Below, in pieces: positions 1-64,000 of a stretch of 64,000 nucleotides of DNA; within the stretch, counting starts at the first letter, position 1; each line of letters begins with the position of its first letter. Made by a program: the position numbers and the translations under genes. The notes under the pieces are model-generated. The model did not search any database and was not told the DNA's origin. It worked only from the letters and a program-made list of their open reading frames with translations. Source of the stretch: an uncultured Bacteroidia bacterium (GTDB lineage: Bacteria; Bacteroidota; Bacteroidia; Bacteroidales; F082); NCBI GenBank assembly GCA_913009755.1, contig CAJVWU010000007.1, positions 1-64,000 of the forward strand, written 5' to 3'.

Positions 1-52
1 TGTCTTCTAAAATCTTCGTAACTTGCTCCTGTGTAAAGTGTATTCTTTTCAT
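1..52 (-). mobile_element. IS3-family transposase OrfA, N-terminal fragment at window edge
   Basis: Reading leftwards from an ATG at 50-52 gives MKRIHFTQEQVTKILED, which runs off the window. This resembles the start of the helix-turn-helix OrfA protein of IS3-family insertion sequences (typically M-K-[RK]-x-x-F-[ST]-x-E-Q-[IV]). Only 17 codons are visible, so this is a family-pattern call and the element could be another transposase or a remnant. The leader on the minus strand contains TGTAAAGTGCATC (near 90-105), which could lie near the element's terminal inverted repeat, but no partner end is visible. No gene is seen between 53 and 239. Confidence 0.5.
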
Positions 53-239
53 ATGCTAAATATTTTAAAGTTTTATCAACTCCAAATTTAGTTAAGATGC
101 ACTTTACACACTTTTTGGGATAGTATCTTACCCGGCACATCAAAATAAAATTTAGCCATTATTTACTACAAACAGTTTATTAACCGGCAAAAAAGAAGTT
201 TCACTTTCTTTGCCCGCATTTACAGTCGTTTTAAGGAAA

Positions 240-1502
240 TCAGGTGGTGGCTTCCACTGAGCACAATCCGATGTTTTGGATATCTTTCCAGAATGCGGGA
301 TAGGATTTTTCGACGACTTCAGGATTTTCAATCGACACCTCGCCCAGTTCCAAGACAAGTGGTGCAAGGGCCATTGCCAGGCGATGATCGTTATAAGTTT
401 CAAAAGCAACAATGCCGGTTTGAGGAATTTCCTTGCCGAGGGTCATTTTTACCGTATCACCGGAAACTTTAAATGTCGCCCCCACTTTTGCCAGCTCCCG
501 GGTTAAACTCTCAATCCTGTCGGATTCTTTGTAACGCAAATGGGCGATGCCGTTGAAAACAGCCGGTATTTTTTTTGCAGCACAGGTGGCCATTACAGCC
601 GGCATTAGGTCGGGACAGCCGGTAAAGTCATATTCAAACTCTCTTACCTCATCAGGTTTCCTTTGTAAAGTAATCCCGTTATCGTTGAAACCGGTATGAA
701 CCCCGAGCCGGTTAAAAATATCGGCACAAACCCGGTCGCCCTGAACACTTTCTTTTTTCAATCCCGGCAAAGCGAGTTCAGCTCTATCTGATAGTGCTGC
801 CATTTGGTACCAATAGGAGGCGGAACTCCAGTCAGGTTCAACCATCATATTTTTCGGCTGATAAACAGTATTGGGAACCGTGATCACATTCTTTTTTATC
901 TGACATTCAATGCCAAATTCATGCATCAACCGGCGGGTCATTTCAATGTAAGGAAACGAAACCACCTTGCCGGTCATTGTGATCTGCAAACCGCTTTTCA
1001 TACAGGGGCCTATCATCATCAGGGCTGAAATAAACTGGCTGCTCACGGAAGCATCAATTTCCACTTTTGTTTTTTTCAGGTTACAGCCCCTGATGTTAAT
1101 GGGTGGAAAGCCCGGACGGCAACAGTACTGGATATCGGCGCCCAGTGTTATGAGGGCTTCCACCAAGGGTTTCACCGGACGTTCATACATACGTTTTGTG
1201 CCTGTTAAATGCCACAAACCTTTTTGGGTAACCAAACTTGCGGTTAAAAACCTGAACAATGTTCCCGAGTTACGGGCATCAATGATCATGGGCACCTGGG
1301 ATGAAGCACAAATCCTTACCTGCTTCAGGCTCCGGGCAAGCATCCGGGTGTCATCCGCTTTCGACAAATTGACAAACCGGATATTCTTCCGGGCGACAAA
1401 AGCCATGATCAGCAGGCGGTTGCTAATGCTTTTCGAACCGCTGAGGTAACAGGTTCCGAAAAGGTCTTTGTTTATTAAATCCAGTTTGATGGTGCCTGCC
1501 AT
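240..1502 (-). CDS. aroA: 3-phosphoshikimate 1-carboxyvinyltransferase (EPSP synthase)
   Basis: Cytoplasmic shikimate-pathway enzyme that joins phosphoenolpyruvate to shikimate 3-phosphate to make EPSP on the way to chorismate. The 420 residues match the family length. Visible motifs are GSKSISNR near residue 22 (substrate binding), NSGTLFRF near 98 (a variant of the usual NAGTxxR), SVSSQFISALM near 154, CPDLMP near 297, RYKESDRIE near 324 and YNDHRLAMA near 370. The gene starts five bases after the aroB stop on the same strand, so the two are almost certainly co-transcribed. The NSGT and SVSSQF forms suggest the class II-like, Bacteroidota type of the enzyme. No sign of damage. Confidence 0.95.
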   Translation of the reverse strand: MAGTIKLDLINKDLFGTCYLSGSKSISNRLLIMAFVARKNIRFVNLSKADDTRMLARSLKQVRICASSQVPMIIDARNSGTLFRFLTASLVTQKGLWHLTGTKRMYERPVKPLVEALITLGADIQYCCRPGFPPINIRGCNLKKTKVEIDASVSSQFISALMMIGPCMKSGLQITMTGKVVSFPYIEMTRRLMHEFGIECQIKKNVITVPNTVYQPKNMMVEPDWSSASYWYQMAALSDRAELALPGLKKESVQGDRVCADIFNRLGVHTGFNDNGITLQRKPDEVREFEYDFTGCPDLMPAVMATCAAKKIPAVFNGIAHLRYKESDRIESLTRELAKVGATFKVSGDTVKMTLGKEIPQTGIVAFETYNDHRLAMALAPLVLELGEVSIENPEVVEKSYPAFWKDIQNIGLCSVEATT

Positions 1503-1507
1503 AAAGA

Positions 1508-2581
1508 TTAGCTGTTGTGTAAATAAAATTCAATGCTTTTCAGGACGAGGCCCGAACTCACTTCTTTATCGTGCACGGCCTTTCCCATCCTTTTCAGCAG
1601 GCTGAAATGTAATTTCCCTTCCCTGACCTTTTTGTCCTGCCGCATCAGTTCCATGAGTGTGGGGAGATCATTTTCAGACACGGGCAAACGGGGGAAGTTT
1701 CTGTCAATCATCTCCACAATTTCTTCCCGTTTCGAACATTCCATATCCATCCTCTGCTCTGACAGCCATGATTCGCAAATCATCCCGGCTGCAATGGCTT
1801 GTCCGTGCGTGACCGGTTTATTCATTTTCAGGAAAAAGCTCTCAAAAGCATGGCCGATAGTATGTCCGAAGTTCAGGTTTTTCCGAACTCCTTTTTCTTT
1901 AAAATCGTGCCTGACGATATTAATTTTATCACGTGCCGCCCTTACGATGATCTTGTTCCAGTAATCAATCTCCCGATAATTTTTACCGTAAAGCCATTGC
2001 CACAGTTCATGGTCAATGATCAATCCGTATTTCAGCACTTCGGCAAATCCCGACTGCCAGTGTTTGTCGGCCAGGGTTTTTAAAAACAAAGGGTCAATAA
2101 TTACTGATACCGGGTCAACAAACAATCCCACCTGGTTTTTAAACTTCCCGAAATCAATCCCTGTTTTCCCCCCGATGGCTGCGTCAACCATTCCCAGCAG
2201 AGTGGTGGGCACGTTGGCAAAATCAATTCCCCGTTTGTAAGTGGCCGCCACAAAGCCACCGATATCGGTCAGTACTCCGCCACCCAGGTGAATCATCAAG
2301 GCATCACGGTCAACATTCAGACGGGTGAGTTCATTCCAGATAAAGAGTACCTGATCCAGGTTCTTTTTTTCTTCGCCACTTTCGATGCAGATTACATCGT
2401 TAATCGTAATATCGGGCAGGTTTTGCTGAAATACGGGAAGGCAATGTTCCCGTGTGTTTTCGTCAACCAGCACAACATACCTGGGATATTTGTCGAATTG
2501 TTTTACCGAAGATTCAAGGGCTTTTTCACCGATAACATACGATGCCGTTTCGGTATCCAGGAAAAAAGGTGTTGTATTCAT
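1508..2581 (-). CDS. aroB: 3-dehydroquinate synthase
   Basis: Converts DAHP to 3-dehydroquinate, the second step of the shikimate pathway, using NAD+ and a divalent metal in the cytoplasm. The 357 residues show the family hallmarks: GGGVLTDIGGFVAATYKRG near 100 (NAD-binding glycine-rich segment), PTTLLGMVDAAIGGKTGID near 125, and NFGHTIGHAFE near 237, which carries metal-binding histidines. It is the first gene of a two-gene aroB-aroA operon. The roughly 200 bases upstream (2582-2777) show no convincing gene and probably hold its promoter. Confidence 0.95.
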   Translation of the reverse strand: MNTTPFFLDTETASYVIGEKALESSVKQFDKYPRYVVLVDENTREHCLPVFQQNLPDITINDVICIESGEEKKNLDQVLFIWNELTRLNVDRDALMIHLGGGVLTDIGGFVAATYKRGIDFANVPTTLLGMVDAAIGGKTGIDFGKFKNQVGLFVDPVSVIIDPLFLKTLADKHWQSGFAEVLKYGLIIDHELWQWLYGKNYREIDYWNKIIVRAARDKINIVRHDFKEKGVRKNLNFGHTIGHAFESFFLKMNKPVTHGQAIAAGMICESWLSEQRMDMECSKREEIVEMIDRNFPRLPVSENDLPTLMELMRQDKKVREGKLHFSLLKRMGKAVHDKEVSSGLVLKSIEFYLHNS

Positions 2582-2777
2582 GGCGGCAAAAATAACTACT
2601 ACATTTCATTCTCACTTAAATTTCATCAAACATTTTGCACTTCCGCCGTTAAATCTGACTGGTAGGCAACGCACGGGGATTTTCGATATCTGTCAGGTTG
2701 GCTTCAATCATCATCCAATGACGGCATTTCCGGGAGTTTCGTACGCTGGAAAGTCTTTTAAACCAACTTCCCCTCTC

Positions 2778-4601
2778 CTATTTCCTCTTTTGTTTTTTTT
2801 TCTTTTTTTGCTTGGTTTTTTGAGAAGACTCCTTTTGTTTTTGTGTTTTGCCAGTTTGTTTTAATGTTTTTTTTTCAGTTTTTTGCTTTTGATTTTGTTC
2901 TTTCCGTTTTTGTTTTACCGCTTTATCGTCTTTTACCGTTTTGCCAAAAGGGGAAACCGTGTTGACAATACCTGTTTGCAGGGTTTTCCACACAAAATTA
3001 CCAAACCCTTTATACATCACCCTGTTAAAACCCATAATGGCAACACGGGTTTTGCCTTTTTTACCCGGGTTCCCGGAGCGTGAAACCGCATCGGCAGCCC
3101 ACGACAAAAATTTGTTTTTTCTGATGCGGTCTTTTTTGAGCACTTCTGCATTCAGGTCTTTATAAAGCATGGTCATTTGACCACTGGAAACAGAATCATT
3201 GGCACTCCCTTTAAAATGCACACTTTCCAAATGGCCTTTGACAAACTGCATACCAATGGCAGGAAATGCAGCCTGATTAAATATTTTCAAATTTGCCGCC
3301 CCCAATGAACCGGCAAAATAAAAAGTATCCTTTACGGTGTTTAGCGGAAAAACAAAATCAATCTTCAACGGTACTTTTTTCATGAAGTTGGCTTTCAACT
3401 TTATTTTCATCCTTTTACCGGTTCGGATACTGTCTTTTACGGAAGTAACGAATTGAACATTAACATTCAGATCGCTCAGGCTGGCCGTCATCAGTTCTTT
3501 AATATCTTTCATTTTTTCCTGGTAAACCAGGTTGCTGCCCGTCAGGTTGATCATTTTTATGTAAAGTGGAAAACCGAGATGTTTCAGAAGCTGATGCGGA
3601 AGTTTGGGCCGCAGTGTTTCATTAAACGGATAACGCTTGTCTTTCAGGATGGCCACATTAAGCCCGCTAATTCCAATGCTGTCGATGAAAACCATGTTTT
3701 TCGTCGTTGCATCTATGAGATTAAACGATTGGATAAATATTTTATCAATATCCAGGTCAACGATCTCTTTGGTATATTTAAAGGCTTTGGCCATTTTATA
3801 CTTATCCTTGTATGTCGGGTGGAGACCCAGCCCGTCAATCCGAAGAAAATTTTCTGCATTGTTGTAATATAGTTTATTAATATCCAGATTATACCAACCC
3901 CCCGGAAGCATCAGTGATTGGGTTGAGAGTTCCGCTTTGAATTTTGAAAATTCCATCCGGAAAACATTCGGGTTGTCAGGATATGTCACAAAATCAACTG
4001 AATGGAGAGACAGGTCCAGGCTACCGGTAGAAAATAATTTTTCATCTTTTGCAAGGTCAAATATTTCCAGTTTGCAGTTGACCAGATCAATTTCATGCAG
4101 GTTTATTTTGTTCAGCCCTTTGATGTAAATGGAATCGAGATTAATTTTATCGTTGTTTTTAGTTTCTGTTTCCTCAACGGTTTTTGAAGGTTTCGGTCCT
4201 TTATCAATTCGTATGTTTGCCTTCCTGATCTCAATTTTCCGTGCATAAATCTCACCGAGAACAATAGCTTTATAAAGATCAACTCCCGCAATCCGGAAAA
4301 GTCCAATCTCACTGTGCTGTATAAATTTCAGGTTGGTTTTTCCCTGTTTTACATCATTGATCAGGCTGCTGTCGGGAATAATTTTCAACCCCCTGATATT
4401 CAGGTTTCCCGTCAGGATGTTCACCCCCACCCTTTTGATCGTGATCTGATAATCTGTGGTGCTTTTATTCAGTGCCTCATCAATTTTCCCCCTGATGACA
4501 GTGGCAAGGAAAATGTTGATGGCAATAACTGCAATAACCAGGATACCCACAATAATCCCGGTAATGACAAGAAATCGTTTTTGTAATTTGGTTAATTTCA
4601 T
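2778..4601 (-). CDS. AsmA-like membrane-anchored protein with Lys/Gln-rich tail
   Basis: A 607-residue protein with one N-terminal membrane segment (about residues 11-33) and a long beta-rich extracytoplasmic part. The pattern (cytoplasmic N-terminal tip, TM helix, then repeated strands such as NINIRGLKI, INLDSIYIKGLNKINLHEI, ISGLNVAIL) fits AsmA/DUF748-like proteins, whose relatives act in lipid transport between the membranes or outer-membrane assembly. The last 60 residues are an extremely basic K/Q/T-rich tail, presumably disordered. This tail is unusual for the family. Start chosen at the ATG just before the TM segment. The exact family is uncertain. Confidence 0.6.
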   Translation of the reverse strand: MKLTKLQKRFLVITGIIVGILVIAVIAINIFLATVIRGKIDEALNKSTTDYQITIKRVGVNILTGNLNIRGLKIIPDSSLINDVKQGKTNLKFIQHSEIGLFRIAGVDLYKAIVLGEIYARKIEIRKANIRIDKGPKPSKTVEETETKNNDKINLDSIYIKGLNKINLHEIDLVNCKLEIFDLAKDEKLFSTGSLDLSLHSVDFVTYPDNPNVFRMEFSKFKAELSTQSLMLPGGWYNLDINKLYYNNAENFLRIDGLGLHPTYKDKYKMAKAFKYTKEIVDLDIDKIFIQSFNLIDATTKNMVFIDSIGISGLNVAILKDKRYPFNETLRPKLPHQLLKHLGFPLYIKMINLTGSNLVYQEKMKDIKELMTASLSDLNVNVQFVTSVKDSIRTGKRMKIKLKANFMKKVPLKIDFVFPLNTVKDTFYFAGSLGAANLKIFNQAAFPAIGMQFVKGHLESVHFKGSANDSVSSGQMTMLYKDLNAEVLKKDRIRKNKFLSWAADAVSRSGNPGKKGKTRVAIMGFNRVMYKGFGNFVWKTLQTGIVNTVSPFGKTVKDDKAVKQKRKEQNQKQKTEKKTLKQTGKTQKQKESSQKTKQKKKKKQKRK

Positions 4602-4652
4602 CGTTGACGGATTTGTTTAATTGAAAAGATAAAACTAATACTTTTTTCTAAT

Positions 4653-5987
4653 TTAGATCCGGCTTTTTCTCCAGTTGCCAATCCGCAGATAGATAAATGA
4701 CAGGACGGCAAGAAGTGAACCGTAGATCCATTCGGCAGTCCATGTAACCGAAACATCGGCATGAAACCGGTAAACCAATTGGTAAACATACACCAGGTAA
4801 ATAGTCAGCACACCCACTTCGATCATAAGTGATATATTGGTTTTCCCGGTTCCCGAAACACCATTAAAAAGAATAAAACCAATTGACAAAAACAATGCCC
4901 CCACGCTAACTACATATAATATGGGGACCCCCATCTGCACAAGGGCAGGGTCGTTGGTGTAAACTTCCATGATCAGACGGGGAAACAACACCCCCAAAGT
5001 GACAATGGCCAGCACCCCGAAAAAGCACAGCACGGCAATTTTCCCCACCAGCGACATCACTTCATCATCTTTGTTTTTCCCACGGAGGTAACTTACCAGC
5101 GTGTTGGTGGCTGTGGCAAATCCCCAGATCGGCATCATCAGTACAACAAATACACTGCGGATGATGTTGGAAACCGCCAAGGACATCTCACCCAGCTTTT
5201 CGATAAACAGAAAAAAGACAAACCACACCGAAAGTGAAATAAACGACTGCATCATCACCGGAACGGCCACACGTAATATCCTGCCCAGACGGTTGAAAGA
5301 AAAAGTGACAAAGCGGAACAGATCATAATCTGAAAACCGTACCGTGATAATGGTATAAACAATGAAAAATGCAAGGGCAAAAGCTTCGGCAATTACAGAA
5401 GCCAGTGCCGCACCTTCAATACCCATTACCGGGATGCCCCAGTTACCGAAAATAAAAGCATAATCGAGTACGATATTCACCGCTGCCATGACAAAAGTGG
5501 TGTAAGTAATCACTTTGGTTTTGGCCAGTCCCACGTAAAAAGCCCGGAAAGTCATGTTCATAAACGCAAAGAAAACGCCAAAAGAACGGATGTTCAGGTA
5601 AAGCATGGTTTCTTCGAGCACAGCTTCTGACTTTACAGTATGTTTCAGCAAAGCATCCGAACCGTACTGCAGCAGTGTGAATGTAACGATGGCAAGGAGA
5701 AAAAGAAAAATAGCGGAATGGTCAACCACAGAACCGATCTTTTTAAAGTCTTTTTCTCCGTAACGGCGGGCAATGATAATCTGTGCACCTGTCCCGAAAC
5801 CCAGTCCCAGCATCATGACTGCGAGGTAAAAAATACCACCGAGGGCACCTGCACCCAACGCCACTTTCCCTACCCTGCCCAGGAATGCGGTATCGGTAAA
5901 GTTGATCAGGTTTTGCGCCACACTGCCAAGAATAATGGGATAAGCCACATTCCATATCCGCCGGTATGTGATGCTGGTTTTGGCCAT
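4653..5987 (-). CDS. MATE-family multidrug/sodium-coupled efflux transporter
   Basis: Polytopic inner-membrane exporter of the MATE (NorM/DinF) superfamily. From the chosen start it has about 445 residues and twelve hydrophobic segments, the usual MATE topology. The N-terminal motif (RRIWNVAYPIILGSVAQNLI, followed by DTAFLGRVG) and GTGAQIIIARRYGE are typical. An open frame extends 49 codons further upstream, but that stretch is unlike a MATE protein, so the ATG at 5985-5987 (MAKTSITYRR) is preferred. The gene is divergent from the barrel gene at 6137. Substrate cannot be told from sequence. Confidence 0.88.
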   Translation of the reverse strand: MAKTSITYRRIWNVAYPIILGSVAQNLINFTDTAFLGRVGKVALGAGALGGIFYLAVMMLGLGFGTGAQIIIARRYGEKDFKKIGSVVDHSAIFLFLLAIVTFTLLQYGSDALLKHTVKSEAVLEETMLYLNIRSFGVFFAFMNMTFRAFYVGLAKTKVITYTTFVMAAVNIVLDYAFIFGNWGIPVMGIEGAALASVIAEAFALAFFIVYTIITVRFSDYDLFRFVTFSFNRLGRILRVAVPVMMQSFISLSVWFVFFLFIEKLGEMSLAVSNIIRSVFVVLMMPIWGFATATNTLVSYLRGKNKDDEVMSLVGKIAVLCFFGVLAIVTLGVLFPRLIMEVYTNDPALVQMGVPILYVVSVGALFLSIGFILFNGVSGTGKTNISLMIEVGVLTIYLVYVYQLVYRFHADVSVTWTAEWIYGSLLAVLSFIYLRIGNWRKSRI

Positions 5988-6060
5988 GCAGGGCAAAGAT
6001 AAAAGATTAGGGGTAAAAGAATAAAGATTAAACCGCAATCGGGTGTTTTCAAACTTGCTA

Positions 6061-6091
6061 TTGATTATCTCATTTTTCTGCTTTATTTTTG
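6061..6091 (+). promoter_or_regulatory. candidate Bacteroidota sigma-A promoter
   Basis: ATTG at 6060-6063 (-33-like) and TATTTTTG at 6084-6091 (exact TAnnTTTG -7 element), separated by 20 bases. It lies about 45 bases upstream of the ATG at 6137. This matches the known Bacteroidota primary promoter layout; it is not experimentally shown here. Confidence 0.45.
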
Positions 6092-6136
6092 CATGACCAC
6101 TAATTTTTTTAAAAAATAACCTAAAACCGTACAATT

Positions 6137-6872
6137 ATGAAAAAACTATTAATTCTTTTTATGACCGTATTACTGGCTTTACCGGGTTTCAGTCAGTTCA
6201 GTGTCGGACCCCCGTCTGGGTGTTAATTTTGCTAAGATAACGGGTAAATACAACAAAGATGACGACTCAAAAGGCGGATGGATTACAGGCCTTGAATTTG
6301 GTGCTGTCGGAAATTATGAATTTTCGGACATGATTTCCTTAACCGCTGAACTGCTTTTTATTACCGATGGAGACAAAACATCTTTCAATGTGAGCGACGG
6401 GGAAAAAAGCACGCTATCCTCTGAGTATGACTATAAATTCTCGGAGCGTTACCATTACATGCAGTTACCTGTTTTGGTGAAATTTGTTTTCGGTTCTGAT
6501 TTTCAGTTTTATGGAAATTTAGGGCCCTATTTTGGCTATAAAATCGGAGGCCACTATAAAACAAATTTTGATAACAATACTACAAAGGGGAGAATCAGGT
6601 TTAAGAAAGATAAGGTCAAAGATGACGATTGGTATCAAGACCCGAAAGATTACAGGCGGTTTGATCTCGGCATGTATCTTGGCGGTGGTGTCCAAAAACA
6701 AGTTGGCCCCGGAAAACTTGGCGCGGATTTACGCTTCGGGATGGGATTTCTTGATACCAATAAATTTGACAGCAAAGATGATAAACAAAATGCAAAAGAC
6801 AACGGTTATAAGTCGTTCAGAAACATGAACATCAGCCTGACCTTAACTTATATGTATGATTTGAGCAAATAA
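6137..6872 (+). pseudogene. outer-membrane beta-barrel protein (PorT-like), one-base frameshift
   Basis: An ATG at 6137 encodes a good signal peptide (MKKLLILFMTVLLALPGFSQ) but the frame stops at TAA about 90 bases later. The body of the protein continues in another frame from about 6201 to 6872 (RLGVNFAKITG onward). Dropping one C from the C5 run at 6209-6213 gives a continuous 244-residue protein, GFSQFSVGPRLGVNFAKI, with the signal peptide, alternating beta-strands and a final YMYDLSK. The fold is that of small Bacteroidota outer-membrane beta-barrels. The lesion may be a sequencing error, a real null allele or a slippage site. A promoter precedes it and a strong terminator follows. Confidence 0.75.
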
Positions 6873-6909
6873 GCCCAAAAAACATAATTGATGCTTGAAC
6901 CAAACCATT

Positions 6910-6945
6910 AAGCTACGGATACGTTTACGTCCGTGGCTTTTTTTT
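6910..6945 (+). terminator. Rho-independent terminator after the barrel gene
   Basis: Stem AAGCTACGGA (6910-6919) pairs with TCCGTGGCTT (6930-6939) with one G-U pair, loop of ten bases, followed by a T run to 6945. It sits 38 bases after the stop at 6872 and before the MFS gene. Confidence 0.8.
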
Positions 6946-6990
6946 GATGTTCAATTGTGATTATTCCTATTTTTGAGGAAAAGCTTTGGG

Positions 6991-8244
6991 ATGGATAACC
7001 GTATTGATAAAAACCGTCAGTATTACAAATTCTGTCTGTATGGTTTTCTAAAGAACCTGCGGTTTTTCGATGCTTTCCTGGTTTTGTTTTTTCTTGAAAA
7101 AGGGATGGATTTTCTAATGATCGGCGTATTGTATTCCATCCGGGAGATCACATTAGCCATTACCGAAATCCCCAGTGGTGTGGTGGCCGACGCCCTGGGC
7201 CGTCGCAGGACACTGGTTACTTCGTTTGTCCTATATATTCTTTCCTTTATTCTTTTCTATTTGGCCAATCATTTTTTATGGTTTGCTGCTGCCATGTTCG
7301 TTTTTGCCATCGGGGATGCCTTTCGTACCGGGGTGCACAAAGCCATGATCTTCGATTACCTGAAACGAAACAACAGGGAAAAACAAAAGGTGGATTATTA
7401 CGGGCACACCCGTTCGTGGTCGCAGGCAGGAACGGCCTTGTCATCACTTATTGCAGGGTTCATCGTGTTTTATACCGGCAGTTTCCGGCTCATTTTTCCC
7501 GCTACGGTAATCCCTTACATCGTGGACATGTTTTTGGTCTGGTCTTATCCAAAATATCTTGACGGCAAGAACATCCCTTTTTCGGCTTCCCTGATTGTCA
7601 AAGAGTTCAAAGAAGTAATCAACGCTTTTTTTCTCAGTTTCAGAAAACTTACTTTTATCCGTGTCCTGACGAGTTCATCGCTTTATACGGGCTATTACCG
7701 GGCGGTTAAAGATTACATCCAACCGCTTTTGAAACAATATGCCCTGGCACTGCCTGTTCTTGCATTTCTGACCAATGACCAGAAAGTGGCCGTAACGGTG
7801 GGCAGCATTTATTTCGTTATTTACCTGCTTACAGCCATTGCCAGTCATAATGCCGGACGGTTTACCGCGTTGTTTCCCGATTATTTTAAAACCATGAACC
7901 TGACAATCGTTGTCGGTTTATTTGCCGGAATAATGACCGGGATTGTTTTTTCAATGGATGTTTATGTGGCCGCCATCGTTGGTTTTGTGGTGATCCTGAT
8001 CATTGAAAACCTGCGCAAGCCGGTGGGTGTGGCACTGGTAGCCAATTTGTCAAAACAAAAAGCCTGGGCCACCACACTATCAGCCAACTCGCAGGCCAAA
8101 TCGCTGATTACCGCCATGCTCGCACCGCTCATCGGGTGGCTGGCTGATAAAATCAATCCCGGAAGCGGAATCGCCATTGCCACCTTACTTCTGTTATTGT
8201 TATTTCCTGTCTATCTGTTGAAAGCAAAAAAGAAAACCACCTGA
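6991..8244 (+). CDS. major facilitator superfamily transporter
   Basis: A 417-residue inner-membrane protein with about twelve hydrophobic segments. The loop after TM2 has SGVVADALGRRRTLV, the classical MFS motif A (G-x-x-x-D-x-x-G-R-R). The N-terminal region (RFFDAFLVLFFLEKGMDFLMIGVLYSIRE) resembles drug and nutrient exporters of the MFS_1 group found in Bacteroidota. The ATG at 6991 is preferred because GAGGAAA lies about ten bases upstream; a TTG at 6973 is also open. Substrate unknown. It appears to be a single-gene unit after the terminator at 6910-6945. Confidence 0.85.
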   Translation: MDNRIDKNRQYYKFCLYGFLKNLRFFDAFLVLFFLEKGMDFLMIGVLYSIREITLAITEIPSGVVADALGRRRTLVTSFVLYILSFILFYLANHFLWFAAAMFVFAIGDAFRTGVHKAMIFDYLKRNNREKQKVDYYGHTRSWSQAGTALSSLIAGFIVFYTGSFRLIFPATVIPYIVDMFLVWSYPKYLDGKNIPFSASLIVKEFKEVINAFFLSFRKLTFIRVLTSSSLYTGYYRAVKDYIQPLLKQYALALPVLAFLTNDQKVAVTVGSIYFVIYLLTAIASHNAGRFTALFPDYFKTMNLTIVVGLFAGIMTGIVFSMDVYVAAIVGFVVILIIENLRKPVGVALVANLSKQKAWATTLSANSQAKSLITAMLAPLIGWLADKINPGSGIAIATLLLLLLFPVYLLKAKKKTT

Positions 8245-8342
8245 TAAAACGTTGGGTTTTCAAAAAATGCAGGTCAAATCCATTTCCGTTTTTTCAGTTA
8301 TATATTTTGTATTTTTACACGCCGAATCAAAATGGTAATTTT

Positions 8343-9014
8343 ATGAAAAAGAGTTTATTTTGGATAACCTTCCTTTGCTTTGCATTGACAACCGGCTTGG
8401 TAAACGGCCAGTCGGACAACAGCATGTTTTTTGTTTTTCTCAATCCCAATCCTGCAAAACCCCTAACGTCTGTCCAGCAGGAAAACCATTCGCAAACCGG
8501 TCACACTCAGTATATCAATAAACTGACGTCGGAGAAAATAGTGAAAGCCGACGGGAAATTTAAAGATGGCGGGGGCATGATGATCATTCAGGCTGAAAAC
8601 ATTGAAAAGGCAAAGAAAATAGTCCGGGCTGACCCTGTTGTTGCTTCAGGCATATACATTACAGAGACTTTACCATTAACGGTGGCAAACAACTGGGTTT
8701 GCGGGGCGAAAAAACCTTATGAGATGGTAACCTATGAACTTGTCCGGTTAATCTTTAATGATGATTATTTCGGCGACCTTGATCGAATGTCGCGGGAAAA
8801 CCGCATTTTTATGTCTAACCTGAACAATAGCAACGATTTTGTAATGATGCAGGGAAATTTTAGTAATTACAACGAGGGTGTGCTGATCCTGAATGTCCCG
8901 ACAAAAGAAGAAGCCGAAAAGATCATTAAAAAAAATCCTGCCGTTAAGGAAGGCCAGATCAAATACGAGATACGCCGGCTCAAAATTGCCAAAGGCACTT
9001 TTTGCAGGCCGTAG
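8343..9014 (+). CDS. secreted protein with two tandem YciI-like domains
   Basis: A 223-residue protein with an N-terminal signal peptide (MKKSLFWITFLCFALTTG, cleaved after NGQ). It contains two copies of a YciI/YCII-like alpha-beta unit: the first about residues 28-110 (HTQYINKL, KDGGGMMIIQAENIEKAKKIV, ADPVVASGIY) and the second about 125-215 (NEGVLILNVPTKEEAEKII, KNPAVKEGQIKYE). YciI-like domains are ferredoxin-fold modules of mostly unknown role; a few act as dehydrochlorinases or sensors. The secreted tandem arrangement is uncommon. Start placed at the ATG of the signal peptide, 36 bases inside the longest open frame. Confidence 0.75.
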   Translation: MKKSLFWITFLCFALTTGLVNGQSDNSMFFVFLNPNPAKPLTSVQQENHSQTGHTQYINKLTSEKIVKADGKFKDGGGMMIIQAENIEKAKKIVRADPVVASGIYITETLPLTVANNWVCGAKKPYEMVTYELVRLIFNDDYFGDLDRMSRENRIFMSNLNNSNDFVMMQGNFSNYNEGVLILNVPTKEEAEKIIKKNPAVKEGQIKYEIRRLKIAKGTFCRP

Positions 9015-9109
9015 GTGATTGTTTCACATCCCGGGGGTTTTATACTTTTTTCCGCCATTCCACCATTTCATCCTTCTGTCATTCCGTTCTTCTGCCTTCC
9101 ATCTTTCTA

Positions 9110-10255
9110 TCACTTCATTAATCTGAAATATTTCGGATGGTAGCCCGGCAACAAGTCCGGATGGAAGGCCTTGATCAAATCAGCCAGTACAATCTGCGGT
9201 TCCAGGGGGCTGTTTTCAAAATAAGCTGTTTTTTGAACATTGCAATAAATCACGGAGTGTTCTGTAAAGGCTTTAAAATGTTTGTACAATTCATTCTCTT
9301 CTTCAAGTGCAATGTAAGAAGCCTTTTCGCCATAAGAACCCATGATCCGCCAGTAATCCGCATCATGGGCTTTCTGGTAAACCACCTCATATTCCAGCGG
9401 AAAGCTTGCCGTATGACGGTCATTTTTCCAGATATAATCTGCACCGGCATCGGCAAACAACCCGGCGGCATAGCTCTTCCCGCCTGCAACAAACCATTGC
9501 CCGTTAAAATATTTACCCGTAAAAACGGTCGGGCGGTCAGTCACATTTTCCGCCATCCGTTTATATTTATTGTACTCCTCAACGATGACATCAAACAGGC
9601 GATCCGCTTCATCAGATTTATTGAAAAAGGCAGCGGTAAATTTGATCCACTCAGCCCTGCCCAGCGGATTGGTTTCCAGATAATCGTTAAACGATACCCG
9701 GGGGATTTTGGTAATGTCCAAAGCATGCAGGTTGTCAATGGAATAGGGAGTATAAAATATTACGGAAGGGTTGACGATGAGCGTTTTCTCAGCAAAAAAA
9801 ATGCCATTGCCGGCCAACTCGGCAATATTCCCTTTTTCAACCTGCTCACGAATAAACGGGTTATTGATGTAAGCCGCTTCCGAAATGCCAACCACTTTAT
9901 CCAGTATGCCCAGCTTTTCAAAAGCATTTAACTGGGTTGCGGAAAAAACGGCTGCATCATGGGGGGAGCCTGTAAAAACATTGGATGAATCACGATATTG
10001 TCCGGCAATATCTTTATCCACAATAAAAAAATCATCGCTTCCCCGGGCTTTGTCACCCGAATGGTAAACCACAATCCGGGTTGCCCCTGTGAGCCTGTAA
10101 ACATCAAACCCTTCTGCATAATGAACTTCCGAAACCAGGTTTTTTTCATGTTGAACAAACAGGGTTTTAATATCCTGCTTGTTGGATGCCCGCTTACATC
10201 CCGCAACCGCCATCATCAGGATCAGCACCAGTATCATGCTGTAACCGTGATTCAT
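9110..10255 (-). CDS. ABC transporter substrate-binding lipoprotein (TroA/FepB-like)
   Basis: A 381-residue lipoprotein: signal segment SMILVLILMMAVAGC with the lipid-attachment Cys near residue 20. The body matches class III periplasmic binding proteins for siderophores, haem or cobalamin (FecB/BtuF type): an N-terminal lobe with NAFEKLGILDKVVGISEAAYINNP, a long linker helix around EADRLFDVIVEEYNKYKRMAE, and a C-terminal lobe ending in IVLADLIKAFHPDLLP. ATG at 10253-10255 is used; a longer frame to 10336 overlaps the next gene. No permease or ATPase gene is in the window, so the transporter partner is elsewhere. Confidence 0.82.
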   Translation of the reverse strand: MNHGYSMILVLILMMAVAGCKRASNKQDIKTLFVQHEKNLVSEVHYAEGFDVYRLTGATRIVVYHSGDKARGSDDFFIVDKDIAGQYRDSSNVFTGSPHDAAVFSATQLNAFEKLGILDKVVGISEAAYINNPFIREQVEKGNIAELAGNGIFFAEKTLIVNPSVIFYTPYSIDNLHALDITKIPRVSFNDYLETNPLGRAEWIKFTAAFFNKSDEADRLFDVIVEEYNKYKRMAENVTDRPTVFTGKYFNGQWFVAGGKSYAAGLFADAGADYIWKNDRHTASFPLEYEVVYQKAHDADYWRIMGSYGEKASYIALEEENELYKHFKAFTEHSVIYCNVQKTAYFENSPLEPQIVLADLIKAFHPDLLPGYHPKYFRLMK

Positions 10256-10265
10256 TTTTTTCAGT

Positions 10266-10637
10266 TTAATCAACGGAAAGGTCATCACGCTCAAGCAAAA
10301 GAATGGAATGTTGCGGTACGATAAAATATTTCTCATTGTGGAACTGTATTTCTACAGCCCCCTTTTTCAGAAAGATAGCGAGGTCACCCACCGTTGCCTG
10401 CAAGGGAATGTAATGGATGGTTTCTTCTTTTTTCTTCCAGGGCTCGTCAATCCCCTCCGAAGGAAGCGGAATGGGATACCCCGGCCCTGTTTTTACCACA
10501 TAACCGCTTTGTATCTCCTCTTTTTCTTTGTAGCCGGGGGGCAATAAAAGGCCGCTCCGGGTTTTTCCCGTTCCGGTTTTCGGCTTGATCAGTACCCGGT
10601 CGCCAACAACGATTAATTTATCAATTGGATTGACCAT
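10266..10637 (-). CDS. GroES-like co-chaperonin family protein
   Basis: A 123-residue protein with the GroES beta-barrel pattern: N-terminal VVGDRVLIKPKTGTGKTRSGLLLPPGYKEK, followed by SGYVVKTGPG, and a C-terminal strand IQFHNEKYFIVPQHSILLLER. It lacks a groEL neighbour and has a longer, proline-rich middle than canonical 95-residue GroES, so it is likely the divergent second GroES-like protein common in Bacteroidota rather than the essential chaperonin. The stop is 11 bases before the start of the binding lipoprotein on the same strand, which suggests co-transcription. Confidence 0.75.
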   Translation of the reverse strand: MVNPIDKLIVVGDRVLIKPKTGTGKTRSGLLLPPGYKEKEEIQSGYVVKTGPGYPIPLPSEGIDEPWKKKEETIHYIPLQATVGDLAIFLKKGAVEIQFHNEKYFIVPQHSILLLERDDLSVD

Positions 10638-10790
10638 GCTTTTGATTTTTATAAGTATGCAATTACTTTACAAAAATAGGATATTACCAATTTTAATTGA
10701 AAACCGGTATAATTCTGTTTGGTGTAATAAAATCCACCTGTTATACGACTAATGGACGGGAGTTTATAAAGTTTGAACTTTCAACATGTT

Positions 10791-11617
10791 ATGAAATATC
10801 TTTTCGCTTTTATTTTTGTTTTATCCGGGTTGGCCTCTTTTAGCCAAGGCGATACCAGCCGGCTAAAAATAAATATTGTCAACCACTTGCTGGATTCGCT
10901 GTGGAGTAATCCGCAAAGTTTTTTCAATAAAAACGATACCAACTGGCGGCTGTTGTGCGACAACCTGCATCAGGTTGACATGTGCAAATCCGATTTTTGC
11001 CCTCCCGGGTATCATGTCTATGCGGATTCACTGAACCGGTTTAAAAAAAATATTGATACGACCCTGCTCAAGCAGATTGTTAACGGACGCCGATATATTA
11101 ATAAACAATATTATATTTGGCTGGTATCATTAAAACTGGAATATAAAATCCTTTTTGAAACTTTCAGGAGAACAGACCTTGCCCGTTTCGACAGCCTTAA
11201 AGTAATTACACAGGGTTATGATTATGCCATTCCCAATGATTCCCGGAAATTCGGTATCCGGATGTTCGAAAACAACGGCCAATGGCTGAAGGAACCGCTG
11301 GAGATTATGGGCATTTATGATCAGGCAACGCAGGAAGAGATCATCAAGGCATTGATGTTTGATTTCAATGAAATGTTGATTGAACTCGGAAAAGAATACC
11401 ACAATATATATCATGTTGATTCCCGTGATTTTACAAGTTATCTTGAAAAAAGGATCATAAAAAACATGGGGCTTACTGGTATGATGAATTGCACCCGACC
11501 GATGAAGTCTTTAAAAAGATTGCCAACGCTTTTGTGGCGATCATGAATGATGAAATACCAAAAAAAGAAAGGGTTGTTAATGTGATTAATCTGAATAAAC
11601 AAAATAATTATCAATAA
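10791..11617 (+). pseudogene. exported hypothetical protein, frameshift near the C-terminus
   Basis: The frame from ATG 10791 encodes a signal peptide (MKYLFAFIFVLSGLASFSQ) and about 240 more residues of unrecognised, helix-rich protein. It ends at 11546 in a low-complexity tail. From 11471 another frame reads AYWYDELHPTDEVFKKIANAF and onward to the stop at 11615-11617, which looks like genuine conserved sequence with the DELHPTxxVFxxIAxxF pattern. One extra G in the G4 run at 11468-11471 would join the two into a protein of about 276 residues. Either a sequencing deletion or a decayed gene. Function unknown; the following gene starts ten bases later, so they are likely co-transcribed. Confidence 0.65.
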
Positions 11618-11626
11618 AAAATACTT

Positions 11627-13135
11627 ATGAAAGCGAGAAACACCTTTATCCTGACCTCTATTATCATTATTGTTTCCATAATACTTATTTACTTTATCTG
11701 GCGTCCTGTTTTGTGGAGCCTGATCTTTTTCGGGCCATTAATACTTATTGGATATTCCGACATTTTACAACACAAACAAGCCATCAGAAGAAATTTTCCG
11801 GTCATTGGCCACGGACGGTATCTGCTTGAATCGCTGCGTCCGGAGATCATGCAATATTTTGTTGAAACAGACACTGAGGGACGGCCCATCAACCGGATTT
11901 TCAGGACATTGGTCTATCAACGTTCGAAGAAGGTAAACGACACCTCCCCTTTTGGCACCCAGATGGATGTTTATAAAGTAGGATATGAGTGGATAGACCA
12001 CTCCATTTATGCCAAAAAACCGGAGCATGGAAAGGGTTTGCCCCGCATAAAGATTGGGGGACGAAACTGCAGGCAACCTTATTCTGCCAGTCTGCTCAAT
12101 ATTTCGGCCATGAGTTACGGGGCACTCAGCAAAAATGCCATAATGGCCATGAACAAAGGCGCCGGAATGGGAAATTTTGCACAGAATACAGGCGAAGGCG
12201 GGTTGAGCGAATACCATCTGAAATATGGAGGTGACCTCGTGTGGCAAATTGGTACGGGATATTTCGGCTGCCGCGATAAAAACGGGAATTTCTCACCGGA
12301 AATGTTCCGGGAAAAAGCAAACCGGGACAACGTAAAAATGATTGAAATAAAAATATCACAAGGTGCAAAGCCCGGACATGGAGGTATTCTCCCTGCATCA
12401 AAGAACACACCCGAAATTGCTGCGATCAGGGGTGTAGAACCCCACACCGATGTCCATTCACCACCGATGCATTCTGCATTTTCAACGCCTGTGGAGTTGA
12501 TGCAGTTTGTTAAAGAACTAAGAAATCTGTCAGGAGGTAAACCCATCGGTTTTAAACTGTGCCTTGGGAAAAAGAAAGAGTTCGAGGAAATATGCCAGGC
12601 CATGGTGGAAACCGGAGTATCCCCAGATTTTATCACCGTTGACGGTGGCGAAGGAGGCACAGGGGCTGCCCCCGTTGAATTTAGCAATTCGCTGGGCATG
12701 CCCTTGCGCGAAGGACTTGCTTTTGCTTATGATACATTAACACGCTTCAACCTGAAAAAAGACATTAAGCTGATTGCTTCCGGTAAAATATTAAGCGGTT
12801 TCCACATTGCCCGTGTCCTGGCCCTCGGTGCCGACCTGTGCAACAGCGCCCGTGCCATGATGTTGGCAACCGGTTGTATTCAGGCCCTCCAGTGCAACAA
12901 CAACACCTGCCCTGTGGGCGTGGCCACACAAAACAAACAATTGATGAAAGGTTTAAATGTAGAAGACAAGGCAAAACGGGTTTGCAATTTTCATCATGAA
13001 ACATTGCGGAGTTTTATTGAACTGATGGCGGCAGCAGGCATCTCCGGACCTTCCGACATCGGCAGAGAACATATCAACCGGAGGGTGAGCGCGATACAGA
13101 TAATGAACTATGCCCAGCTCTATCCTTTATGTTGA
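11627..13135 (+). CDS. membrane-anchored FMN-binding glutamate synthase-like protein
   Basis: A 502-residue protein with two N-terminal hydrophobic segments (about residues 7-45) and the full FMN-binding alpha/beta barrel of glutamate synthase. Visible landmarks: AMSYGALSKNAIMAMNKGA near 158, GEGGLSEYH, KISQGAKPGHGGILP near 243, FITVDGGEGGTGAAP near 340, and the Cys cluster CNSARAMMLATGC, then CNNNTCPVG near 425, the iron-sulfur ligand region of the family. It lacks the glutaminase domain, so it is one of the stand-alone GltB2-like proteins whose physiological reaction is not settled. Start has only ten bases separation from the preceding broken gene. Confidence 0.88.
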   Translation: MKARNTFILTSIIIIVSIILIYFIWRPVLWSLIFFGPLILIGYSDILQHKQAIRRNFPVIGHGRYLLESLRPEIMQYFVETDTEGRPINRIFRTLVYQRSKKVNDTSPFGTQMDVYKVGYEWIDHSIYAKKPEHGKGLPRIKIGGRNCRQPYSASLLNISAMSYGALSKNAIMAMNKGAGMGNFAQNTGEGGLSEYHLKYGGDLVWQIGTGYFGCRDKNGNFSPEMFREKANRDNVKMIEIKISQGAKPGHGGILPASKNTPEIAAIRGVEPHTDVHSPPMHSAFSTPVELMQFVKELRNLSGGKPIGFKLCLGKKKEFEEICQAMVETGVSPDFITVDGGEGGTGAAPVEFSNSLGMPLREGLAFAYDTLTRFNLKKDIKLIASGKILSGFHIARVLALGADLCNSARAMMLATGCIQALQCNNNTCPVGVATQNKQLMKGLNVEDKAKRVCNFHHETLRSFIELMAAAGISGPSDIGREHINRRVSAIQIMNYAQLYPLC

Positions 13136-13218
13136 AGAAAAAAGTGTTGTATAAAAAATAGCATACAGAACTTCAAACCTTAATAAAATGAGGTAATTTT
13201 GTAAAAAATAAATCGGTT

Positions 13219-13536
13219 ATGCGCTTTTACCTGTTCAGAACCCCAAAACCCAAAAGGTTCAGTTACAAGCCGCGGTATTATGATCCTGAAAAGGAACGGC
13301 GTGAACGCAGGAAAGCTGAACTCGGGCTGCGTTCCGAATTATCGCACAAGGAAAACCTCCGCCTCCGGATGGATAAAACCTGGAAAAAGCATGACATGGA
13401 TTCGAAGAGGAACCTGGTAGCCAAAGTGATTTATTATTCTTTTTATGCTTTCCTGATTTTCGGGAGTATTTATGTTATCTTTTTTACGAATTTTGTTGAC
13501 AAACTTCTTCTCCTGTTTGGTTTCGGAAGCAGGTGA
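13219..13536 (+). CDS. small membrane protein of unknown function upstream of mutL
   Basis: A 105-residue protein: a strongly basic N-terminal half (KPKRFSYKPRYYDPEKERRERRKAELG) followed by one or two membrane segments near residues 72-102 (VIYYSFYAFLIFGSIYVIFF). I do not recognise a named domain. It begins 83 bases after the flavoprotein gene and ends 39 bases before mutL, on the same strand. Its composition and coding frame look real and it probably belongs to the mutL transcript. Its role is unknown. Confidence 0.6.
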   Translation: MRFYLFRTPKPKRFSYKPRYYDPEKERRERRKAELGLRSELSHKENLRLRMDKTWKKHDMDSKRNLVAKVIYYSFYAFLIFGSIYVIFFTNFVDKLLLLFGFGSR

Positions 13537-13575
13537 TAACCATAAAGCGGACAACAGACCCACAGAAACCCATAT

Positions 13576-15399
13576 ATGTCGAACATCATTAAACTTCTTC
13601 CCGATTCGGTAGCCAATCAGATAGCAGCAGGTGAAGTGATCCAACGTCCGGCATCGGCAGTAAAAGAGTTGCTCGAAAATTCAATTGATGCCGGGGCTAC
13701 AAGCATTGACCTGATCATAAAAGATGCCGGGAAAACACTGATCCAGGTCATTGACAACGGCACAGGCATGTCAGCCATGGATGCACGCATGTGTTTTGAA
13801 CGTCATGCCACTTCCAAGATCAGCAAAGCCGATGACCTGTTTGCCATCCGGACAATGGGTTTCAGGGGTGAGGCGCTGGCTTCCATTGCGGCCATTGCCC
13901 AGGTAGAAGTCAAGACCAAACCCCACGGGGATGAACTGGGCACCTGCCTGAAAATTGAAGGCTCAACGCTGGTGAGCCAGGAAGCCTGCCAGTGCCGGGC
14001 AGGTAGCAATATCCTGGTAAAAAACCTCTTTTTCAATGTTCCGGCCCGGCGTAACTTTTTAAAGTCGAACACCACCGAAACAAGGCATGTCATCGAAGAA
14101 TTTATCCGTGTGGCGGTATTTCAACCGGATATCTCGTTCAGCATGACCCACAACGGGAAATCAGTTTATCAACTGATCTCGGGAAACCTTAAATCGCGGA
14201 TTATCGGGCTGTTTGGAAAAGCTTACGACCAACGGTTGCTGAGGGTGGAACAAGCAACCGACAAACTGAATATTCACGGATTTATCGGGAAACCCGAATT
14301 TGCCAAAAAAACCCGCGGGGAACAATATTTCTTTGTCAACAACCGGTTCATCAGGCAGGCATACCTGAACCATGCCGTTACCAATGCTTACACCGAACTG
14401 ATGCCTGCCGATGCTTTTCCCACTTACTTTCTGAACATCAACGTTGATCCCAATGAAATAGATATCAATATCCATCCCACCAAAACCGAAGTCAACTTCA
14501 GGGATATAAGGTATGTATATTCCGTTATTCATTCAGCAGTAAAACAAGCCGTCGGAAAGCACAGTCTTACCCCTACCATTGACTTTAATGTTGACCCGGC
14601 CATTGAAGCGGTATTGGGAGAAAAGCCTGACAGGGAAATCAAACATCCACAAATTATCATTGATCCTGAATATAACCCTTTTACAAAAACAGCAGGAAAA
14701 GGAATCCCCGGATCATCCCCATGGCCGACCACCGGGGACTGGAAAAAGGTATATACGGGCACTGTTCCCGGACAGGAAAATAAAGAGGGGCCCCCATCCG
14801 CTGATGATCAAAATTTATCCATACCAACAGATGAACAGGGGAAATTTTACCTGCTCCACACAAAATATATCCTCACCGGCGTCAGGTCGGGCCTGATGGT
14901 AATTGACCTGCAAAAGGCACACAAGCGAATACTATACGAACAATATCTCGAACAACTCACCGGAAGGGATAAAGCTTCGCAACAACAACTGTTTCCCCAC
15001 AATTTGCATTTCTCACCCGGTGATGCTGAAATTCTCCGTTCCCTGAAAAACGACCTTGAAAAACTGGGATTTGTTATTGAAGCATTTGGTAATAGCGGGT
15101 TTGTCGTCAACGGAATTCCTGCCGATCTGCTTGAAACCGATGTGGAAGCGGTTTTGGAAAAGATTGTGGAGAATCATAAACTGTATGCCAAAGACCTTAA
15201 TTATGATAAAAACGCTATTTTAGCCCGCTCAATGGCAGCCAATACGGCGGTGAAACCGGGCACAAAACTTTTAGAAACGGAAATGGCAGATATCTTTAAC
15301 CGGCTGTTTGCCTGCAAAGTTCCCGAAGTTGCCCCTGACGGTTCGAAGATTGTAACCATCATCGCCCTCGCTGACATAGAAAAATGGATGAAAAAGTGA
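13576..15399 (+). CDS. mutL: DNA mismatch repair protein MutL
   Basis: Cytoplasmic GHKL ATPase that couples MutS mismatch recognition to strand incision. The 607 residues show the conserved N-terminus (IKLLPDSVANQIAAGEVIQRPA), the ATP-binding motifs ELLENSIDAGAT and VIDNGTGM, FRGEALASIAAIAQV, and FVNNRFIRQAYLNHAV with NIHPTKTEVNF in the transducer domain. A poorly conserved linker (about 350-420) leads to the C-terminal dimerisation domain from about residue 430. I do not see an obvious DQHAxxER endonuclease motif: the equivalent position reads DLQKAHKRILYEQYL, so the nicking activity should be checked. Length is normal. Confidence 0.95.
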   Translation: MSNIIKLLPDSVANQIAAGEVIQRPASAVKELLENSIDAGATSIDLIIKDAGKTLIQVIDNGTGMSAMDARMCFERHATSKISKADDLFAIRTMGFRGEALASIAAIAQVEVKTKPHGDELGTCLKIEGSTLVSQEACQCRAGSNILVKNLFFNVPARRNFLKSNTTETRHVIEEFIRVAVFQPDISFSMTHNGKSVYQLISGNLKSRIIGLFGKAYDQRLLRVEQATDKLNIHGFIGKPEFAKKTRGEQYFFVNNRFIRQAYLNHAVTNAYTELMPADAFPTYFLNINVDPNEIDINIHPTKTEVNFRDIRYVYSVIHSAVKQAVGKHSLTPTIDFNVDPAIEAVLGEKPDREIKHPQIIIDPEYNPFTKTAGKGIPGSSPWPTTGDWKKVYTGTVPGQENKEGPPSADDQNLSIPTDEQGKFYLLHTKYILTGVRSGLMVIDLQKAHKRILYEQYLEQLTGRDKASQQQLFPHNLHFSPGDAEILRSLKNDLEKLGFVIEAFGNSGFVVNGIPADLLETDVEAVLEKIVENHKLYAKDLNYDKNAILARSMAANTAVKPGTKLLETEMADIFNRLFACKVPEVAPDGSKIVTIIALADIEKWMKK

Positions 15400-15570
15400 C
15401 AGTTTGAACTGTCGCGGTATATTTATTGACAAAAAACATAAATAATTTAATGGATTTTGATGAATGAGTTTCTAAAAAGAGTTAACCCATGAGAATAAGT
15501 CGAAAGACCCGGAATTCACGCTTAACCCGAAACTCAAATCTCAAAACCCGAAACTCAAAACTCAATTATA

Positions 15571-16311
15571 ATGCAACAATTCAGGCCCGGAGGGTTCAAT
15601 ATGCTGCCGCCGGTAGTTAAAAACCTTTTGATAATAAACATCTTGTTTTTCCTGGCAACCCTTGCACTTAGCCGCTTCGGGATTGACCTTAATAAATACC
15701 TGGCCTTGTATTATCCGGCTTCCAAACAGTTTGGTATCTGGCAATTGGTATCTTACATGTTTATGCACGGCGGTTGGATGCATATTCTTTTTAACATGTT
15801 CGCCCTGTGGATGTTTGGCAATGTACTTGAAAATGTGTGGGGACCAAAACGGTTTTTGAATTTTTACCTCATATCAGGGATCGGAGCGGGGCTGACACAA
15901 ATTCTGGTTGCTTTTATCCGGTTGCAGGCACATCATCTTTCACTCACTCCCGATGAAATGAATATGGTTTACAGTGAAGGATATAAGATTTTGATGAGTG
16001 GCAGGAACTATTCCGACCCGTCCTTGAGTTTTTACAATATTATCCTGAATATCCCGACAATCGGTGCATCCGGGGCCATTTTCGGCATCTTGCTGGCTTT
16101 CGGTATGATGTTCCCTAATTCATTGATATATGTTTACTTTGCCATCCCTATCAAAGCAAAATATTTTGTTATGATCTACGGTGCCATTGAACTTTTTTCG
16201 GGAATATCAAATCAGGCCGGTGATAATGTGGCTCATTTTGCCCACCTCGGCGGAATGGTGTTTGGGTATTTTGTGATCCTTTATTGGAAAAAGAAAGGAA
16301 CGCTATTATAG
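15571..16311 (+). CDS. rhomboid-family intramembrane serine protease
   Basis: A 246-residue polytopic protein with six hydrophobic segments. The catalytic serine motif GASGAIFG has Ser at residue 167, and the catalytic histidine lies in AHFAHLGG (residues 221-228). The loop 1 motif is HGGWMHILFNM near 66-76. Rhomboids cut transmembrane proteins within the bilayer; the substrate is not predictable. It is followed by a second rhomboid on the same strand, 220 bases downstream. Just upstream (15500-15570) there is a short imperfect direct repeat (aacccgaaactcaaa, twice). The reading frame is intact. Confidence 0.9.
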   Translation: MQQFRPGGFNMLPPVVKNLLIINILFFLATLALSRFGIDLNKYLALYYPASKQFGIWQLVSYMFMHGGWMHILFNMFALWMFGNVLENVWGPKRFLNFYLISGIGAGLTQILVAFIRLQAHHLSLTPDEMNMVYSEGYKILMSGRNYSDPSLSFYNIILNIPTIGASGAIFGILLAFGMMFPNSLIYVYFAIPIKAKYFVMIYGAIELFSGISNQAGDNVAHFAHLGGMVFGYFVILYWKKKGTLL

Positions 16312-16350
16312 ATGTTGGATTTATTGGATAATTGGGAATTGAAAGACCTT

Positions 16351-16378
16351 CCAGCATCTCGTCCCAGACGAGACCTGG
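16351..16378. repeat. REP-like palindrome
   Basis: TCTCGTC (16357-16363) and GACGAGA (16367-16373) form a hairpin with a CCA loop, extended by outer CCAG/CTGG. It lies in the gap between the two rhomboid genes and resembles extragenic palindromes rather than a terminator because it has no T run. Confidence 0.5.
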
Positions 16379-16532
16379 AAGAGCATGAATTAGTGAATGA
16401 ATAAAAGATTTTTGGAGAATCTGTTGAATCACGGAATTGGATGGTTGATGATTGGCAAATGACTGAAGACTGCCGACTGTTGACTGCCGACTGAAGCCAT
16501 CAACTTTGTTCATTTTATAAAAATGTTTTATC

Positions 16533-17459
16533 ATGTTTGGATTTCAGCAACCGCAACATAACACAGGAGAAATATTCAGACAGATATTTTTCAGCAAGAC
16601 GGTATTGTCGAGGCTTATCCTCATTAACACAGTAGTTTACCTGCTGGTACAGGTAGTCAATCTTTTTACCTGGCTGTTTGCCGTTCATCTGCAAAGTGAG
16701 ATTTTAAGTGCCATCGGGCAATATCTGGCATTACCTTCCAGCCTGCCTGACCTTGCTTCAAAACCATGGACGGTTTTCACTTATATGTTCTTACAGGAAG
16801 GTTTTTTCCATTGGTTATTCAATATGATCATGCTTTACTTCGGTGGTATAATTTTCCTGGAATACCTCAGCGAAAAGAAGCTTCTCCGGACTTACATTAT
16901 TGGCGGGCTGACGGGAGCATTCTTTTTTGTGCTTGCTTTTAACATCTTTCCTGTATTTGAACACGTAAGCCATATAGCTGTGGCACTGGGGGCTTCCGCT
17001 TCAGTATTGGCCATCATCATCGCCATTGCCACCTATGTCCCCGATTATACAATCCATCTTTTTTTGCTGGGCCGCATGAAACTGAAATATCTGGCCCTGA
17101 TATTTGTCGCCATTGACCTGCTTAGTATCCAAAAGGGGAATGCAGGCGGACACATTGCCCATCTGGGTGGTGCGTTGTGGGGTTTCGCCTATGCCTTTTA
17201 CCTGAGGAGAGGAACAGATGCTTCCCATTTATTTGACGACCTTCATCTGTCCAATCCGTTTACCCGGCGTAAAATGGAAAAAATGGATACATCGAGGCCA
17301 AAATCAGGCCGTCCGATGGATGATGACGAATACTCCAAAAAAAAGACTGCAACGCAAAAAGAAATTGACCATATCCTTGAGAAAATCTCAAAGTCAGGTT
17401 ATGAAAGCCTGACAAAAGCCGAAAAAGACTTGCTGTTTAAAAGCAGCAACAAAAGTTGA
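16533..17459 (+). CDS. rhomboid-family protease with cytoplasmic C-terminal extension
   Basis: A 308-residue protein. The membrane domain (about residues 20-230) has the serine motif ALGASASVLA and the histidine region GGHIAHLGGALWG. Loop 1 has FFHWLFNMIMLYFGG. The last 75 residues form a charged cytoplasmic tail (MDDDEYSKKKTATQKEIDHILEKISKS and KAEKDLLF), a pattern common to Bacteroidota rhomboid paralogues. It is the second member of a tandem pair but only weakly similar to the first, so it is not a recent duplicate. Catalytic serine and histidine are both present, so it is likely active. Confidence 0.85.
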   Translation: MFGFQQPQHNTGEIFRQIFFSKTVLSRLILINTVVYLLVQVVNLFTWLFAVHLQSEILSAIGQYLALPSSLPDLASKPWTVFTYMFLQEGFFHWLFNMIMLYFGGIIFLEYLSEKKLLRTYIIGGLTGAFFFVLAFNIFPVFEHVSHIAVALGASASVLAIIIAIATYVPDYTIHLFLLGRMKLKYLALIFVAIDLLSIQKGNAGGHIAHLGGALWGFAYAFYLRRGTDASHLFDDLHLSNPFTRRKMEKMDTSRPKSGRPMDDDEYSKKKTATQKEIDHILEKISKSGYESLTKAEKDLLFKSSNKS

Positions 17460-17653
17460 ACAACGGCAACAAAATGTATCATTTCTCTGAGGAAATCGGG
17501 TGGGACCGCGGGTTAGCTGACGAAAGAGTCCGGAAATACATAAAGTGAAATTCTCCCGAAGAAAAACTCCAGGCCCCAGACTCAAAACCACAAAACGGAT
17601 AGTTGTATTTTTTCTATACGACATGAACAAAGATTTAATACTTTTGAAACCTG

Positions 17654-18760
17654 ATGTCAAAACCACATAAACCACGACTACTTAAAATTATCATGGTGAC
17701 GATCAATATGATTGTAGCCGTTTTATTGATTGGCACTTATCTGCCTGCATACATGGCACCTTCTTTTTCCTCATTCATTTCAATTTTCGGTTTATTCTAT
17801 CCGCTGCTGCTTTTCATTAATCTGGCATTTGTCCTTTTTTGGCTTCTTTTTCGTCTGAAACTGGCTTTAATTTCCCTGATTATCATTCTTGCCGGATACA
17901 ATAACCTGTTTAACAACTTCCACTATAACCTTTTTAAGGATCATATTCATAATGGCACTACACTTAAAGTTCTGACTTATAATGTCCAGACGTTTGGTGC
18001 AACGGATGACAATTTTAGTGAGGAAACAAAGCGTAATAAGATCCTTTATTTTTTAAAAAACGAAAACCCGCATATCACCTGCCTTCAGGAATATCACAGT
18101 AAAGGCAAAACGCGTTACGAGCCTTTGAAGAACATGAAAGACACATTGGATGTGGGGACATATTATTTCGAGAGTTACTTCAGCCCGAAATTTAATCAGC
18201 TGTCAGGCCTGGTGATTTTTTCAAAATTCGGGGCTGTTGACAAAGGAAAACTTAAATTTAAAGGAAGCCGGACTTTTGGCATCTATGCCGATCTGTTGAT
18301 CGGGGGTGATACGGTCAGGGTGTATAACATACACCTGGCCAGCATACAACTTGAACCTTCCGATATTGATTTTATGATCAACGGCGGACAGGAAAAAAAA
18401 GGGTTGTTCACGCCACATACATTGAAGATATATGAAAAACTTACGGATGCTTTCCTTTTGCGGGAACAACAAATGGCATTTATTACCCGGCAACTTGACC
18501 AGTGCCATTACCCGGTAATCCTTTGCGGTGATTTTAATGATACACCTTCTTCCTATGTTTACAATCAGATAAGCAAAAAACTTGACGACACCTTTAAAAA
18601 CAAAGGAAAAGGCCTGGGCCAGACCTATGCAGGCCAACTTCCTTTCCTGCGGATAGACTATATTTTTAAAACCGGGAATATCAATACCTTTCGTTATCAG
18701 ACTTATCAGGTTGACTTTTCCGATCACTTTCCTGTTAGTACCCTGTTAACCATTGAGTAA
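17654..18760 (+). CDS. membrane-anchored endonuclease/exonuclease/phosphatase-fold protein
   Basis: A 368-residue protein: three hydrophobic segments in the first 95 residues, then an EEP (DNase I-like) domain. Recognisable motifs are LTYNVQTFGA near 110, ITCLQEYHS near 142 (metal-binding Glu), YNIHLASIQ near 223, VILCGDFNDTPSS near 293 (G-D-F-N-D core), and FSDHFPVST at the end (catalytic Asp-His). All catalytic positions look intact. The family includes nucleases, sphingomyelinases and phosphoesterases. The membrane anchor points the domain outward, so an extracytoplasmic phosphoesterase role is more likely than DNA repair. Confidence 0.85.
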   Translation: MSKPHKPRLLKIIMVTINMIVAVLLIGTYLPAYMAPSFSSFISIFGLFYPLLLFINLAFVLFWLLFRLKLALISLIIILAGYNNLFNNFHYNLFKDHIHNGTTLKVLTYNVQTFGATDDNFSEETKRNKILYFLKNENPHITCLQEYHSKGKTRYEPLKNMKDTLDVGTYYFESYFSPKFNQLSGLVIFSKFGAVDKGKLKFKGSRTFGIYADLLIGGDTVRVYNIHLASIQLEPSDIDFMINGGQEKKGLFTPHTLKIYEKLTDAFLLREQQMAFITRQLDQCHYPVILCGDFNDTPSSYVYNQISKKLDDTFKNKGKGLGQTYAGQLPFLRIDYIFKTGNINTFRYQTYQVDFSDHFPVSTLLTIE

Positions 18761-19020
18761 AAAAGCCGGGATTTATTAGCTCACATACTCATCTTCAATA
18801 CATATTGAGAAAGACCAAAAAAGGAAGCGGTATGCACAACCTCCTGAATAAGTTACAGAATGTCCTTTAAAAATCAAAAGTACATACCCCAAGCCCCTTA
18901 TGTAGCATGGAGGGGCAAAAGGAGTTTAAGTTTCATTTCGGGGTAAGTACAATCATGGTAACCGGGTTTTTTGTCAACCTTTCATCAAAATTGTTCCTCC
19001 GGGTAGCGCTTCATTATTCA

Positions 19021-20484
19021 CTATTCAATAAATCGCACATGCACTACATGATTACCGGAACGGCCTTCAGCATTACTTTTCAGAAAGATTATTGCATAAA
19101 GATCACCATCCTCCGGAACAAATCCTGTTCCATCATTAATTGCGTCGTCATGCATTTGCCGGGCAAATTGGAGATCAGACAAAGGCCGCACACCAAAAAG
19201 TCCTTCCCCATCCCATTCAGGGTCCTGATCTAATATCAACCAGAATGCAGCCTGAAGATCATCCCACTGATATCCGGGATATTGATCAAGATGATTGATT
19301 AACCAGTTTACAGCAGGCCAGTTTTTGTTTTCAAAGCTAACAGGATCGGGCAGGTTACTGCATAATGAACTATAAATATTAACAATATAGGCTTCATCAT
19401 TGTATTGGTTATTGTAATCAATCGTCGAATGTTCGCCATTCCATCCGGGATAAATTCCCTTTTCTATCAAATATCCATCCGGGATTTGAGTGAGTCTGAT
19501 ATCTACAAAAGTTCCAAGGGTTCCCGGCCCAAAATCTTTAACCTTAAACTTTGATTGTTCAGGCAGATATAGATATTCAGGGATTTGATAATCTCCGGTT
19601 GTGCAGTCACCAACTACAAAATCAACAACTTCGTCATCACCTGTAACCAGTTTGCTTTCATCATCAAACGACCACGTTTCGAGTTGCTTATAATAAAATC
19701 CACCGCAGGATTTAACAAGGACATATAATTCAAAATCAAAGTGATCGGAAGCGTTATCAAGGTCAGGATATTTTAAATCCAACGGATCAGTCTCTCCGAG
19801 CCAATCTTCATTATTGTATGATAGCAGGAAGGCGCCGTTCCGGTAAACATCTATTCTGAAAATAGCCGGCATCTGGTTTTGTAAACCATTTGATTGCCCT
19901 TCATAGAGCGATCCCCCGTAGTCATCCGGATTTTCAACACAAAGAGATCCGGAGATATTCTGTGATCTGACCGTAATCTCTGTCATTGTAAACCAGTCAA
20001 AACCAAAAGAGTCAAATTCATTTTCGTCAAAACAGATTACTTCGACCGGTATTTCGGTTTTACCATATTCGGCAACGGTAATCTCAAATGAAACGGGGCT
20101 GGTTACAAACCGGGCATATTCTGACCCCACCTCAGGAACAGCCTCCACGATGATGTCATCGTCCAGAAAACCGGGAGTCCCTGAATCATTCATTAATAAA
20201 AACTCATCAACATGATAAGAACCGGGGAAAAGCTTAATCACTTCTGTAAATGGTGTGCCTCCAATATAAAATACGTATGGCCGATAAGATATTCCATCAA
20301 TGACAACTACTGCATAGTCTGCCCCCGGATTATCACAATCCGTATTTACCGCTTTCGTATGATCCGCTGATATGCCCTGCCCAACAAAAACCAGGCTTTG
20401 TTTCACCAAAACCTGATTGTTTTGCTTTTTACATCCTGTAAACGCAATCACGGCAATGAAAATGATCAAAACCTTTTTCAACAT
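19021..20484 (-). CDS. lipoprotein A of tandem array, thioester-domain-like C-terminus
   Basis: A 487-residue lipoprotein (signal ending AFTGC, lipid Cys at residue 18). The N-terminal 300 residues share the array's common architecture (IPVEVICF...FGFDWFTMTE, SLCVENPDDYGGSLYE, DFVVGDC). The C-terminal module (about 320-485) has NWLINHLDQY, DDLQAAFWLI with Gln411 and GTGFVPEDGDLYAIIF, the pattern I associate with bacterial thioester (TED-like) domains. The cysteine expected to form the bond aligns with Asn349 (GIYPGWNG), so the bond is probably absent here. Surface adhesin or carbohydrate-binding role is inference. It is the last gene of the four-gene array; the 260 bases downstream hold nothing I recognise. 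Confidence 0.7.
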   Translation of the reverse strand: MLKKVLIIFIAVIAFTGCKKQNNQVLVKQSLVFVGQGISADHTKAVNTDCDNPGADYAVVVIDGISYRPYVFYIGGTPFTEVIKLFPGSYHVDEFLLMNDSGTPGFLDDDIIVEAVPEVGSEYARFVTSPVSFEITVAEYGKTEIPVEVICFDENEFDSFGFDWFTMTEITVRSQNISGSLCVENPDDYGGSLYEGQSNGLQNQMPAIFRIDVYRNGAFLLSYNNEDWLGETDPLDLKYPDLDNASDHFDFELYVLVKSCGGFYYKQLETWSFDDESKLVTGDDEVVDFVVGDCTTGDYQIPEYLYLPEQSKFKVKDFGPGTLGTFVDIRLTQIPDGYLIEKGIYPGWNGEHSTIDYNNQYNDEAYIVNIYSSLCSNLPDPVSFENKNWPAVNWLINHLDQYPGYQWDDLQAAFWLILDQDPEWDGEGLFGVRPLSDLQFARQMHDDAINDGTGFVPEDGDLYAIIFLKSNAEGRSGNHVVHVRFIE

Positions 20485-20512
20485 TTTTACCGGATAAATC
20501 TGATTTTAAAAG

Positions 20513-20540
20513 AACCGGGCTGAAATAATTCAACCCGGCT
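20513..20540 (-). terminator. terminator after lipoprotein B
   Basis: On the minus strand AGCCGGGTTGAA pairs with TTCAGCCCGGTT (12 pairs, two of them G-U), four-base loop, then CTTTTAAAA. It lies between the stop of lipoprotein B (20561) and the start of lipoprotein A (20484). Confidence 0.7.
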
Positions 20541-20560
20541 TTTAGTTATTGTTCTTAAAA

Positions 20561-22120
20561 TTAAGGATCAACCTTTACAAAAACAGTTTGCACCAACGGA
20601 TTTTGCTGGCCAGGAGGCGTACCGGTTGGCACAAAGCAAACCACTGCCCATCCGCCGGGCATAGGAACAAAACCGTCGCCATTAGCACCGGCATCGCTAT
20701 ACATCTGCAAGCCAACCGAAGTAATGGCAGAACATCCCCCATAAGGAGTTCCTCCCCATGACGGATCCTCAAGTTTCCATATAACCTGCTGCAAATCGGA
20801 CCATCCCCAGGCGTAATCATCCAAATGATTAATTAACCAGTTTACCCTGTCCCATTCTTCATTCTGCAAATAGGCAGGCAACAAAGCAGGGTAAAGTGAG
20901 CTGAAGATATCCATATTATAAGAATGAGGTCTCACACTGATACTTGTAAGGCGATCAAAGCAATAGGATCCATAAGTACCATTGGTCAAATCATAACCTG
21001 AACCAGTAATACCAGTAATAATGGCATCCATATAATCTCCTGACACTGGTGCGGGGGCCCAGATGGATTCAATCATTAACGTGCAGGTTTCAGGCAGGTT
21101 CATATAGGGTGGAAACTGAACATCGGTATCTGAATAGTTACACGATCCGAGCACAAATTCTGTGACTTTGTCCCCATCCACATCAGGAACAGGGTTACCA
21201 TCAATATCCATTAACGGCCCGTCATCCGTTGAATTAAACGTTGCAAAATATTTATACACAAAATCATCTCCTGATTTTACAAGAATATATAAATTAAACG
21301 TAAACACTTCCCCCTGAATTTCCAGGTTATCAGGATATTGGACACACAAAGGCGCTCCCACTCCATAGTTTGCTTCTGCGGTGGCGTTTGTAAACGGGGA
21401 ATTTGGCAACCGGTTTCCCGGAACGGTTGTATCGCCGATATAAGCAAACACTTTGAACAATGCCGACATATCAACTTTACATTCTCCTGCCGGTGGCTGA
21501 ACCGTACCATACAGCGATGAAAGATATTCATCGGGATGCTTGACGCAGATATCCCCGAAGAAACAGAATTCCCTGACAACGGTTTGTGTGATCTGAAACC
21601 AGTTAAAACCGAAATTAGTATAATCTTCGGGCAAAAAGCACAATACCTCTACCGGCACCTCAGCCTTGGCAAAGGCACTTACATCAAACGTGAAGGTAAC
21701 GGTTTTGGACACATACTTCGAATAATCGGAGCCGGTTGCCGGCGTAGCCATTATCATCACGTCATCAGAAGTTTCGAGAAAAAACTTTGTTATCGTATAG
21801 GAGGTTGTTCCTGTTTCCGGTGCCGGCAATTTAATGGACTGCGTATAGAGTTTGCCATCCAAATAGTAAACGGCCGGCGTGAATGGGGTAGATACACCGT
21901 TAATTAGTATTTCAATATACGCTTTCGCAGGTTCAAGAAGATTACCCTGATCATCGGTTGGACAGGTCCAGTCAATGGGTGACCTGAGTCCTTCATTCGG
22001 GTCAACCTCAGTTATATTAAACACTACATCGGTATCGGGTGGCGGAACTATATTCTGTTCTTTTTTCTGACAACTGAATATTAGTGCAGCGGCGAGAAAA
22101 ACAAATAATATTTTTTTCAT
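20561..22120 (-). CDS. lipoprotein B of tandem array, thioester-domain-like C-terminus
   Basis: A 519-residue lipoprotein (AALIFSC, lipid Cys17). Residues 30-330 follow the array consensus: DVVFNITEVDPNEGLRS, YYLDGKLYTQSIKLP, VPVEVLCFLPEDYTNFGFNWF, CFFGDICVKHPDEYLSSLYG, EFVLGSCNYSD. The C-terminal module has GTYGSYCFDR with Cys387 and SDLQQVIWKL with Gln444, plus GDGFVPMPGGWAVVCF. In thioester domains a Cys and a Gln form a reactive bond used for covalent adhesion; both partners appear present here, unlike lipoprotein A. That assignment rests on motif pattern only. It has its own terminator downstream. Confidence 0.7.
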   Translation of the reverse strand: MKKILFVFLAAALIFSCQKKEQNIVPPPDTDVVFNITEVDPNEGLRSPIDWTCPTDDQGNLLEPAKAYIEILINGVSTPFTPAVYYLDGKLYTQSIKLPAPETGTTSYTITKFFLETSDDVMIMATPATGSDYSKYVSKTVTFTFDVSAFAKAEVPVEVLCFLPEDYTNFGFNWFQITQTVVREFCFFGDICVKHPDEYLSSLYGTVQPPAGECKVDMSALFKVFAYIGDTTVPGNRLPNSPFTNATAEANYGVGAPLCVQYPDNLEIQGEVFTFNLYILVKSGDDFVYKYFATFNSTDDGPLMDIDGNPVPDVDGDKVTEFVLGSCNYSDTDVQFPPYMNLPETCTLMIESIWAPAPVSGDYMDAIITGITGSGYDLTNGTYGSYCFDRLTSISVRPHSYNMDIFSSLYPALLPAYLQNEEWDRVNWLINHLDDYAWGWSDLQQVIWKLEDPSWGGTPYGGCSAITSVGLQMYSDAGANGDGFVPMPGGWAVVCFVPTGTPPGQQNPLVQTVFVKVDP

Positions 22121-22173
22121 GATAATTTTTTAAAACTGAATGCCTGATCAGTATATTGTGATAAAACAACAGG

Positions 22174-22202
22174 CCTGAAGCCGGAATTATTCCGGCTTCA
22201 GG
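22174..22202 (-). terminator. hairpin after lipoprotein C
   Basis: Perfect 13-bp stem CCTGAAGCCGGAA/TTCCGGCTTCAGG with a TTA loop, 19 bases beyond the lipoprotein C stop at 22221. A T-rich stretch (TTGTTTT) follows on the minus strand. Confidence 0.7.
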
Positions 22203-22220
22203 TCTAATCATTCATATTAA

Positions 22221-23948
22221 CTAATAATCAAAATTATAAGTGATATAAGTGCTACCAGTACCGAATTTGAAAACATCAATATTTTCGGTATAACCACTTG
22301 GATAGGGTGATCCAACTCTTATCCCTAACCAGGAATCGGTTACCAGGACACGGATACCTGAAAACGCCGCTAATATTTCATTCCATGTACGGTATTCAGT
22401 CGTACTTCCATCAGGCCATTGTGAACCAGAGCCACCATGTCCGGAAAGTCCTGACCATGACCACAATGCGGTACCACTTTGCAGGGCATCCCATTCCTGC
22501 CATGTATTCTGCAAAACTCCTGAAGGCACAAAAATTAAGCGGTGATTCCATGTATCATTTGCATAAAAATCAACATTAAAGTTAAGGTAACCGGTACGGG
22601 TAGAACCAGTAGGTTCACCATTTCCGGCAGATGGATTATAAGTACTGAATTTCAGAGTAGTAATGTCAGCCAATGGAATTCCTGAAAACTGGTATGTTGC
22701 CAGGTTTCTTCTTTGTTGACCTGTAACAGTAATTTGGGCACTACCATTTACGCCAGGTGAAGCCACCATTGTCCCAAGACCAGGAACTATACCATAATCA
22801 TGACCGGTTGCCGGATTTGTTTCATCATCATAAAAGAACCATTTAGAAGGATCTGACATAACATCTTGTTGATTGTTGGCAAGATCAGCTTCCTTAACAG
22901 TAACTGTGACAATTTGAGTTAACCATGACAGTTGAAGGTCAGATGATTCTGAATTACATGTACCAACAACGAAATCTATTATACCGTTATTATCTCCATC
23001 GGCGGGTGTAGTACCATCTGACAACATCAGTTCACCACCGTCAGTTGAAAAGAAAGTATAATAGGGCTGGTAGCTGAATGTGCCACCTGCATTTTTAACA
23101 AGAATAGAAAGATCAAACGTGAACAGTTCATCTGCTACATTTAACCGGTCAGGGTATTGTACACAAAGCGGATTTCCCACACCCCACCAGGGTATATTAT
23201 CACCGGGATCACCATAAAAGGGCAAAGCATTGGTAAAAGGTGAATTCGGCACTTCGCCGTTACCATCATAAACATGCATCAGGAATAATGCAGGCATGTC
23301 GGGTTGTGTCCCTAAAGGAGCCTGCATATAATCATATAATGAATGCAAATAATCCTCAGGCACATACGGGTCTCCATTCAAACAGATATCGCCAAAGAAA
23401 CACTTTTCCCTTACCACGGTTTGTGTAACGATGAACCAGTCAAAGCCGAAGTTTGTATATTCTTCAGGCAAAAAGCACAAAACATCTACAGGCACCTGCT
23501 TCTTGGCAAATTTATTCACATCAAATGTGAAACCAACCGTCACGCCTACATATTCTGAATAATCAGAGCCTGCTGTGGGGGTGGCCATGATGGTTGTGCC
23601 ATTCGCGTCTATGAGCAAAAACCTTGTAACGGTATAGGTGGTTTGACCTGAGTTACCGACCGGTAGTTTAATGGCCTGTGTGTACAGTTTGCCATCCAAA
23701 CTGTAAACTGCCGGTGTAAAAGGTGTAGGGTAACCTGCAATTTTAATCTTGGCAGTTACGGGTACAAGAAGGTTACCGTTCCCATCGGTTGGACAGATCC
23801 AGTTATCTGTGGATTTTAATCCGGCACCTGGATCAACCTGTGTGATGCCAAATACAACATCTTGTTGGTTAGGTGTTACATTTTTCTCCTTTTTCTGGCA
23901 ACCGAAAACCAGTGCAGTTGCAAGAAATACTAATAATAATTTTTTCAT
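22221..23948 (-). CDS. lipoprotein C of tandem array, beta-sandwich-like C-terminus
   Basis: A 575-residue lipoprotein (ALVFGC, lipid Cys17, followed by QKKEKN). Residues 30-340 are the common part, with CFFGDICLNG, LCVQYPDRLN and DFVVGTCNS. The C-terminal 220 residues are a different module, rich in beta strands and aromatic residues (TTLKFSTYNPSAG, YLNFNVDFYAND, RLIFVPSGVLQNTWQEWDAL, SWLGIRVGSPYPSGYTENID), reminiscent of jelly-roll carbohydrate-binding or PEP-CTERM-type secreted proteins. Function unknown. Its first 566 bases are nearly identical to the start of the neighbouring gene D. Confidence 0.7.
   Translation of the reverse strand: MKKLLLVFLATALVFGCQKKEKNVTPNQQDVVFGITQVDPGAGLKSTDNWICPTDGNGNLLVPVTAKIKIAGYPTPFTPAVYSLDGKLYTQAIKLPVGNSGQTTYTVTRFLLIDANGTTIMATPTAGSDYSEYVGVTVGFTFDVNKFAKKQVPVDVLCFLPEEYTNFGFDWFIVTQTVVREKCFFGDICLNGDPYVPEDYLHSLYDYMQAPLGTQPDMPALFLMHVYDGNGEVPNSPFTNALPFYGDPGDNIPWWGVGNPLCVQYPDRLNVADELFTFDLSILVKNAGGTFSYQPYYTFFSTDGGELMLSDGTTPADGDNNGIIDFVVGTCNSESSDLQLSWLTQIVTVTVKEADLANNQQDVMSDPSKWFFYDDETNPATGHDYGIVPGLGTMVASPGVNGSAQITVTGQQRRNLATYQFSGIPLADITTLKFSTYNPSAGNGEPTGSTRTGYLNFNVDFYANDTWNHRLIFVPSGVLQNTWQEWDALQSGTALWSWSGLSGHGGSGSQWPDGSTTEYRTWNEILAAFSGIRVLVTDSWLGIRVGSPYPSGYTENIDVFKFGTGSTYITYNFDY
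23383..23948. repeat. near-identical duplication, copy 1 (5' part of lipoprotein C)
   Basis: This segment matches 25183-25747 at an offset of about 1,800 bases. I see six substitutions and one single-base deletion over roughly 566 bases. The similarity stops at the start codon on one side and around codon 188 on the other, so only the coding 5' part is shared. Confidence 0.9.
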
Positions 23949-23990
23949 TTTTACATAATTTGTTGTACGTTCTATAAAATAACTGAAAAG

Positions 23991-24026
23991 CTGAATCCTT
24001 TAGCAGAACCCCGCTAAAGGATTCAG
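23991..24026 (-). terminator. hairpin after lipoprotein D
   Basis: Perfect 14-bp stem CTGAATCCTTTAGC/GCTAAAGGATTCAG with an eight-base loop, directly downstream of the lipoprotein D stop (24039). No strong T run follows on the minus strand, so it may act as a processing or attenuation hairpin. Confidence 0.6.
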
Positions 24027-24038
24027 TATGTTTAAAGA

Positions 24039-25747
24039 TTATAAACCAATTGCATAGATTGCTTCTGCTTCTGCTTCAGATACATTACCCACACAAATAT
24101 TAGCCTTTATATATTCTTTTACAACACTTGGATCGGCCCAACTATTTCCCATAAGTCCGTATGCTCCTTCCTGTAACGATTGATATCCGCCGGCATCATT
24201 ATCTGCTTTTATTGCAGACCATTCAACAGATCCCTGGAACGTTCCTATACCTAATTGAGCAGCAATGGCATTAATGAAAATGCGTTGATAACCGTCTGTG
24301 GCCTTGGTAACATAATTGGTCAAATAGTCAGCTTCCAAGATATTATAATAAGCAGCTGCGCCTGTAACGCCATTATCCATTGCCATTTTTGCACCTGTCA
24401 GATAATTGAAATAATCATAACCCCAATAAAGAGTCCTGGCAGGACTTGTACCGATTGGTGAATATTTGGCAATAACAGCAAGCATTATATTATTGGCCTG
24501 TGTCATGTATTTGCCGCCGCCGGTGATATTGTATGCAAACATCAAAGCACTCAAATTAGCACTCCAAAGTTCTGTGTTGCAATTATAATAGTTGGCTTCA
24601 AGTCCAAGTAATCCTTCTGGTTGATAACCGGCATAATATAGAAATCGTCCAATCGGAGAACTAATGTTTCCGTAGCCAGCTGTACTAGACCTGAACCATT
24701 TATAGATTTTACCCGTCGTAGCATCATCTGTAAAGAGGAAGCCTGTTGGATTGGTTTTGTCATAAAAATCTCTGGTAACCAACCATTGATAATGGCCATA
24801 AGTTACATCAGCATCACTGGAATTACATGTTCCGACAACATAATCCAATACGCCGTCAGCACCAACAGGAATGTTAAGTGCCCCATCATCGGTTGCAGTG
24901 AACGTATCGAAAAGTTCATAGTCGAATGAACCGTCACACAACCTTGTCCAAATATACAGATCGAAAGTGAATATCTCGCCCGGAGCACCGATATCATCAG
25001 GATATTGAACGCATAAGGGTGATCCTATTCCCTGTGATGCTTCATTATTAAACGGGGAATTTGGAACTTCAACACCGTTCTTTTTAACAACAATCTTCAT
25101 AATTGCAGGTACATCAACTCCTAAACTGCTTCCGTAAAGGGAGCCATCGTAATCAGCCGGTGAATAAGGTGCGCCATTCAGGCAGATATCGCCAAAGAAA
25201 CACTTTTCTCTTACCACGGTTTGTGTAACGATGAACCAGTCAAAGCCGAAGTTTGTATATTCTTCAGGCAAAAAGCACAAAACATCCACAGGCACCTGCT
25301 TCTTGGCAAATTTATTCACATCAAATGAGAAACCAACCGTCACGCCTACATATTCTGAATAATCAGATCCTGCTGTGGGGGTGGCCATGATGGTTGTGCC
25401 ATTCGCGTCTATGAGCAAAAACCTTGTAACGGTATAGGTGGTTTGACCTGAGTTACCGACCGGTAGTTTAATGGCCTGTGTGTACAGTTTGCCATCCAAA
25501 CTGTAAACTGCCGGTGTAAAAGGTGTAGGGTAACCTGCAATTTTAATCTTGGCAGTTACGGGTACAAGAAGGTCACCGTTCCCATCGGTTGGACAGATCC
25601 AGTTATCTGTGGATTTTATCCGGCACCTGGATCAACCTGTGTGATGCCAAATACAACATCTTGTTGGTTAGGTGTTACATTTTTCTCTTTTTTCTGGCAA
25701 CCGAAAACCAGTGCAGTTGCAAGAAATACTAATAATAATTTTTTCAT
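24039..25747 (-). pseudogene. lipoprotein D of tandem array, frameshifted; helical C-terminus
   Basis: The start at 25745-25747 gives the same signal peptide as lipoprotein C (MKKLLLVFLATALVFGC), but after VDPGAG the frame meets TAA at 25616-25618. Lipoprotein C has one additional base here (GGATTAAAATCC against GGATAAAATCC), so one deletion explains it. Restored, the protein would have about 569 residues: the common N-terminal part, then a C-terminal domain of about 245 residues with many helices (LGLEANYYN, WSANLSALMFAYNITGGGKYMTQANNIML, YWGYDYFNYLTGAKMA) that resembles alpha/alpha-toroid enzymes but which I cannot name. The long frame from 25499 downwards is intact, so decay is recent or the base is a sequencing error. 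Confidence 0.7.
25183..25747. repeat. near-identical duplication, copy 2 (5' part of lipoprotein D)
   Basis: Second copy of the segment at 23383-23948. The flanking non-coding sequences upstream of the two start codons are unrelated, so the copy was made inside the genes. Confidence 0.9.
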
Positions 25748-26057
25748 GATACATTTGTTTAATGAATAATTAGGTTAAAATGGATTTTCCAATTGTATTT
25801 AATTTCTGACCCTGACTAAAAATACAGCTCATTTCATGGTAACAGATGCACTAAAAAACCAGCTTTGATTGCATTTTTAATTCATTGTCAACAAAACTAT
25901 GGCAAGCAATAACATCAAACAATCCCCCATTCGGGGGATATTTGGCAGGAAAAAATTTTACGGGTTGTACTTATGGGGATATCAGTTAGCTAAAAAGACG
26001 CTTACTTTGACTTTCTACGTGACAGGGCTCGTGGAATTATATTACTGTTAAATCAGT
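25748..26057. other. intergenic region upstream of the lipoprotein array
   Basis: About 310 bases without a gene. The notable element is an 18-bp inverted repeat at 25922-25939 (ATCCCCC-ATTC-GGGGGAT) about 175 bases upstream of the lipoprotein D start. It is listed separately. I see no convincing sigma factor site. Confidence 0.5.
25922..25939. promoter_or_regulatory. palindrome, possible regulator-binding site
   Basis: ATCCCCC (25922-25928) and GGGGGAT (25933-25939) around ATTC, followed by ATTT. It shares size and the core CC..ATTCGGG..AT with the palindrome at 26801-26818 upstream of the response regulator gene. Binding by that regulator is speculation. Confidence 0.35.
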
Positions 26058-26651
26058 TCAGAAAACCCATTGGTTATGAAAAGCAAGGGCAACCGTTTCG
26101 TATCCGGATGAAACACGGAATTTTTTGTAGATATTTTTGCGGTGTGTTTTAACCGTTTCATAAGAGATACAAAGTGTATCTGCTATTTTTCTCGATGATT
26201 CCCCTTTAACAAGATGCCGAATAATCTCAAGCTCACGACCTGTCGGCTCAGGGGTGGTGTTGCAGGAACTTAAGCGCATCTGTTTATGTAATGCGCATTT
26301 TGCTGCAACCAACAATTGCCTGTCTGTAAAAGGTTTTGTAATATAGGATGCAGGTGAACTATCCATCACTCTGTTCAGCGTCTCTTCATCATCATGGGCA
26401 GACACATAAATAACAGGAACTTTTTTAATATCCCTTGCCTGTTCGATGAAATTTATTGCTACTTCACCATTGTTGAGATAGATACAACAGACTAAAAGAT
26501 CGGGTAACCGATTAACAAACAACCGGAGAGCCTCAATATAGTTTCCGGCAATACCGATAATTTCAAATTCAGCAGATTCAAGAACAACTTGCATGTGCAT
26601 GGCGTTGACGATATCATCCTCAAGGATCAATACCTTAGTTTCCATTTCCAC
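26058..26651 (-). CDS. LuxR-type response regulator lacking the phosphoacceptor Asp
   Basis: A 197-residue protein with an N-terminal receiver domain and a C-terminal LuxR/FixJ helix-turn-helix (TGRELEIIRHLVKGESSRKIADTLCIS, ETVKTHRKNIYKKF). The acidic pocket is present (ILEDD, residues 9-13) and the conserved Lys is in YITKPF, but the position of the phosphorylated Asp is Cys56 (LLVCCIYLN), where the paralogue at 26868 has Asp57 (LIICDINL). It is therefore probably a phosphorylation-independent or ligand-responsive regulator. It sits next to the lipoprotein array. Confidence 0.88.
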   Translation of the reverse strand: MEMETKVLILEDDIVNAMHMQVVLESAEFEIIGIAGNYIEALRLFVNRLPDLLVCCIYLNNGEVAINFIEQARDIKKVPVIYVSAHDDEETLNRVMDSSPASYITKPFTDRQLLVAAKCALHKQMRLSSCNTTPEPTGRELEIIRHLVKGESSRKIADTLCISYETVKTHRKNIYKKFRVSSGYETVALAFHNQWVF

Positions 26652-26800
26652 AGTAATTAATTTTGATTCAACGATATTAAATCATTGAATTAGTTTTATT
26701 TTACCAATGAAATAACCCAAGTGTTAAATTCATTTTTGGATAATCTTGGTCTGTTTCAATTAATAATATACAAATGTAGGCAGTTAATAAACACCAGTCA

Positions 26801-26818
26801 ATATCCGAATTCGGGTAT
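26801..26818. promoter_or_regulatory. palindrome upstream of the response regulator gene
   Basis: ATATCCGAATTCGGGTAT is an 18-bp near-perfect palindrome with one mismatched pair, about 150 bases upstream of the start at 26651 and about 50 bases beyond the stop of the next regulator. It could be an operator or part of a terminator for the upstream gene; there is no T run. Confidence 0.4.
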
Positions 26819-26867
26819 ATTTAGATGTAATTTCAGATATATTTTATTAATTGGATTTTGAAGGGGG

Positions 26868-27467
26868 CTAATCCATCCAGTTATTTTTTATGGCCAGGGC
26901 AGTAAGTTCCGAACTGGAATGAATATGATTTTTTCCGAGGATCTTTTTCCGGTGGGTTTGAACGGTCTCGAAACATATTCCCAGTTCGGCAGCAATTTCG
27001 TGACTTGTCATCCCCCTTGCAATACATTTAATAATTTCCAGTTCCCTCTTCGTCGGCTTATGGTCTGCAAAGGAACTTTCTTCTTCACGGCTTTCGTTAC
27101 TCAATATCATTTTAACAGCAACAAGCAGTTGTTCATTGGTAAAAGGTTTGGTAATGTATGAACCCGGGTGGGTTGAGATCGCTTTTTCAATGGTTTCCTC
27201 ATCACTGTATGCCGTAAGATAAATGACAGGTATGTCTGAATCCCCCCTGACTTTTTTTATAAAATCAATGCCTGTTAAACCTGACCGCAGGTTGATGTCA
27301 CAAATGATGAGCCCGGGTAGATGTTGTAAGAATTCCTCATTGGCCTTCTCAAAACTCCTGGCGATGCCGACCACGTTAAAACCATTGCTGGCAAGTGTTT
27401 GCTCAATATCTTTTGCAACGATAATTTCATCCTCCACAATTAATATGTCAACATTACTCATTTCCAT
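26868..27467 (-). CDS. LuxR-type response regulator
   Basis: A 199-residue receiver-HTH regulator. The receiver has the acidic pair (IVEDE), phosphoacceptor Asp57 (IICDINLRSG), a Thr/Ser switch (VIYLTAYSDEE) and Lys in YITKPF. The HTH is KPTKRELEIIKCIARGMTSHEIAAELGI, with ETVQTHRKKILGK. The start overlaps the end of the histidine kinase gene by 14 bases, so the two form a kinase-regulator pair. It is close in length and sequence to the paralogue at 26058, which suggests a duplication followed by loss of the Asp in one copy. Confidence 0.9.
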   Translation of the reverse strand: MEMSNVDILIVEDEIIVAKDIEQTLASNGFNVVGIARSFEKANEEFLQHLPGLIICDINLRSGLTGIDFIKKVRGDSDIPVIYLTAYSDEETIEKAISTHPGSYITKPFTNEQLLVAVKMILSNESREEESSFADHKPTKRELEIIKCIARGMTSHEIAAELGICFETVQTHRKKILGKNHIHSSSELTALAIKNNWMD

Positions 27468-28719
27468 TATCTTTTTCTATTGCAAAAGAATCCGTTTCCA
27501 AAATCAGTTCGATGGTTATTCTGTTGGTTTTTTCATCAACATTTATTTTTCCATTATAGTTTGATACCAGCGTTTCCACAAGTTTTAGCCCGAAATTATA
27601 GTTCTTTTTATTCATAATGGTTTTAATCTTTTTTCCGTTATCTTCTACAGTAAGCAACACACCATTTGGCTTGTTTAGCTTTACCCGGACTGAGATTAAT
27701 CCTTTGTTTTTCTTTATACCATATTTCACAGAATTTGTTACAAGTTCATTTAATATTAACCCTACCGAAACAGCATCTTCCAGCGAAAGGATAAATTGAT
27801 CCGTATCTGTTTTAATGGTTAATCCCTGTTCATCCCCGGCGAGGGTATCTTTGATAAAAGGGATCAGGTCATTCAGATAATCTGAAATATTGATTGCCGT
27901 TAAATAATCTTCCCTGTAAAGTTGCCTGTGAATTAAGGCAATGGAATAAATCCGGTTTTTCGCATCGTTGACGGCTTTTTTTGCCTCTTTATTCTTGAGA
28001 TGCCTGGCATTGAGGCTTAAAAGGCTGGAGATCAATTGAAGGTTATTTTTTACACGGTGATTCATTTCGCCAAGCAAAAGGGATGCCCGTTCAGCATGTT
28101 TTCTTGAACTCTCGGCCGTTTCTTTTAGTAATTTATTTTGTGATAAGATCATTTTCCGGTTGCGTTCATATTGCCTCCGGAACAAGCTGATTGAAAAGAT
28201 GCTTAAGGCAAAAGCTGCAGCGCCCTCAATAATTTCAATCAACAGCTTTACGGGCTGTACCGGTTCAATCAAATGAATGTTAAAATAACTTGTTTTTTCA
28301 ATAACAAAAATAAATAAAAGCAACAGAAAATATATTAACAAATACTTCCTTCTTTCAATTACAAACGCGGCAATAATAAAGAGCGGGAAAAGATAATATT
28401 GAGCACTTGCATTGATTATTAACTGTACGATACCCAGATGGATGGCCAGTGAAGTAAAAAATAAAATTCTGGCAGGAATATATTTTTTCCGGTAGTTCAA
28501 CAATAAAACCATCAGCAAACATACAGCCGTGATATAATTGAGAACAAGCAAAGGGAGGAATTTCAAAACAAGTCCCCAAAAACCATTTAAAATAAAAAAA
28601 AATATTAGTACAACTGACAGGCCATTCAATATCCTTACCTTTTGATTGAAGTCAAAATCGGGATTCTCTTCAATCCCTATACTTAACACTTTTTTATAAA
28701 TGTTTCTTACTTTTGACAT
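27454..28719 (-). CDS. six-TM sensor histidine kinase (HisKA_2 type)
   Basis: A 421-residue kinase. Residues 35-200 contain six hydrophobic segments with no large extracytoplasmic loop, so the sensor is embedded in the membrane. The phosphoacceptor region is LLGEMNHRVKNNLQLISSLLSL (His near residue 219), typical of the HisKA_2/HWE class that pairs with LuxR-type receivers. The ATPase domain has ILNELVTNSVKYGI near 316 (N box) and TVEDNGKKI and NFGLKLVETLV later. It precedes the regulator at 26868 in one operon. The signal sensed is unknown. Confidence 0.9.
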   Translation of the reverse strand: MSKVRNIYKKVLSIGIEENPDFDFNQKVRILNGLSVVLIFFFILNGFWGLVLKFLPLLVLNYITAVCLLMVLLLNYRKKYIPARILFFTSLAIHLGIVQLIINASAQYYLFPLFIIAAFVIERRKYLLIYFLLLLFIFVIEKTSYFNIHLIEPVQPVKLLIEIIEGAAAFALSIFSISLFRRQYERNRKMILSQNKLLKETAESSRKHAERASLLLGEMNHRVKNNLQLISSLLSLNARHLKNKEAKKAVNDAKNRIYSIALIHRQLYREDYLTAINISDYLNDLIPFIKDTLAGDEQGLTIKTDTDQFILSLEDAVSVGLILNELVTNSVKYGIKKNKGLISVRVKLNKPNGVLLTVEDNGKKIKTIMNKKNYNFGLKLVETLVSNYNGKINVDEKTNRITIELILETDSFAIEKDNGNE

Positions 28720-28938
28720 GATTTAAACAACCTGTTATGTTTTAAAACAGTATTATAAAAAAAACTTTGCTGTTTCGGTTCTTATAGGTGCTATAAAGAT
28801 ATTAAATTTATGCAACATGTTAATTATGAAATAAAAATAGTTTTGTTTCGGTATTTTACCGTCTTACTTTCATGGGTTGTTAAATGTAGTTCATCATTGA
28901 GAATAAACTTTTTATATCATACTCTAATTTGTAATACA

Positions 28939-29484
28939 ATGAAAAAAACACGATGGGGCATCTTTTTCATCCTCTGTATAATCCCTGCGGCATTTTATGC
29001 CCAGACGTCCGGTTTTTATGATTTCACGGTAAAGGATATTGATGGAAACAAATTTTCCTTCGAACAATTAAAAGGTAAAAAAGTAATGATCGTGAACGTT
29101 GCCTCCAAATGCGGTTACACACCCCAGTACGAACAATTGGAAGCTGTATATAAAAAATACAAGAAAAATGGCTTTGTCATTATCGGTTTTCCCGCCAACA
29201 ATTTTATGCACCAGGAACCGGGTACCAATGAGGAGATCAAAGATTTCTGTACCTTAAATTACGGGGTAACTTTCCCGATGATGAGTAAGATTTCGGTGAA
29301 AGGAAAAGATATGGCACCCATTTATCACTGGCTGACCGAAAAAGAACTGAACGGCGTGGAAGACTCAAAAGTGAAATGGAATTTTCAGAAGTACCTGATC
29401 AGCCGCAAAGGTAAACTGGAAAAAGTGATCCCGCCTAAAGTGAAACCCGACGACCCGGAGATCATCCGGTGGATAGAAAATTAA
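28939..29484 (+). CDS. exported glutathione peroxidase-like thiol peroxidase
   Basis: A 181-residue protein with a signal peptide (GIFFILCIIPAAFYAQ). The thioredoxin-fold peroxidase motifs are clear: NVASKCGYTPQYEQL (peroxidatic Cys), GFPANNFMHQEPGTNEEI (Gln in the catalytic set), and KWNFQKYLI (Trp-Asn). It contains Cys in the selenocysteine position and is the single-domain type that reduces peroxides with thioredoxin. The signal peptide indicates a periplasmic enzyme, consistent with oxidative defence around the nearby redox genes. Start placed at ATG 28939 rather than the open frame from 28810. Confidence 0.85.
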   Translation: MKKTRWGIFFILCIIPAAFYAQTSGFYDFTVKDIDGNKFSFEQLKGKKVMIVNVASKCGYTPQYEQLEAVYKKYKKNGFVIIGFPANNFMHQEPGTNEEIKDFCTLNYGVTFPMMSKISVKGKDMAPIYHWLTEKELNGVEDSKVKWNFQKYLISRKGKLEKVIPPKVKPDDPEIIRWIEN

Positions 29485-29522
29485 CCGTTGTTTTATTTTT
29501 ACAAAATGAAAATCCTACCCTG

Positions 29523-29858
29523 ATGATCAGAAAATACATCTTGCCACTTATCCTGTCCATGGTCATTTTTTCGCTGCTGGATTTTTATCCCACCGATTGC
29601 ACAACGGAAAGCAGCACTTGTCTGACCTCAAATATTTCAAAAATAAAGGATTGTACATGGAACGGCATTGAGTTGAAAGGGAAAGTTCAGTTTGTCGAAT
29701 CTTTTCCCGACATCAAGGTGCAGTTTGTTGACGCCTTTCCCGACCTGAAAGTCAAATTCGCGGATGCCTTCCCCGATGACTGTGGTGAGTGGCAGGTGGT
29801 TGAATCCTTTCCCGATTTCAAGGTCCAGGTGGTGGAGTCTTTTCCGGGGATGCCGTGA
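29523..29858 (+). CDS. secreted protein with tandem FPD repeats (DUF6150-like)
   Basis: A 111-residue exported protein (signal IRKYILPLILSMVIFSLLDF). The second half is five copies of an 11-residue unit: VQFVESFPDIK, VQFVDAFPDLK, VKFADAFPDDC, then VVESFPDFK and VVESFPG after a GEWQ insertion. The motif [VF]-[VA]-[ED]-[SA]-F-P-[DG] is invariant in frame, and the alternating V/F and charged positions suggest a repeated beta-strand ladder. I recognise it as the Bacteroidota FPD-repeat family (DUF6150-like) with no known function. The gene begins 38 bases after the glutathione peroxidase stop, so they are likely co-transcribed. Confidence 0.7.
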   Translation: MIRKYILPLILSMVIFSLLDFYPTDCTTESSTCLTSNISKIKDCTWNGIELKGKVQFVESFPDIKVQFVDAFPDLKVKFADAFPDDCGEWQVVESFPDFKVQVVESFPGMP

Positions 29859-29888
29859 AAAAGGGGGATAAAATAATTATGCTCGTTA

Positions 29889-29921
29889 TTTTCTTTCATC
29901 AAAAGATAAATTGTATCTTTG
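29889..29921 (+). promoter_or_regulatory. candidate Bacteroidota promoter for the OB-fold gene
   Basis: TTTT at 29889-29892 and TATCTTTG at 29914-29921 (exact TAnnTTTG), 21 bases apart; the ATG at 29955 is about 33 bases further. Confidence 0.45.
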
Positions 29922-29954
29922 AATAAAAAAAAAAATCATCTGAAAAGTTAAAAA

Positions 29955-30647
29955 ATGAAAATTATATTTACAATTATCGCCACATTATTGTTCATATTAC
30001 CCGGCTTTGGTCAGGATAATGCACAATTCATAAAAAATCATCCGGGTATCCATAAAGTGGTTGTCACCGATGTTTTGCAAACCACTTCATATACTTATTT
30101 GCTGGGAAAGGAAAATGATAAATCCCAATGGATCGTTGTTCCTAAAATTGAGGCAAAACCAGGTGAGGTCTATTATTATCAGGGAGGTAATGAAATGACG
30201 GATTTTAAAAGCACCCAATTGAACAGAACCTTCAAATCGGTACTTTTTCTGGGCGGAGTTGTGAAAGAAAAATCTTTGGCTAAAGAAAAAACTGATTCAT
30301 TAGCCTCAAAGGTAAAGTCTAATAAAAAAATTGAAGTAACCATAAATCCGGCAGAGGGTGGAATCACTATTGCGGAGTTGTTTTCCAATAAATCAAAGTA
30401 TGCAGGCAAAATAGTTAAGATTAAAGGAAAAGTGACACAGTTCAGCTCTTCTATCATGGGCAAAAACTGGATACACCTTCAGGACGGGACGGAATATAAG
30501 GGAATTTATGATCTGGTAGCCACGACAAACATGGATGTTAAAGTCGGGGAAATAGTGGTGCTGGAAGGAAAAATTGCCTTAGACAAAGACTTTGGATTTG
30601 GCTATTTTTACAAAGTAATTATGGAAGACAGTAAAGTAATCCAATAA
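29955..30647 (+). CDS. exported protein with OB-fold domain
   Basis: A 230-residue protein with signal peptide (KIIFTIIATLLFILPGFGQ). Residues about 30-95 are a small beta-rich region; the C-terminal part from about 130 has GGITIAELFSNKSKYAGKIV, KIKGKVTQFSSSIMGKNWIHLQDG, then LVATTNMDVKVGEIVVLEGKIALDKDFGFGYFYKV. This is the pattern of OB-fold proteins that bind nucleic acid or oligosaccharide and that occur next to cytochrome genes in environmental Bacteroidota and Proteobacteria. Its neighbour on the other strand is the cytochrome cluster. Function unknown. Confidence 0.6.
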   Translation: MKIIFTIIATLLFILPGFGQDNAQFIKNHPGIHKVVVTDVLQTTSYTYLLGKENDKSQWIVVPKIEAKPGEVYYYQGGNEMTDFKSTQLNRTFKSVLFLGGVVKEKSLAKEKTDSLASKVKSNKKIEVTINPAEGGITIAELFSNKSKYAGKIVKIKGKVTQFSSSIMGKNWIHLQDGTEYKGIYDLVATTNMDVKVGEIVVLEGKIALDKDFGFGYFYKVIMEDSKVIQ

Positions 30648-30770
30648 TATATTCCCGCACAGGTTCTTGTTTTTTTTCGATTATCGTTATTTCAAAACAG
30701 CTTGTTCTGAGGTGTGCAAACCGTTTTATAAACCCGCGAATAATTTCGATATGAAAATATTGGAAACGTA

Positions 30771-31046
30771 TCATACATTGTATTTGCTGTAAAGCTCTTT
30801 GCGTGTAGGACAATCGCAATAAAACCTTTCGCTTATTTTATGTTGATAGGAACAGGATTCCGTATTTAAACAAAGAATAAAATGAATGTCGCAATCAAAA
30901 CAGGATAATACTTTGCACAGGTCTTTTCTTTCTGCTGAAAGGCATGAAAACCCTTTTTTGCAGTCAATTGTTTCCTGTTTAATGTCTTGGCTTATGAACA
31001 ACATCCTATGGTAAGTTGTCTCCCGTCTATGATCAGTTATTTCCAT
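30771..31046 (-). CDS. small cysteine-rich protein downstream of a 5-haem cytochrome
   Basis: A 91-residue protein (or 77 from an internal ATG at 31004) with eight or more cysteines in C..GFSCL, LCKVLSCFDCD, CLNTESC and CDCPTRKELYSKY. The spacing looks like a small metal-binding or disulfide-rich fold, and the final CPTRKELYSKY resembles Bacteroidota small proteins I have seen as CPxRxEL-Y. It begins 11 bases after the cytochrome gene on the same strand, so it is almost certainly in that transcript. A structural partner or metallochaperone for the cytochrome is a guess. Confidence 0.55.
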   Translation of the reverse strand: MEITDHRRETTYHRMLFISQDIKQETIDCKKGFSCLSAERKDLCKVLSCFDCDIHFILCLNTESCSYQHKISERFYCDCPTRKELYSKYNV

Positions 31047-31057
31047 GCCCCGGTTTT

Positions 31058-31717
31058 TTATTTATCATGACAGGTTAAACACAGTGCACTGCCGGTATTG
31101 GATATCCTTAGAGAAAGGTCAGTGGTAACTCTGGTTGCCATATTGTGGCAACCGATACACCCCTGGGTATTTCTGCTGATATGCGGATCGTGGCAGGATG
31201 TACATTGCAGATACCCACTCTGAAGGAGATCTTCTGCAATGGTTCCGCCTAAACCTGAGGGTGTACTGGCCGGATCATGCAACCCGCCGTCAACCGTAGC
31301 GAGTGCTGTATTGTATTCAAACGATATGGGATGGTCATCCCTTAAATCTGTTGTTACATTACCCCAGGTAACATATTGCGTGCCACCTGTATAACTACCA
31401 TGGTTTTCGATGGCAACGGTGCCGTCATGGCACGAAAGACAAAGCTTTGAAAAGCCGGTTGGCTGGCCGGGGTTACTGTTCAGGGTCGGACTTGAATAAA
31501 CCTGATAAGACGCAGTGGTAACTTCATGGTTCCACAACGGGGAATCGGGTACCAGCATATTGGCATTGTGAGGGGTGTGACATGGACTACAGGCTTCTCC
31601 CCCACTCCATGAAGTTCCCGTAAAATCATGGTGGCTATTCAATAAACCCTGACTATATAAAAAAACAGAAAAGAAAATTAGCAGTGAGCTGAAAAAAAAT
31701 CGTTTTAATACCTTCAT
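31058..31717 (-). CDS. exported pentahaem c-type cytochrome
   Basis: A 219-residue protein with signal peptide (FFFSSLLIFFSVFLYSQG). Five CXXCH haem sites: CSPCH, CLSCH, CTSCH, CIGCH and CLTCH at the very end. The layout HDFTGTSW...CSPCHTPHN, SPLWNHE, KLCLSCHDGTVA, DDHPISFEY, LQCTSCHDPH, ALCLTCHDK is shared with the cytochromes at 31838 and 37901 and the first third of the one at 41844. CXXCHTPHN and LSCHDGTVA mark the doubled-CXXCH cytochrome family. It is probably a periplasmic or surface electron carrier. A sigma-54-like site lies 73 bases upstream. Confidence 0.9.
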   Translation of the reverse strand: MKVLKRFFFSSLLIFFSVFLYSQGLLNSHHDFTGTSWSGGEACSPCHTPHNANMLVPDSPLWNHEVTTASYQVYSSPTLNSNPGQPTGFSKLCLSCHDGTVAIENHGSYTGGTQYVTWGNVTTDLRDDHPISFEYNTALATVDGGLHDPASTPSGLGGTIAEDLLQSGYLQCTSCHDPHISRNTQGCIGCHNMATRVTTDLSLRISNTGSALCLTCHDK

Positions 31718-31788
31718 AAAGCTTTATTATTAAGATTAATAAAATGTTGTTGGTTAATTATCAATCATTTTTTATCAAATAATTATAA

Positions 31789-31805
31789 AGCAAAAATCAC
31801 GCCCA
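31789..31805 (-). promoter_or_regulatory. candidate sigma-54 promoter
   Basis: On the minus strand TGGGCGTGATTTTTGCT fits the -24/-12 pattern: GG (31803-31802), ten bases, GC (31791-31790), with TTGC intact and three mismatches in the -24 box. The start codon of the cytochrome at 31717 is 73 bases away. The nearby NtrC-type activator supports the idea. Unproven. Confidence 0.4.
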
Positions 31806-31837
31806 TAATGCGACTTCCCGATAAAACAGAGGGGGGT

Positions 31838-32491
31838 TTATATATTATGACAGGTTAAACACAGCGCACTGCCTTCATTTGATTTCCTTAGCGAAAAAAA
31901 AGTACGCCCCGCATGTCCTTTACTATCATTAAGATTATCCCTTTCAAAACTGTCCTGACGTGAGATATTATGAACGTCATGACATGATGTACATTCCATT
32001 CTGCCGTCTTCCAGTAAATCTTCTTCAATCGTACCCCCCAACCCCGATAAGGTAGTGCTTGGGTCATTTAACCCATGATCTGTCATGGCCAGGTTCGCAT
32101 CATATACAAATGAGATCGGATGACTGTTTCTCAGAGAAATATGAAGACTGCTTTTTCCAGGGGGACCGACCATGTGGTTAGCATTGGCCACTGTCTCATC
32201 GTGGCATGCAAGACACTGCTTTGATTTGCCGGAAGGGAGACTTGGATAGCTATTTAGCGTGGTGCTGGAATAGACCTGATAAATTGAAACCGTATCGCGT
32301 TTGCTCCAAATAGGTGAAGAAGGTATCTTGGTACTGCCTGACCGGGTTATATGGCAAGGTGTACATGGACTGTTGCCACCCCAGGAACTCCTCTTGAAAT
32401 CATGATGGCTGAGTGGTGATTCCTGTCCCATAACAATTGATAAATGGTTGATCAAAAAAACAACAGTGATATATGCCAGGAATTTAGACAT
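31838..32491 (-). CDS. exported tetrahaem c-type cytochrome
   Basis: A 217-residue protein with signal peptide (AYITVVFLINHLSIVMGQ). Four CXXCH sites: CTPCH, CLACH, CTSCH and CLTCH at the C-terminal end. It is a paralogue of the cytochrome at 31058 (HDFKRSSWGG, QCLACHDETVA, SHPISFVYDANLA, SCHDVHN, LCLTCHN) but lacks the fifth haem. It is 120 bases from that gene on the same strand. The two have diverged clearly and are not a recent duplication. Confidence 0.88.
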   Translation of the reverse strand: MSKFLAYITVVFLINHLSIVMGQESPLSHHDFKRSSWGGNSPCTPCHITRSGSTKIPSSPIWSKRDTVSIYQVYSSTTLNSYPSLPSGKSKQCLACHDETVANANHMVGPPGKSSLHISLRNSHPISFVYDANLAMTDHGLNDPSTTLSGLGGTIEEDLLEDGRMECTSCHDVHNISRQDSFERDNLNDSKGHAGRTFFSLRKSNEGSALCLTCHNI

Positions 32492-32850
32492 CTGTTTTAT
32501 ATTTCATTTAGCGTTCATTGTTAATACGAATCTGTTTTTGTTTTGTTTCAATCTGTCTGTGATCTCTTTCCTTCAGGGCGGAAACAGTATCTTTATTATA
32601 CCATGACCGATAAGTACTATGGGGATACAGAAAAGATTACCCTTCGAAAAGACCAATGCTCAAACAGAAAGGTTGATAACATGAATACGGGAAGAAAGGA
32701 AGTTAGGTTATGGCCCGCAGCATTATTGAAATAAAAAAAATGATGTCATCAACTGCTGATTTACAATAATAAAAACAAAAGGACCTTTTCCTGGCAGTTG
32801 AAAATTGACCGGAAACGGGCTAAAAACACTTAAATGGTATTGAGAGTGAG
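32492..32850. other. intergenic region between cytochrome genes
   Basis: About 360 bases. I see no convincing gene, sigma-54-like pair or terminator with a T run; open frames here are short and not protein-like. A weak pairing of AAAGGAC/TTTTCCTG near 32780-32800 is not enough to call. It may hold the promoter of the gene at 31838. Confidence 0.5.
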
Positions 32851-34149
32851 TTAATTTCTTTTGTACTCTCTTCTGGCATGACAACCGGTCAAACACGAGC
32901 CCCCGTTTTGGGTAACCTGATATTTTATCGGCATTTTCCAACTTCCAAATGTTACACTACCGGCTATCAGGTGTTCATATTGTGATCCGTGCATGGCATG
33001 GCAATCCTTGCAACTTCTACCTTTATTGCCGTGAATATGGACATAATGCAGGTTTTGATCACCATTCCTGAAATTGGTAGCGGATTTTGTCACTTTTGTT
33101 TCGAGCAAACCTGTGTCGTGACAGGTAAAACATAAGGCGAAACTGTCGGGTTGTGCAGGGGTATAAACACCGGTCGGAAAAGCCTCCTGCAACAGGAAAG
33201 GGATAACAGAGGCATGCGGGGTATGGCAACCGGAACAACCGGCAAGCTCAATGGCACCATGAACGACTTTACTCTTATTCAATATCTGCCTGATATTGCG
33301 TATTGTTTTCGTTTCCGTTTTTATCGTTTTGTTATGGCAGCTCAGGCATAACGCTTTATTCTCTTTCACAAGGAAATATTCCTGTGATGATGCATGAGGG
33401 GAATGGCAATTCAAACAGGCTTTTTTAATTTTAACCGCCCCGTGTACAACAGGCAGGCTGTCAACAGATTCTTTCACATCATCATGACAGTCGAAGCAAA
33501 GGGCAGGAACTGTTTGATCTAGCAAATGCTTTTCTTTTGAACTATGAACCTGATGGCAATTCCTGCAATCATCCTCAAAAGGCGGGTGAAGATGCGAATC
33601 AGTCATTTCCTTACTGATTCTTTCATGGCATTTGAAACACAAACCAGGCAATCCGGTATTGAGAAATGAACGGTAATTGGATTTATGAGGGTTATGGCAA
33701 TCCTGGCAATTCCCCGCACTCACCGGTTGATGAACGATATTATTTTCTGCTATTTCCTGATCATGACATTCAAAGCACAGGACGGCCACCGGATTGGCTA
33801 ACAACAAGAAAGGGTTTGGGCTACTGTGGGGGGAATGACACGTCAGGCATTCGCCATCTTCAACAGGCGGATGGGTATATTTGCCCTGGAATTCATCATG
33901 GCACATATAGCATAATCCCGGTACTTTATCAGCCAGGGTAAACCCTTTCAGGTTTTCATCGGGGTGTTTATTGCCCGTAGGTTCATGACAATCATCACAT
34001 GCTTCGTCCGCCGGCGGATGGATGACCTGGTTTGCCATTAAATCTTTATGGCAGTCAAGGCATGTTTGTTCTCCGGCGACATTTTGTCCCAGAATACCCT
34101 GACCGGGCAACAAACCCCACAATAGTATTGTAAACAAGTATTTCCACAT
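32851..34149 (-). CDS. 15-haem c-type cytochrome
   Basis: A 432-residue exported protein with signal peptide (MWKYLFTILLWGLLPGQGILGQ). I count fourteen CXXCH sites and a fifteenth CXXXCH (CLTGCH) ending 8 residues before the stop. The sites alternate between single and tightly paired forms (CLDCH, CDDCH, CYMCH, CLTCH, CFECH, CQDCH, CFKCH, CRNCH, CFDCH, CLNCH, CLSCH, CSGCH, CFTCH, CKDCH), typical of doubled-CXXCH cytochromes. HPPxxE and KxCxxCHxPH repeats recur. It starts three bases after the barrel gene, so it is very likely its electron-carrying partner. Confidence 0.92.
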   Translation of the reverse strand: MWKYLFTILLWGLLPGQGILGQNVAGEQTCLDCHKDLMANQVIHPPADEACDDCHEPTGNKHPDENLKGFTLADKVPGLCYMCHDEFQGKYTHPPVEDGECLTCHSPHSSPNPFLLLANPVAVLCFECHDQEIAENNIVHQPVSAGNCQDCHNPHKSNYRSFLNTGLPGLCFKCHERISKEMTDSHLHPPFEDDCRNCHQVHSSKEKHLLDQTVPALCFDCHDDVKESVDSLPVVHGAVKIKKACLNCHSPHASSQEYFLVKENKALCLSCHNKTIKTETKTIRNIRQILNKSKVVHGAIELAGCSGCHTPHASVIPFLLQEAFPTGVYTPAQPDSFALCFTCHDTGLLETKVTKSATNFRNGDQNLHYVHIHGNKGRSCKDCHAMHGSQYEHLIAGSVTFGSWKMPIKYQVTQNGGSCLTGCHARREYKRN

Positions 34150-34152
34150 ATA

Positions 34153-36120
34153 TTAAAAAGATTTAAATTTCCTTACTATGCTAACATAAGCACCATTGAA
34201 GTTGATGGTCTCCCTGTTTAAATAATTGCGCCGGTAAACTTCGGCACCAACTGTAATATAAATTTTCCTCACAATTATGGTTAGTTCCGTCCTTGCAGTA
34301 AGATAATCAAGGTCAATCTGATATCCATTCTGTTGCCTGTAGGCAACCTCTACATTGAGTTTGATTCGCGGAGTAAAACTGTATGCCATCCTCCCCGAAA
34401 TATCCGCATACAACTCATCAACCCTGAAACCGATGGTAATGTAATACCTGATATTTCCCATTGCCGAGAATAAAAATTTATTTTTATAGCGCCACTGAAG
34501 ATTGATAAAAGAACGGATAAGCCGGTATGGAATAATGCTGCTTTTGTAATCATCATATTCAACACCAAACCTTGCAAGCCCGATATCGAACTTAACGCCA
34601 TAAACATTTTGCAAAAAGAAATTCAGCGCAACCGGCTCGGATTGTTCAACGTTGTTGTAATTCTGTTTGGCCCTCCGGTAATAAAGCTCGATAAACCGTT
34701 TGAAAAGCAGGACACTAACTGTGAATGCCTGATTGTTCAGCGTAAATTTGTAAGACCCCGGCAATAAAGTTGTATAATCAACCAATACAGTAGCGCTATT
34801 TGGTATCATGCCTCCGGGTATCCGCTTGATTTCTATATAATTGTTTTGTTCAGATAACAAATAGTCGAGGTTCTTCACATAGATAATGGTACCGGTAATA
34901 TCCTTCACGACAACAGTTCCGATTTCAACAAAGGGTTTATCAAGCAACGTAATCTTTTCGTCAGACAAAACATGCTCTTCGTCCTCCACTTTCAACGGAA
35001 CAGGTTCGCTGTTTCTTTTAAAATCGCGGTAAATAAATGAATAAGATATGTTCAAACGGCCTTTGGGAATTTTTTTGGTGTAATTAATACTGAAGCCAAC
35101 CCTGTTGTCATATTCCTGATAAATCGTATGTTTATTGCTGTTATACTCGACAAATATATTTGTTGTCAGGCTTTTAAACAATTGATGGCTCAAATCCAAC
35201 TTTGCCCTGTACTGATCGAGCCGGTAAAAAAGATATTGACTATCGAAAAAATTGTAGTTCACCAACAACCTGAAATTATGGGGCAATTTCATATTCAGGT
35301 TGGTAAAGACCTGAAACCTGTTTAAATTGTTCCACCCTTTTTGATTAAAGTTCGAGACAATGGCATTCAGGTTGTAATCTTTCGCCTGGTCAAGGGGAAT
35401 ATTGCTGTTCAGTTCAATATAATTAACCTTGTTTCGCCGGGGAATGGTGTCAAAAGATTCTTTGCGGATATAGTCATCATACGAATAGCTCAGAAAATTT
35501 TTATCAGCCGAGAAGAATGATCTTGAAACCCTGGCTTTGATATTGCGTTGCCAGTAGGAATAGGTCCTCCCGGTTTCAATTTCATTTTGATCCCAGGTTC
35601 CTTCCTGATAGGTAATGGAAGAAGGAAGCACTTTGTTTTTGTAAAATAGCCCGCCACCGAAAAACTTTCGGTTTGTTCGTGAATTGGTAAAATTTTCACG
35701 GTTTATAAAATTTTGATTGAGGTTAACAAACGCATTGAATGTGAGCTTCTTTTCCTGAAAAAATGTGGTCCTGAAGTTTAACCTTTTTAAAGTCCTGACT
35801 TCAGAGCGATCGGGAATGGTCAGGAATTGTTCATTCATTTTTTCAGGATTGTATTCAATCTCAAGATCAAGATCAATCATACCGGGGCGTATCATAGAGC
35901 TTTTTGAGTTTAAAAGCAATCCGCCGGATATCAGGGTACCATGGATATTTTCTTTGAAACCGGAACCCAGGATTTGTTGCTGATTTCTGTAATGCCCTTT
36001 TATACCAATAGCCCCTGACAAGGATTGCTGGTGCCAGAACTGATTCACGCTCGAACCGTTTTGTCCAAAACATTCAATTGAAATGACAAATAGCAGGTAT
36101 ATTAATCTTCTTTTTTTCAA
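34153..36120 (-). CDS. outer-membrane beta-barrel, candidate porin of a cytochrome conduit
   Basis: A 655-residue protein with signal peptide (KRRLIYLLFVISIECFGQ), many alternating amphipathic strands rich in aromatics (NFRLLVNYNFFD, YRAKLDLSHQLF, YDNRVGFSINYTK), and a C-terminal aromatic end (VRKFKSF). Residues about 385-455 (KDITGTIIYVKNLDYLL, PGGMIPNSATVLVDYTTL) form a separate soluble domain inserted into the barrel, which could be a plug or docking site. It lies between a 5-haem lipoprotein and a 15-haem cytochrome with gaps of 15 and 3 bases. I see no CXXC motif of the MtrB type, so it is not a clear MtrB homologue. Electron-conduit role inferred from context. Confidence 0.7.
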   Translation of the reverse strand: MKKRRLIYLLFVISIECFGQNGSSVNQFWHQQSLSGAIGIKGHYRNQQQILGSGFKENIHGTLISGGLLLNSKSSMIRPGMIDLDLEIEYNPEKMNEQFLTIPDRSEVRTLKRLNFRTTFFQEKKLTFNAFVNLNQNFINRENFTNSRTNRKFFGGGLFYKNKVLPSSITYQEGTWDQNEIETGRTYSYWQRNIKARVSRSFFSADKNFLSYSYDDYIRKESFDTIPRRNKVNYIELNSNIPLDQAKDYNLNAIVSNFNQKGWNNLNRFQVFTNLNMKLPHNFRLLVNYNFFDSQYLFYRLDQYRAKLDLSHQLFKSLTTNIFVEYNSNKHTIYQEYDNRVGFSINYTKKIPKGRLNISYSFIYRDFKRNSEPVPLKVEDEEHVLSDEKITLLDKPFVEIGTVVVKDITGTIIYVKNLDYLLSEQNNYIEIKRIPGGMIPNSATVLVDYTTLLPGSYKFTLNNQAFTVSVLLFKRFIELYYRRAKQNYNNVEQSEPVALNFFLQNVYGVKFDIGLARFGVEYDDYKSSIIPYRLIRSFINLQWRYKNKFLFSAMGNIRYYITIGFRVDELYADISGRMAYSFTPRIKLNVEVAYRQQNGYQIDLDYLTARTELTIIVRKIYITVGAEVYRRNYLNRETINFNGAYVSIVRKFKSF

Positions 36121-36135
36121 AAAACATTGATCTTG

Positions 36136-36699
36136 TTAGTTAAATATAAACCTGTCGTCTCCGCCATGCGGGTTGTGGCATTCCGTACAATTTGTTTCTT
36201 CAATGTCTGAATGGGCCTCATTTTTAAACACATCTTCCGGGTTATGGCAATACAGGCACAATTGCTGTCCGGTGCGAATGAGCAGATGTTTATTTTTACT
36301 CATGTGCGGACTATGACATTGCGTACAAAAACCTCCGCCCACCGGCCCGTGCAATACCTTGTACTGATCGGCAAAATCTTCGTGGCATTGATAACACAGG
36401 CCGGGCATGGGTTCAGTTAAGTGCCCTATTGAATTTTGATCATGGCACATTGCACAATCCTTTTCCAAATAGGGGGGATGAAATACAATTTGGGGTTTGG
36501 CCGGCCCAATGTTTTGAATAGCTGACCTTTCAGCCTGTTTTGTTGAATCAGCCAGAGCAATGCTGTCGATCGCCTCAGGGTTTGGCACCCCGTCAAAAAA
36601 AACGGATAGCGTTTTATAGCTTGTTTTCGGGGAGCATGCAATAATCAATGTAACGGCGGCAATAAGAATCAAACCTTTTGTATATAAATCCCGGTACAT
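36136..36699 (-). CDS. pentahaem c-type cytochrome lipoprotein
   Basis: A 187-residue lipoprotein: signal YTKGLILIAAVTLIIAC, lipid Cys22. Five CXXCH sites: CAMCH, CYQCH, CTQCH, CLYCH and CTECH, packed into the second half (about residues 80-180), with a haem-free N-terminal linker of some 55 residues. The lipid anchor would hold it at a membrane, plausibly the periplasmic side of the barrel. It follows the NHL lipoprotein gene by 15 bases and precedes the barrel gene by 15. Confidence 0.9.
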   Translation of the reverse strand: MYRDLYTKGLILIAAVTLIIACSPKTSYKTLSVFFDGVPNPEAIDSIALADSTKQAERSAIQNIGPAKPQIVFHPPYLEKDCAMCHDQNSIGHLTEPMPGLCYQCHEDFADQYKVLHGPVGGGFCTQCHSPHMSKNKHLLIRTGQQLCLYCHNPEDVFKNEAHSDIEETNCTECHNPHGGDDRFIFN

Positions 36700-36714
36700 T
36701 TATTTAACAAATTA

Positions 36715-37785
36715 TTATTTCGGTTCTACATAACCATATACGTTGATTTTATCGGGGCCATACTGGTTTGTAACAAATATCAGATATTTCAGTTTGAAGC
36801 TCTCATCAACATATTCCTCAAAATACTTTAAGTTGTCATAATCAATGATGACCTTGGCAGGAAGCCACATGTCGCCGGGTTTCTTATAGGATCCCCCGAA
36901 AAACATAAGCAACTCACCATTTTTATTGAAAATCTGGACATTTTCAAATCCCGCATCAACAACATACAGGTTCAGGTCCCTGTCAACTGCAATTCCCTTT
37001 GGCCGTACAAATTGCCCGATTCGTTTGCCATAACTGCCCACCGACATAATGAACTCACCTTTATGAGTATATACTTTTATCCTGAAATCCCCGAAGTCGC
37101 TAACATAAACCCTGTCATCAGTAACACAAAGATTGGTTGGTGAATATAAATAATCCTCATTTCCCGGTTCGGATTCAGGAAAGCTGTACAGCAATTTAAC
37201 GCTGTCTTTGTTGTAAACATCAACCCTGTGGTTTGAAAAATCGGCAACCCAGATTTTATCATCCTTTACAAATACATCAGTTGGTTTAGCATCACCGGCC
37301 TCCCCAAAGCTGTTTACGTACCTGAGGGTGGAGTCAAAAATTACGATTTGACGCCGGCCCACATCTGCCACATACAAGTATCCGTCACGGTCCACATAAC
37401 AATTGACCGGTTTCTTTAACTGTCCCCAGCCTTCCGGAGTAAAATATTCAAAGTTATGTTTTTCAAGATCAATGACCTCAAGCGCATCCAGCTGGGTGTC
37501 GCATATATAAATTTTACCGTGATGGATCGCTATGCCATAAGGCTTTAATATACCAAGATCTTTATATTCCCCAAGGAGAAACCGGCCAAATGCCGACCGT
37601 TTTCCGGTAATATCGAGCGAACTGCTGATTTTGGTCAGATATTGTATCCGTGCCGTATCAGGGGGTGCCGGATAAATAACGATATTGTCGGATGACAGGT
37701 TTTTGTGCAACTGCCGTGAACATGAAAGGGAAAGCAAAGCGAAAAAACCGGTTGCCAGGATGATAGTTAAGTGTTTTCTGATCAT
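36715..37785 (-). CDS. NHL-repeat beta-propeller lipoprotein
   Basis: A 356-residue lipoprotein (LLSLSC, lipid Cys22). From about residue 75 there are six NHL-type blades with [PV]xxxxV/I-D-x-x-x-[NF]-x-[YIV]-[VY]-x-D repeats: VDRDGYLYVADVGRRQIVIF, VKDDKIWVADFSNHRVDVY, VTDDRVYVSDFGDFRIKVY, AVDRDLNLYVVDAGFENVQIF. NHL propellers are binding scaffolds. It is the first gene of the conduit operon and may bind a carbohydrate or partner protein at the surface. Promoter region carries a weak TATCTTTA at about 37811 but no sigma-54 site. Confidence 0.85.
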   Translation of the reverse strand: MIRKHLTIILATGFFALLSLSCSRQLHKNLSSDNIVIYPAPPDTARIQYLTKISSSLDITGKRSAFGRFLLGEYKDLGILKPYGIAIHHGKIYICDTQLDALEVIDLEKHNFEYFTPEGWGQLKKPVNCYVDRDGYLYVADVGRRQIVIFDSTLRYVNSFGEAGDAKPTDVFVKDDKIWVADFSNHRVDVYNKDSVKLLYSFPESEPGNEDYLYSPTNLCVTDDRVYVSDFGDFRIKVYTHKGEFIMSVGSYGKRIGQFVRPKGIAVDRDLNLYVVDAGFENVQIFNKNGELLMFFGGSYKKPGDMWLPAKVIIDYDNLKYFEEYVDESFKLKYLIFVTNQYGPDKINVYGYVEPK

Positions 37786-37835
37786 TTGATTGAACCGTTA
37801 AAAATTGGTTAAAGATAATAATTTGTAAATACTAA

Positions 37836-37861
37836 AAAAGGCGATTTCTCAATCGCCTTTT
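37836..37861 (-). terminator. terminator between two cytochrome-cluster transcripts
   Basis: Perfect stem AAAAGGCGATT (37836-37846) and AATCGCCTTTT (37851-37861) with a TCTC loop. It lies 40 bases beyond the stop of the cytochrome at 37901, and a T run follows on the minus strand. It may also work as a bidirectional terminator. Confidence 0.8.
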
Positions 37862-37900
37862 CAATATAAATTACAATTTTTATTTTATCCCCTGTTGTTA

Positions 37901-38512
37901 TTATTTATCGTGGCAGGTTAAACACAATGCACTGGCATCGTTACTCATAACAAGGAAATTACCATTAGCGTTATTGTGTGGATCATGGCATGAAGCACAT
38001 TGCAGTTTGCCATCAAATAACATGTCGGCGTCGATTGATCCGCCTAAACCGGAATCGGTGGTAGAAGGATCAAACAATCCGCCATCGTCACTTGCCAATG
38101 TAGCATCATACGTGAATGATATCGGGTGGTCATTCGATAAATCGGTACCAAGATTAGCCTCACCGGTAATATAATCGTTTCCGTCTGTCGTCCCGCCAAA
38201 ATTATCAACGGCCACCGTCCCGTCATGACAGCTCAGGCATAATTTTGAATTACCATCAGGCTGTCCCATTGTCGCATCAAGGGTAAAGGATGTGTACAGA
38301 GTATAGGTTTGGGTTGAAAGCTCGTGGTTCCATAATGGGCTTGCACCATCGATAGCGTTGTGGGGTGTGTGGCATACTACACAAATTTCACCGGTAGCAT
38401 TCCATGTGTCTCCTGAGAAGTCATGTGCCGAACTGGTAATTCCCTGTCCCATACCAACCTGGACAATAAAGAATAAAAATAATCCTGTAAAAAGTTTAAT
38501 AAGTGTTTTCAT
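37901..38512 (-). CDS. exported tetrahaem c-type cytochrome
   Basis: A 203-residue protein with signal peptide (LIKLFTGLFLFFIVQVGMGQ). Four CXXCH sites: CVVCH, CLSCH, CASCH and CLTCH at the terminal end. It is a paralogue of the cytochromes at 31058 and 31838 (HDFSGDTW, CVVCHTPHN, KLCLSCHDGTVAVDN, NDHPISFTYDATLASDDGG, LQCASCHDPH, ALCLTCHDK). A candidate sigma-54 site lies 74 bases upstream, the same distance as in the 31058 gene. It has its own terminator and is probably a single-gene transcript. Confidence 0.9.
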   Translation of the reverse strand: MKTLIKLFTGLFLFFIVQVGMGQGITSSAHDFSGDTWNATGEICVVCHTPHNAIDGASPLWNHELSTQTYTLYTSFTLDATMGQPDGNSKLCLSCHDGTVAVDNFGGTTDGNDYITGEANLGTDLSNDHPISFTYDATLASDDGGLFDPSTTDSGLGGSIDADMLFDGKLQCASCHDPHNNANGNFLVMSNDASALCLTCHDK

Positions 38513-38583
38513 TTCTATACGTTTTTTAATGAATATTTAATTATACTTTGCAAATTGCATTTATTTTATGCTATATCAAAGTT

Positions 38584-38600
38584 GACAAAATGTGTGCCCT
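38584..38600 (-). promoter_or_regulatory. candidate sigma-54 promoter of the tetrahaem cytochrome
   Basis: AGGGCACACATTTTGTC on the minus strand has GGCAC and TTG, with correct ten-base spacing between GG (38598-38597) and G-T (38586-38585); the -12 GC reads GT. The start codon is 74 bases away. Weak by itself but consistent with the neighbouring activator gene. Confidence 0.35.
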
Positions 38601-38921
38601 TTAACGGAGTTTATGAAATTTAGAATTAATCCAAATACAAATAATAGTATAAAAACATAGAGAAGTGGGGAAATTGACCAATGTTTAAGTAAAAGTTCAT
38701 TCCATTGAAAAAATGCACTTTTTATAAATATCTGAAAACCGAGACTTTTCGGAGTGGATTTAAAGGTAAATACTGATAAACAATTAAAGTGCCTTTTGGG
38801 AGAAAATGAAAAAAAGCACATTTTAATTGATAACCGGCATTAAGGCACGAAAGAAAAAATTCCGGTCTGATAAAAAATATTCTTTGCAATGCCATTGAAT
38901 TCAGGATAAGAAGATAATGCC

Positions 38922-38958
38922 GGGTGATATGGCCCACCCCCGTTGGGTGATATCACCC
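38922..38958. repeat. stem-loop downstream of the sigma-54 activator gene
   Basis: Arms GGGTGATATGGCCCA (38922-38936) and TGGGTGATATCACCC (38944-38958) pair with two mismatches across a seven-base loop. The right arm contains a perfect palindrome GGGTGATATCACCC. It may end the transcript or bind a regulator. Confidence 0.55.
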
Positions 38959-38967
38959 GATTGTAAA

Positions 38968-40341
38968 TTACAGATTATGCTTTTTCTTTTTATATCTTAG
39001 TGTATCCCTTGATATACCCAACATTTTAGAAGCCTTTGTCTGGTTATAGCCGGTTTTTTGAAGCGCCTGCAAAATGGCCTGCTTTTCCAGGTCTTCAAGT
39101 GAAATTCCTTCATCAGGGAGTTCAAAATTATAAGATACATTTGAGTTTGAAATGGATGCGGATGTATTGCTGATCTCGCACGGCAGGCTTTCAACCTGAA
39201 TTATATTATCTTTTTCAAGAATTATGGCACGTTCCATTACATTCCTCAATTCCCTGATGTTCCCGGGCCATTGATATTGCAACATTAATTCGGCGGTATT
39301 ACGATCAACGCCTGAAATGTTTTTGTGGAACTGACTGTTGAACTGGGCAATAAAATAACTGATCAGCAGAGGAATATCCTCTTTATGTTCCCTGAGCGGG
39401 GGAATATCAATCTGGAAAACTTTCAGGCGGTAATAGAGGTCTTCCCTGAAAGTTTTTTGCTCAATAGATTTTTTTAAATCCTGGTTTGTGGCTGCAACAA
39501 TTCGAATATCAACAGGGATATCTACGGTGCCGCCCACCCGCTTAATGGTTCTGTTTTCGAGCACGCTCAACAGTTTCACCTGTGTTGCAAGATTTACTTC
39601 ACCTATTTCATCAAGAAAGACCGTTCCACCCTCGGCTATTTCAAAAAGACCTTTTTTCAGTTTCAAGGCATCGGTAAAGGCTCCTTTTTCATGTCCGAAA
39701 ATTTCACTTTCCAGCAATGTATCGGGAAAAGTTGAACAATTAATGGTTATAAACGGGTTTTTTTTCCGTCCGCTTTCGTTATGAATGGCACGGGCAAACA
39801 AATCTTTTCCGGTTCCGCTCTCGCCCAGCAAAAGAATCATCGAAGTTTCCGAACGGGCAATTTTTTTTGAAACCTGGATAATTTGTTTAAATACGGGTGA
39901 CTGTCCGACAATATCATCAAAAGTGATTTTTTCACGTTGCTGCCGCCTTAATAACTGGATTTCATTGGTTATGTTGATGTTGTTTTTAATGTTCTCAATG
40001 AGCAGGTTGATTTCATCGAAGAAAAAGGGTTTGTTAATGTATTCATTCGCGCCATTCTTCATGGCTTTCACTGCCGTATCAATAGAGCCATAGGCGGTCA
40101 TAAAAACAATGACGGCATCTTCGTCAATGGTTTTGATCCGGGATATTACTTCAAGCCCCTGTATGCCGGGCAGCCGGTTGTCAACAAAAACAATATCGGG
40201 ATAATGCTTTTCAAACAGCCGGACCCCTTCTTCACCTGTTTCTGCCAGGAATACTTTAAAACCTTTCGAATCCAGATGTCTCTCAAATGACCAGCGGATC
40301 AGTTTTTCATCATCAATAACCAGAATCTTTAATAATTTCAT
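38968..40341 (-). CDS. sigma-54-dependent response regulator (NtrC family)
   Basis: A 457-residue regulator with receiver, AAA+ and Fis-type HTH domains. Receiver: DDEKLIRWS, phosphoacceptor Asp54 (FVDNRLPG), Lys in YINKPF. AAA+: Walker A GESGTGKD (173-180), GAFTDA at 220-225 in the sigma-54 contact loop (the common form is GAFTGA; this D variant is also known), Walker B VFLDE (241-245), and the YRL-VF and WPGNIRELRN motifs. HTH: about 419-451 (NQTKASKMLGISRDTLRYK). It is the partner of the upstream haem-containing kinase, with 36 bases between. It probably activates sigma-54 promoters. Confidence 0.95.
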   Translation of the reverse strand: MKLLKILVIDDEKLIRWSFERHLDSKGFKVFLAETGEEGVRLFEKHYPDIVFVDNRLPGIQGLEVISRIKTIDEDAVIVFMTAYGSIDTAVKAMKNGANEYINKPFFFDEINLLIENIKNNINITNEIQLLRRQQREKITFDDIVGQSPVFKQIIQVSKKIARSETSMILLLGESGTGKDLFARAIHNESGRKKNPFITINCSTFPDTLLESEIFGHEKGAFTDALKLKKGLFEIAEGGTVFLDEIGEVNLATQVKLLSVLENRTIKRVGGTVDIPVDIRIVAATNQDLKKSIEQKTFREDLYYRLKVFQIDIPPLREHKEDIPLLISYFIAQFNSQFHKNISGVDRNTAELMLQYQWPGNIRELRNVMERAIILEKDNIIQVESLPCEISNTSASISNSNVSYNFELPDEGISLEDLEKQAILQALQKTGYNQTKASKMLGISRDTLRYKKKKHNL

Positions 40342-40377
40342 ATCGTTGTCGTATATGCTGTTAATAACCGCATGTTA

Positions 40378-41829
40378 TCATCCAGCCGGTAAAATAATGA
40401 AAAATCTTGAGCCTTTTGATTCCTCACTTTCAACCCATATTTTTCCATTGTGTTTTTCAACAATTTCCCTCACTATTGCCAGCCCCAAACCGGTACCTTC
40501 CGTGCGGGTGGTAAAAAAAGGGCTAAAAACATTTTTCAAAACATTTTCAGGCATTCCCATTCCTGTGTCCTCAACTGTAATTAAGACCGTCTTATTTTCG
40601 GGATCAAATGCAGTTTTAAAGGTAATGGTGCCTGCTTTGGGTATGGCCTGAATTGCATTTAGCCCAAGATTGAGCAATACGTTTTCAATCTTCTCGTGGT
40701 CGAACCGAAAGCGGGGGATGTTATCCTGTAATTCCTGTCCGAATTCAATTTTTTTATGATGGGTTTGATTTTTTATAAAAAACACAAGATTTTTCATTAC
40801 CTCATTGATATCACTTTTTTCCAACGTGATATGAGTTGGGCGCGAAAACCGTAACATATTGGAAATGGCGTTATTCACGCGCTCTGCCTGTCGGCGGATT
40901 TCCTCCAGAATAGGTTTGTTCTTATCTTCAGACCCTTGATTTACCAGGATTTCAGTGGCATTGGCTATACCGGTAATGGGGTTCCTGATTTCATGCGCCA
41001 GGCGGGCTGTCATTTCACCGATGGTGGCCATTTTGTACCTGGTTTCCAACTTTTGCTGATGATACTGTAAGAGTTCCTGCTGGGTTTTCTGGAATGTATC
41101 TACCATTTCATTAAAACTTTTCCCAAGTTCCCCGAGTTCCCTGGAGCCGGGGATGGAAATACGCTCGTCAAGGTCGCCATGGTTAATTAAATCAATGGAC
41201 TTGTGAAATTTGTGCAACGACTTTTTAACAAACCGGTAATGAACTAAAAATACGGAAATCAAAATGATAAATACAATCAGTGCCGCATATAAAATACCAA
41301 AATCCCTTGTTAATGCAATGTTGTTTCGTGTTTTAACCATTGGAATATCAAATACCAGCATACCTAAATATTTTTCGGAAGGATCGTGGCACTTGTAACA
41401 ATTCGGTGAATTCACCAGACGAATATAGGCCCGCAAATTGGGATCGGGCTGTGAGGCAGAAGACTCTATTGTGATATCCTGCTTAAAATCCGTTATTTTT
41501 TTAGATCCTAATATACTTGTTTTAAGGGAATCATAATCAGACCGGTAAACAAGGCTGTCTTTTGAATTAAATAAATAAATATGGCGAAGGCGGCTATTCT
41601 TTTTAAGGTCTTCCAGTAGAGGGTGTACGGCATTTCCACCGTATTGGGAAACAGAATGGATGAAATTAGCCTGTATCATACTTAAACCGGAGAGGACATC
41701 CTCTTCAGCATGTTTGTACATCTCTTTGGCCAGGAAGTTATCGTAGAGGTAAATTGCAAAAAAAGACAGGGTGCCAACTGCAAGAAAAACCGTAATGGTG
41801 ACAATCAGTTTAAATGAATAAAGTTTCAT
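40378..41829 (-). CDS. sensor histidine kinase with c-type haem motif in the sensor domain
   Basis: A 483-residue kinase. TM1 about residues 8-27, extracytoplasmic sensor 30-175, TM2 about 177-197, HAMP 197-250, HisKA with H-box RLAHEIRNP (His279), ATPase with NLGLNAIQAIP (385-397) and DTGMGMP (421-427). The sensor region has RLVNSPNCYKCHDPSEKYLGMLVF: a CXXCH haem-attachment motif (Cys144, Cys147, His148). The spacing to GMLV is as in the haem-binding sensor kinases and chemoreceptors known in Geobacter. It is thus likely a redox or small-ligand sensor that acts on the sigma-54 regulator. ATG at 41827-41829 is preferred over an open frame to 41892. Confidence 0.9.
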   Translation of the reverse strand: MKLYSFKLIVTITVFLAVGTLSFFAIYLYDNFLAKEMYKHAEEDVLSGLSMIQANFIHSVSQYGGNAVHPLLEDLKKNSRLRHIYLFNSKDSLVYRSDYDSLKTSILGSKKITDFKQDITIESSASQPDPNLRAYIRLVNSPNCYKCHDPSEKYLGMLVFDIPMVKTRNNIALTRDFGILYAALIVFIILISVFLVHYRFVKKSLHKFHKSIDLINHGDLDERISIPGSRELGELGKSFNEMVDTFQKTQQELLQYHQQKLETRYKMATIGEMTARLAHEIRNPITGIANATEILVNQGSEDKNKPILEEIRRQAERVNNAISNMLRFSRPTHITLEKSDINEVMKNLVFFIKNQTHHKKIEFGQELQDNIPRFRFDHEKIENVLLNLGLNAIQAIPKAGTITFKTAFDPENKTVLITVEDTGMGMPENVLKNVFSPFFTTRTEGTGLGLAIVREIVEKHNGKIWVESEESKGSRFFIILPAG

Positions 41830-41843
41830 AATCCTGTTTATGA

Positions 41844-43529
41844 TTAATATGATTTTCTCCTGTGATTTCTTCCATGGCACCTCAGAGTACACCTGCCTGA
41901 AAAGGAACCCAAATCCTGAAAATATAATTGGCCCATGCCCGTGGGATGAACAATATTTATATCAAAATTTATCAAATGGGTATTGTTGGTAGAGTTCCCC
42001 TGTGTATTACTTATACCATGCGGGTCGTGACAGGCGTTGCAGGGAGCGTCTTCACCTACGATATGTTTTTTGTGAACTCTCTCCTGAAAGTTGTTGCCGC
42101 CACCGATGATCACATTCCGGTCATGACACTGATAGCAAAGCTCATAAGCCTGGTATGATTCGGGGGTATAATCGGCCGTTGTATAATTGAACTTCAGGAT
42201 ATGCGGATAAACGGAACCATGTGGTCCGGCCGGAGAACTTGCACCGTCACTTGCATGACAGTCCGTACAATAAATCATACTACTTTCGGTAAGAGGCGAA
42301 ATCAGGCTGGGACAATCGGGGTTCGTTCCCGGACCGGCAACAGGGTGGAATGAGGGATTGCCAATGTCAAACTCGAGCCGGACATTGTTCTGCTCAATCT
42401 GTCGCGATGTAGGGCTTGCCGGTTTATCCGGACTATCGGCATGACACCTGAAACAAATTTCATATTCGTACTGTACCGGGTCAACATCGCTGCCATTGAG
42501 GTTAATTCCTATTGTTCCTACATTTGCGCCCCGGACATTGGGCGCACTGGCACTCAGGTTACGTGCCGCATGAGGATTGTGGCAGTCTTCACATTCAACA
42601 TGTTTTGTTAAAACCAGGGCACTTTCTGCGGCATCGTGAATGAGATTGTAGTTGTAAACATTATGGCTGTATGGTTTATTTAATTGAACCTGAATGTTTT
42701 TTGAAGCCACGTTCCCATTATGGCAATCAAGGCAGTTGTTCTCTTCAACCGGGAAATTTAACAAGCGCTGATCAAGTCCTGCATTATGAGGGTTGTGGCA
42801 ATTCTCACAGGCATTTTCCGAAACAGATGTATAGGGTGTATGAAACCAGGGATTATTACCCGAACCATTCCAGGTGGCAATGGAATTCCGATGACTGGAA
42901 GATATCCAGTAGTTCTTTTCATGACACTGAGTACACAATTCGGAATATTTGCTGGTTACCACCAGAAAATCGGTATAGGTGTTTTTATGCGGGTCGTGGC
43001 AAGTTGTACATTGTAGTTTATCGTTCTCCAGCATTACAGGCCAGACTAAGTTGACAGGATCTACCAGCTCGCCATCCGCTGCTGCCAGCGAAGAATTATA
43101 AACAAAAGATACCGGGTGGTCATTGGCCAGATCGGTGGTCAGGTTTGTATTCCCCGGTGGCATAGTCGTAATCCCCATGCTAAAGTCAATATCTGCCTGC
43201 CGGCTCAAAACATTACCAAGTGCAATGGTACCGTCATGACACGAAAGGCAAAGAATGGAAGCGCCGTCAGGCTGGCCAATGGTTGCCTGAGTCGTGGTAC
43301 TGTTATACAGCGTATAGTTTAACCCCGGATCGTTTCGGTTCCACAAGGGGCTTAATGGCTTACTGTTATGAGGAGTATGGCAAAAAATGCATATCTCTGT
43401 TTCGGTGGTGGCCTTTATCTGTCCCGGACCACTTACTGATAAATTATGAACCGTATTGACTATTGATTGTGAAAATAGCCAGACGGGCATGATAAGCAGT
43501 ATGATTAATTTAATATTTTTTAAAATCAT
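41844..43529 (-). CDS. 12-haem c-type cytochrome
   Basis: A 561-residue exported protein (signal NIKLIILLIMPVWLFSQ). Eleven CXXCH sites and a twelfth CXXXCH (CTLRCH) that ends nine residues before the stop: CIFCH, CLSCH, CTTCH, CTQCH, CENCH, CLDCH, CEDCH, CFRCH, CTDCH, CYQCH, CNACH, CTLRCH. Residues 40-190 match the short cytochromes of the cluster (CHTPHNS, CLSCHDGTIA, DHPVSFVYNSSLAA); the rest is unique, with NPH and DPHG motifs. It overlaps the NHL gene by four bases and precedes the kinase by 14, so they form one operon. Confidence 0.93.
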   Translation of the reverse strand: MILKNIKLIILLIMPVWLFSQSIVNTVHNLSVSGPGQIKATTETEICIFCHTPHNSKPLSPLWNRNDPGLNYTLYNSTTTQATIGQPDGASILCLSCHDGTIALGNVLSRQADIDFSMGITTMPPGNTNLTTDLANDHPVSFVYNSSLAAADGELVDPVNLVWPVMLENDKLQCTTCHDPHKNTYTDFLVVTSKYSELCTQCHEKNYWISSSHRNSIATWNGSGNNPWFHTPYTSVSENACENCHNPHNAGLDQRLLNFPVEENNCLDCHNGNVASKNIQVQLNKPYSHNVYNYNLIHDAAESALVLTKHVECEDCHNPHAARNLSASAPNVRGANVGTIGINLNGSDVDPVQYEYEICFRCHADSPDKPASPTSRQIEQNNVRLEFDIGNPSFHPVAGPGTNPDCPSLISPLTESSMIYCTDCHASDGASSPAGPHGSVYPHILKFNYTTADYTPESYQAYELCYQCHDRNVIIGGGNNFQERVHKKHIVGEDAPCNACHDPHGISNTQGNSTNNTHLINFDINIVHPTGMGQLYFQDLGSFSGRCTLRCHGRNHRRKSY

Positions 43530-44569
43530 TGATTTCCGTTAATAAGTTGAAACACCTGAATTCGTGAATTATAGCTATCTGCTATATAGATATAATCATT
43601 ATCATCAATAAAAATTCCGGTTGGCATCCAGAACTGTCCGTTTTTTCTTCCCTGCCGGCCAAAATAATATAAAAATTTTCCGTTTTTATCAAAAATCTGA
43701 ACGGCATGGAACAAGGCATCAACAACGTAAATGTTGCCAAATGAATCTGTTGCTATGCCTTTTGGACGGGAGAGATAACCTGTTGCATCACCTATCTGAC
43801 CAAAAACCAAGATCACTTTGCCCTCACCGTTCAGAATCTGTATCCTGAAATTCATCGAATCAACAATATAAACTATCCCCGACTTATCAATCCAGATAAA
43901 TGTCGGGAAATTGAATTCTCCCGGGCCTTCGCCTCTTTTACCTATTCGTCGTATCAATTCCCCCTGCGGGTTAAAAACAGATATCCGGTGAGAAGCCGTT
44001 TCCACTACCCATAATTCATCATTTAAACGGGAGTAAGCAATACCGGTTGGCTGATTTAATTCAACCGAAGGATTGAATTCTGTCAATTCATCTTTATCAA
44101 GACTCAGTTTGAATATTTTGTCAGCCCTGGAATCTGTAAAAAACAACTCATTGTGTGATGAAGCACAAATACCGACCAGTGAAGAAAACTTTTCTTTAAA
44201 CGGGTGGGGTATTTCGCCCACTCCATCCTGAACTTTGATCATGTTTCCCAGGCCCTGGTCCAAAACCCAGTAAGATTCGGGATTCTCTGCAAAAACCGAA
44301 ATAGGCTTGCTAAGGATAACGGCTTGCTTTTTGCCAAAAAAAAACTCACCGACCCGATCGAATATGCTTTTTTCCTCCACTCTTTTCTCAGGGGGAAACT
44401 TGCTGACCATCCGTATCCGGTTGATTTCAGCGCCTTGAGAACCTGATAACATTAAGGTATCCTGTGCCCAACAAGGGGTGAAAAAAAGCAGACACAATAT
44501 ACACAAAACCACTGTTCTTTTGTGGAAATCACCAGTTAATAAAATGGCCATGTCGTATATTAATTTCAT
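43526..44569 (-). CDS. NHL-repeat beta-propeller protein, exported
   Basis: A 347-residue protein with signal peptide (TVVLCILCLLFFTPCWAQ) after a short N-terminal leader; start could also be ATG 44551. At least five NHL blades: GICASSHNELFFTDSRADKIF, GIAYSRLNDELWVVETASHRISVF, IDKSGIVYIVDSMNFRIQIL, IATDSFGNIYVVDALFHAVQIF, IFIDDNDYIYIADSYNSRIQVF. It is a distant paralogue of the lipoprotein at 36715 but has no lipobox. It is the first gene of the operon that continues with the 12-haem cytochrome, kinase and regulator, so it is probably a periplasmic partner of that cytochrome. Confidence 0.85.
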   Translation of the reverse strand: MKLIYDMAILLTGDFHKRTVVLCILCLLFFTPCWAQDTLMLSGSQGAEINRIRMVSKFPPEKRVEEKSIFDRVGEFFFGKKQAVILSKPISVFAENPESYWVLDQGLGNMIKVQDGVGEIPHPFKEKFSSLVGICASSHNELFFTDSRADKIFKLSLDKDELTEFNPSVELNQPTGIAYSRLNDELWVVETASHRISVFNPQGELIRRIGKRGEGPGEFNFPTFIWIDKSGIVYIVDSMNFRIQILNGEGKVILVFGQIGDATGYLSRPKGIATDSFGNIYVVDALFHAVQIFDKNGKFLYYFGRQGRKNGQFWMPTGIFIDDNDYIYIADSYNSRIQVFQLINGNQ

Positions 44570-44620
44570 TAAAGATCAATAAAATATTTTTTCATTTGAA
44601 ACACTGCAAGAAAGTATATC

Positions 44621-44637
44621 TTCAAATTTACTGCCAA
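44621..44637 (-). promoter_or_regulatory. possible sigma-54 promoter of the propeller/12-haem operon
   Basis: TTGGCAGTAAATTTGAA has TTGGCA and TTG with correct spacing but lacks the C of GC. Distance to the start at 44569 is about 53 bases. Autoregulation of the operon would follow if real. Confidence 0.3.
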
Positions 44638-44780
44638 ATATAAATTATAGCGGATAAAATTAACAATAATACAATTAAAGCCTTCGGATATGTCATATTT
44701 ATCGCACGGGGCAGCTATTTTACAAATTAGTTAAAATTGTGTGAAAAATGCCATAATAAAGATAACCCGTTTTTATTCCG

Positions 44781-45557
44781 TTATCCGAAAAACCCCTGCA
44801 CCATTCCCCCGTCATGCGAGAAGGTCTGGCCGGTGACGTACCTTGAAAGCGGGGAAAGCAGCCAAAGGGCCAAAGGCGCCATCTCTTCGGGGGTGGCCAT
44901 TTGTCCGACAGGGATTTCATTTTCAAATGATTGTTGAGCTTCTTCGGGGGTGATGTTTTCCAATTCGCTTTTTTTGACAAACAACCGCTCCAGTGCTGCC
45001 GTGGAATGATATCCCGGCGCCAGTACATTGGCCGTAATCCCATCTGCAGCAATTTCCTGCGAAAGCGTTTTTACAAAGCCTACCACAGCCGGGCGCAACG
45101 CATTACTGAGGATAAGATTTTTTACGGGCTGCTTTACGGAAACACTTTCAATAAAAACCATCCGCCCGTAATGTTGTTTCCTGAAAACAGGGATAAATTT
45201 TTTTGTGAAAGCAATTTTCCATTTCACAACACTGTTCCAGGCTTCCTGCCACTGGTCCATGCTGATGTCATCAAAACCACCGGCAGGCGGCCCCCCGGCA
45301 TTGACCAATACACCGGAAAGGTATTTATTGCCAAGCCATAGTATAATATCATCCTGCGTTTTTTCCAGCATAATATCCCCGGATAGGTAATCAACCTGGC
45401 CTGAAAATTGATTTTTTAACCTTACCAGTTTTTCTTCTGTCCGGCTGACGGCCAGCACATTTGCCCCTTCAATGGCCAGGGCTTCGGCAATGGCACGCCC
45501 GAAACCGCTTCCGGCACCGGTGACCATGAAATATTTGTCCCTGATCTGTAAATCCAT
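44781..45557 (-). CDS. short-chain dehydrogenase/reductase
   Basis: A 258-residue SDR enzyme. The NAD(P)-binding motif is TGAGSGFGRAIAEAL near residue 13, followed by NAGGPPAGG. The expected catalytic Tyr-x-x-x-Lys is not obvious; the aligned region reads NLILSNALRPAVVGFVKTL. This variant is seen in several 3-oxoacyl-reductase-like SDRs of unknown activity. It lies divergent from the EamA transporter, with REP-like palindromes between them. Substrate unknown. Confidence 0.85.
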   Translation of the reverse strand: MDLQIRDKYFMVTGAGSGFGRAIAEALAIEGANVLAVSRTEEKLVRLKNQFSGQVDYLSGDIMLEKTQDDIILWLGNKYLSGVLVNAGGPPAGGFDDISMDQWQEAWNSVVKWKIAFTKKFIPVFRKQHYGRMVFIESVSVKQPVKNLILSNALRPAVVGFVKTLSQEIAADGITANVLAPGYHSTAALERLFVKKSELENITPEEAQQSFENEIPVGQMATPEEMAPLALWLLSPLSRYVTGQTFSHDGGMVQGFFG

Positions 45558-45596
45558 TTTTTAAGTTTTTGACTTCAAATGTAGACATTTCATCCC

Positions 45597-45676
45597 GTAC
45601 CGGCAACTTCAGTCGCCGAAAAGTCAAAGTTATTCAGTCATCGGCGACTGAAGTCGCCGGTACAAGTTGCCGGTAC
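45597..45676. repeat. REP-like nested inverted repeats
   Basis: Outer arms GTACCGGCAACTT (45597-45609) and AAGTTGCCGGTAC (45664-45676) are perfect, as are the inner arms TTCAGTCGCCGA (45608-45619) and TCGGCGACTGAA (45641-45652). CGGCGACTGAAGTCGCCG at 45642-45659 is itself a hairpin. No T run. Resembles REP/BIME elements, often mobilised by Y1 (TnpA-REP) transposases. Confidence 0.6.
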
Positions 45677-45745
45677 ATAAGAATTTTATTTTTTCCATTA
45701 TTCCGGCAGGCTTTTCTCTATTTTTGCCAATCGGAAAATACCGGA

Positions 45746-46645
45746 ATGGAACATAATAAACAGATTATACGTGGAACTATCGCCATCAGCATTTCAGCCA
45801 TTATGTGGGGATTCGACGGCGTGGTGCTTACCCCTCGGTTGTATAACCTGGATGTTATTTATGTAGTATTTATTTTACACCTGATCCCATTTGTCCTGAT
45901 GAACATTTTCTTTTTCAGGCAGTACGGCCAACTCAGGAATTTTGCCAGGCAGGACTATATTACCTTTACGCTCATTGCTGTTTTTGGGGGGACGCTGGGT
46001 ACGTATGCCATCGTAAAGGCCCTGTTCCTCGTTAATTTTCATGATCTTTCGGTTGTGGTGTTGCTTCAGAAACTGCAACCCATTTTTGCCATCATCCTCG
46101 CCGGGATACTACTTGGTGAAAGAATCAGAAAAGACTTTGTTTTGTGGGCATCCGTTGCCATTGTTTCCAGCTATTTCCTGACTTTCGGGTTTAGTTTACC
46201 CAATATGAATACAGAAACCAATACCATTTATGCCGCCCTCTATGCTTTGCTTGCTGCCTTTTCTTTCGGCAGTTCCACGGTTTTCTCAAAAAAAATATTG
46301 CTGAACTATAATTTCATTACCGCTACTTTTTTCCGATACGGGTTCACAACCATAATTGCAGGACTGGCTGTATTGTTCGCCGGAAAGTTTACCTGGATAT
46401 TTCACACTACCGAAATAAACTGGATCTATTTTATTATTATCGGACTGACAACCGGTTCGGGCGCAATTTTTATCTATTATTACGGGCTGCGCAGGGTGAA
46501 AGCCATCATTGCCACCATCAGCGAATTGCTGTTTCCCATTTCAGCCATTTTGTTCGATTATTTGGTCAACGGCAGCATCCTCTCCCCTGTCCAAATGATT
46601 AGTGCTGCCGTCATGGTTTTTGCAATTATCAAGCTGAATAAGTAA
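45746..46645 (+). CDS. EamA/DMT-family transporter
   Basis: A 299-residue membrane protein with ten hydrophobic segments (two EamA repeats of five). Typical motifs include TIAISISAIMWGFDGVV at the first TM, VVLLQKLQPIFAIILAGILLGE, and AIIATISELLFPISAILFDYLVNG in the second repeat. It probably exports a metabolite (amino acid, nucleoside or sugar), but the substrate cannot be told. The ATG at 45746 is used because the upstream part of the open frame lies in REP-like sequence. It is transcribed away from the SDR gene. Confidence 0.85.
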   Translation: MEHNKQIIRGTIAISISAIMWGFDGVVLTPRLYNLDVIYVVFILHLIPFVLMNIFFFRQYGQLRNFARQDYITFTLIAVFGGTLGTYAIVKALFLVNFHDLSVVVLLQKLQPIFAIILAGILLGERIRKDFVLWASVAIVSSYFLTFGFSLPNMNTETNTIYAALYALLAAFSFGSSTVFSKKILLNYNFITATFFRYGFTTIIAGLAVLFAGKFTWIFHTTEINWIYFIIIGLTTGSGAIFIYYYGLRRVKAIIATISELLFPISAILFDYLVNGSILSPVQMISAAVMVFAIIKLNK

Positions 46646-46807
46646 AGGGGTTCTGAGTGGTGAGTGGTGAGTTTTCAGTTTTCAGCTTTCAGATTATCAA
46701 ATTTAGGCTAATTTACACTTTTAACCGATTCAACCAATTTTCATAATTTTATTCTTTAAAAATAATTTATCTTTACCCCTTCATTTTTTAGTAAAAAATA
46801 ATCTACT

Positions 46808-47068
46808 ATGTCAGAAGAAATTCAATTGGTTTATACCGGTTCCAGAGCCGAGGGTTTATGGGTTCAGGAGATATTAAAGGAAAACGGGATCGGTTCAATC
46901 CTGAAAGATACACTTGCCTCAAGCGTAAAAGGGGGGTGGGCGGACGGATCCCCTGCAGACGCCCTTCTCATTTATGTTGAAAACAATAATTTAGAAAAAG
47001 CAAAATCTATTCTCAAGGAATACTTTGCCAAGCGGAAACCTTTAAAAAATGATAACGATAAAAGTTGA
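46808..47068 (+). CDS. DUF2007 putative signal-transducing protein
   Basis: An 86-residue protein with the DUF2007 pattern: IQLVYTGSRAEGLWVQEILKE, then NGIGSILKD and YVENNNLEKAKSILKEYF. The fold is a small alpha/beta ferredoxin-like unit present in many Bacteroidota, with unproved function. It overlaps the following GNAT gene by 20 bases, so the two are translated together. The TATCTTTA at 46768-46775 may be a promoter -7 element. Confidence 0.75.
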   Translation: MSEEIQLVYTGSRAEGLWVQEILKENGIGSILKDTLASSVKGGWADGSPADALLIYVENNNLEKAKSILKEYFAKRKPLKNDNDKS

Positions 47069-47591
47069 TGACGAGCTTGAACTAAGGTCGGTTACGCTGG
47101 CTTCGGCACAAACTATCTTTAACAGCATCAGGCGTTCCAGGGATCATTTGCACCAATGGCTTCCTTTTGTTGACCAAACAAAATCGGTTAACGATACCCG
47201 GCGGTTTATAAAAACCACCATCAAGTCTTCCTGCCTTAAAAAAGATATGATCTTTGAAATAGCTGAAAACAATGTGTTTGCCGGACTGATCAGTCTTAAA
47301 GAAATTGACAACCTCAATGCAAAAGCTGAAATCGGTTACTGGCTTGATGCGGCGATGACCGGAAAAGGGATCATGACCCGTTCATGTAAGGCCCTTATCA
47401 GTTATGCCTTTGATGAACTGAGGCTTAACCGTATCTGTATAAAAACTGCCGTCGCAAATAAAAAAAGTGCCGCCATACCGCTGAGCCTGCATTTTTTACC
47501 GGAAGGCACAGAGCGGGCTGGTGAATTGTTGAATAACAAATTCAAAGACTTGTTGGTGTACAGCATACTAAAACACGAATGGAAAGGCTGA
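47049..47591 (+). CDS. RimJ/RimL-type GNAT N-acetyltransferase
   Basis: A 180-residue acetyltransferase. Conserved parts are FNSIRRSRDHLHQWLPFVD (helix alpha1-alpha2), FAGLISLKEIDNLNAKAEIGYWLDAAMTGKGIMT (the acetyl-CoA binding beta-bulge loop), and LNRICIKTAVANKKSAAIPLSL. The usual RimJ/RimL end GF is altered to LHFLPEGTERAGE. Substrate could be a ribosomal protein, a small amine or an antibiotic. It overlaps the preceding DUF2007 gene by 20 bases, and its TGA overlaps the next ATG, so it sits in a three-gene operon. Confidence 0.85.
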   Translation: MITIKVDDELELRSVTLASAQTIFNSIRRSRDHLHQWLPFVDQTKSVNDTRRFIKTTIKSSCLKKDMIFEIAENNVFAGLISLKEIDNLNAKAEIGYWLDAAMTGKGIMTRSCKALISYAFDELRLNRICIKTAVANKKSAAIPLSLHFLPEGTERAGELLNNKFKDLLVYSILKHEWKG

Positions 47592-48421
47592 TGGAACCTG
47601 CACTGCTTAATTATTTTATTTATAATAACGAGTTGAAAGATGCCTGCGATTTCAACAGCCGTTTTACTGAAAGTGGCCCCGGAATATATGAAGTCATCCG
47701 GTTTCAGGAAGGGAAGCCCCTTTTTCTTGATGAGCACATCCGGCGTTTTTTCCATTCGGCAAAATATGAGAAACTTCCCCTTGACCTTTCCGAAAAACAA
47801 ATGCGTAACCGCATCAGAACACTGATTGAAAGCAACAGGGCTAAACAAGGCAACATTTTTTTTCAATTGACGCTGAATCCTGAAAAAGGCCACGTTTTCA
47901 CGGCATGGATCATGCCATCCTATTATCCTTCAAAAGAGGAGTTAAAAAACGGCGTGGCATTAAAAACAATGTCCGGAACCCGGAAGGAACCTCATTCAAA
48001 ACGCATTAACCTTCCCGTACGGAAAACGGCGGACAAAATATTACAAAGTCAACCCGTTGCCGAGGTACTGATGATTTCCAAAAACGGACTGGTTACCGAA
48101 GGCAGCCGGTCAAATATCTTTTTTGTAAACGATACGGCACTTTATACCCCGGCCATCAATCTGGTACTGCCCGGCATAACCCGTTCGGTAGTTATCCGGC
48201 TTGCCAGGGAAAACAGAATTAAAACTTTTGAAAAAAATATTTTGTTTGACAATATCACAGAATTTAACGGCTGCTTTTTGACCAGTACTTCAAAAGACAT
48301 TTTACCTGTCAGGATGATTGACAAAACCCTTTTTCACGTTCCGGAACCGGTAACACAGAAGCTTATATCCCTTTTTCAGGAACTGGCCTTTGAATATTTC
48401 ATGAATTTTTCGTGGGACTGA
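47591..48421 (+). CDS. class IV aminotransferase (branched-chain/D-amino acid/ADC-lyase type)
   Basis: A 276-residue PLP enzyme with fold-type IV features: GIYEVIRFQEGKPLFLDEHIRRFFHSA near 32-60, the PLP-Lys candidate in LPVRKTADKILQSQ, EVLMISKNGLVTEGSRSNIFFV near 158, and PGITRSVVIRLA. The pattern ADKILQ instead of the branched-chain motif SYLxx suggests an aminodeoxychorismate lyase- or D-amino-acid-transaminase-like protein. The ATG is placed at 47591, sharing one base with the preceding stop (TGATG). Confidence 0.85.
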   Translation: MEPALLNYFIYNNELKDACDFNSRFTESGPGIYEVIRFQEGKPLFLDEHIRRFFHSAKYEKLPLDLSEKQMRNRIRTLIESNRAKQGNIFFQLTLNPEKGHVFTAWIMPSYYPSKEELKNGVALKTMSGTRKEPHSKRINLPVRKTADKILQSQPVAEVLMISKNGLVTEGSRSNIFFVNDTALYTPAINLVLPGITRSVVIRLARENRIKTFEKNILFDNITEFNGCFLTSTSKDILPVRMIDKTLFHVPEPVTQKLISLFQELAFEYFMNFSWD

Positions 48422-48545
48422 TCACCGATATCTTTTTTCGTATTTAATGAAGTTTATCTCCAAATAGCAAAACGATGACAGATAATCTTCCGCTCCAACA
48501 TCCTATTTTTGTACATTTACTCGTTTTTTACAAATCAATTGATAA

Positions 48546-49430
48546 GTGATTTTAACTGATAAAAAAACCGGCAAGTTCAGATTCCCTGATATTTTTTTAC
48601 CCCTGCTTTTCCTTTTACTGCTGACAAGTATTCCCGGAAAGGCACAAAAAAAGATTCCGGATGATTTTTGTATCACCTCCCATGAAAAAAAGCTATTCGA
48701 TGCCATTAATACCTTGCTTACCGATTATGGCAAAAAATCGTTAAAACTCTCGGCCTCGTTGTCTTATGTGGCCAAAACCCATGTGAAAGACCTTTTACAA
48801 AACAGGCCTGACACCAGCATCTGCAACCTGTCGAGCTGGAGTGACAAAGGGGACTGGACTCCTTGTTGCTTCAACCGGTATGTCCCGCAACAGGAATGCA
48901 TGTGGGGAAAACCAAAAGAGCTGACCACTTATCCGTACCGGGGATACGAAATGGCCGGATATTTTCAGGATGAGTTTACGGCAGACTCGGTTATTGAATT
49001 GTGGTCATCACAAAAGGAAGTGCTGGATATGTTGCTAACCAGGGAAAACTATTCAAAAAAAGAATGGGTTTGTATGGGTATTGGAATGAACCGGCATTAT
49101 GTATCCGTTTGGTTTGGCCAGCGGCCCGACAAGGTTAAAGCACCCTTGATATGTGATACGGCCACGGTAATTGCTGTTTTGGACACTGCGAAAATCACTA
49201 AAAAAACAGAGTATTATTATCTTATTATCGCTTCATTCCTGAATGAAAAAGATGCCAGGGAAGCCATAAAACGATACAAAAAAAATGGTTTCAAAAATGC
49301 AGGCACTATAATAAAAAGCAGCAACAGGGTACGTGTTTATCTTGACCGTTTTCCCACCCTGAAAGAAGCCATGTATGCAAAACAAAACCTCCCTTACAGT
49401 TTTCACGATGCCTGGATATATAAGGAATAA
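48546..49430 (+). CDS. secreted CAP-domain protein with C-terminal SPOR domain
   Basis: A 294-residue protein starting at GTG, with signal peptide (IFLPLLFLLLLTSIPGKAQ). Residues about 50-200 form a CAP (SCP/PR-1) domain: FDAINTLLTDYG, LSASLSYVAKTHVKDL, EMAGYF, VIELWSSQKEVLDMLL, and GIGMNRHYVSVWFG. The residues about 220-294 resemble a SPOR peptidoglycan-binding domain (YYLIIASFLNEKDAREAIKRYKKNGFKNAGTI and RVYLDRFPTLKEAMYAKQNL). This suggests envelope localisation, where CAP domains are found in secreted proteins of unclear function. The stop is 30 bases before the next gene. Confidence 0.8.
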   Translation: MILTDKKTGKFRFPDIFLPLLFLLLLTSIPGKAQKKIPDDFCITSHEKKLFDAINTLLTDYGKKSLKLSASLSYVAKTHVKDLLQNRPDTSICNLSSWSDKGDWTPCCFNRYVPQQECMWGKPKELTTYPYRGYEMAGYFQDEFTADSVIELWSSQKEVLDMLLTRENYSKKEWVCMGIGMNRHYVSVWFGQRPDKVKAPLICDTATVIAVLDTAKITKKTEYYYLIIASFLNEKDAREAIKRYKKNGFKNAGTIIKSSNRVRVYLDRFPTLKEAMYAKQNLPYSFHDAWIYKE

Positions 49431-49460
49431 TATTTTGAAATTAATTGGAAAAACAAAAAC

Positions 49461-50642
49461 ATGAAAACCAGATATAAACTTAAAGAGGTTGCTGACAAAA
49501 AAACCATAAAAGCATTCCTGAACCTGCCGGCAGAAATTAACCGGAATGACAAAAACTGGATCAGGCCGCTGGATGAGGACCTTGAAAAAACATTTGACCC
49601 TTCCAAAAATAAGTTTTTCAGAAACGGGGATGCCATACGATGGATTTTGAAGGATACTCATGACAAGGTTGTGGGCCGCCTTGCTGCATTTTATGATGAG
49701 GCTACGGCTAAAAAAAATGATCAACCCACCGGGGGCATTGGATTTTTTGAATGTATAAACGACCAGCAGGCAGCTAATATTCTTTTTGACACATCGCGTG
49801 AATGGCTGAAAGAAAAAGGCATGGAAGCAATGGATGGCCCGGTCAATTTTGGGGTACGCGATATTTTTTGGGGCTGTCTTGCCGATGGTTTTTATGAGCC
49901 CATCTACAATATGCCTTACAACCCGAAATATTACAACAACTTATTTGAAGGGTATGGATTTCAGAATTATTTCAATCAATATACTTATGGCATGCCGATT
50001 AACCCTGAGTTGATGGACCCGGTGATCAGGGAAAAGGCAGACAGGCTTTATCAGGATCCCAAATATCGTTTTATTATTTACGATAAAAAAGATAAGGAAA
50101 AGTTTGCCGAAGATTTCATGATCATCTTCAACAAAGCCTGGGGGCCGTTTCCCGGTGTTAAACCCATCAACAAACAACAGGCACTTGCCTTGTTTAAATC
50201 CATGAAAGCCGTGATTGATCCGAGGACGATCATCATTGGATTCTACGATAACGAGCCCATCGGTTTTTTTATCATGATCCCCGACCTTTACCAGGCTTAC
50301 CGGAATTTTGACGGCAGGCTCGGTACAATAAACAAACTGCGGCTTTTGTATAAATTAAAAGTAAGTAAAAATTTTACCCGTCTTATCGGCATAATTTTTG
50401 GCGTGATACCCGAATTTCAAAAAAAGGGGGCCACATCAGGCCTGATACTTCGATTTGAAAAAGAAGTGGTTAAACCCGGTTTTCGCTATACCGATCTTGA
50501 GATGAACTGGATTGGAGATTTTAACCCCACCATGATGAAACTGGCAGAACTCATCGGGTCAAAAATTCGGAAAACGCATATTACCTACCGGTATTTGTTC
50601 GACCGGAATAAAGAATTCAAACGGGCAAAAAGAATGAGCTGA
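49461..50642 (+). CDS. GNAT-like protein of unknown function
   Basis: A 393-residue protein of the Bacteroidota family with an N-terminal GNAT-like half (IKAFLNLPAEINRNDKNWI, VVGRLAAFYDEA, GFFECINDQQAANILF) and a second half with IGFFIMIPDLYQAYRNFDGRLGTINKLRLL and GVIPEFQKKGATSGLILRFEK (acetyl-CoA-binding-like loop). DGPVNFGVRDIFWGCLADGF is a diagnostic motif. Likely an acyltransferase on an unknown substrate. The start is preceded by the CAP-SPOR stop at 30 bases. Confidence 0.75.
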   Translation: MKTRYKLKEVADKKTIKAFLNLPAEINRNDKNWIRPLDEDLEKTFDPSKNKFFRNGDAIRWILKDTHDKVVGRLAAFYDEATAKKNDQPTGGIGFFECINDQQAANILFDTSREWLKEKGMEAMDGPVNFGVRDIFWGCLADGFYEPIYNMPYNPKYYNNLFEGYGFQNYFNQYTYGMPINPELMDPVIREKADRLYQDPKYRFIIYDKKDKEKFAEDFMIIFNKAWGPFPGVKPINKQQALALFKSMKAVIDPRTIIIGFYDNEPIGFFIMIPDLYQAYRNFDGRLGTINKLRLLYKLKVSKNFTRLIGIIFGVIPEFQKKGATSGLILRFEKEVVKPGFRYTDLEMNWIGDFNPTMMKLAELIGSKIRKTHITYRYLFDRNKEFKRAKRMS

Positions 50643-50873
50643 TTGTTTTTATGAAACATTCATGATTGGTTTTTCAAAATACAAGCCCGGTGAAATCCGA
50701 CAATGCCCGGTGCATAGCACAATTGCACAGGGAAAGGGGATGGTTATCATAACCGACGGGTTAACCCGTTGGCTTGAACAAATGAAAAGTTAAACAGATG
50801 AAAATGAAAAATTATTCCTGTAAACAAAAATATATTTATCTTTAACGCGCTTTTCCCACACTAAGTGTTAGCC

Positions 50874-53384
50874 ATGTTTCGAAATATAATCCGATTAACT
50901 TTATTTTTTATTTTTTCAGTGGTTGCTGGATATCTTATTTCAGCACAAGAATCTAAACCCGATTACAAGATTTCACCGCAAGGTGATACAATCAACATAC
51001 AACCGGTTCAATTATCCCAGATTACATCAAGCATTGAAAAGGCTTATGACGTGATGAAAAAAGCAAAGAAGAACCTTGTTACCGATGTTGAGTTTGAAAA
51101 GTTTGATTCGGTGTATAATGCGGGCATGAAAGATCTCAATAAAAACAATAAAGCTATTTTAAAAAATGAGAAAAATCTGGATATACGTGATATTGATAAT
51201 TACCTTCAACGATGGGAAACAAATTTGAACCAGGCCAATCTCTGGAAAAATAAAATACAGGACAGGATTAAAATCCTGAACAATGATCTGTTCAATATTG
51301 CCATGCTAAAAGAGCAGTGGGAGCTTACCTATAAAAATGCCAGGGAATCAGGGGTTCCTAACAATGTACTGACCAGCGTTTCGGAACTGATCACAAAACT
51401 GAAAACATTTGAAAAGGATATTAAAAAACAGCAAAACGAAAGTCTGAAAAAACAGAACAACCTCACCAAGACATTGCTGATTATTGACAGTACAATAACC
51501 GCGCTTAACAACCAGAAATCAACAATTCAATCGGACTACCTGCGACAGGACAGTCCACCATTGTGGAATGCTGCCGACTCAACAATAAACGCTGTAAGTT
51601 TAAAAAAACTCATCAATCAATCATTTGAAACCAACCAAAAAAGCTTTACCCTTTTTATAGAGAGCAATAAGAATATATATATCTTTCACACGATACTTTT
51701 CTTTATTTTATGGGGATTACTGTTTTTTTTATATAAATATTCTTCCAAACAGGGGTTTGCTGAAGATAACCAGGATGAAAACAAAGTTGAACTGACCAAA
51801 GCGCGAGATGTAATTTCCAGACATGTCATCTCCGCCCTTATTATCGGCCTGTTCTTTTCTTTATGGTTTTATCCTTCAATGATCATTTCAGTTATTGAAG
51901 TTATTCAATTGTCGTATATTATTATTGCAATAATTTTCCTGCCGGCATTCCTGAACAAAAAGATAAAACCTTTTCTCTACGCTATTCTCATTATCTTTTT
52001 TATCAACATCTTCCAGGTGATGATCCCGGCAAAAACTTTGTTCACGAGAATAATCCTGCTTACGGAAAATATACTCGGGACATGGATATTATATCAGGTG
52101 ATTAAATCCGGAAAAACAATTTCAGTCAGTTTAAAAGAAAATAAGTGGGAGTTTTTCCTGAAACTTGTTCCTGTTTTCTTTGCCTTTCTGGTGGCATCAT
52201 TCATCGCGAATGTATTTGGTTTTGTAAACATTGCTGTATTACTGAGCAACACGGTCGTCAATTCAATCATCAACTTCATCATCGTCGTGTTGGTTGTCAG
52301 GGTATTAAACAGTGCTTTTTCTATCCTTTTACGGATGCCTCTGGTCCTGAAACTAAACCTGATCAGAAACCACCTTTATTTAATTGAAAAACGGATCCAT
52401 CAAACCGTCAGGCTCATAGCCATCCTGCTTTGGTTTAAATCAATCTTTAAAAACCTGAATATTTATAATAATGTTTACGAATGGACAACCGGATTAATCC
52501 AAACTTCATGGAGTATTGGTAAAACCACTATTGAGTTTGGGGGAATACTTAACTTTTTCCTGATTATTGTCATAACCTATTATGTAGCAGGTTTTGTAAA
52601 ATCCATACTAAAAGAAGAAGTTTTTCCGCGTATCAGGTTGCCACGGGGTGTCCCCGGTGCCATAACTATGATCACCGGCTATTTTATTGCCGGTTATGGT
52701 ATTTTCCTGGCCATTGCCGCAATGGGAGTTGACCTGGGAAAATTCGGATTGTTGGCCGGTACGCTGGGTGTTGGCATCGGTTTTGGATTGCAGGGCATTG
52801 TCGCCAACTTTATTGCCGGACTGGTGCTGGCTTTTGAACGTCCCATCCAGGTTGGCGACACGATTGAAGTAAATAACCTGATGGGAGATGTGGTTTCTAT
52901 TGGTGTCAGGTCAAGTACCATCAGGACTTTTGACGGCTCTGAAGTCATTATTCCCAACAGTACACTGATTACCAACGATGTTGTGAACTGGACCTTGTCA
53001 GACCGCAAGAAAAGGCGGGACATTCACGTTGGTGTGGCTTATGGCAGCGACCCGCACCAGGTGATCGAAATAATTAAAAAAGTAGCCAGCGAACACCCCA
53101 ATGTATTAAAGACACCCGCCCCCTGGGCTTTGTTTGACGGCTTTGGAGACAGTTCGCTTAATTTCAGGATCAGGATATGGACAACCATGGACACGGGAAT
53201 GACCACAAAAAGTGACGTGGCCATTGGCGTTTATGATGCCCTTGCAGAAGCGGGCATCGAAATCCCGTTTCCCCAGCAAGACATTCACCTCCGGTCAATT
53301 GACCCTGACATCGAAAAAAAAGCTTTCAGGGAAAAAACGGAACAAAACAAAAAAAAGCCACAAGCCGGCAAAAAACAGGTGTAA
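50874..53384 (+). CDS. MscS-family mechanosensitive channel with large N-terminal extension
   Basis: An 836-residue protein: signal peptide, then a 200-residue coiled-coil periplasmic region (about 35-220), eight or more membrane segments, and the MscS core at about 605-790. The pore helix has GKFGLLAGTLGVGIGFGLQGIVANFIAGLVLAFERPIQVGDTI, the hallmark. The length and topology resemble MscK/YbdG-type channels. It releases solutes during osmotic downshock. The ATG at 50874 is favoured over a GTG at 50865. TATCTTTA at 50837-50844 may be a promoter -7 element. Confidence 0.92.
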   Translation: MFRNIIRLTLFFIFSVVAGYLISAQESKPDYKISPQGDTINIQPVQLSQITSSIEKAYDVMKKAKKNLVTDVEFEKFDSVYNAGMKDLNKNNKAILKNEKNLDIRDIDNYLQRWETNLNQANLWKNKIQDRIKILNNDLFNIAMLKEQWELTYKNARESGVPNNVLTSVSELITKLKTFEKDIKKQQNESLKKQNNLTKTLLIIDSTITALNNQKSTIQSDYLRQDSPPLWNAADSTINAVSLKKLINQSFETNQKSFTLFIESNKNIYIFHTILFFILWGLLFFLYKYSSKQGFAEDNQDENKVELTKARDVISRHVISALIIGLFFSLWFYPSMIISVIEVIQLSYIIIAIIFLPAFLNKKIKPFLYAILIIFFINIFQVMIPAKTLFTRIILLTENILGTWILYQVIKSGKTISVSLKENKWEFFLKLVPVFFAFLVASFIANVFGFVNIAVLLSNTVVNSIINFIIVVLVVRVLNSAFSILLRMPLVLKLNLIRNHLYLIEKRIHQTVRLIAILLWFKSIFKNLNIYNNVYEWTTGLIQTSWSIGKTTIEFGGILNFFLIIVITYYVAGFVKSILKEEVFPRIRLPRGVPGAITMITGYFIAGYGIFLAIAAMGVDLGKFGLLAGTLGVGIGFGLQGIVANFIAGLVLAFERPIQVGDTIEVNNLMGDVVSIGVRSSTIRTFDGSEVIIPNSTLITNDVVNWTLSDRKKRRDIHVGVAYGSDPHQVIEIIKKVASEHPNVLKTPAPWALFDGFGDSSLNFRIRIWTTMDTGMTTKSDVAIGVYDALAEAGIEIPFPQQDIHLRSIDPDIEKKAFREKTEQNKKKPQAGKKQV

Positions 53385-53432
53385 AAGGCAAACTGGATAC
53401 AAACGACAAGAACCAGGTAAAAGAATAACCCC

Positions 53433-54509
53433 ATGAAAAAGAGTTTCGAAAACATATTACCTTACGTTAGCGGGCTGAGGTTCTGGATAATATTTGCCTC
53501 CATTGTGATTGTCCTGGCCGCCATGAAAGAAGCCCGTTACATTATTAACATCATCCTGCTGGCTTTTTTTATTACATCCATCTCCATCGGCCCTATCGAA
53601 TGGATGAAAAAGAAAGGCCTGCCCGAATTGTGGGCTATCCTGATCATGATCTTATCTTTTATTGTCGTAATTTCGCTTACCATATTCATTGTGGGTTCCT
53701 CGGTCAATAATTTTGTTTTGAAGATGCCTTATTATAATGAAAGGTTTAACCGGCTTTGGCTCGAGACACACCGGTGGCTTGTTGAGCATGGGTTTGTTAA
53801 TAAAAACTTCAGCCCGTTGCAAGAACTTAACCCCGGTAATATCCTAAAAATTGCCGGCGGTTTTTTTACCGGGTTCGGCAATGTGATGGGTACTTTTTTC
53901 CTCGTGTTTATTATTTATGTTTTTATGCTGTTTGAAATATCTGTTTTTTCGAGGAAACTCAAATTGATAAAACCAAAGTCAGTACAATCGGTTGACGAGG
54001 TTTTGAGAAGTCTGGTGAAGTATTTTGGAATTAAAACCTTAACAAGTTTTTCAACCGGGTTTTTCATTGCCATCGGGTTGCTCATTCTTGGTGTTGATTT
54101 CCCTGTTTTATGGGGATTCCTGGCTTTCATCCTGAATTTCATCCCCAGCATCGGTTCTTTCATAGCCGCCATTCCGGCCGTCCTGTTGTCCCTGATTTTG
54201 CTGGGGCCCTTCGGGGCCCTGATCACCGTGATTATGTATTTCGTGATCAATACCATTATCGGAAATATTTTAGAACCGCAACTTATGGGGCGGAACCTCG
54301 GTATTTCCCCCTTGTTTGTATTCGTTGCCATGATCTTCTGGGGTTATATCCTTGGCACAATTGGTATGCTGATTGCCACTCCCCTGATCATCATGATCAA
54401 GATCATTCTTGACAGCAGGCCGGTAACAAAAGATATAGGCACTTTGCTTGGCAACGGCCTTACGGTCCATGCGCTGGAAGATGAGCAGAAAAAGCAGGAC
54501 CTTATGTAA
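53433..54509 (+). CDS. AI-2E family (TqsA/PerM) membrane transporter
   Basis: A 358-residue protein with about eight hydrophobic segments. The family is marked by the C-terminal block FILNFIPSIGSFIAAIPAVLLSLI and the GNILEPQLMGRNLGISPLFVFVAMIFWGYILGTIGMLIATPL region. Relatives include TqsA (autoinducer-2 export), PerM and sodium-proton antiporters, so a specific role is not possible to fix. The start is 48 bases after the channel stop and likely in the same transcript. Confidence 0.85.
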   Translation: MKKSFENILPYVSGLRFWIIFASIVIVLAAMKEARYIINIILLAFFITSISIGPIEWMKKKGLPELWAILIMILSFIVVISLTIFIVGSSVNNFVLKMPYYNERFNRLWLETHRWLVEHGFVNKNFSPLQELNPGNILKIAGGFFTGFGNVMGTFFLVFIIYVFMLFEISVFSRKLKLIKPKSVQSVDEVLRSLVKYFGIKTLTSFSTGFFIAIGLLILGVDFPVLWGFLAFILNFIPSIGSFIAAIPAVLLSLILLGPFGALITVIMYFVINTIIGNILEPQLMGRNLGISPLFVFVAMIFWGYILGTIGMLIATPLIIMIKIILDSRPVTKDIGTLLGNGLTVHALEDEQKKQDLM

Positions 54510-55023
54510 AACGAAAACAAAAAAATTTGTGGAAGATATTATCGGTTATATCATTCTTTTTGCATTAGGACTGGGAGCACTCTACCTGTATCAATGGCGT
54601 AAAGATAAAATACGGATCTTACCTGTTTCCGATCAACATTATCAGGAATTACGACTGATGATCTTCATCCGCAGACAACATGGCGAAATACAAAACCTCA
54701 TTTTCCGCGTCAGCGCAAAAAAAGATATCATAATTCAGGACATCCTGGTTGAAATGATTTCATCCAAACAGGAAACCACATCCTTATCCCTTAAACATCT
54801 TCTGGAAGATAGCGGGTTTCCTGTGCACATATCTTCAGGTAAGTCTTCTGATTTCGAGGTAACAATGGAAAAGTTCAGGACTGAAATTACCCGCCAATCC
54901 CAACAATTCAACACCTTCAGGCTGGTAGCCGAAACAATTAAAGGTAAAAAATTCAAATCACACCGGCTGGCATTCAGCAAATACTGGTCAGTTTTCAAAC
55001 CGGACAGCGGGAAGTATAATTAG
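54481..55023 (+). CDS. membrane-anchored hypothetical protein
   Basis: A 180-residue protein with one N-terminal membrane helix (DIIGYIILFALGLGALYLYQW, about residues 18-38) and a soluble, beta-rich cytoplasmic or periplasmic rest (LRLMIFIRRQHGEIQNLIFRVSAK). It overlaps the end of the AI-2E transporter by 29 bases if ATG 54481 is used, or starts at GTG 54529 without overlap. I recognise no domain. A functional link to the transporter is possible only from position. Confidence 0.5.
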   Translation: MSRKSRTLCKTKTKKFVEDIIGYIILFALGLGALYLYQWRKDKIRILPVSDQHYQELRLMIFIRRQHGEIQNLIFRVSAKKDIIIQDILVEMISSKQETTSLSLKHLLEDSGFPVHISSGKSSDFEVTMEKFRTEITRQSQQFNTFRLVAETIKGKKFKSHRLAFSKYWSVFKPDSGKYN

Positions 55024-55168
55024 ATTCTGTAAAATATGAAAAGTGAAATTAAAATATACCCTTTTATTCAAATCAATAAACAATAAAAACCCGACACTAT
55101 GATAATCCCTGATATCCAATCAAATACTGATCAATTGTTAAAAATCTTACATCGAAAATCCAAAAATC

Positions 55169-55199
55169 TTTCATTTATCCGTTCCATTCCTTAATTTTG
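55169..55199 (+). promoter_or_regulatory. candidate Bacteroidota promoter for the S9 peptidase gene
   Basis: TTTC at 55169-55172 and TAATTTTG at 55192-55199, separated by 19 bases. The start codon follows about 29 bases downstream. Confidence 0.45.
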
Positions 55200-55227
55200 T
55201 TATTTAAACCAAAAACCAACCATCATC

Positions 55228-57312
55228 ATGAAGAAATTAACATTGATTTTAATTGCATTGGTTTTCATGCTTACCGCCTGCGAGCAGAAACAAAATAACG
55301 CGAAAAAAGCGATCATCGGCAAACCTGTACTCACCCTCACCAGCGACCGGATGACACCCGAAGTGTTGTGGGCTTTCGGACGGGTGAGCGGGCAACAGGT
55401 TTCCCCGGACCATGAAACAGTGTTATATGGTGTAACCTATTATTCCATTGAACAAAACAAAGGCAACCGCGAACTTTACACCGTGGATGTTAGCGGCAAC
55501 AACAAAAAACAAATAACCCATTCGGCAAAAAGCGAATTCAACGCCTTGTGGCGGCCTGACGGGAAGAAGATCGGTTTCCTGACCTCCGAAAGCGGCTCTG
55601 TCCAACTATGGGAAATGAACCCTGACGGTACAGCCCGGATGCAAATAACCAACATCGGGGGTGGCATCACCGGTTTCAAATATTCCCCCGACTGGAAAAA
55701 GATATTATATACAAAAGAAGTTCCCATCAAAAATAAGTTCGCCCCTTTGTATAAAGGCCTGCCTGATGCTACCGGCCGGCTGATGAACGATTTGATGTAC
55801 CGCCACTGGGACGAATGGGTGGACAGTTACAGCCATATTTTTGTTGCCGATTATGACGGCGAAAAGGTCTGGAACGACAAAGACATCATGATTGGCCAGC
55901 CCTATCAATCACCGCTAAAACCCTTCGGCGGCATGGAGCAGGTCAATTGGAGCCCCGACAGTAAAACTATTGCTTACACCTGCAAAAAACTCACCGGAAA
56001 GGCGGCTACGCTTTCCACCAATTCCGACATCTATTTTTACAATATCGAAACCAAAAAGACAAAAAATATGACCGAAGGCATGATGGGTTTCGATGTGGGT
56101 CCCGTATTTTCACCCGACGGCCAATATTTTGCCTGGGAGAGCATGAAGCGCAACGGATATGAATCGGACCAAAACCGTCTGTTCCTGATGAACCTGAAAA
56201 CAGGAGAGAAAATTTACGGTTCAAAGGGTTTTGACCAGAATGTTTACGGATTGATTTGGTCTGATGACAGTAAATCAGTCTTTTTCACCAGCGACTGGCA
56301 CAGCCGTTTCCAGATATACAGATACAATGTGGATAAAAACACCATTGACAAGCTGACCAAAGGCATGCACGATTACAAGCGTGTGGCTTTTGCGGGCGAC
56401 ACACTCATCGGCGCCAGAAATTCCATACAGATGCCTACCGAACTGTATGCCGTAAGCATTGCCGACGGTAAGCAAAAACAAATCACCTTTACCAACAAAG
56501 GGTTGCTCAACAAGCTCACCATGGGCAAAGTGGAAGAACGGTGGATGAAAACCAAAGACGGCAAGGATATGCTGACGCTCATCATCTATCCCCCGCATTT
56601 TGATCCTGACCGGAAATATCCTACCCTTTTATACTGCAAAGGCGGACCGCAGGGACCCCTGAGCGAGAACTTCCATTACCGCTGGAATTATGAGATCATG
56701 GCCGCCAACGATTACATCATCGTAGCACCCAACAGGAGAGGCGTTTCGGGTTTCGGACAGGCATGGCAGGAAGAGATCAGCGGTGATTATCACGGCAAAA
56801 GTATGGATGATTACCTGGTTGCCATTGACGAAATGGCCAAAGAACCGTATGTAGATGAAAATCACCTCGGTGCTGTAGGTGCCAGTGCCGGCGGATGGGC
56901 TGTTTATTACCTCGCCGGACACCACGATCACAGGTTTAAAGCATTCATCGCCCACGACGGCGTGTTTAATGAAGAAGCCCAATATCTTGAAACCGATGAA
57001 ATGTGGTTCGAAAACTGGGATGTCGGCGGGCCTTACTGGGACAAGAACAACAAAGTGGCACAGGAAAGTTATGCCCACTCACCGCATCTGTTTGTTGACA
57101 AATGGGACACCCCCATCCTAATTATTCACGGCGAAAGGGATTACCGGATCGTTTATTCTCAGGGGATGTCTGCCTTCAATGCAGCCATCTTAAAAGGGGT
57201 TCCTGCAGAATTCCTTTACTTCCCCGATGAAAGCCACTGGGTGCTGCACCCGCAAAACGCCATCCTGTGGCAGCGCGTCTTTTTCGACTGGCTGGACCGG
57301 TGGCTGAAGTAA
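55228..57312 (+). CDS. S9-family (prolyl oligopeptidase-type) peptidase lipoprotein
   Basis: A 694-residue exported lipoprotein (VFMLTAC, lipid Cys near residue 14-17). Residues about 60-400 are a beta-propeller with TolB/PD40-type blades (NWSPDSKTIAYT, WRPDGKKIGFLT, FSPDGQYFAWES), and 430-694 is the alpha/beta-hydrolase catalytic domain. The catalytic triad reads Ser553 (GASAGGW), Asp638 (HGERDYR) and His670 (ESHWV). Such enzymes cut small peptides after proline or alanine and are common in Bacteroidota periplasm. It has its own promoter. Confidence 0.92.
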   Translation: MKKLTLILIALVFMLTACEQKQNNAKKAIIGKPVLTLTSDRMTPEVLWAFGRVSGQQVSPDHETVLYGVTYYSIEQNKGNRELYTVDVSGNNKKQITHSAKSEFNALWRPDGKKIGFLTSESGSVQLWEMNPDGTARMQITNIGGGITGFKYSPDWKKILYTKEVPIKNKFAPLYKGLPDATGRLMNDLMYRHWDEWVDSYSHIFVADYDGEKVWNDKDIMIGQPYQSPLKPFGGMEQVNWSPDSKTIAYTCKKLTGKAATLSTNSDIYFYNIETKKTKNMTEGMMGFDVGPVFSPDGQYFAWESMKRNGYESDQNRLFLMNLKTGEKIYGSKGFDQNVYGLIWSDDSKSVFFTSDWHSRFQIYRYNVDKNTIDKLTKGMHDYKRVAFAGDTLIGARNSIQMPTELYAVSIADGKQKQITFTNKGLLNKLTMGKVEERWMKTKDGKDMLTLIIYPPHFDPDRKYPTLLYCKGGPQGPLSENFHYRWNYEIMAANDYIIVAPNRRGVSGFGQAWQEEISGDYHGKSMDDYLVAIDEMAKEPYVDENHLGAVGASAGGWAVYYLAGHHDHRFKAFIAHDGVFNEEAQYLETDEMWFENWDVGGPYWDKNNKVAQESYAHSPHLFVDKWDTPILIIHGERDYRIVYSQGMSAFNAAILKGVPAEFLYFPDESHWVLHPQNAILWQRVFFDWLDRWLK

Positions 57313-57763
57313 ATGGTTTATCGAATTCCTCCGGCTCTTACAATTGTCCTCCCCCCTCGCGCCAGTCTTCCCGCCCGGCCTGTGGGCAGGCGAGACCGGT
57401 GCGAAGATAGACACCGCAAACTATTATTACCGGGAAAAACAAAGCCAATTAAGTTAAGTTCTTTATCTTTGAAAATTAAGCCGTAATGAAGTTTTTGAGG
57501 TATTAGCTCTGGTCCAAGTCAGCCACCCCGCAGGGCGGCACGCAAGACTTGAACCAGTTTGGGTGCTCAACGAATATCCGCCGGGACTGAAACTACCCGT
57601 CGGATCAGCCCTCTGCCGGCTCAAGTTTTCCATCCATTGCATTTGTACATGCAGGATGACCGGGCAGACATAATATATGCTACATAAAAAACCGATATAA
57701 ATACACATAAACCATGTAGCATATATTATGTAATCTCTTATCTTTGAACAAAAACAGCAATGA
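57313..57763. other. intergenic patch with inverted repeats
   Basis: About 450 bases of non-coding sequence. A GC-rich imperfect hairpin (CCGCCCGGCC...GGGCAGGCG) lies at 57371-57392, an interrupted repeat CTGGTCCAAGTC and GACTTGAACCAG at about 57508-57558, and a perfect 18-bp inverted repeat at 57668-57731, listed separately. TATCTTTG occurs at 57464 and 57739. No gene is supported here. Confidence 0.6.
57668..57731. repeat. perfect 18-bp inverted repeat upstream of the ATPase remnant
   Basis: ACATAATATATGCTACAT (57668-57685) and ATGTAGCATATATTATGT (57714-57731) are exact reverse complements with a 28-base loop. The right arm ends eight bases before a TATCTTTG -7-like element, so it could act as an operator or as the end of a mobile element. 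Confidence 0.75.
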
Positions 57764-58165
57764 ATCCATTTACTCGACTTCTCGGAAATTTACACCTATT
57801 ACACCCAGGTTGTTTGCAATTATGCATTTTCGGAAACAGAAAATAAACTGGAGTTACCACAGGCATATACAATAACAGATGATTTAATTGAGAACAGAAA
57901 AGCCGACTATCAAAATTCACTCCGCTTACTCCCTGAAAACCAGCGAAAGGTTGCAATAGCCGTTGCCAATGAAGGCATTATAAAAAAACCAACTGCAATT
58001 GATTTTATTTTAAAACACAGGCTTCCTTCCGTTTCTTCGGTTGCACAAGCATTAAAATCCCTTGAAAGCAAAGAGATCATCTGTTTAACAAATGATGGCT
58101 ATACCGTTTACGATGTGTTTTTTAAGAGGTTTTTGCAGCGGTACTATGGAAAAGAGTTGAGATAA
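57764..58165 (+). pseudogene. C-terminal remnant of AAA ATPase (archaeal-type/DUF234)
   Basis: An uninterrupted frame from after TGA at 57761 to a stop at 58163-58165 encodes YTQVVCNYAFSETENKLELP and then LRLLPENQRKVAIAVANEG, PTAIDFILKHRLPSVSSVAQALKSLESKEIICLTNDGYTVYD, ending KRFLQRYYGKELR. That is the winged-helix C-terminal part of the ATPase family of the archaeal-type AAA proteins common in Bacteroidota. The Walker motifs are missing, so the gene has lost its N-terminal two thirds. Probably a decayed gene or an excision scar. Confidence 0.7.
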
Positions 58166-58254
58166 AAATCCCCTTATTCCATCGCCGGCTTTATTGACAA
58201 GGAGTTTTGTTCCTGCCGCGTGGATAATCAATTCTTTTTTTCCCAATGATTTAA

Positions 58255-58262
58255 TACCTTTG
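58255..58262 (+). promoter_or_regulatory. promoter -7 element of the nucleotide-sugar operon
   Basis: TACCTTTG exactly matches TAnnTTTG, with a T-rich stretch at 58235-58241 upstream. It is 47 bases before the start at 58309. Confidence 0.4.
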
Positions 58263-58308
58263 CCAGCTTAATAAACAAACTGCTAATCTTAAACAAAATA
58301 ATTGCTGA

Positions 58309-59631
58309 ATGAAAATAGTAATTGTAGGCACAGGATATGTCGGACTGGTGTCGGGTGCTTGTTTTGCCGAAGTCGGCCTGGATGTTACCTGCGTTGACAT
58401 TGACAAAAAAAAGATCAGGGACCTGAAACAGGGTAAACTCCCCATTTACGAACGGGGCCTTGAAGAAATTGTCCACAGAAACCTTGAAAAAGGCCGGTTA
58501 CATTTCAGTACCAATCTTGCCGAATCGCTGGAGGAGGTCAGCGTTGTTTTCAGCGCGGTAGGCACACCCCCTGATGAAGATGGCAGCGCCGATCTTCAAT
58601 ATGTGCTGAATGTGGCCCGTGAGGTGGGTGAACACATGAACGATTATATACTGGTTGTTACCAAAAGTACGGTCCCGGTCGGTACGGCAGAAAAAGTAAG
58701 GAAAGCGATCCAAGAGGCTCTCGATAAAAGAAAATCTGATTTCACATTTGATGTGGCATCCAACCCCGAGTTCCTGAAAGAAGGTGATGCCGTAAATGAT
58801 TTCCTGAAACCGGACCGTATTGTTGTTGGCGTTGATTCCGACAAAGCCCGGAACCTGATGCAGCGGCTTTATAAGCCATTCACCATGAACGGACACCCGG
58901 TCATCATGATGGATATCGTTTCGGCCGAAATGACCAAATATGCCGCCAATGCCATGCTGGCCACCAAGATCAGTTTCATGAACGACATTGCCAATCTGTG
59001 CGAGATCGCAGGTGCCGATGTCAACATGGTACGAAAAGGGATTGGCTCCGACCCGCGCATCGGCAGATACTTTATTTATCCCGGGACAGGTTACGGCGGC
59101 TCCTGTTTCCCAAAAGATGTGAAAGCCCTGATCAGAACTGCCCATCAGCATGGCTACGATATGGCCGTACTCAAAGCCGTTGAAGATGTCAATGAACGGC
59201 AGAAATCCATCCTTTTCGGGAAAGCCATGAAATATTTTGACGGCAACCTGAAAGGCAAAACTTTCGCCTTATGGGGGCTGGCATTCAAACCGCAGACAGA
59301 CGATATGCGCGAAGCACCTTCGAGGGTGGTCATCAACAAATTACTGGAAGCCGGTGCCAAAGTGAAAACTTACGACCCCGTGGCCCTGGATGAAGCCAAA
59401 CGGATATTCGGCGACAAGATCGAATTTGTAAATGACCAGTACGAAGCCCTGATAGAGGTGGATGCTTTGTTTTTGATCACCGAATGGCCGGAATTTAAAT
59501 TTCCGAGTTTCAAGATCATGAAAAAACTCATGATAAAACCTGTTATTTTTGACGGAAGGAACATTTATGACAAATCGGAAATGAAAAATGAAGGATTCCG
59601 CTATTTTGGGATCGGCATTGGCGGCGAATAA
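58309..59631 (+). CDS. ugd: UDP-glucose 6-dehydrogenase
   Basis: A 440-residue enzyme that oxidises UDP-glucose to UDP-glucuronate with two NAD+. N-terminal Rossmann domain [46 protein letters not shown], and [26 protein letters not shown]; the catalytic Cys is in [16 protein letters not shown] near residue 260. C-terminal UDP-binding domain from about 315 ([18 protein letters not shown]). It is followed by the UDP-glucuronate decarboxylase gene, 104 bases downstream, so the pair makes UDP-xylose. Intact and normal length. Confidence 0.95.
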
Positions 59632-59735
59632 TTTTTTAAACATGAATAACCCATGGCAAATGGTGCTGACATACCGAAGAAAGTTAAAATACATTTCTTT
59701 GCGTCTTGACGCCTTTGCGTAAAACATATTAACAA

Positions 59736-60677
59736 ATGAAACGGATTTTAGTCACGGGCGGAGCAGGATTTTTGGGATCACATCTGTGTGAACGGCTGCT
59801 GAACGGCGGGCACGAGGTGATCTCCCTCGACAATTACTTTACAGGGATGAAACGCAACATCGTCCATCTGATGGATAACCCTTATTTTGAGGTGATCCGC
59901 CACGATGTGACCATGCCTTTTTTCATCGAGGTGGACCAAATCTACAACCTGGCCTGCCCTGCCTCCCCCATTCACTATCAATACAATCCCATTAAAACCG
60001 TAAAAACTTCGGTGATGGGTGCCATCAATATGCTCGGGCTGGCTAAACGCATCAAAGCTAAAATCCTTCAGGCTTCCACCAGCGAAGTGTATGGCGACCC
60101 ATTGGTCCATCCTCAAAAAGAAGATTACTGGGGCCATGTAAACCCCATCGGGAAAAGGTCGTGTTATGACGAAGGTAAACGCGTGGCCGAAACGTTGTAT
60201 ATGAGCTATCACGAACAAAACAATGTGCGCATTAAGATAGCCCGGATATTCAATACCTATGGACCAAACATGCACCCCAACGACGGCAGGGTGGTTTCCA
60301 ATTTCATCGTGCAGGCGCTCAAAGGTGAGGATATCACGATTTATGGCGACGGGAATCAAACCCGCAGTTTCCAGTATGTTGACGACCTGATCGAAGGATT
60401 TGTCCGCCTGATGGATACACGCGAAGAATTCATAGGCCCGGTCAACCTGGGAAATCCGGGAGAGTTTACCATACTTGAACTGGCTGAAAAAGTCCTTGAA
60501 CTGACAGACAGCCAATCAAAACTGATTTTCAGACCTTTACCGGAAGATGATCCCATGCAGCGGCAACCCGACATTACCCTGGCAAAAAAAGAGCTGGGAT
60601 GGGAACCAAAAATCCCGCTTGAAAAAGGGCTTGTCAAAACAATCAGCTATTTTGACCAACTACTGAAGGAGTTATGA
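59736..60677 (+). CDS. UDP-glucuronate decarboxylase (UDP-xylose synthase)
   Basis: A 313-residue extended SDR. N-terminal [16 protein letters not shown], substrate segment [23 protein letters not shown], the catalytic region [12 protein letters not shown] (Tyr-x-x-x-Lys), [22 protein letters not shown] and [15 protein letters not shown]. This set is characteristic of UXS rather than UDP-glucose 4-epimerase. It uses UDP-glucuronate to make UDP-xylose. It overlaps the next gene by four bases. Confidence 0.92.
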
Positions 60678-61540
60678 AAAACATCCTAATTACCGGAAGC
60701 AACGGCCAGTTAGGTTCAGAGATCAGGGATTTATCACCGGAATACCCGGATTATCAATTCAAATTCATTGATATTGATGAACTCGACCTGACAGATTCAG
60801 AAGCTGTAAAGGGTTATTTCCGTCAAAAACATTTTGACTTTTGCATCAATTGTTCTGCCTACACCGCAGTGGACAAGGCGGAAGATGAGGATGGCAAAGC
60901 CATGGCTGTCAACTTCACGGCAGTAAAAAATCTGGCACATATCCTTGCCGGGAAAAAGACTTTCCTTATTCATATTTCGACCGATTATATTTTTAACGGG
61001 AAAAATTATAAACCTTACACAGAAACCGATCCCACCTCCCCGCAATCGGTTTATGGGCTGTCGAAATTGAAAGGGGAAGAGTCCGTTTTGGAAAGCCCGG
61101 TTGATGCCATCATCATCCGAACTTCGTGGTTGTATTCGGGTTATGGAAATAACTTTGTCAAAACCATCCTACGCCTGGCAAAAGAACGGGATATGCTTAA
61201 TGTGGTTGCCGATCAGGTGGGAACACCGACATACGCAGGCGATCTGGCCAAAGCCATCCTGGAGATCATCGGTTCAAAGAATTTAAAACCAGACAAACAG
61301 GTTTATCATTTCAGCAACGAAGGGGTAACAAGCTGGTATGATTTTGCCCGTGCCATTGTGGATGAAAGCGGTTTCGGTTGCAAAGTGATGCCCATCGAAA
61401 CAAAAGATTTCCCCACCAAAGCCAGTCGCCCGTTTTACAGCGTACTGAACAAGAGGAAAATAAAACATGATTTTAATATCCATATACCTTACTGGCGCGA
61501 CAGCCTGTCTATAGTTATAAACAAACTGAAAAACGATTAA
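60674..61540 (+). CDS. rfbD: dTDP-4-dehydrorhamnose reductase-like SDR (RmlD)
   Basis: A 288-residue protein of the RmlD family: [18 protein letters not shown] at the N-terminus, [34 protein letters not shown], and the catalytic [10 protein letters not shown] (Tyr-x-x-x-Lys). It reduces dTDP-4-keto-L-rhamnose to dTDP-L-rhamnose. No other rhamnose-pathway gene (rmlA, B, C) is in the window, so those genes may be elsewhere. It overlaps uxs by four bases, so translation is coupled. Confidence 0.88.
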
Positions 61541-61575
61541 AGTATTAATTTGTGAACCCAACAAATAAAGAAAAA

Positions 61576-63312
61576 ATGAACACTCAAATTGATCAGAGCG
61601 TACTTGACAAAGCCAACCGTTGGCTTAAAGGCCGGTATGACGAAGAAACCAAAAAAGCCATCCGTAATATGATGGAAAACCACCCGGAGGAACTGGTGGA
61701 ATCATTTTATCGCGACCTGGAATTCGGTACCGGTGGCCTGCGCGGCATCATGGGTGCAGGATCAAACCGGATGAACAAATACACGGTGGGTGCGGCAACG
61801 CAGGGATTTGCCAATTACCTGAAAAAGAATTTTCCCAACCGGGCACCAATCAAGGTGGCCATTGCCCACGATTCACGGAACAACAGCGATTACTTTGCCC
61901 GGATTACGGCCAATGTCTTCTCGGCCAACGGCATCAAAGTTTTCCTTTTCGACAGCCTGCGACCAACACCGGAATTGTCTTTTGCCATTCGTGAACTGGG
62001 ATGCCAGGGAGGTATCGTCATCACGGCCTCGCACAACCCGAAAGAATACAACGGATACAAAGCATACTGGGAAGATGGCGGACAGTTGATCAGCCCGCAC
62101 GACAAGGAAGTGATTGCCGAAGTGGAGAAGATCAAAGATATTGCGGAAGTAAAATTTGAGGCGAATAATGAACTGATCGAAATGATCGGCGAAAATATTG
62201 ACCGCATTTATCTTGAAAAGGTCAGGTCTTTGTCACTTTCGCCTGAAGTCATTCAAAGGCAGAAAGATTTCAAAATCGTTTATACCTCCCTGCATGGGAC
62301 AGGCATTACCCTGGTCCCTGATGCACTCAGGGAATTTGGTTTTGAGAATGTATATTTGGTTGATGAACAGGCTGTCCCCGATGGTAATTTTCCGACGGTA
62401 AAGTCACCCAACCCGGAAGAACCGGCAGCCCTTGAACTGGCCATTAAAAAAGCAAAGGCAGTACATGCTGATTTGGTTATGGCTACCGATCCGGATGGCG
62501 ACAGGGTGGGGATTGCCGTCCGCAAAGGGGATGACCTCGTTTTACTGAACGGAAACCAGGCCGCCTCACTTTTAATTTACTATTTGCTCACCAAATGGAA
62601 AGAAAACAACAAACTGACAGGCAACGAATTTATTGTAAAAACAATTGTTACCAGTGAGTTGCTTGCCGACATTGCCGATAAATTCGGTGTGGAACACTTT
62701 GACGTACTGACCGGTTTCAAATACATTGCGGATATCATCAAACGGTATGAAGGGAAGAAAACCTTTATCGGCGGCGGTGAAGAGAGTTACGGTTACCTCG
62801 TGGGGGATTTTGTCCGCGACAAAGATGCCGTTATTTCCTGTTCAATGATCGCAGAAACAGCGGCCTGGGCTGCTGATCGCGGTATTGGACTTTATGATCT
62901 GTTACTGGATATTTACCTTGAATTTGACTTGTATAAAGAAAAACTGGTCTCCATCGTCAGAAAAGGAAAATCCGGCGCCGAAGAAATCCGGCAGATCATG
63001 GATAATCTCAGGAGCAACCCACCGGAAAACCTGGATGGCTCACCTGTTGTTATCCTAAAAGACTATCTCGAAGAAACAGATAAAAACCTGGAAACAGGCC
63101 AAACCGGCCAGATCACCTTACCCAAATCCAATGTGCTGCAATTCATCACAAAGGATGGAAGCAAGGTCAGCGTGAGGCCTTCGGGTACGGAGCCTAAAAT
63201 CAAGTTTTATTTCGGGGTGAAAGCTCACCTTCCCCAAAAAGATGATTTTGAAAGAATATCAAATGATCTGGAGAAAAAAATTGAAAGAATAATAAAAGAC
63301 CTCGGCATGTAA
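61576..63312 (+). CDS. phosphoglucomutase/phosphomannomutase-type phosphohexomutase
   Basis: A 578-residue protein of the alpha-D-phosphohexomutase superfamily. FGTGGLRGIMGAGSNRMN near residue 47, phosphoserine loop ITASHNPKEYNGYKAYW near 150, metal-binding DPDGDRVGIAV near 303, sugar-binding GGGEESYGYL near 400, and phosphate-binding RPSGTEPKIKFYF near 535. The size is typical of phosphoglucomutases of the PgcA type, giving glucose 1-phosphate for UDP-glucose. ATG at 61576 is preferred over GTG at 61552. It closes the operon. Confidence 0.93.
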   Translation: MNTQIDQSVLDKANRWLKGRYDEETKKAIRNMMENHPEELVESFYRDLEFGTGGLRGIMGAGSNRMNKYTVGAATQGFANYLKKNFPNRAPIKVAIAHDSRNNSDYFARITANVFSANGIKVFLFDSLRPTPELSFAIRELGCQGGIVITASHNPKEYNGYKAYWEDGGQLISPHDKEVIAEVEKIKDIAEVKFEANNELIEMIGENIDRIYLEKVRSLSLSPEVIQRQKDFKIVYTSLHGTGITLVPDALREFGFENVYLVDEQAVPDGNFPTVKSPNPEEPAALELAIKKAKAVHADLVMATDPDGDRVGIAVRKGDDLVLLNGNQAASLLIYYLLTKWKENNKLTGNEFIVKTIVTSELLADIADKFGVEHFDVLTGFKYIADIIKRYEGKKTFIGGGEESYGYLVGDFVRDKDAVISCSMIAETAAWAADRGIGLYDLLLDIYLEFDLYKEKLVSIVRKGKSGAEEIRQIMDNLRSNPPENLDGSPVVILKDYLEETDKNLETGQTGQITLPKSNVLQFITKDGSKVSVRPSGTEPKIKFYFGVKAHLPQKDDFERISNDLEKKIERIIKDLGM

Positions 63313-63332
63313 CGGAGGTTTCAACTCTGTAA

Positions 63333-63350
63333 CGGCGGTTTCAACCGCCG
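63333..63350. repeat. REP-like palindrome after the mutase gene
   Basis: CGGCGGTT-TC-AACCGCCG is a perfect 8-bp stem 20 bases downstream of the mutase stop. No T run. A variant (GCGGTT-GA-AACCGC) follows at 63395. Confidence 0.6.
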
Positions 63351-63384
63351 TATAACTGCTAATCAACTACTGCAAATTGATTGA

Positions 63385-63411
63385 ACAAAAAAAAGCGGTT
63401 GAAACCGCCTT
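63385..63411 (-). terminator. Rho-independent terminator of fabI
   Basis: On the minus strand AAAGGCGGTT-TC-AACCGC is followed by TTTTTTTT (63394-63387). It lies five bases after the fabI stop and fits a strong intrinsic terminator. Confidence 0.85.
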
Positions 63412-63415
63412 TACT

Positions 63416-64000
63416 TTATTCAATCTCGTGATCTACGTCCAGGCTCTTATTATAAATCTTCATGGTGCGCAGGCTCATTCCCATATTAGAAAATCCCCCA
63501 TCGTGGAACAGGTTCTGCATGGTCACTTTTCTGGTCAGGTCCGAAAACATGACAATACAATAATTGGCACATTCCAGGGCATCGGCATTGCCAAGGGGCG
63601 ACATCCGGTTGGTAAAATCCATCAGCCCCTGAACCCCTTTAACACCGGAACCGGCAGTAGTCAGCGTCGGTGACTGCGAAATGGTATTCACCCTGATCTT
63701 GCGCTCCCTGCCGTAAATATAGCCAAAGCTGCGGGCGATGGATTCAAGTAATGCTTTCGCATCAGCCATATCATTGTATCCGTAATGTACACGATGAGCG
63801 GCAATATAGGAAAGGGCAAGCACCGAGCCCCATTCGTTGATGGCATCCATTTTAAAAGCGACCTGCAGCATTTTATGAAAAGAAATGGCGGAGATATCAA
63901 GTGTTTTATCAAGATAATTGTAATTCAAGTCATTGTAAACCCGTTTTTTCCTAACGTTCAGAGACATCCCGATGGAATGAAGGACAAAATCAACTTTCCC
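63416..64000 (-). CDS. fabI: enoyl-[acyl-carrier-protein] reductase, C-terminal part
   Basis: The frame is open to the right edge and ends at 63416. The last 195 residues of FabI are visible: VDFVLHSIGMSLNVRKKRVYND, AYNYLDKTLDI variant, NEWGSVLALSYIAAHRVHYGYNDM with the Tyr/Lys catalytic region around YGYNDMADAKALLES, RVNTISQSPTLTTAGSGVKGV and DALECANYCIVMFSDLTRKVTMQNLFHDGG. It is the NADH-dependent last step of fatty acid elongation. The N-terminal Rossmann part lies beyond the window. Confidence 0.9.
   Translation of the reverse strand, partial: GKVDFVLHSIGMSLNVRKKRVYNDLNYNYLDKTLDISAISFHKMLQVAFKMDAINEWGSVLALSYIAAHRVHYGYNDMADAKALLESIARSFGYIYGRERKIRVNTISQSPTLTTAGSGVKGVQGLMDFTNRMSPLGNADALECANYCIVMFSDLTRKVTMQNLFHDGGFSNMGMSLRTMKIYNKSLDVDHEIE

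Follow-up and report, generated by a model that had tools for sequence, protein, structure and literature searches.

The kind of sensor treated here has already been described, as the sCache_heme/DUF3365/Tll0287 family (PMC12889525, a 2026 preprint), which includes GSU0582 and GSU0935 of Geobacter (PMC8396549). The domains of these two proteins lose an axial methionine on oxidation, have midpoint potentials of -156 and -251 mV and can take NO or CO as a ligand, and redox is the favoured signal for these two Geobacter MCP domains in the available text (PMC8396549). The same source lists eight G. sulfurreducens two-component proteins with a haem c motif, and three haem c sensors of Anaeromyxobacter (Adeh) are described as PAS-like and homologous to GSU0935 and GSU0582 (PMC3831638). 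EsnA of Geobacter was considered as a close analogue and rejected, as it is described as having no periplasmic domain (PMC5585712).

On the side of the electron conduit, the Uet (undecaheme electron transfer) complex is described as an undecahaem cytochrome, a pair of NHL proteins, a porin and a tetrahaem cytochrome (PMC10734462). The named Uet proteins are those of Tenderia, and PPIase and trihaem subunits also belong to the complex. Here a locus is analysed in which a kinase with a CXXCH motif in its sensor is encoded inside a cluster of this general kind, on a 64,000-nucleotide stretch of DNA from an uncultured Bacteroidia bacterium (the window). We think it probable that the kinase and its partner regulator act as a two-component switch that senses through haem and is dedicated to an extracellular (trans-envelope) electron conduit.

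The sensor kinase and its fold

The kinase gene occupies 40378..41829 on the minus strand. The initial annotation had given these coordinates without a strand; read on the plus strand the interval is full of stops, and the minus-strand reading frame is the real one. From the ATG at 41829 it encodes a sensor histidine kinase of 483 residues, made up of a first transmembrane segment (TM1), a periplasmic sensor, a second transmembrane segment (TM2) and the Pfam domains HAMP (residues 199-245), HisKA (271-332) and HATPase_c (377-482). An alternative GTG start, extending the gene to 41892, would overlap the upstream cytochrome gene. Hydrophobic windows of 19 residues start at residues 1-12 and 170-185, and between them, in the periplasmic sensor (residues 30-175; 41305..41742, minus strand), lies CYKCH (residues 144-148; 41386..41400, minus strand), a predicted haem c attachment motif.

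Cys144 and Cys147 are the only cysteines in the whole kinase, and a CXXCH arose by chance in 0.04% of 20,000 shuffles of residues 25-178. The motif is invariant in all 15 rows of one sensor alignment, A2 (the window protein and 14 others, 26-58% identical to it), and in all 11 rows of another, A5 (the window protein and ten others). The placing of Cys144-Tyr-Lys-Cys147-His148 between TM1 and TM2 was borne out. Only 13 columns of A2 are invariant and these include N140, C144, C147, H148, G156 and D161. No periplasmic methionine, histidine or cysteine outside the motif is invariant among the 15 sensors, so that no conserved sixth haem ligand is visible. HAMP and kinase domains were found in all 14 aligned kinases.

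Assignment of the sensor to a family needed more than single-sequence comparison. The window kinase matched the Pfam family Mcp40H-20_sensor (PF21563) with E 0.023 and 15.5 bits, below the curated cut-off of 27 bits, and gave no match to PF11845 (Tll0287-like) at E ≤ 1. PF21563 was matched at E ≤ 1 by eight of the 14 aligned kinases, the window protein included (best E 0.0014), and dCache_1 by three of the 14. When a profile of the sensor was compared with 177,635 PDB sequences, the top of the ten hits was 3b42 (GSU0935; E 0.012), aligned over residues 61-166 with CXXCH on CXXCH; 3b47 (GSU0582; E 0.75) and 5b82 (Tll0287; E 2.6) were found amid unrelated entries. A phmmer search of the PDB with the single sensor sequence matched only a designed protein (E 0.78), which indicates that the family signal needs a profile.

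A model of the sensor alone, predicted by AlphaFold2 from ten sequences, has a Cache fold (pLDDT 79.4, pTM 0.75). In a Foldseek search of 350,542 PDB chains with this model, 3b42 supplied the two best-ranked chains (E 1.9e-5 and 8.1e-5), and 3b47 came 11th. TM-scores against the GSU0935 and GSU0582 entries were low, 0.37-0.48 (0.42-0.48 for 3b42); the crystals of both are reported to be swapped dimers (PMC3460858). VIA-align placed the WalK sensor domain first (Z 12.7, rmsd 3.2, 130 residues aligned) and gave Z 7.6 for Tll0287 (rmsd 3.7, 116 aligned). The full-length model was rejected as a query for structure searches, its matches being filled by kinase cores. In that model the motif lies in a short helix (142-147) flanked by two strands (131-139 and 154-163); the sensor-only model has just three helical residues there.

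The likeness to the Geobacter haem sensors that had been proposed from the sequence therefore holds, with GSU0935 the best match by profile and by Foldseek, and the comparison of predicted folds suggested at the time has now been run against both GSU0582 and GSU0935. We conclude that the sensor is a divergent single-Cache haem c sensor, its haem attachment being predicted from motif, fold and conservation.

The cytochrome cluster and its distribution

The genes around the kinase all lie on the minus strand. The upstream group begins with an NHL-repeat protein, NHL1 (43526..44569), followed by a multihaem cytochrome with a UetJ-like haem number (41844..43529). After the kinase comes an NtrC-type response regulator (38968..40341) and then, beyond a gap of 455 bp, a tetrahaem cytochrome with four CXXCH motifs (37901..38512), a second NHL-repeat protein, NHL2 (36715..37785), a small multihaem cytochrome with five CXXCH motifs (36136..36699), which by the look of its N-terminus may be a lipoprotein, a protein of 655 residues (34153..36120) and a cytochrome with 14 CXXCH motifs and one CX3CH (32851..34149). 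The 655-residue protein has no match in Pfam or among PDB sequences; its position suggests an outer-membrane beta-barrel. The kinase had been described as lying between a 12-haem cytochrome and a sigma-54 activator. Both neighbours are there, but the haem count needs qualification, as the cytochrome has 11 CXXCH motifs and one CX3CH.

Several of the cytochromes are related to PDB entry 7tfs, which we take to be OmcE of Geobacter sulfurreducens. Residues 10-203 of the tetrahaem cytochrome at 37901..38512 align with residues 10-232 of 7tfs (E 3.3e-29), and 9yuq was also matched. A profile of the upstream cytochrome (A3) matches 7tfs and 9yuq too, over positions 9-207 and 14-207. Further along, a five-CXXCH cytochrome (31058..31717; E 5.4e-15) and, more distantly, a tetrahaem cytochrome (31838..32491; E 1.9e-5) are also relatives of 7tfs.

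The response regulator has a receiver domain (E 1.1e-26), a sigma-54 interaction AAA+ domain (Sigma54_activat, E 1.9e-67) and a Fis-type helix-turn-helix (HTH; E 3.5e-15), and RpoN is encoded in the same genome. In place of the textbook GAFTGA it has GAFTDA, as does every listed regulator from loci with this kinase. Where the C-terminus is present, the regulators of these clusters also have one helix in common, ISRDTLRYK, which varies slightly. Of the regulators beside other haem kinases (loci L050-L055 and L221-L234), 16 of 17 differ, having helices of the VDRVTLYNK or DRRxxHRL type. L223, a locus of the same phylum with another haem kinase, has a regulator with a like helix and GAFTDA, yet it lacks the pair of dyads described below.

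The gene order NHL1, cytochrome, kinase, regulator, gap, tetrahaem cytochrome, NHL2, small cytochrome, 655-residue protein, 14-15-haem cytochrome was found in all 14 orthologue loci (L036-L049), as far as the contigs extend. Searches with the kinase gave matches in 9 of 173 genomes of the family, four of them strong, and in 19 of 393 genomes of the order, 12 of them strong (E 2e-26 or better); the window's own genome is included in both counts. Across the phylum, weaker relatives of the sensor, which served as context only, were found in 26 of 395 genomes besides its own (E 9.6e-4 to 2.6e-21), and none was found in viral contigs. At 13 of the 16 loci of weaker relatives examined (L221-L236) a gene with at least four CXXCH motifs lies within 5 kb of the kinase, a count that has no background rate beside it.

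The sensor alignment offered no stretch of sufficient conservation for a scan of contigs, and the alignment of the upstream cytochrome was used instead. It gave at least 561 loci, of which the best 80, a set biased to close relatives of that cytochrome, lie in records titled Bacteroidetes, Calditrichota, Ignavibacteriaceae, Nitrospirae, Planctomycetota, Gammaproteobacteria and others. Ten of the 80 encode a kinase whose sensor is homologous (L081, L084, L090, L093-L096, L098, L152 and L154). The kinase of L098 is split over two frames and was kept in the counts. Another kinase is present in 11 of the remaining 70, three of which (L114, L148 and L151) have an N-terminal CXXCH. The proteobacterial loci L101, L112, L115 and L126 have homologues of the 11-haem and 4-haem cytochromes.

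Within the order, 24 genomes out of 386 gave a match to the profile of the 655-residue protein, and in 20 the match was at length. These 20 include 11 of the 12 genomes with a strong kinase match; the remaining one, G558, is absent from the list of 386 and may lie outside this search. The other nine of the 20 have the 655-residue protein without this kinase, which shows that the conduit does not need the kinase.

Candidate operator and promoter elements

The gap between the regulator and tetrahaem cytochrome genes holds two dyads with the consensus GGGTNATNTNACCC. Dyad 1, GGGTGATATCACCC (38945..38958), is a perfect palindrome 9 bp past the stop codon of the regulator gene and a candidate binding site for the regulator; dyad 2, GGGCCATATCACCC on the minus strand (38922..38935), lies 23 bp away, start to start. 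Two or more sites, the pair 19-24 bp apart, were found in 11 of 12 intergenic regions (the window and 11 orthologues), the exception being L044 with a single site, whereas in dinucleotide shuffles a mean of 0.25 and a maximum of 3 of the 12 regions had two or more. As the consensus came from these same regions, this count is a description only. Single dyads (up to one mismatch) are common in the window's own genome, where 94 matches were counted over both strands and 49 with the pattern reversed, and were not used.

Wider searches were made with the pair. In a matrix scan the tandem GGGTNATNTNACCC pair was present in 8 of the 10 kinase-bearing loci and in none of the 70 others (Fisher 1.6e-9, uncorrected for kinship), and none was found in reversed sequences. 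All eight pairs sit directly behind the regulator gene. One of the ten loci, L098, duplicates L046, which supplied motif sites; without it the pair is present in 7 of 9 kinase loci (Fisher 1.2e-8, again uncorrected for kinship). Fourteen of the 70 controls have under 3.5 kb of sequence past the cytochrome, so that a kinase could lie off the contig; the remaining 56 reach at least 3.5 kb, and none of these has the pair (Fisher 7.8e-9 against the kinase loci, kinship uncorrected). The two kinase-bearing loci without a scored pair are L093 and L152. By eye, both have degenerate copies of the dyad at the same place, which were left uncounted.

The pair was also absent from all nine loci of the same taxonomic order that have the 655-residue protein but no kinase of this family, one of which, L195, starts 328 bp before its cytochrome gene, and from the loci of weaker sensor relatives (L221-L236). 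In the window's own genome of 4.05 Mb the strict pair occurs once, and not at all with the pattern reversed. Across the order it was found in 11 of 386 genomes, at the conduit locus in seven and elsewhere in four (G426, G335, G325 and G539); that is, in 7 of 11 kinase genomes against 4 of 375 without the kinase (Fisher 4.4e-10, kinship uncorrected). In G426 the pair is found some 250 bp ahead of an operon whose genes look by eye like ferredoxin and NrfD-like ones. It was rejected as a target of the regulator, being part of a longer inverted repeat with no sigma-54-like element.

About 350 bp downstream of the dyads, and 87 bp before the start codon of the tetrahaem cytochrome, which is the first gene after it, lies a sigma-54-like -24/-12 element, GGGCACACATTTTGT (38585..38599, minus strand). 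Using weights set from the sigma-54 consensus, such an element (p ≤ 0.05 against base shuffles) was found in 19 of 21 upstream regions in kinase-bearing loci, a set in which L152 is represented twice and L046 and its duplicate L098 both count, against 14 of 63 elsewhere. The two failures in this automatic test, L047 and L154, have an element near the gene start that was probably missed through the choice of start; they remain scored as failures. Plain consensus matches in the window are at the level of chance (59, with 58.4 expected), so that GGGCACACATTTTGT is credible only through its conservation at one place. A second element, TGGCAGTAAATTTGA (44622..44636, minus strand), lies ahead of NHL1 and is tentative; an element upstream of NHL1 reached p ≤ 0.05 in 8 of 19 kinase-bearing loci, at varying positions.

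The proposed circuit, its signal and known systems

The initial annotation had suggested, from adjacency, that the kinase controls the production of nearby cytochromes. Synteny, the kinase-linked tandem dyad and the sigma-54-like element all support this. In the switch that we propose, a c-type haem would be attached to the CXXCH of the periplasmic Cache domain and, by analogy with GSU0582 and GSU0935, its redox or ligand state would alter the signal passing through Cache and HAMP and hence the kinase activity. The kinase would phosphorylate the NtrC-type regulator encoded next to it, as the pairing of the two genes suggests, and the regulator, to judge from co-occurrence, would bind the paired GGGTNATNTNACCC dyads some 350 bp upstream and drive a sigma-54 promoter at the conserved element. 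This putative promoter would transcribe the genes for the OmcE-like tetrahaem cytochrome, the NHL protein, the small multihaem cytochrome, the putative porin and the 14-15-haem cytochrome. The cell would in this way adjust its extracellular electron route to what the periplasmic haem senses.

As the Geobacter domains change with redox and also bind NO and CO, both redox and NO could be the signal. We lean towards the redox state of the periplasmic electron pool, since the target is an electron conduit and since the weaker relatives of the sensor tend to adjoin multihaem cytochrome genes.

The strongest competitor, although a less likely one, is a sensor whose labile haem binds periplasmic NO, so that the circuit would answer NO or nitrosative stress rather than redox; the remaining probability falls to some other ligand. 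A HAMP-linked sCache_heme protein is reported to bind NO tightly and to form no stable O2 complex, and NO sensing is assigned to the members fused to signalling domains (PMC12889525). A labile sixth site is also plausible in the window sensor, because no methionine, cysteine or histidine beyond the motif is invariant among the 15 sensors. The target, however, is an electron conduit and not a nitrogen-oxide pathway, and a search of the window's own genome for the NrfA family gave two partial hits, one at 24.3 bits against a cut-off of 24.1 (positions 244-375 of 438) and one below the cut-off. Moreover, GSU0582 and GSU0935 shift their haem coordination with redox and bind NO as well as CO (PMC8396549), so NO binding alone does not reveal the signal.

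Two further readings, both improbable, bear on the operator and on the haem. The dyads could be an RNA feature, either a terminator or a processing hairpin past the end of the regulator gene, instead of protein sites: the pair can be folded as one stem (-23.3 kcal/mol, z -2.5) and the off-locus match in G426 belongs to a longer inverted repeat. Against this, no U run follows the stem in the window and no terminator-like call was made there, and it is the sequence of the dyads, not pairing alone, that is kept across families. Among 18 loci, pairing between the two sites was hardly higher within loci (11.5 of 14 positions) than between loci (10.7 of 14), and their relative orientation is not fixed. 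The pair is also absent from all 70 loci in which no kinase of this family was found.

The second of these readings is that the haem has only a structural role, or that the domain is an electron carrier, the true ligand being something else in the Cache pocket. The top rows of the VIA-align comparison are indeed sensors of other kinds, WalK first, and redox-related roles are given to stand-alone relatives (PMC12889525), but the CXXCH residues are among just 13 invariant columns of the sensor and HAMP and kinase domains accompany it in every aligned kinase. That the motif is of a metal-binding or disulphide type without haem is very improbable: CXXCH by itself is no proof of haem, but the sensor is predicted to be periplasmic, its fold and motif position match those of solved haem c sensors, several multihaem cytochromes are encoded in the window and a cytochrome c assembly protein is encoded in the genome.

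A more ambitious form of the haem-sensing switch, which we put forward tentatively, is a closed feedback. The periplasmic covalent-haem kinase may monitor the redox charge of the very pool of cytochromes supplying a nanowire-type conduit, and may set the amount of conduit by way of a sigma-54 switch that has a single target and a tandem operator to itself, an arrangement kept across families of Bacteroidales and reaching Calditrichota.

The conserved sensor-to-conduit circuit looks to be undescribed, although the sensor type is known; in the available text of the open-access literature, no paper was found that links a haem c sensor to a conduit or an operator. For an OmcE-like/Uet-like conduit, the sensor and regulator can now be named together with candidates for the operator and the promoter, and with these parts named the question of how cells sense the need for an electron conduit becomes a defined experiment. 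Redox and NO sensing by haem c Cache kinases should also be separable on one natural target.

As in the sCache_heme family (PMC12889525, PMC8396549), the window sensor is predicted to be a periplasmic single Cache fold, joined by HAMP to its signalling output, in which a short helix ahead of the last strand carries CXXCH. It differs from that family in falling below every Pfam sensor cut-off. It signals through a HisKA kinase that has an NtrC partner, GSU0582 and GSU0935 being MCPs, and its gene lies inside a conduit cluster. The haem c sensors of Geobacter and Anaeromyxobacter, compared by description only, resemble the window protein in that they serve signal transduction and carry either one haem c motif or two; the available descriptions give no DNA targets or conduit neighbourhood for them.

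The cluster itself combines features of two described systems. Its tetrahaem gene encodes a full-length homologue, known here from sequence, of the OmcE-type filament cytochrome 7tfs, and more relatives of this cytochrome are encoded within the cluster (the upstream cytochrome and those at 31838..32491 and 31058..31717). Likened by description, it shares with the Uet complex an 11-12-haem cytochrome, two NHL proteins and a tetrahaem cytochrome. It differs in that no PPIase was found among the cluster proteins scanned and the barrel is a putative one, and in having a regulator, of which the available description of Uet makes no mention (PMC10734462).

Lastly, the regulator is like NtrC/AtoC-type sigma-54 activators in its receiver, AAA+ and Fis-type HTH domains and in the position of its candidate sites, which precede a -24/-12-like element by about 350 bp. 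It differs from these activators in having GAFTDA in place of GAFTGA and in having one strict tandem site only in its own genome.

Other genes in the window

A second two-component group is encoded at window 26058-28719, where two response regulators of the LuxR type accompany a HisKA_2 kinase. The 655-amino-acid protein of the conduit cluster (window 34153-36120) is conserved (37-65% identity), and sequence searches of Pfam and the PDB returned no match for it. Possibly it represents a new putative barrel family.

Variation among conduit clusters of other genomes

Two copies of the conduit cluster were found on a single Calditrichota contig, JAJRSO010000020.1 (loci L091 and L093): in one the kinase-regulator pair lies between the cytochromes and in the other the pair is absent. 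An additional single dyad was observed between NHL1 and the upstream cytochrome at L041:3694 and L046:12050; both loci belong to one family (f63), and in them a gap separates these two genes.

In genome G296 (L196:7171-14109) the genes for NHL2, the 655-amino-acid protein and the upstream cytochrome are each interrupted by a 3-base gap, corresponding to one in-frame stop per gene, which could reflect either decay or recoding. In genome G234 the kinase (L046 / L098:11681-13155) lies in two frames, a sensor part and a kinase part, and the regulator, dyads and conduit genes are retained.

Putative haem sensors in other kinases

Weakly related haem sensors occur elsewhere in the phylum (loci L221-L236), with multihaem cytochrome genes within 5 kb of the kinase in 13 of the 16 loci; some of these neighbourhoods include T9SS sorting tails and NrfH-like or Hmc-like parts.

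A second kinase family, weakly similar to the main kinase, was found in genomes of the order and family (L013-L017 and L029-L035; for example L013:949-2625). At the six second-family loci that were fetched at length (L050-L055), each kinase has its own NtrC partner carrying GAFTGA, and the dyad pair is absent from all six. The sensor of most second-family members shown contains a CX4CH motif (e.g. CYTSSCHAH) in addition to a CXXCH, and that of L033 has a single CXXCH. Sensors carrying two motifs have already been described in Geobacter and Anaeromyxobacter (PMC3831638).
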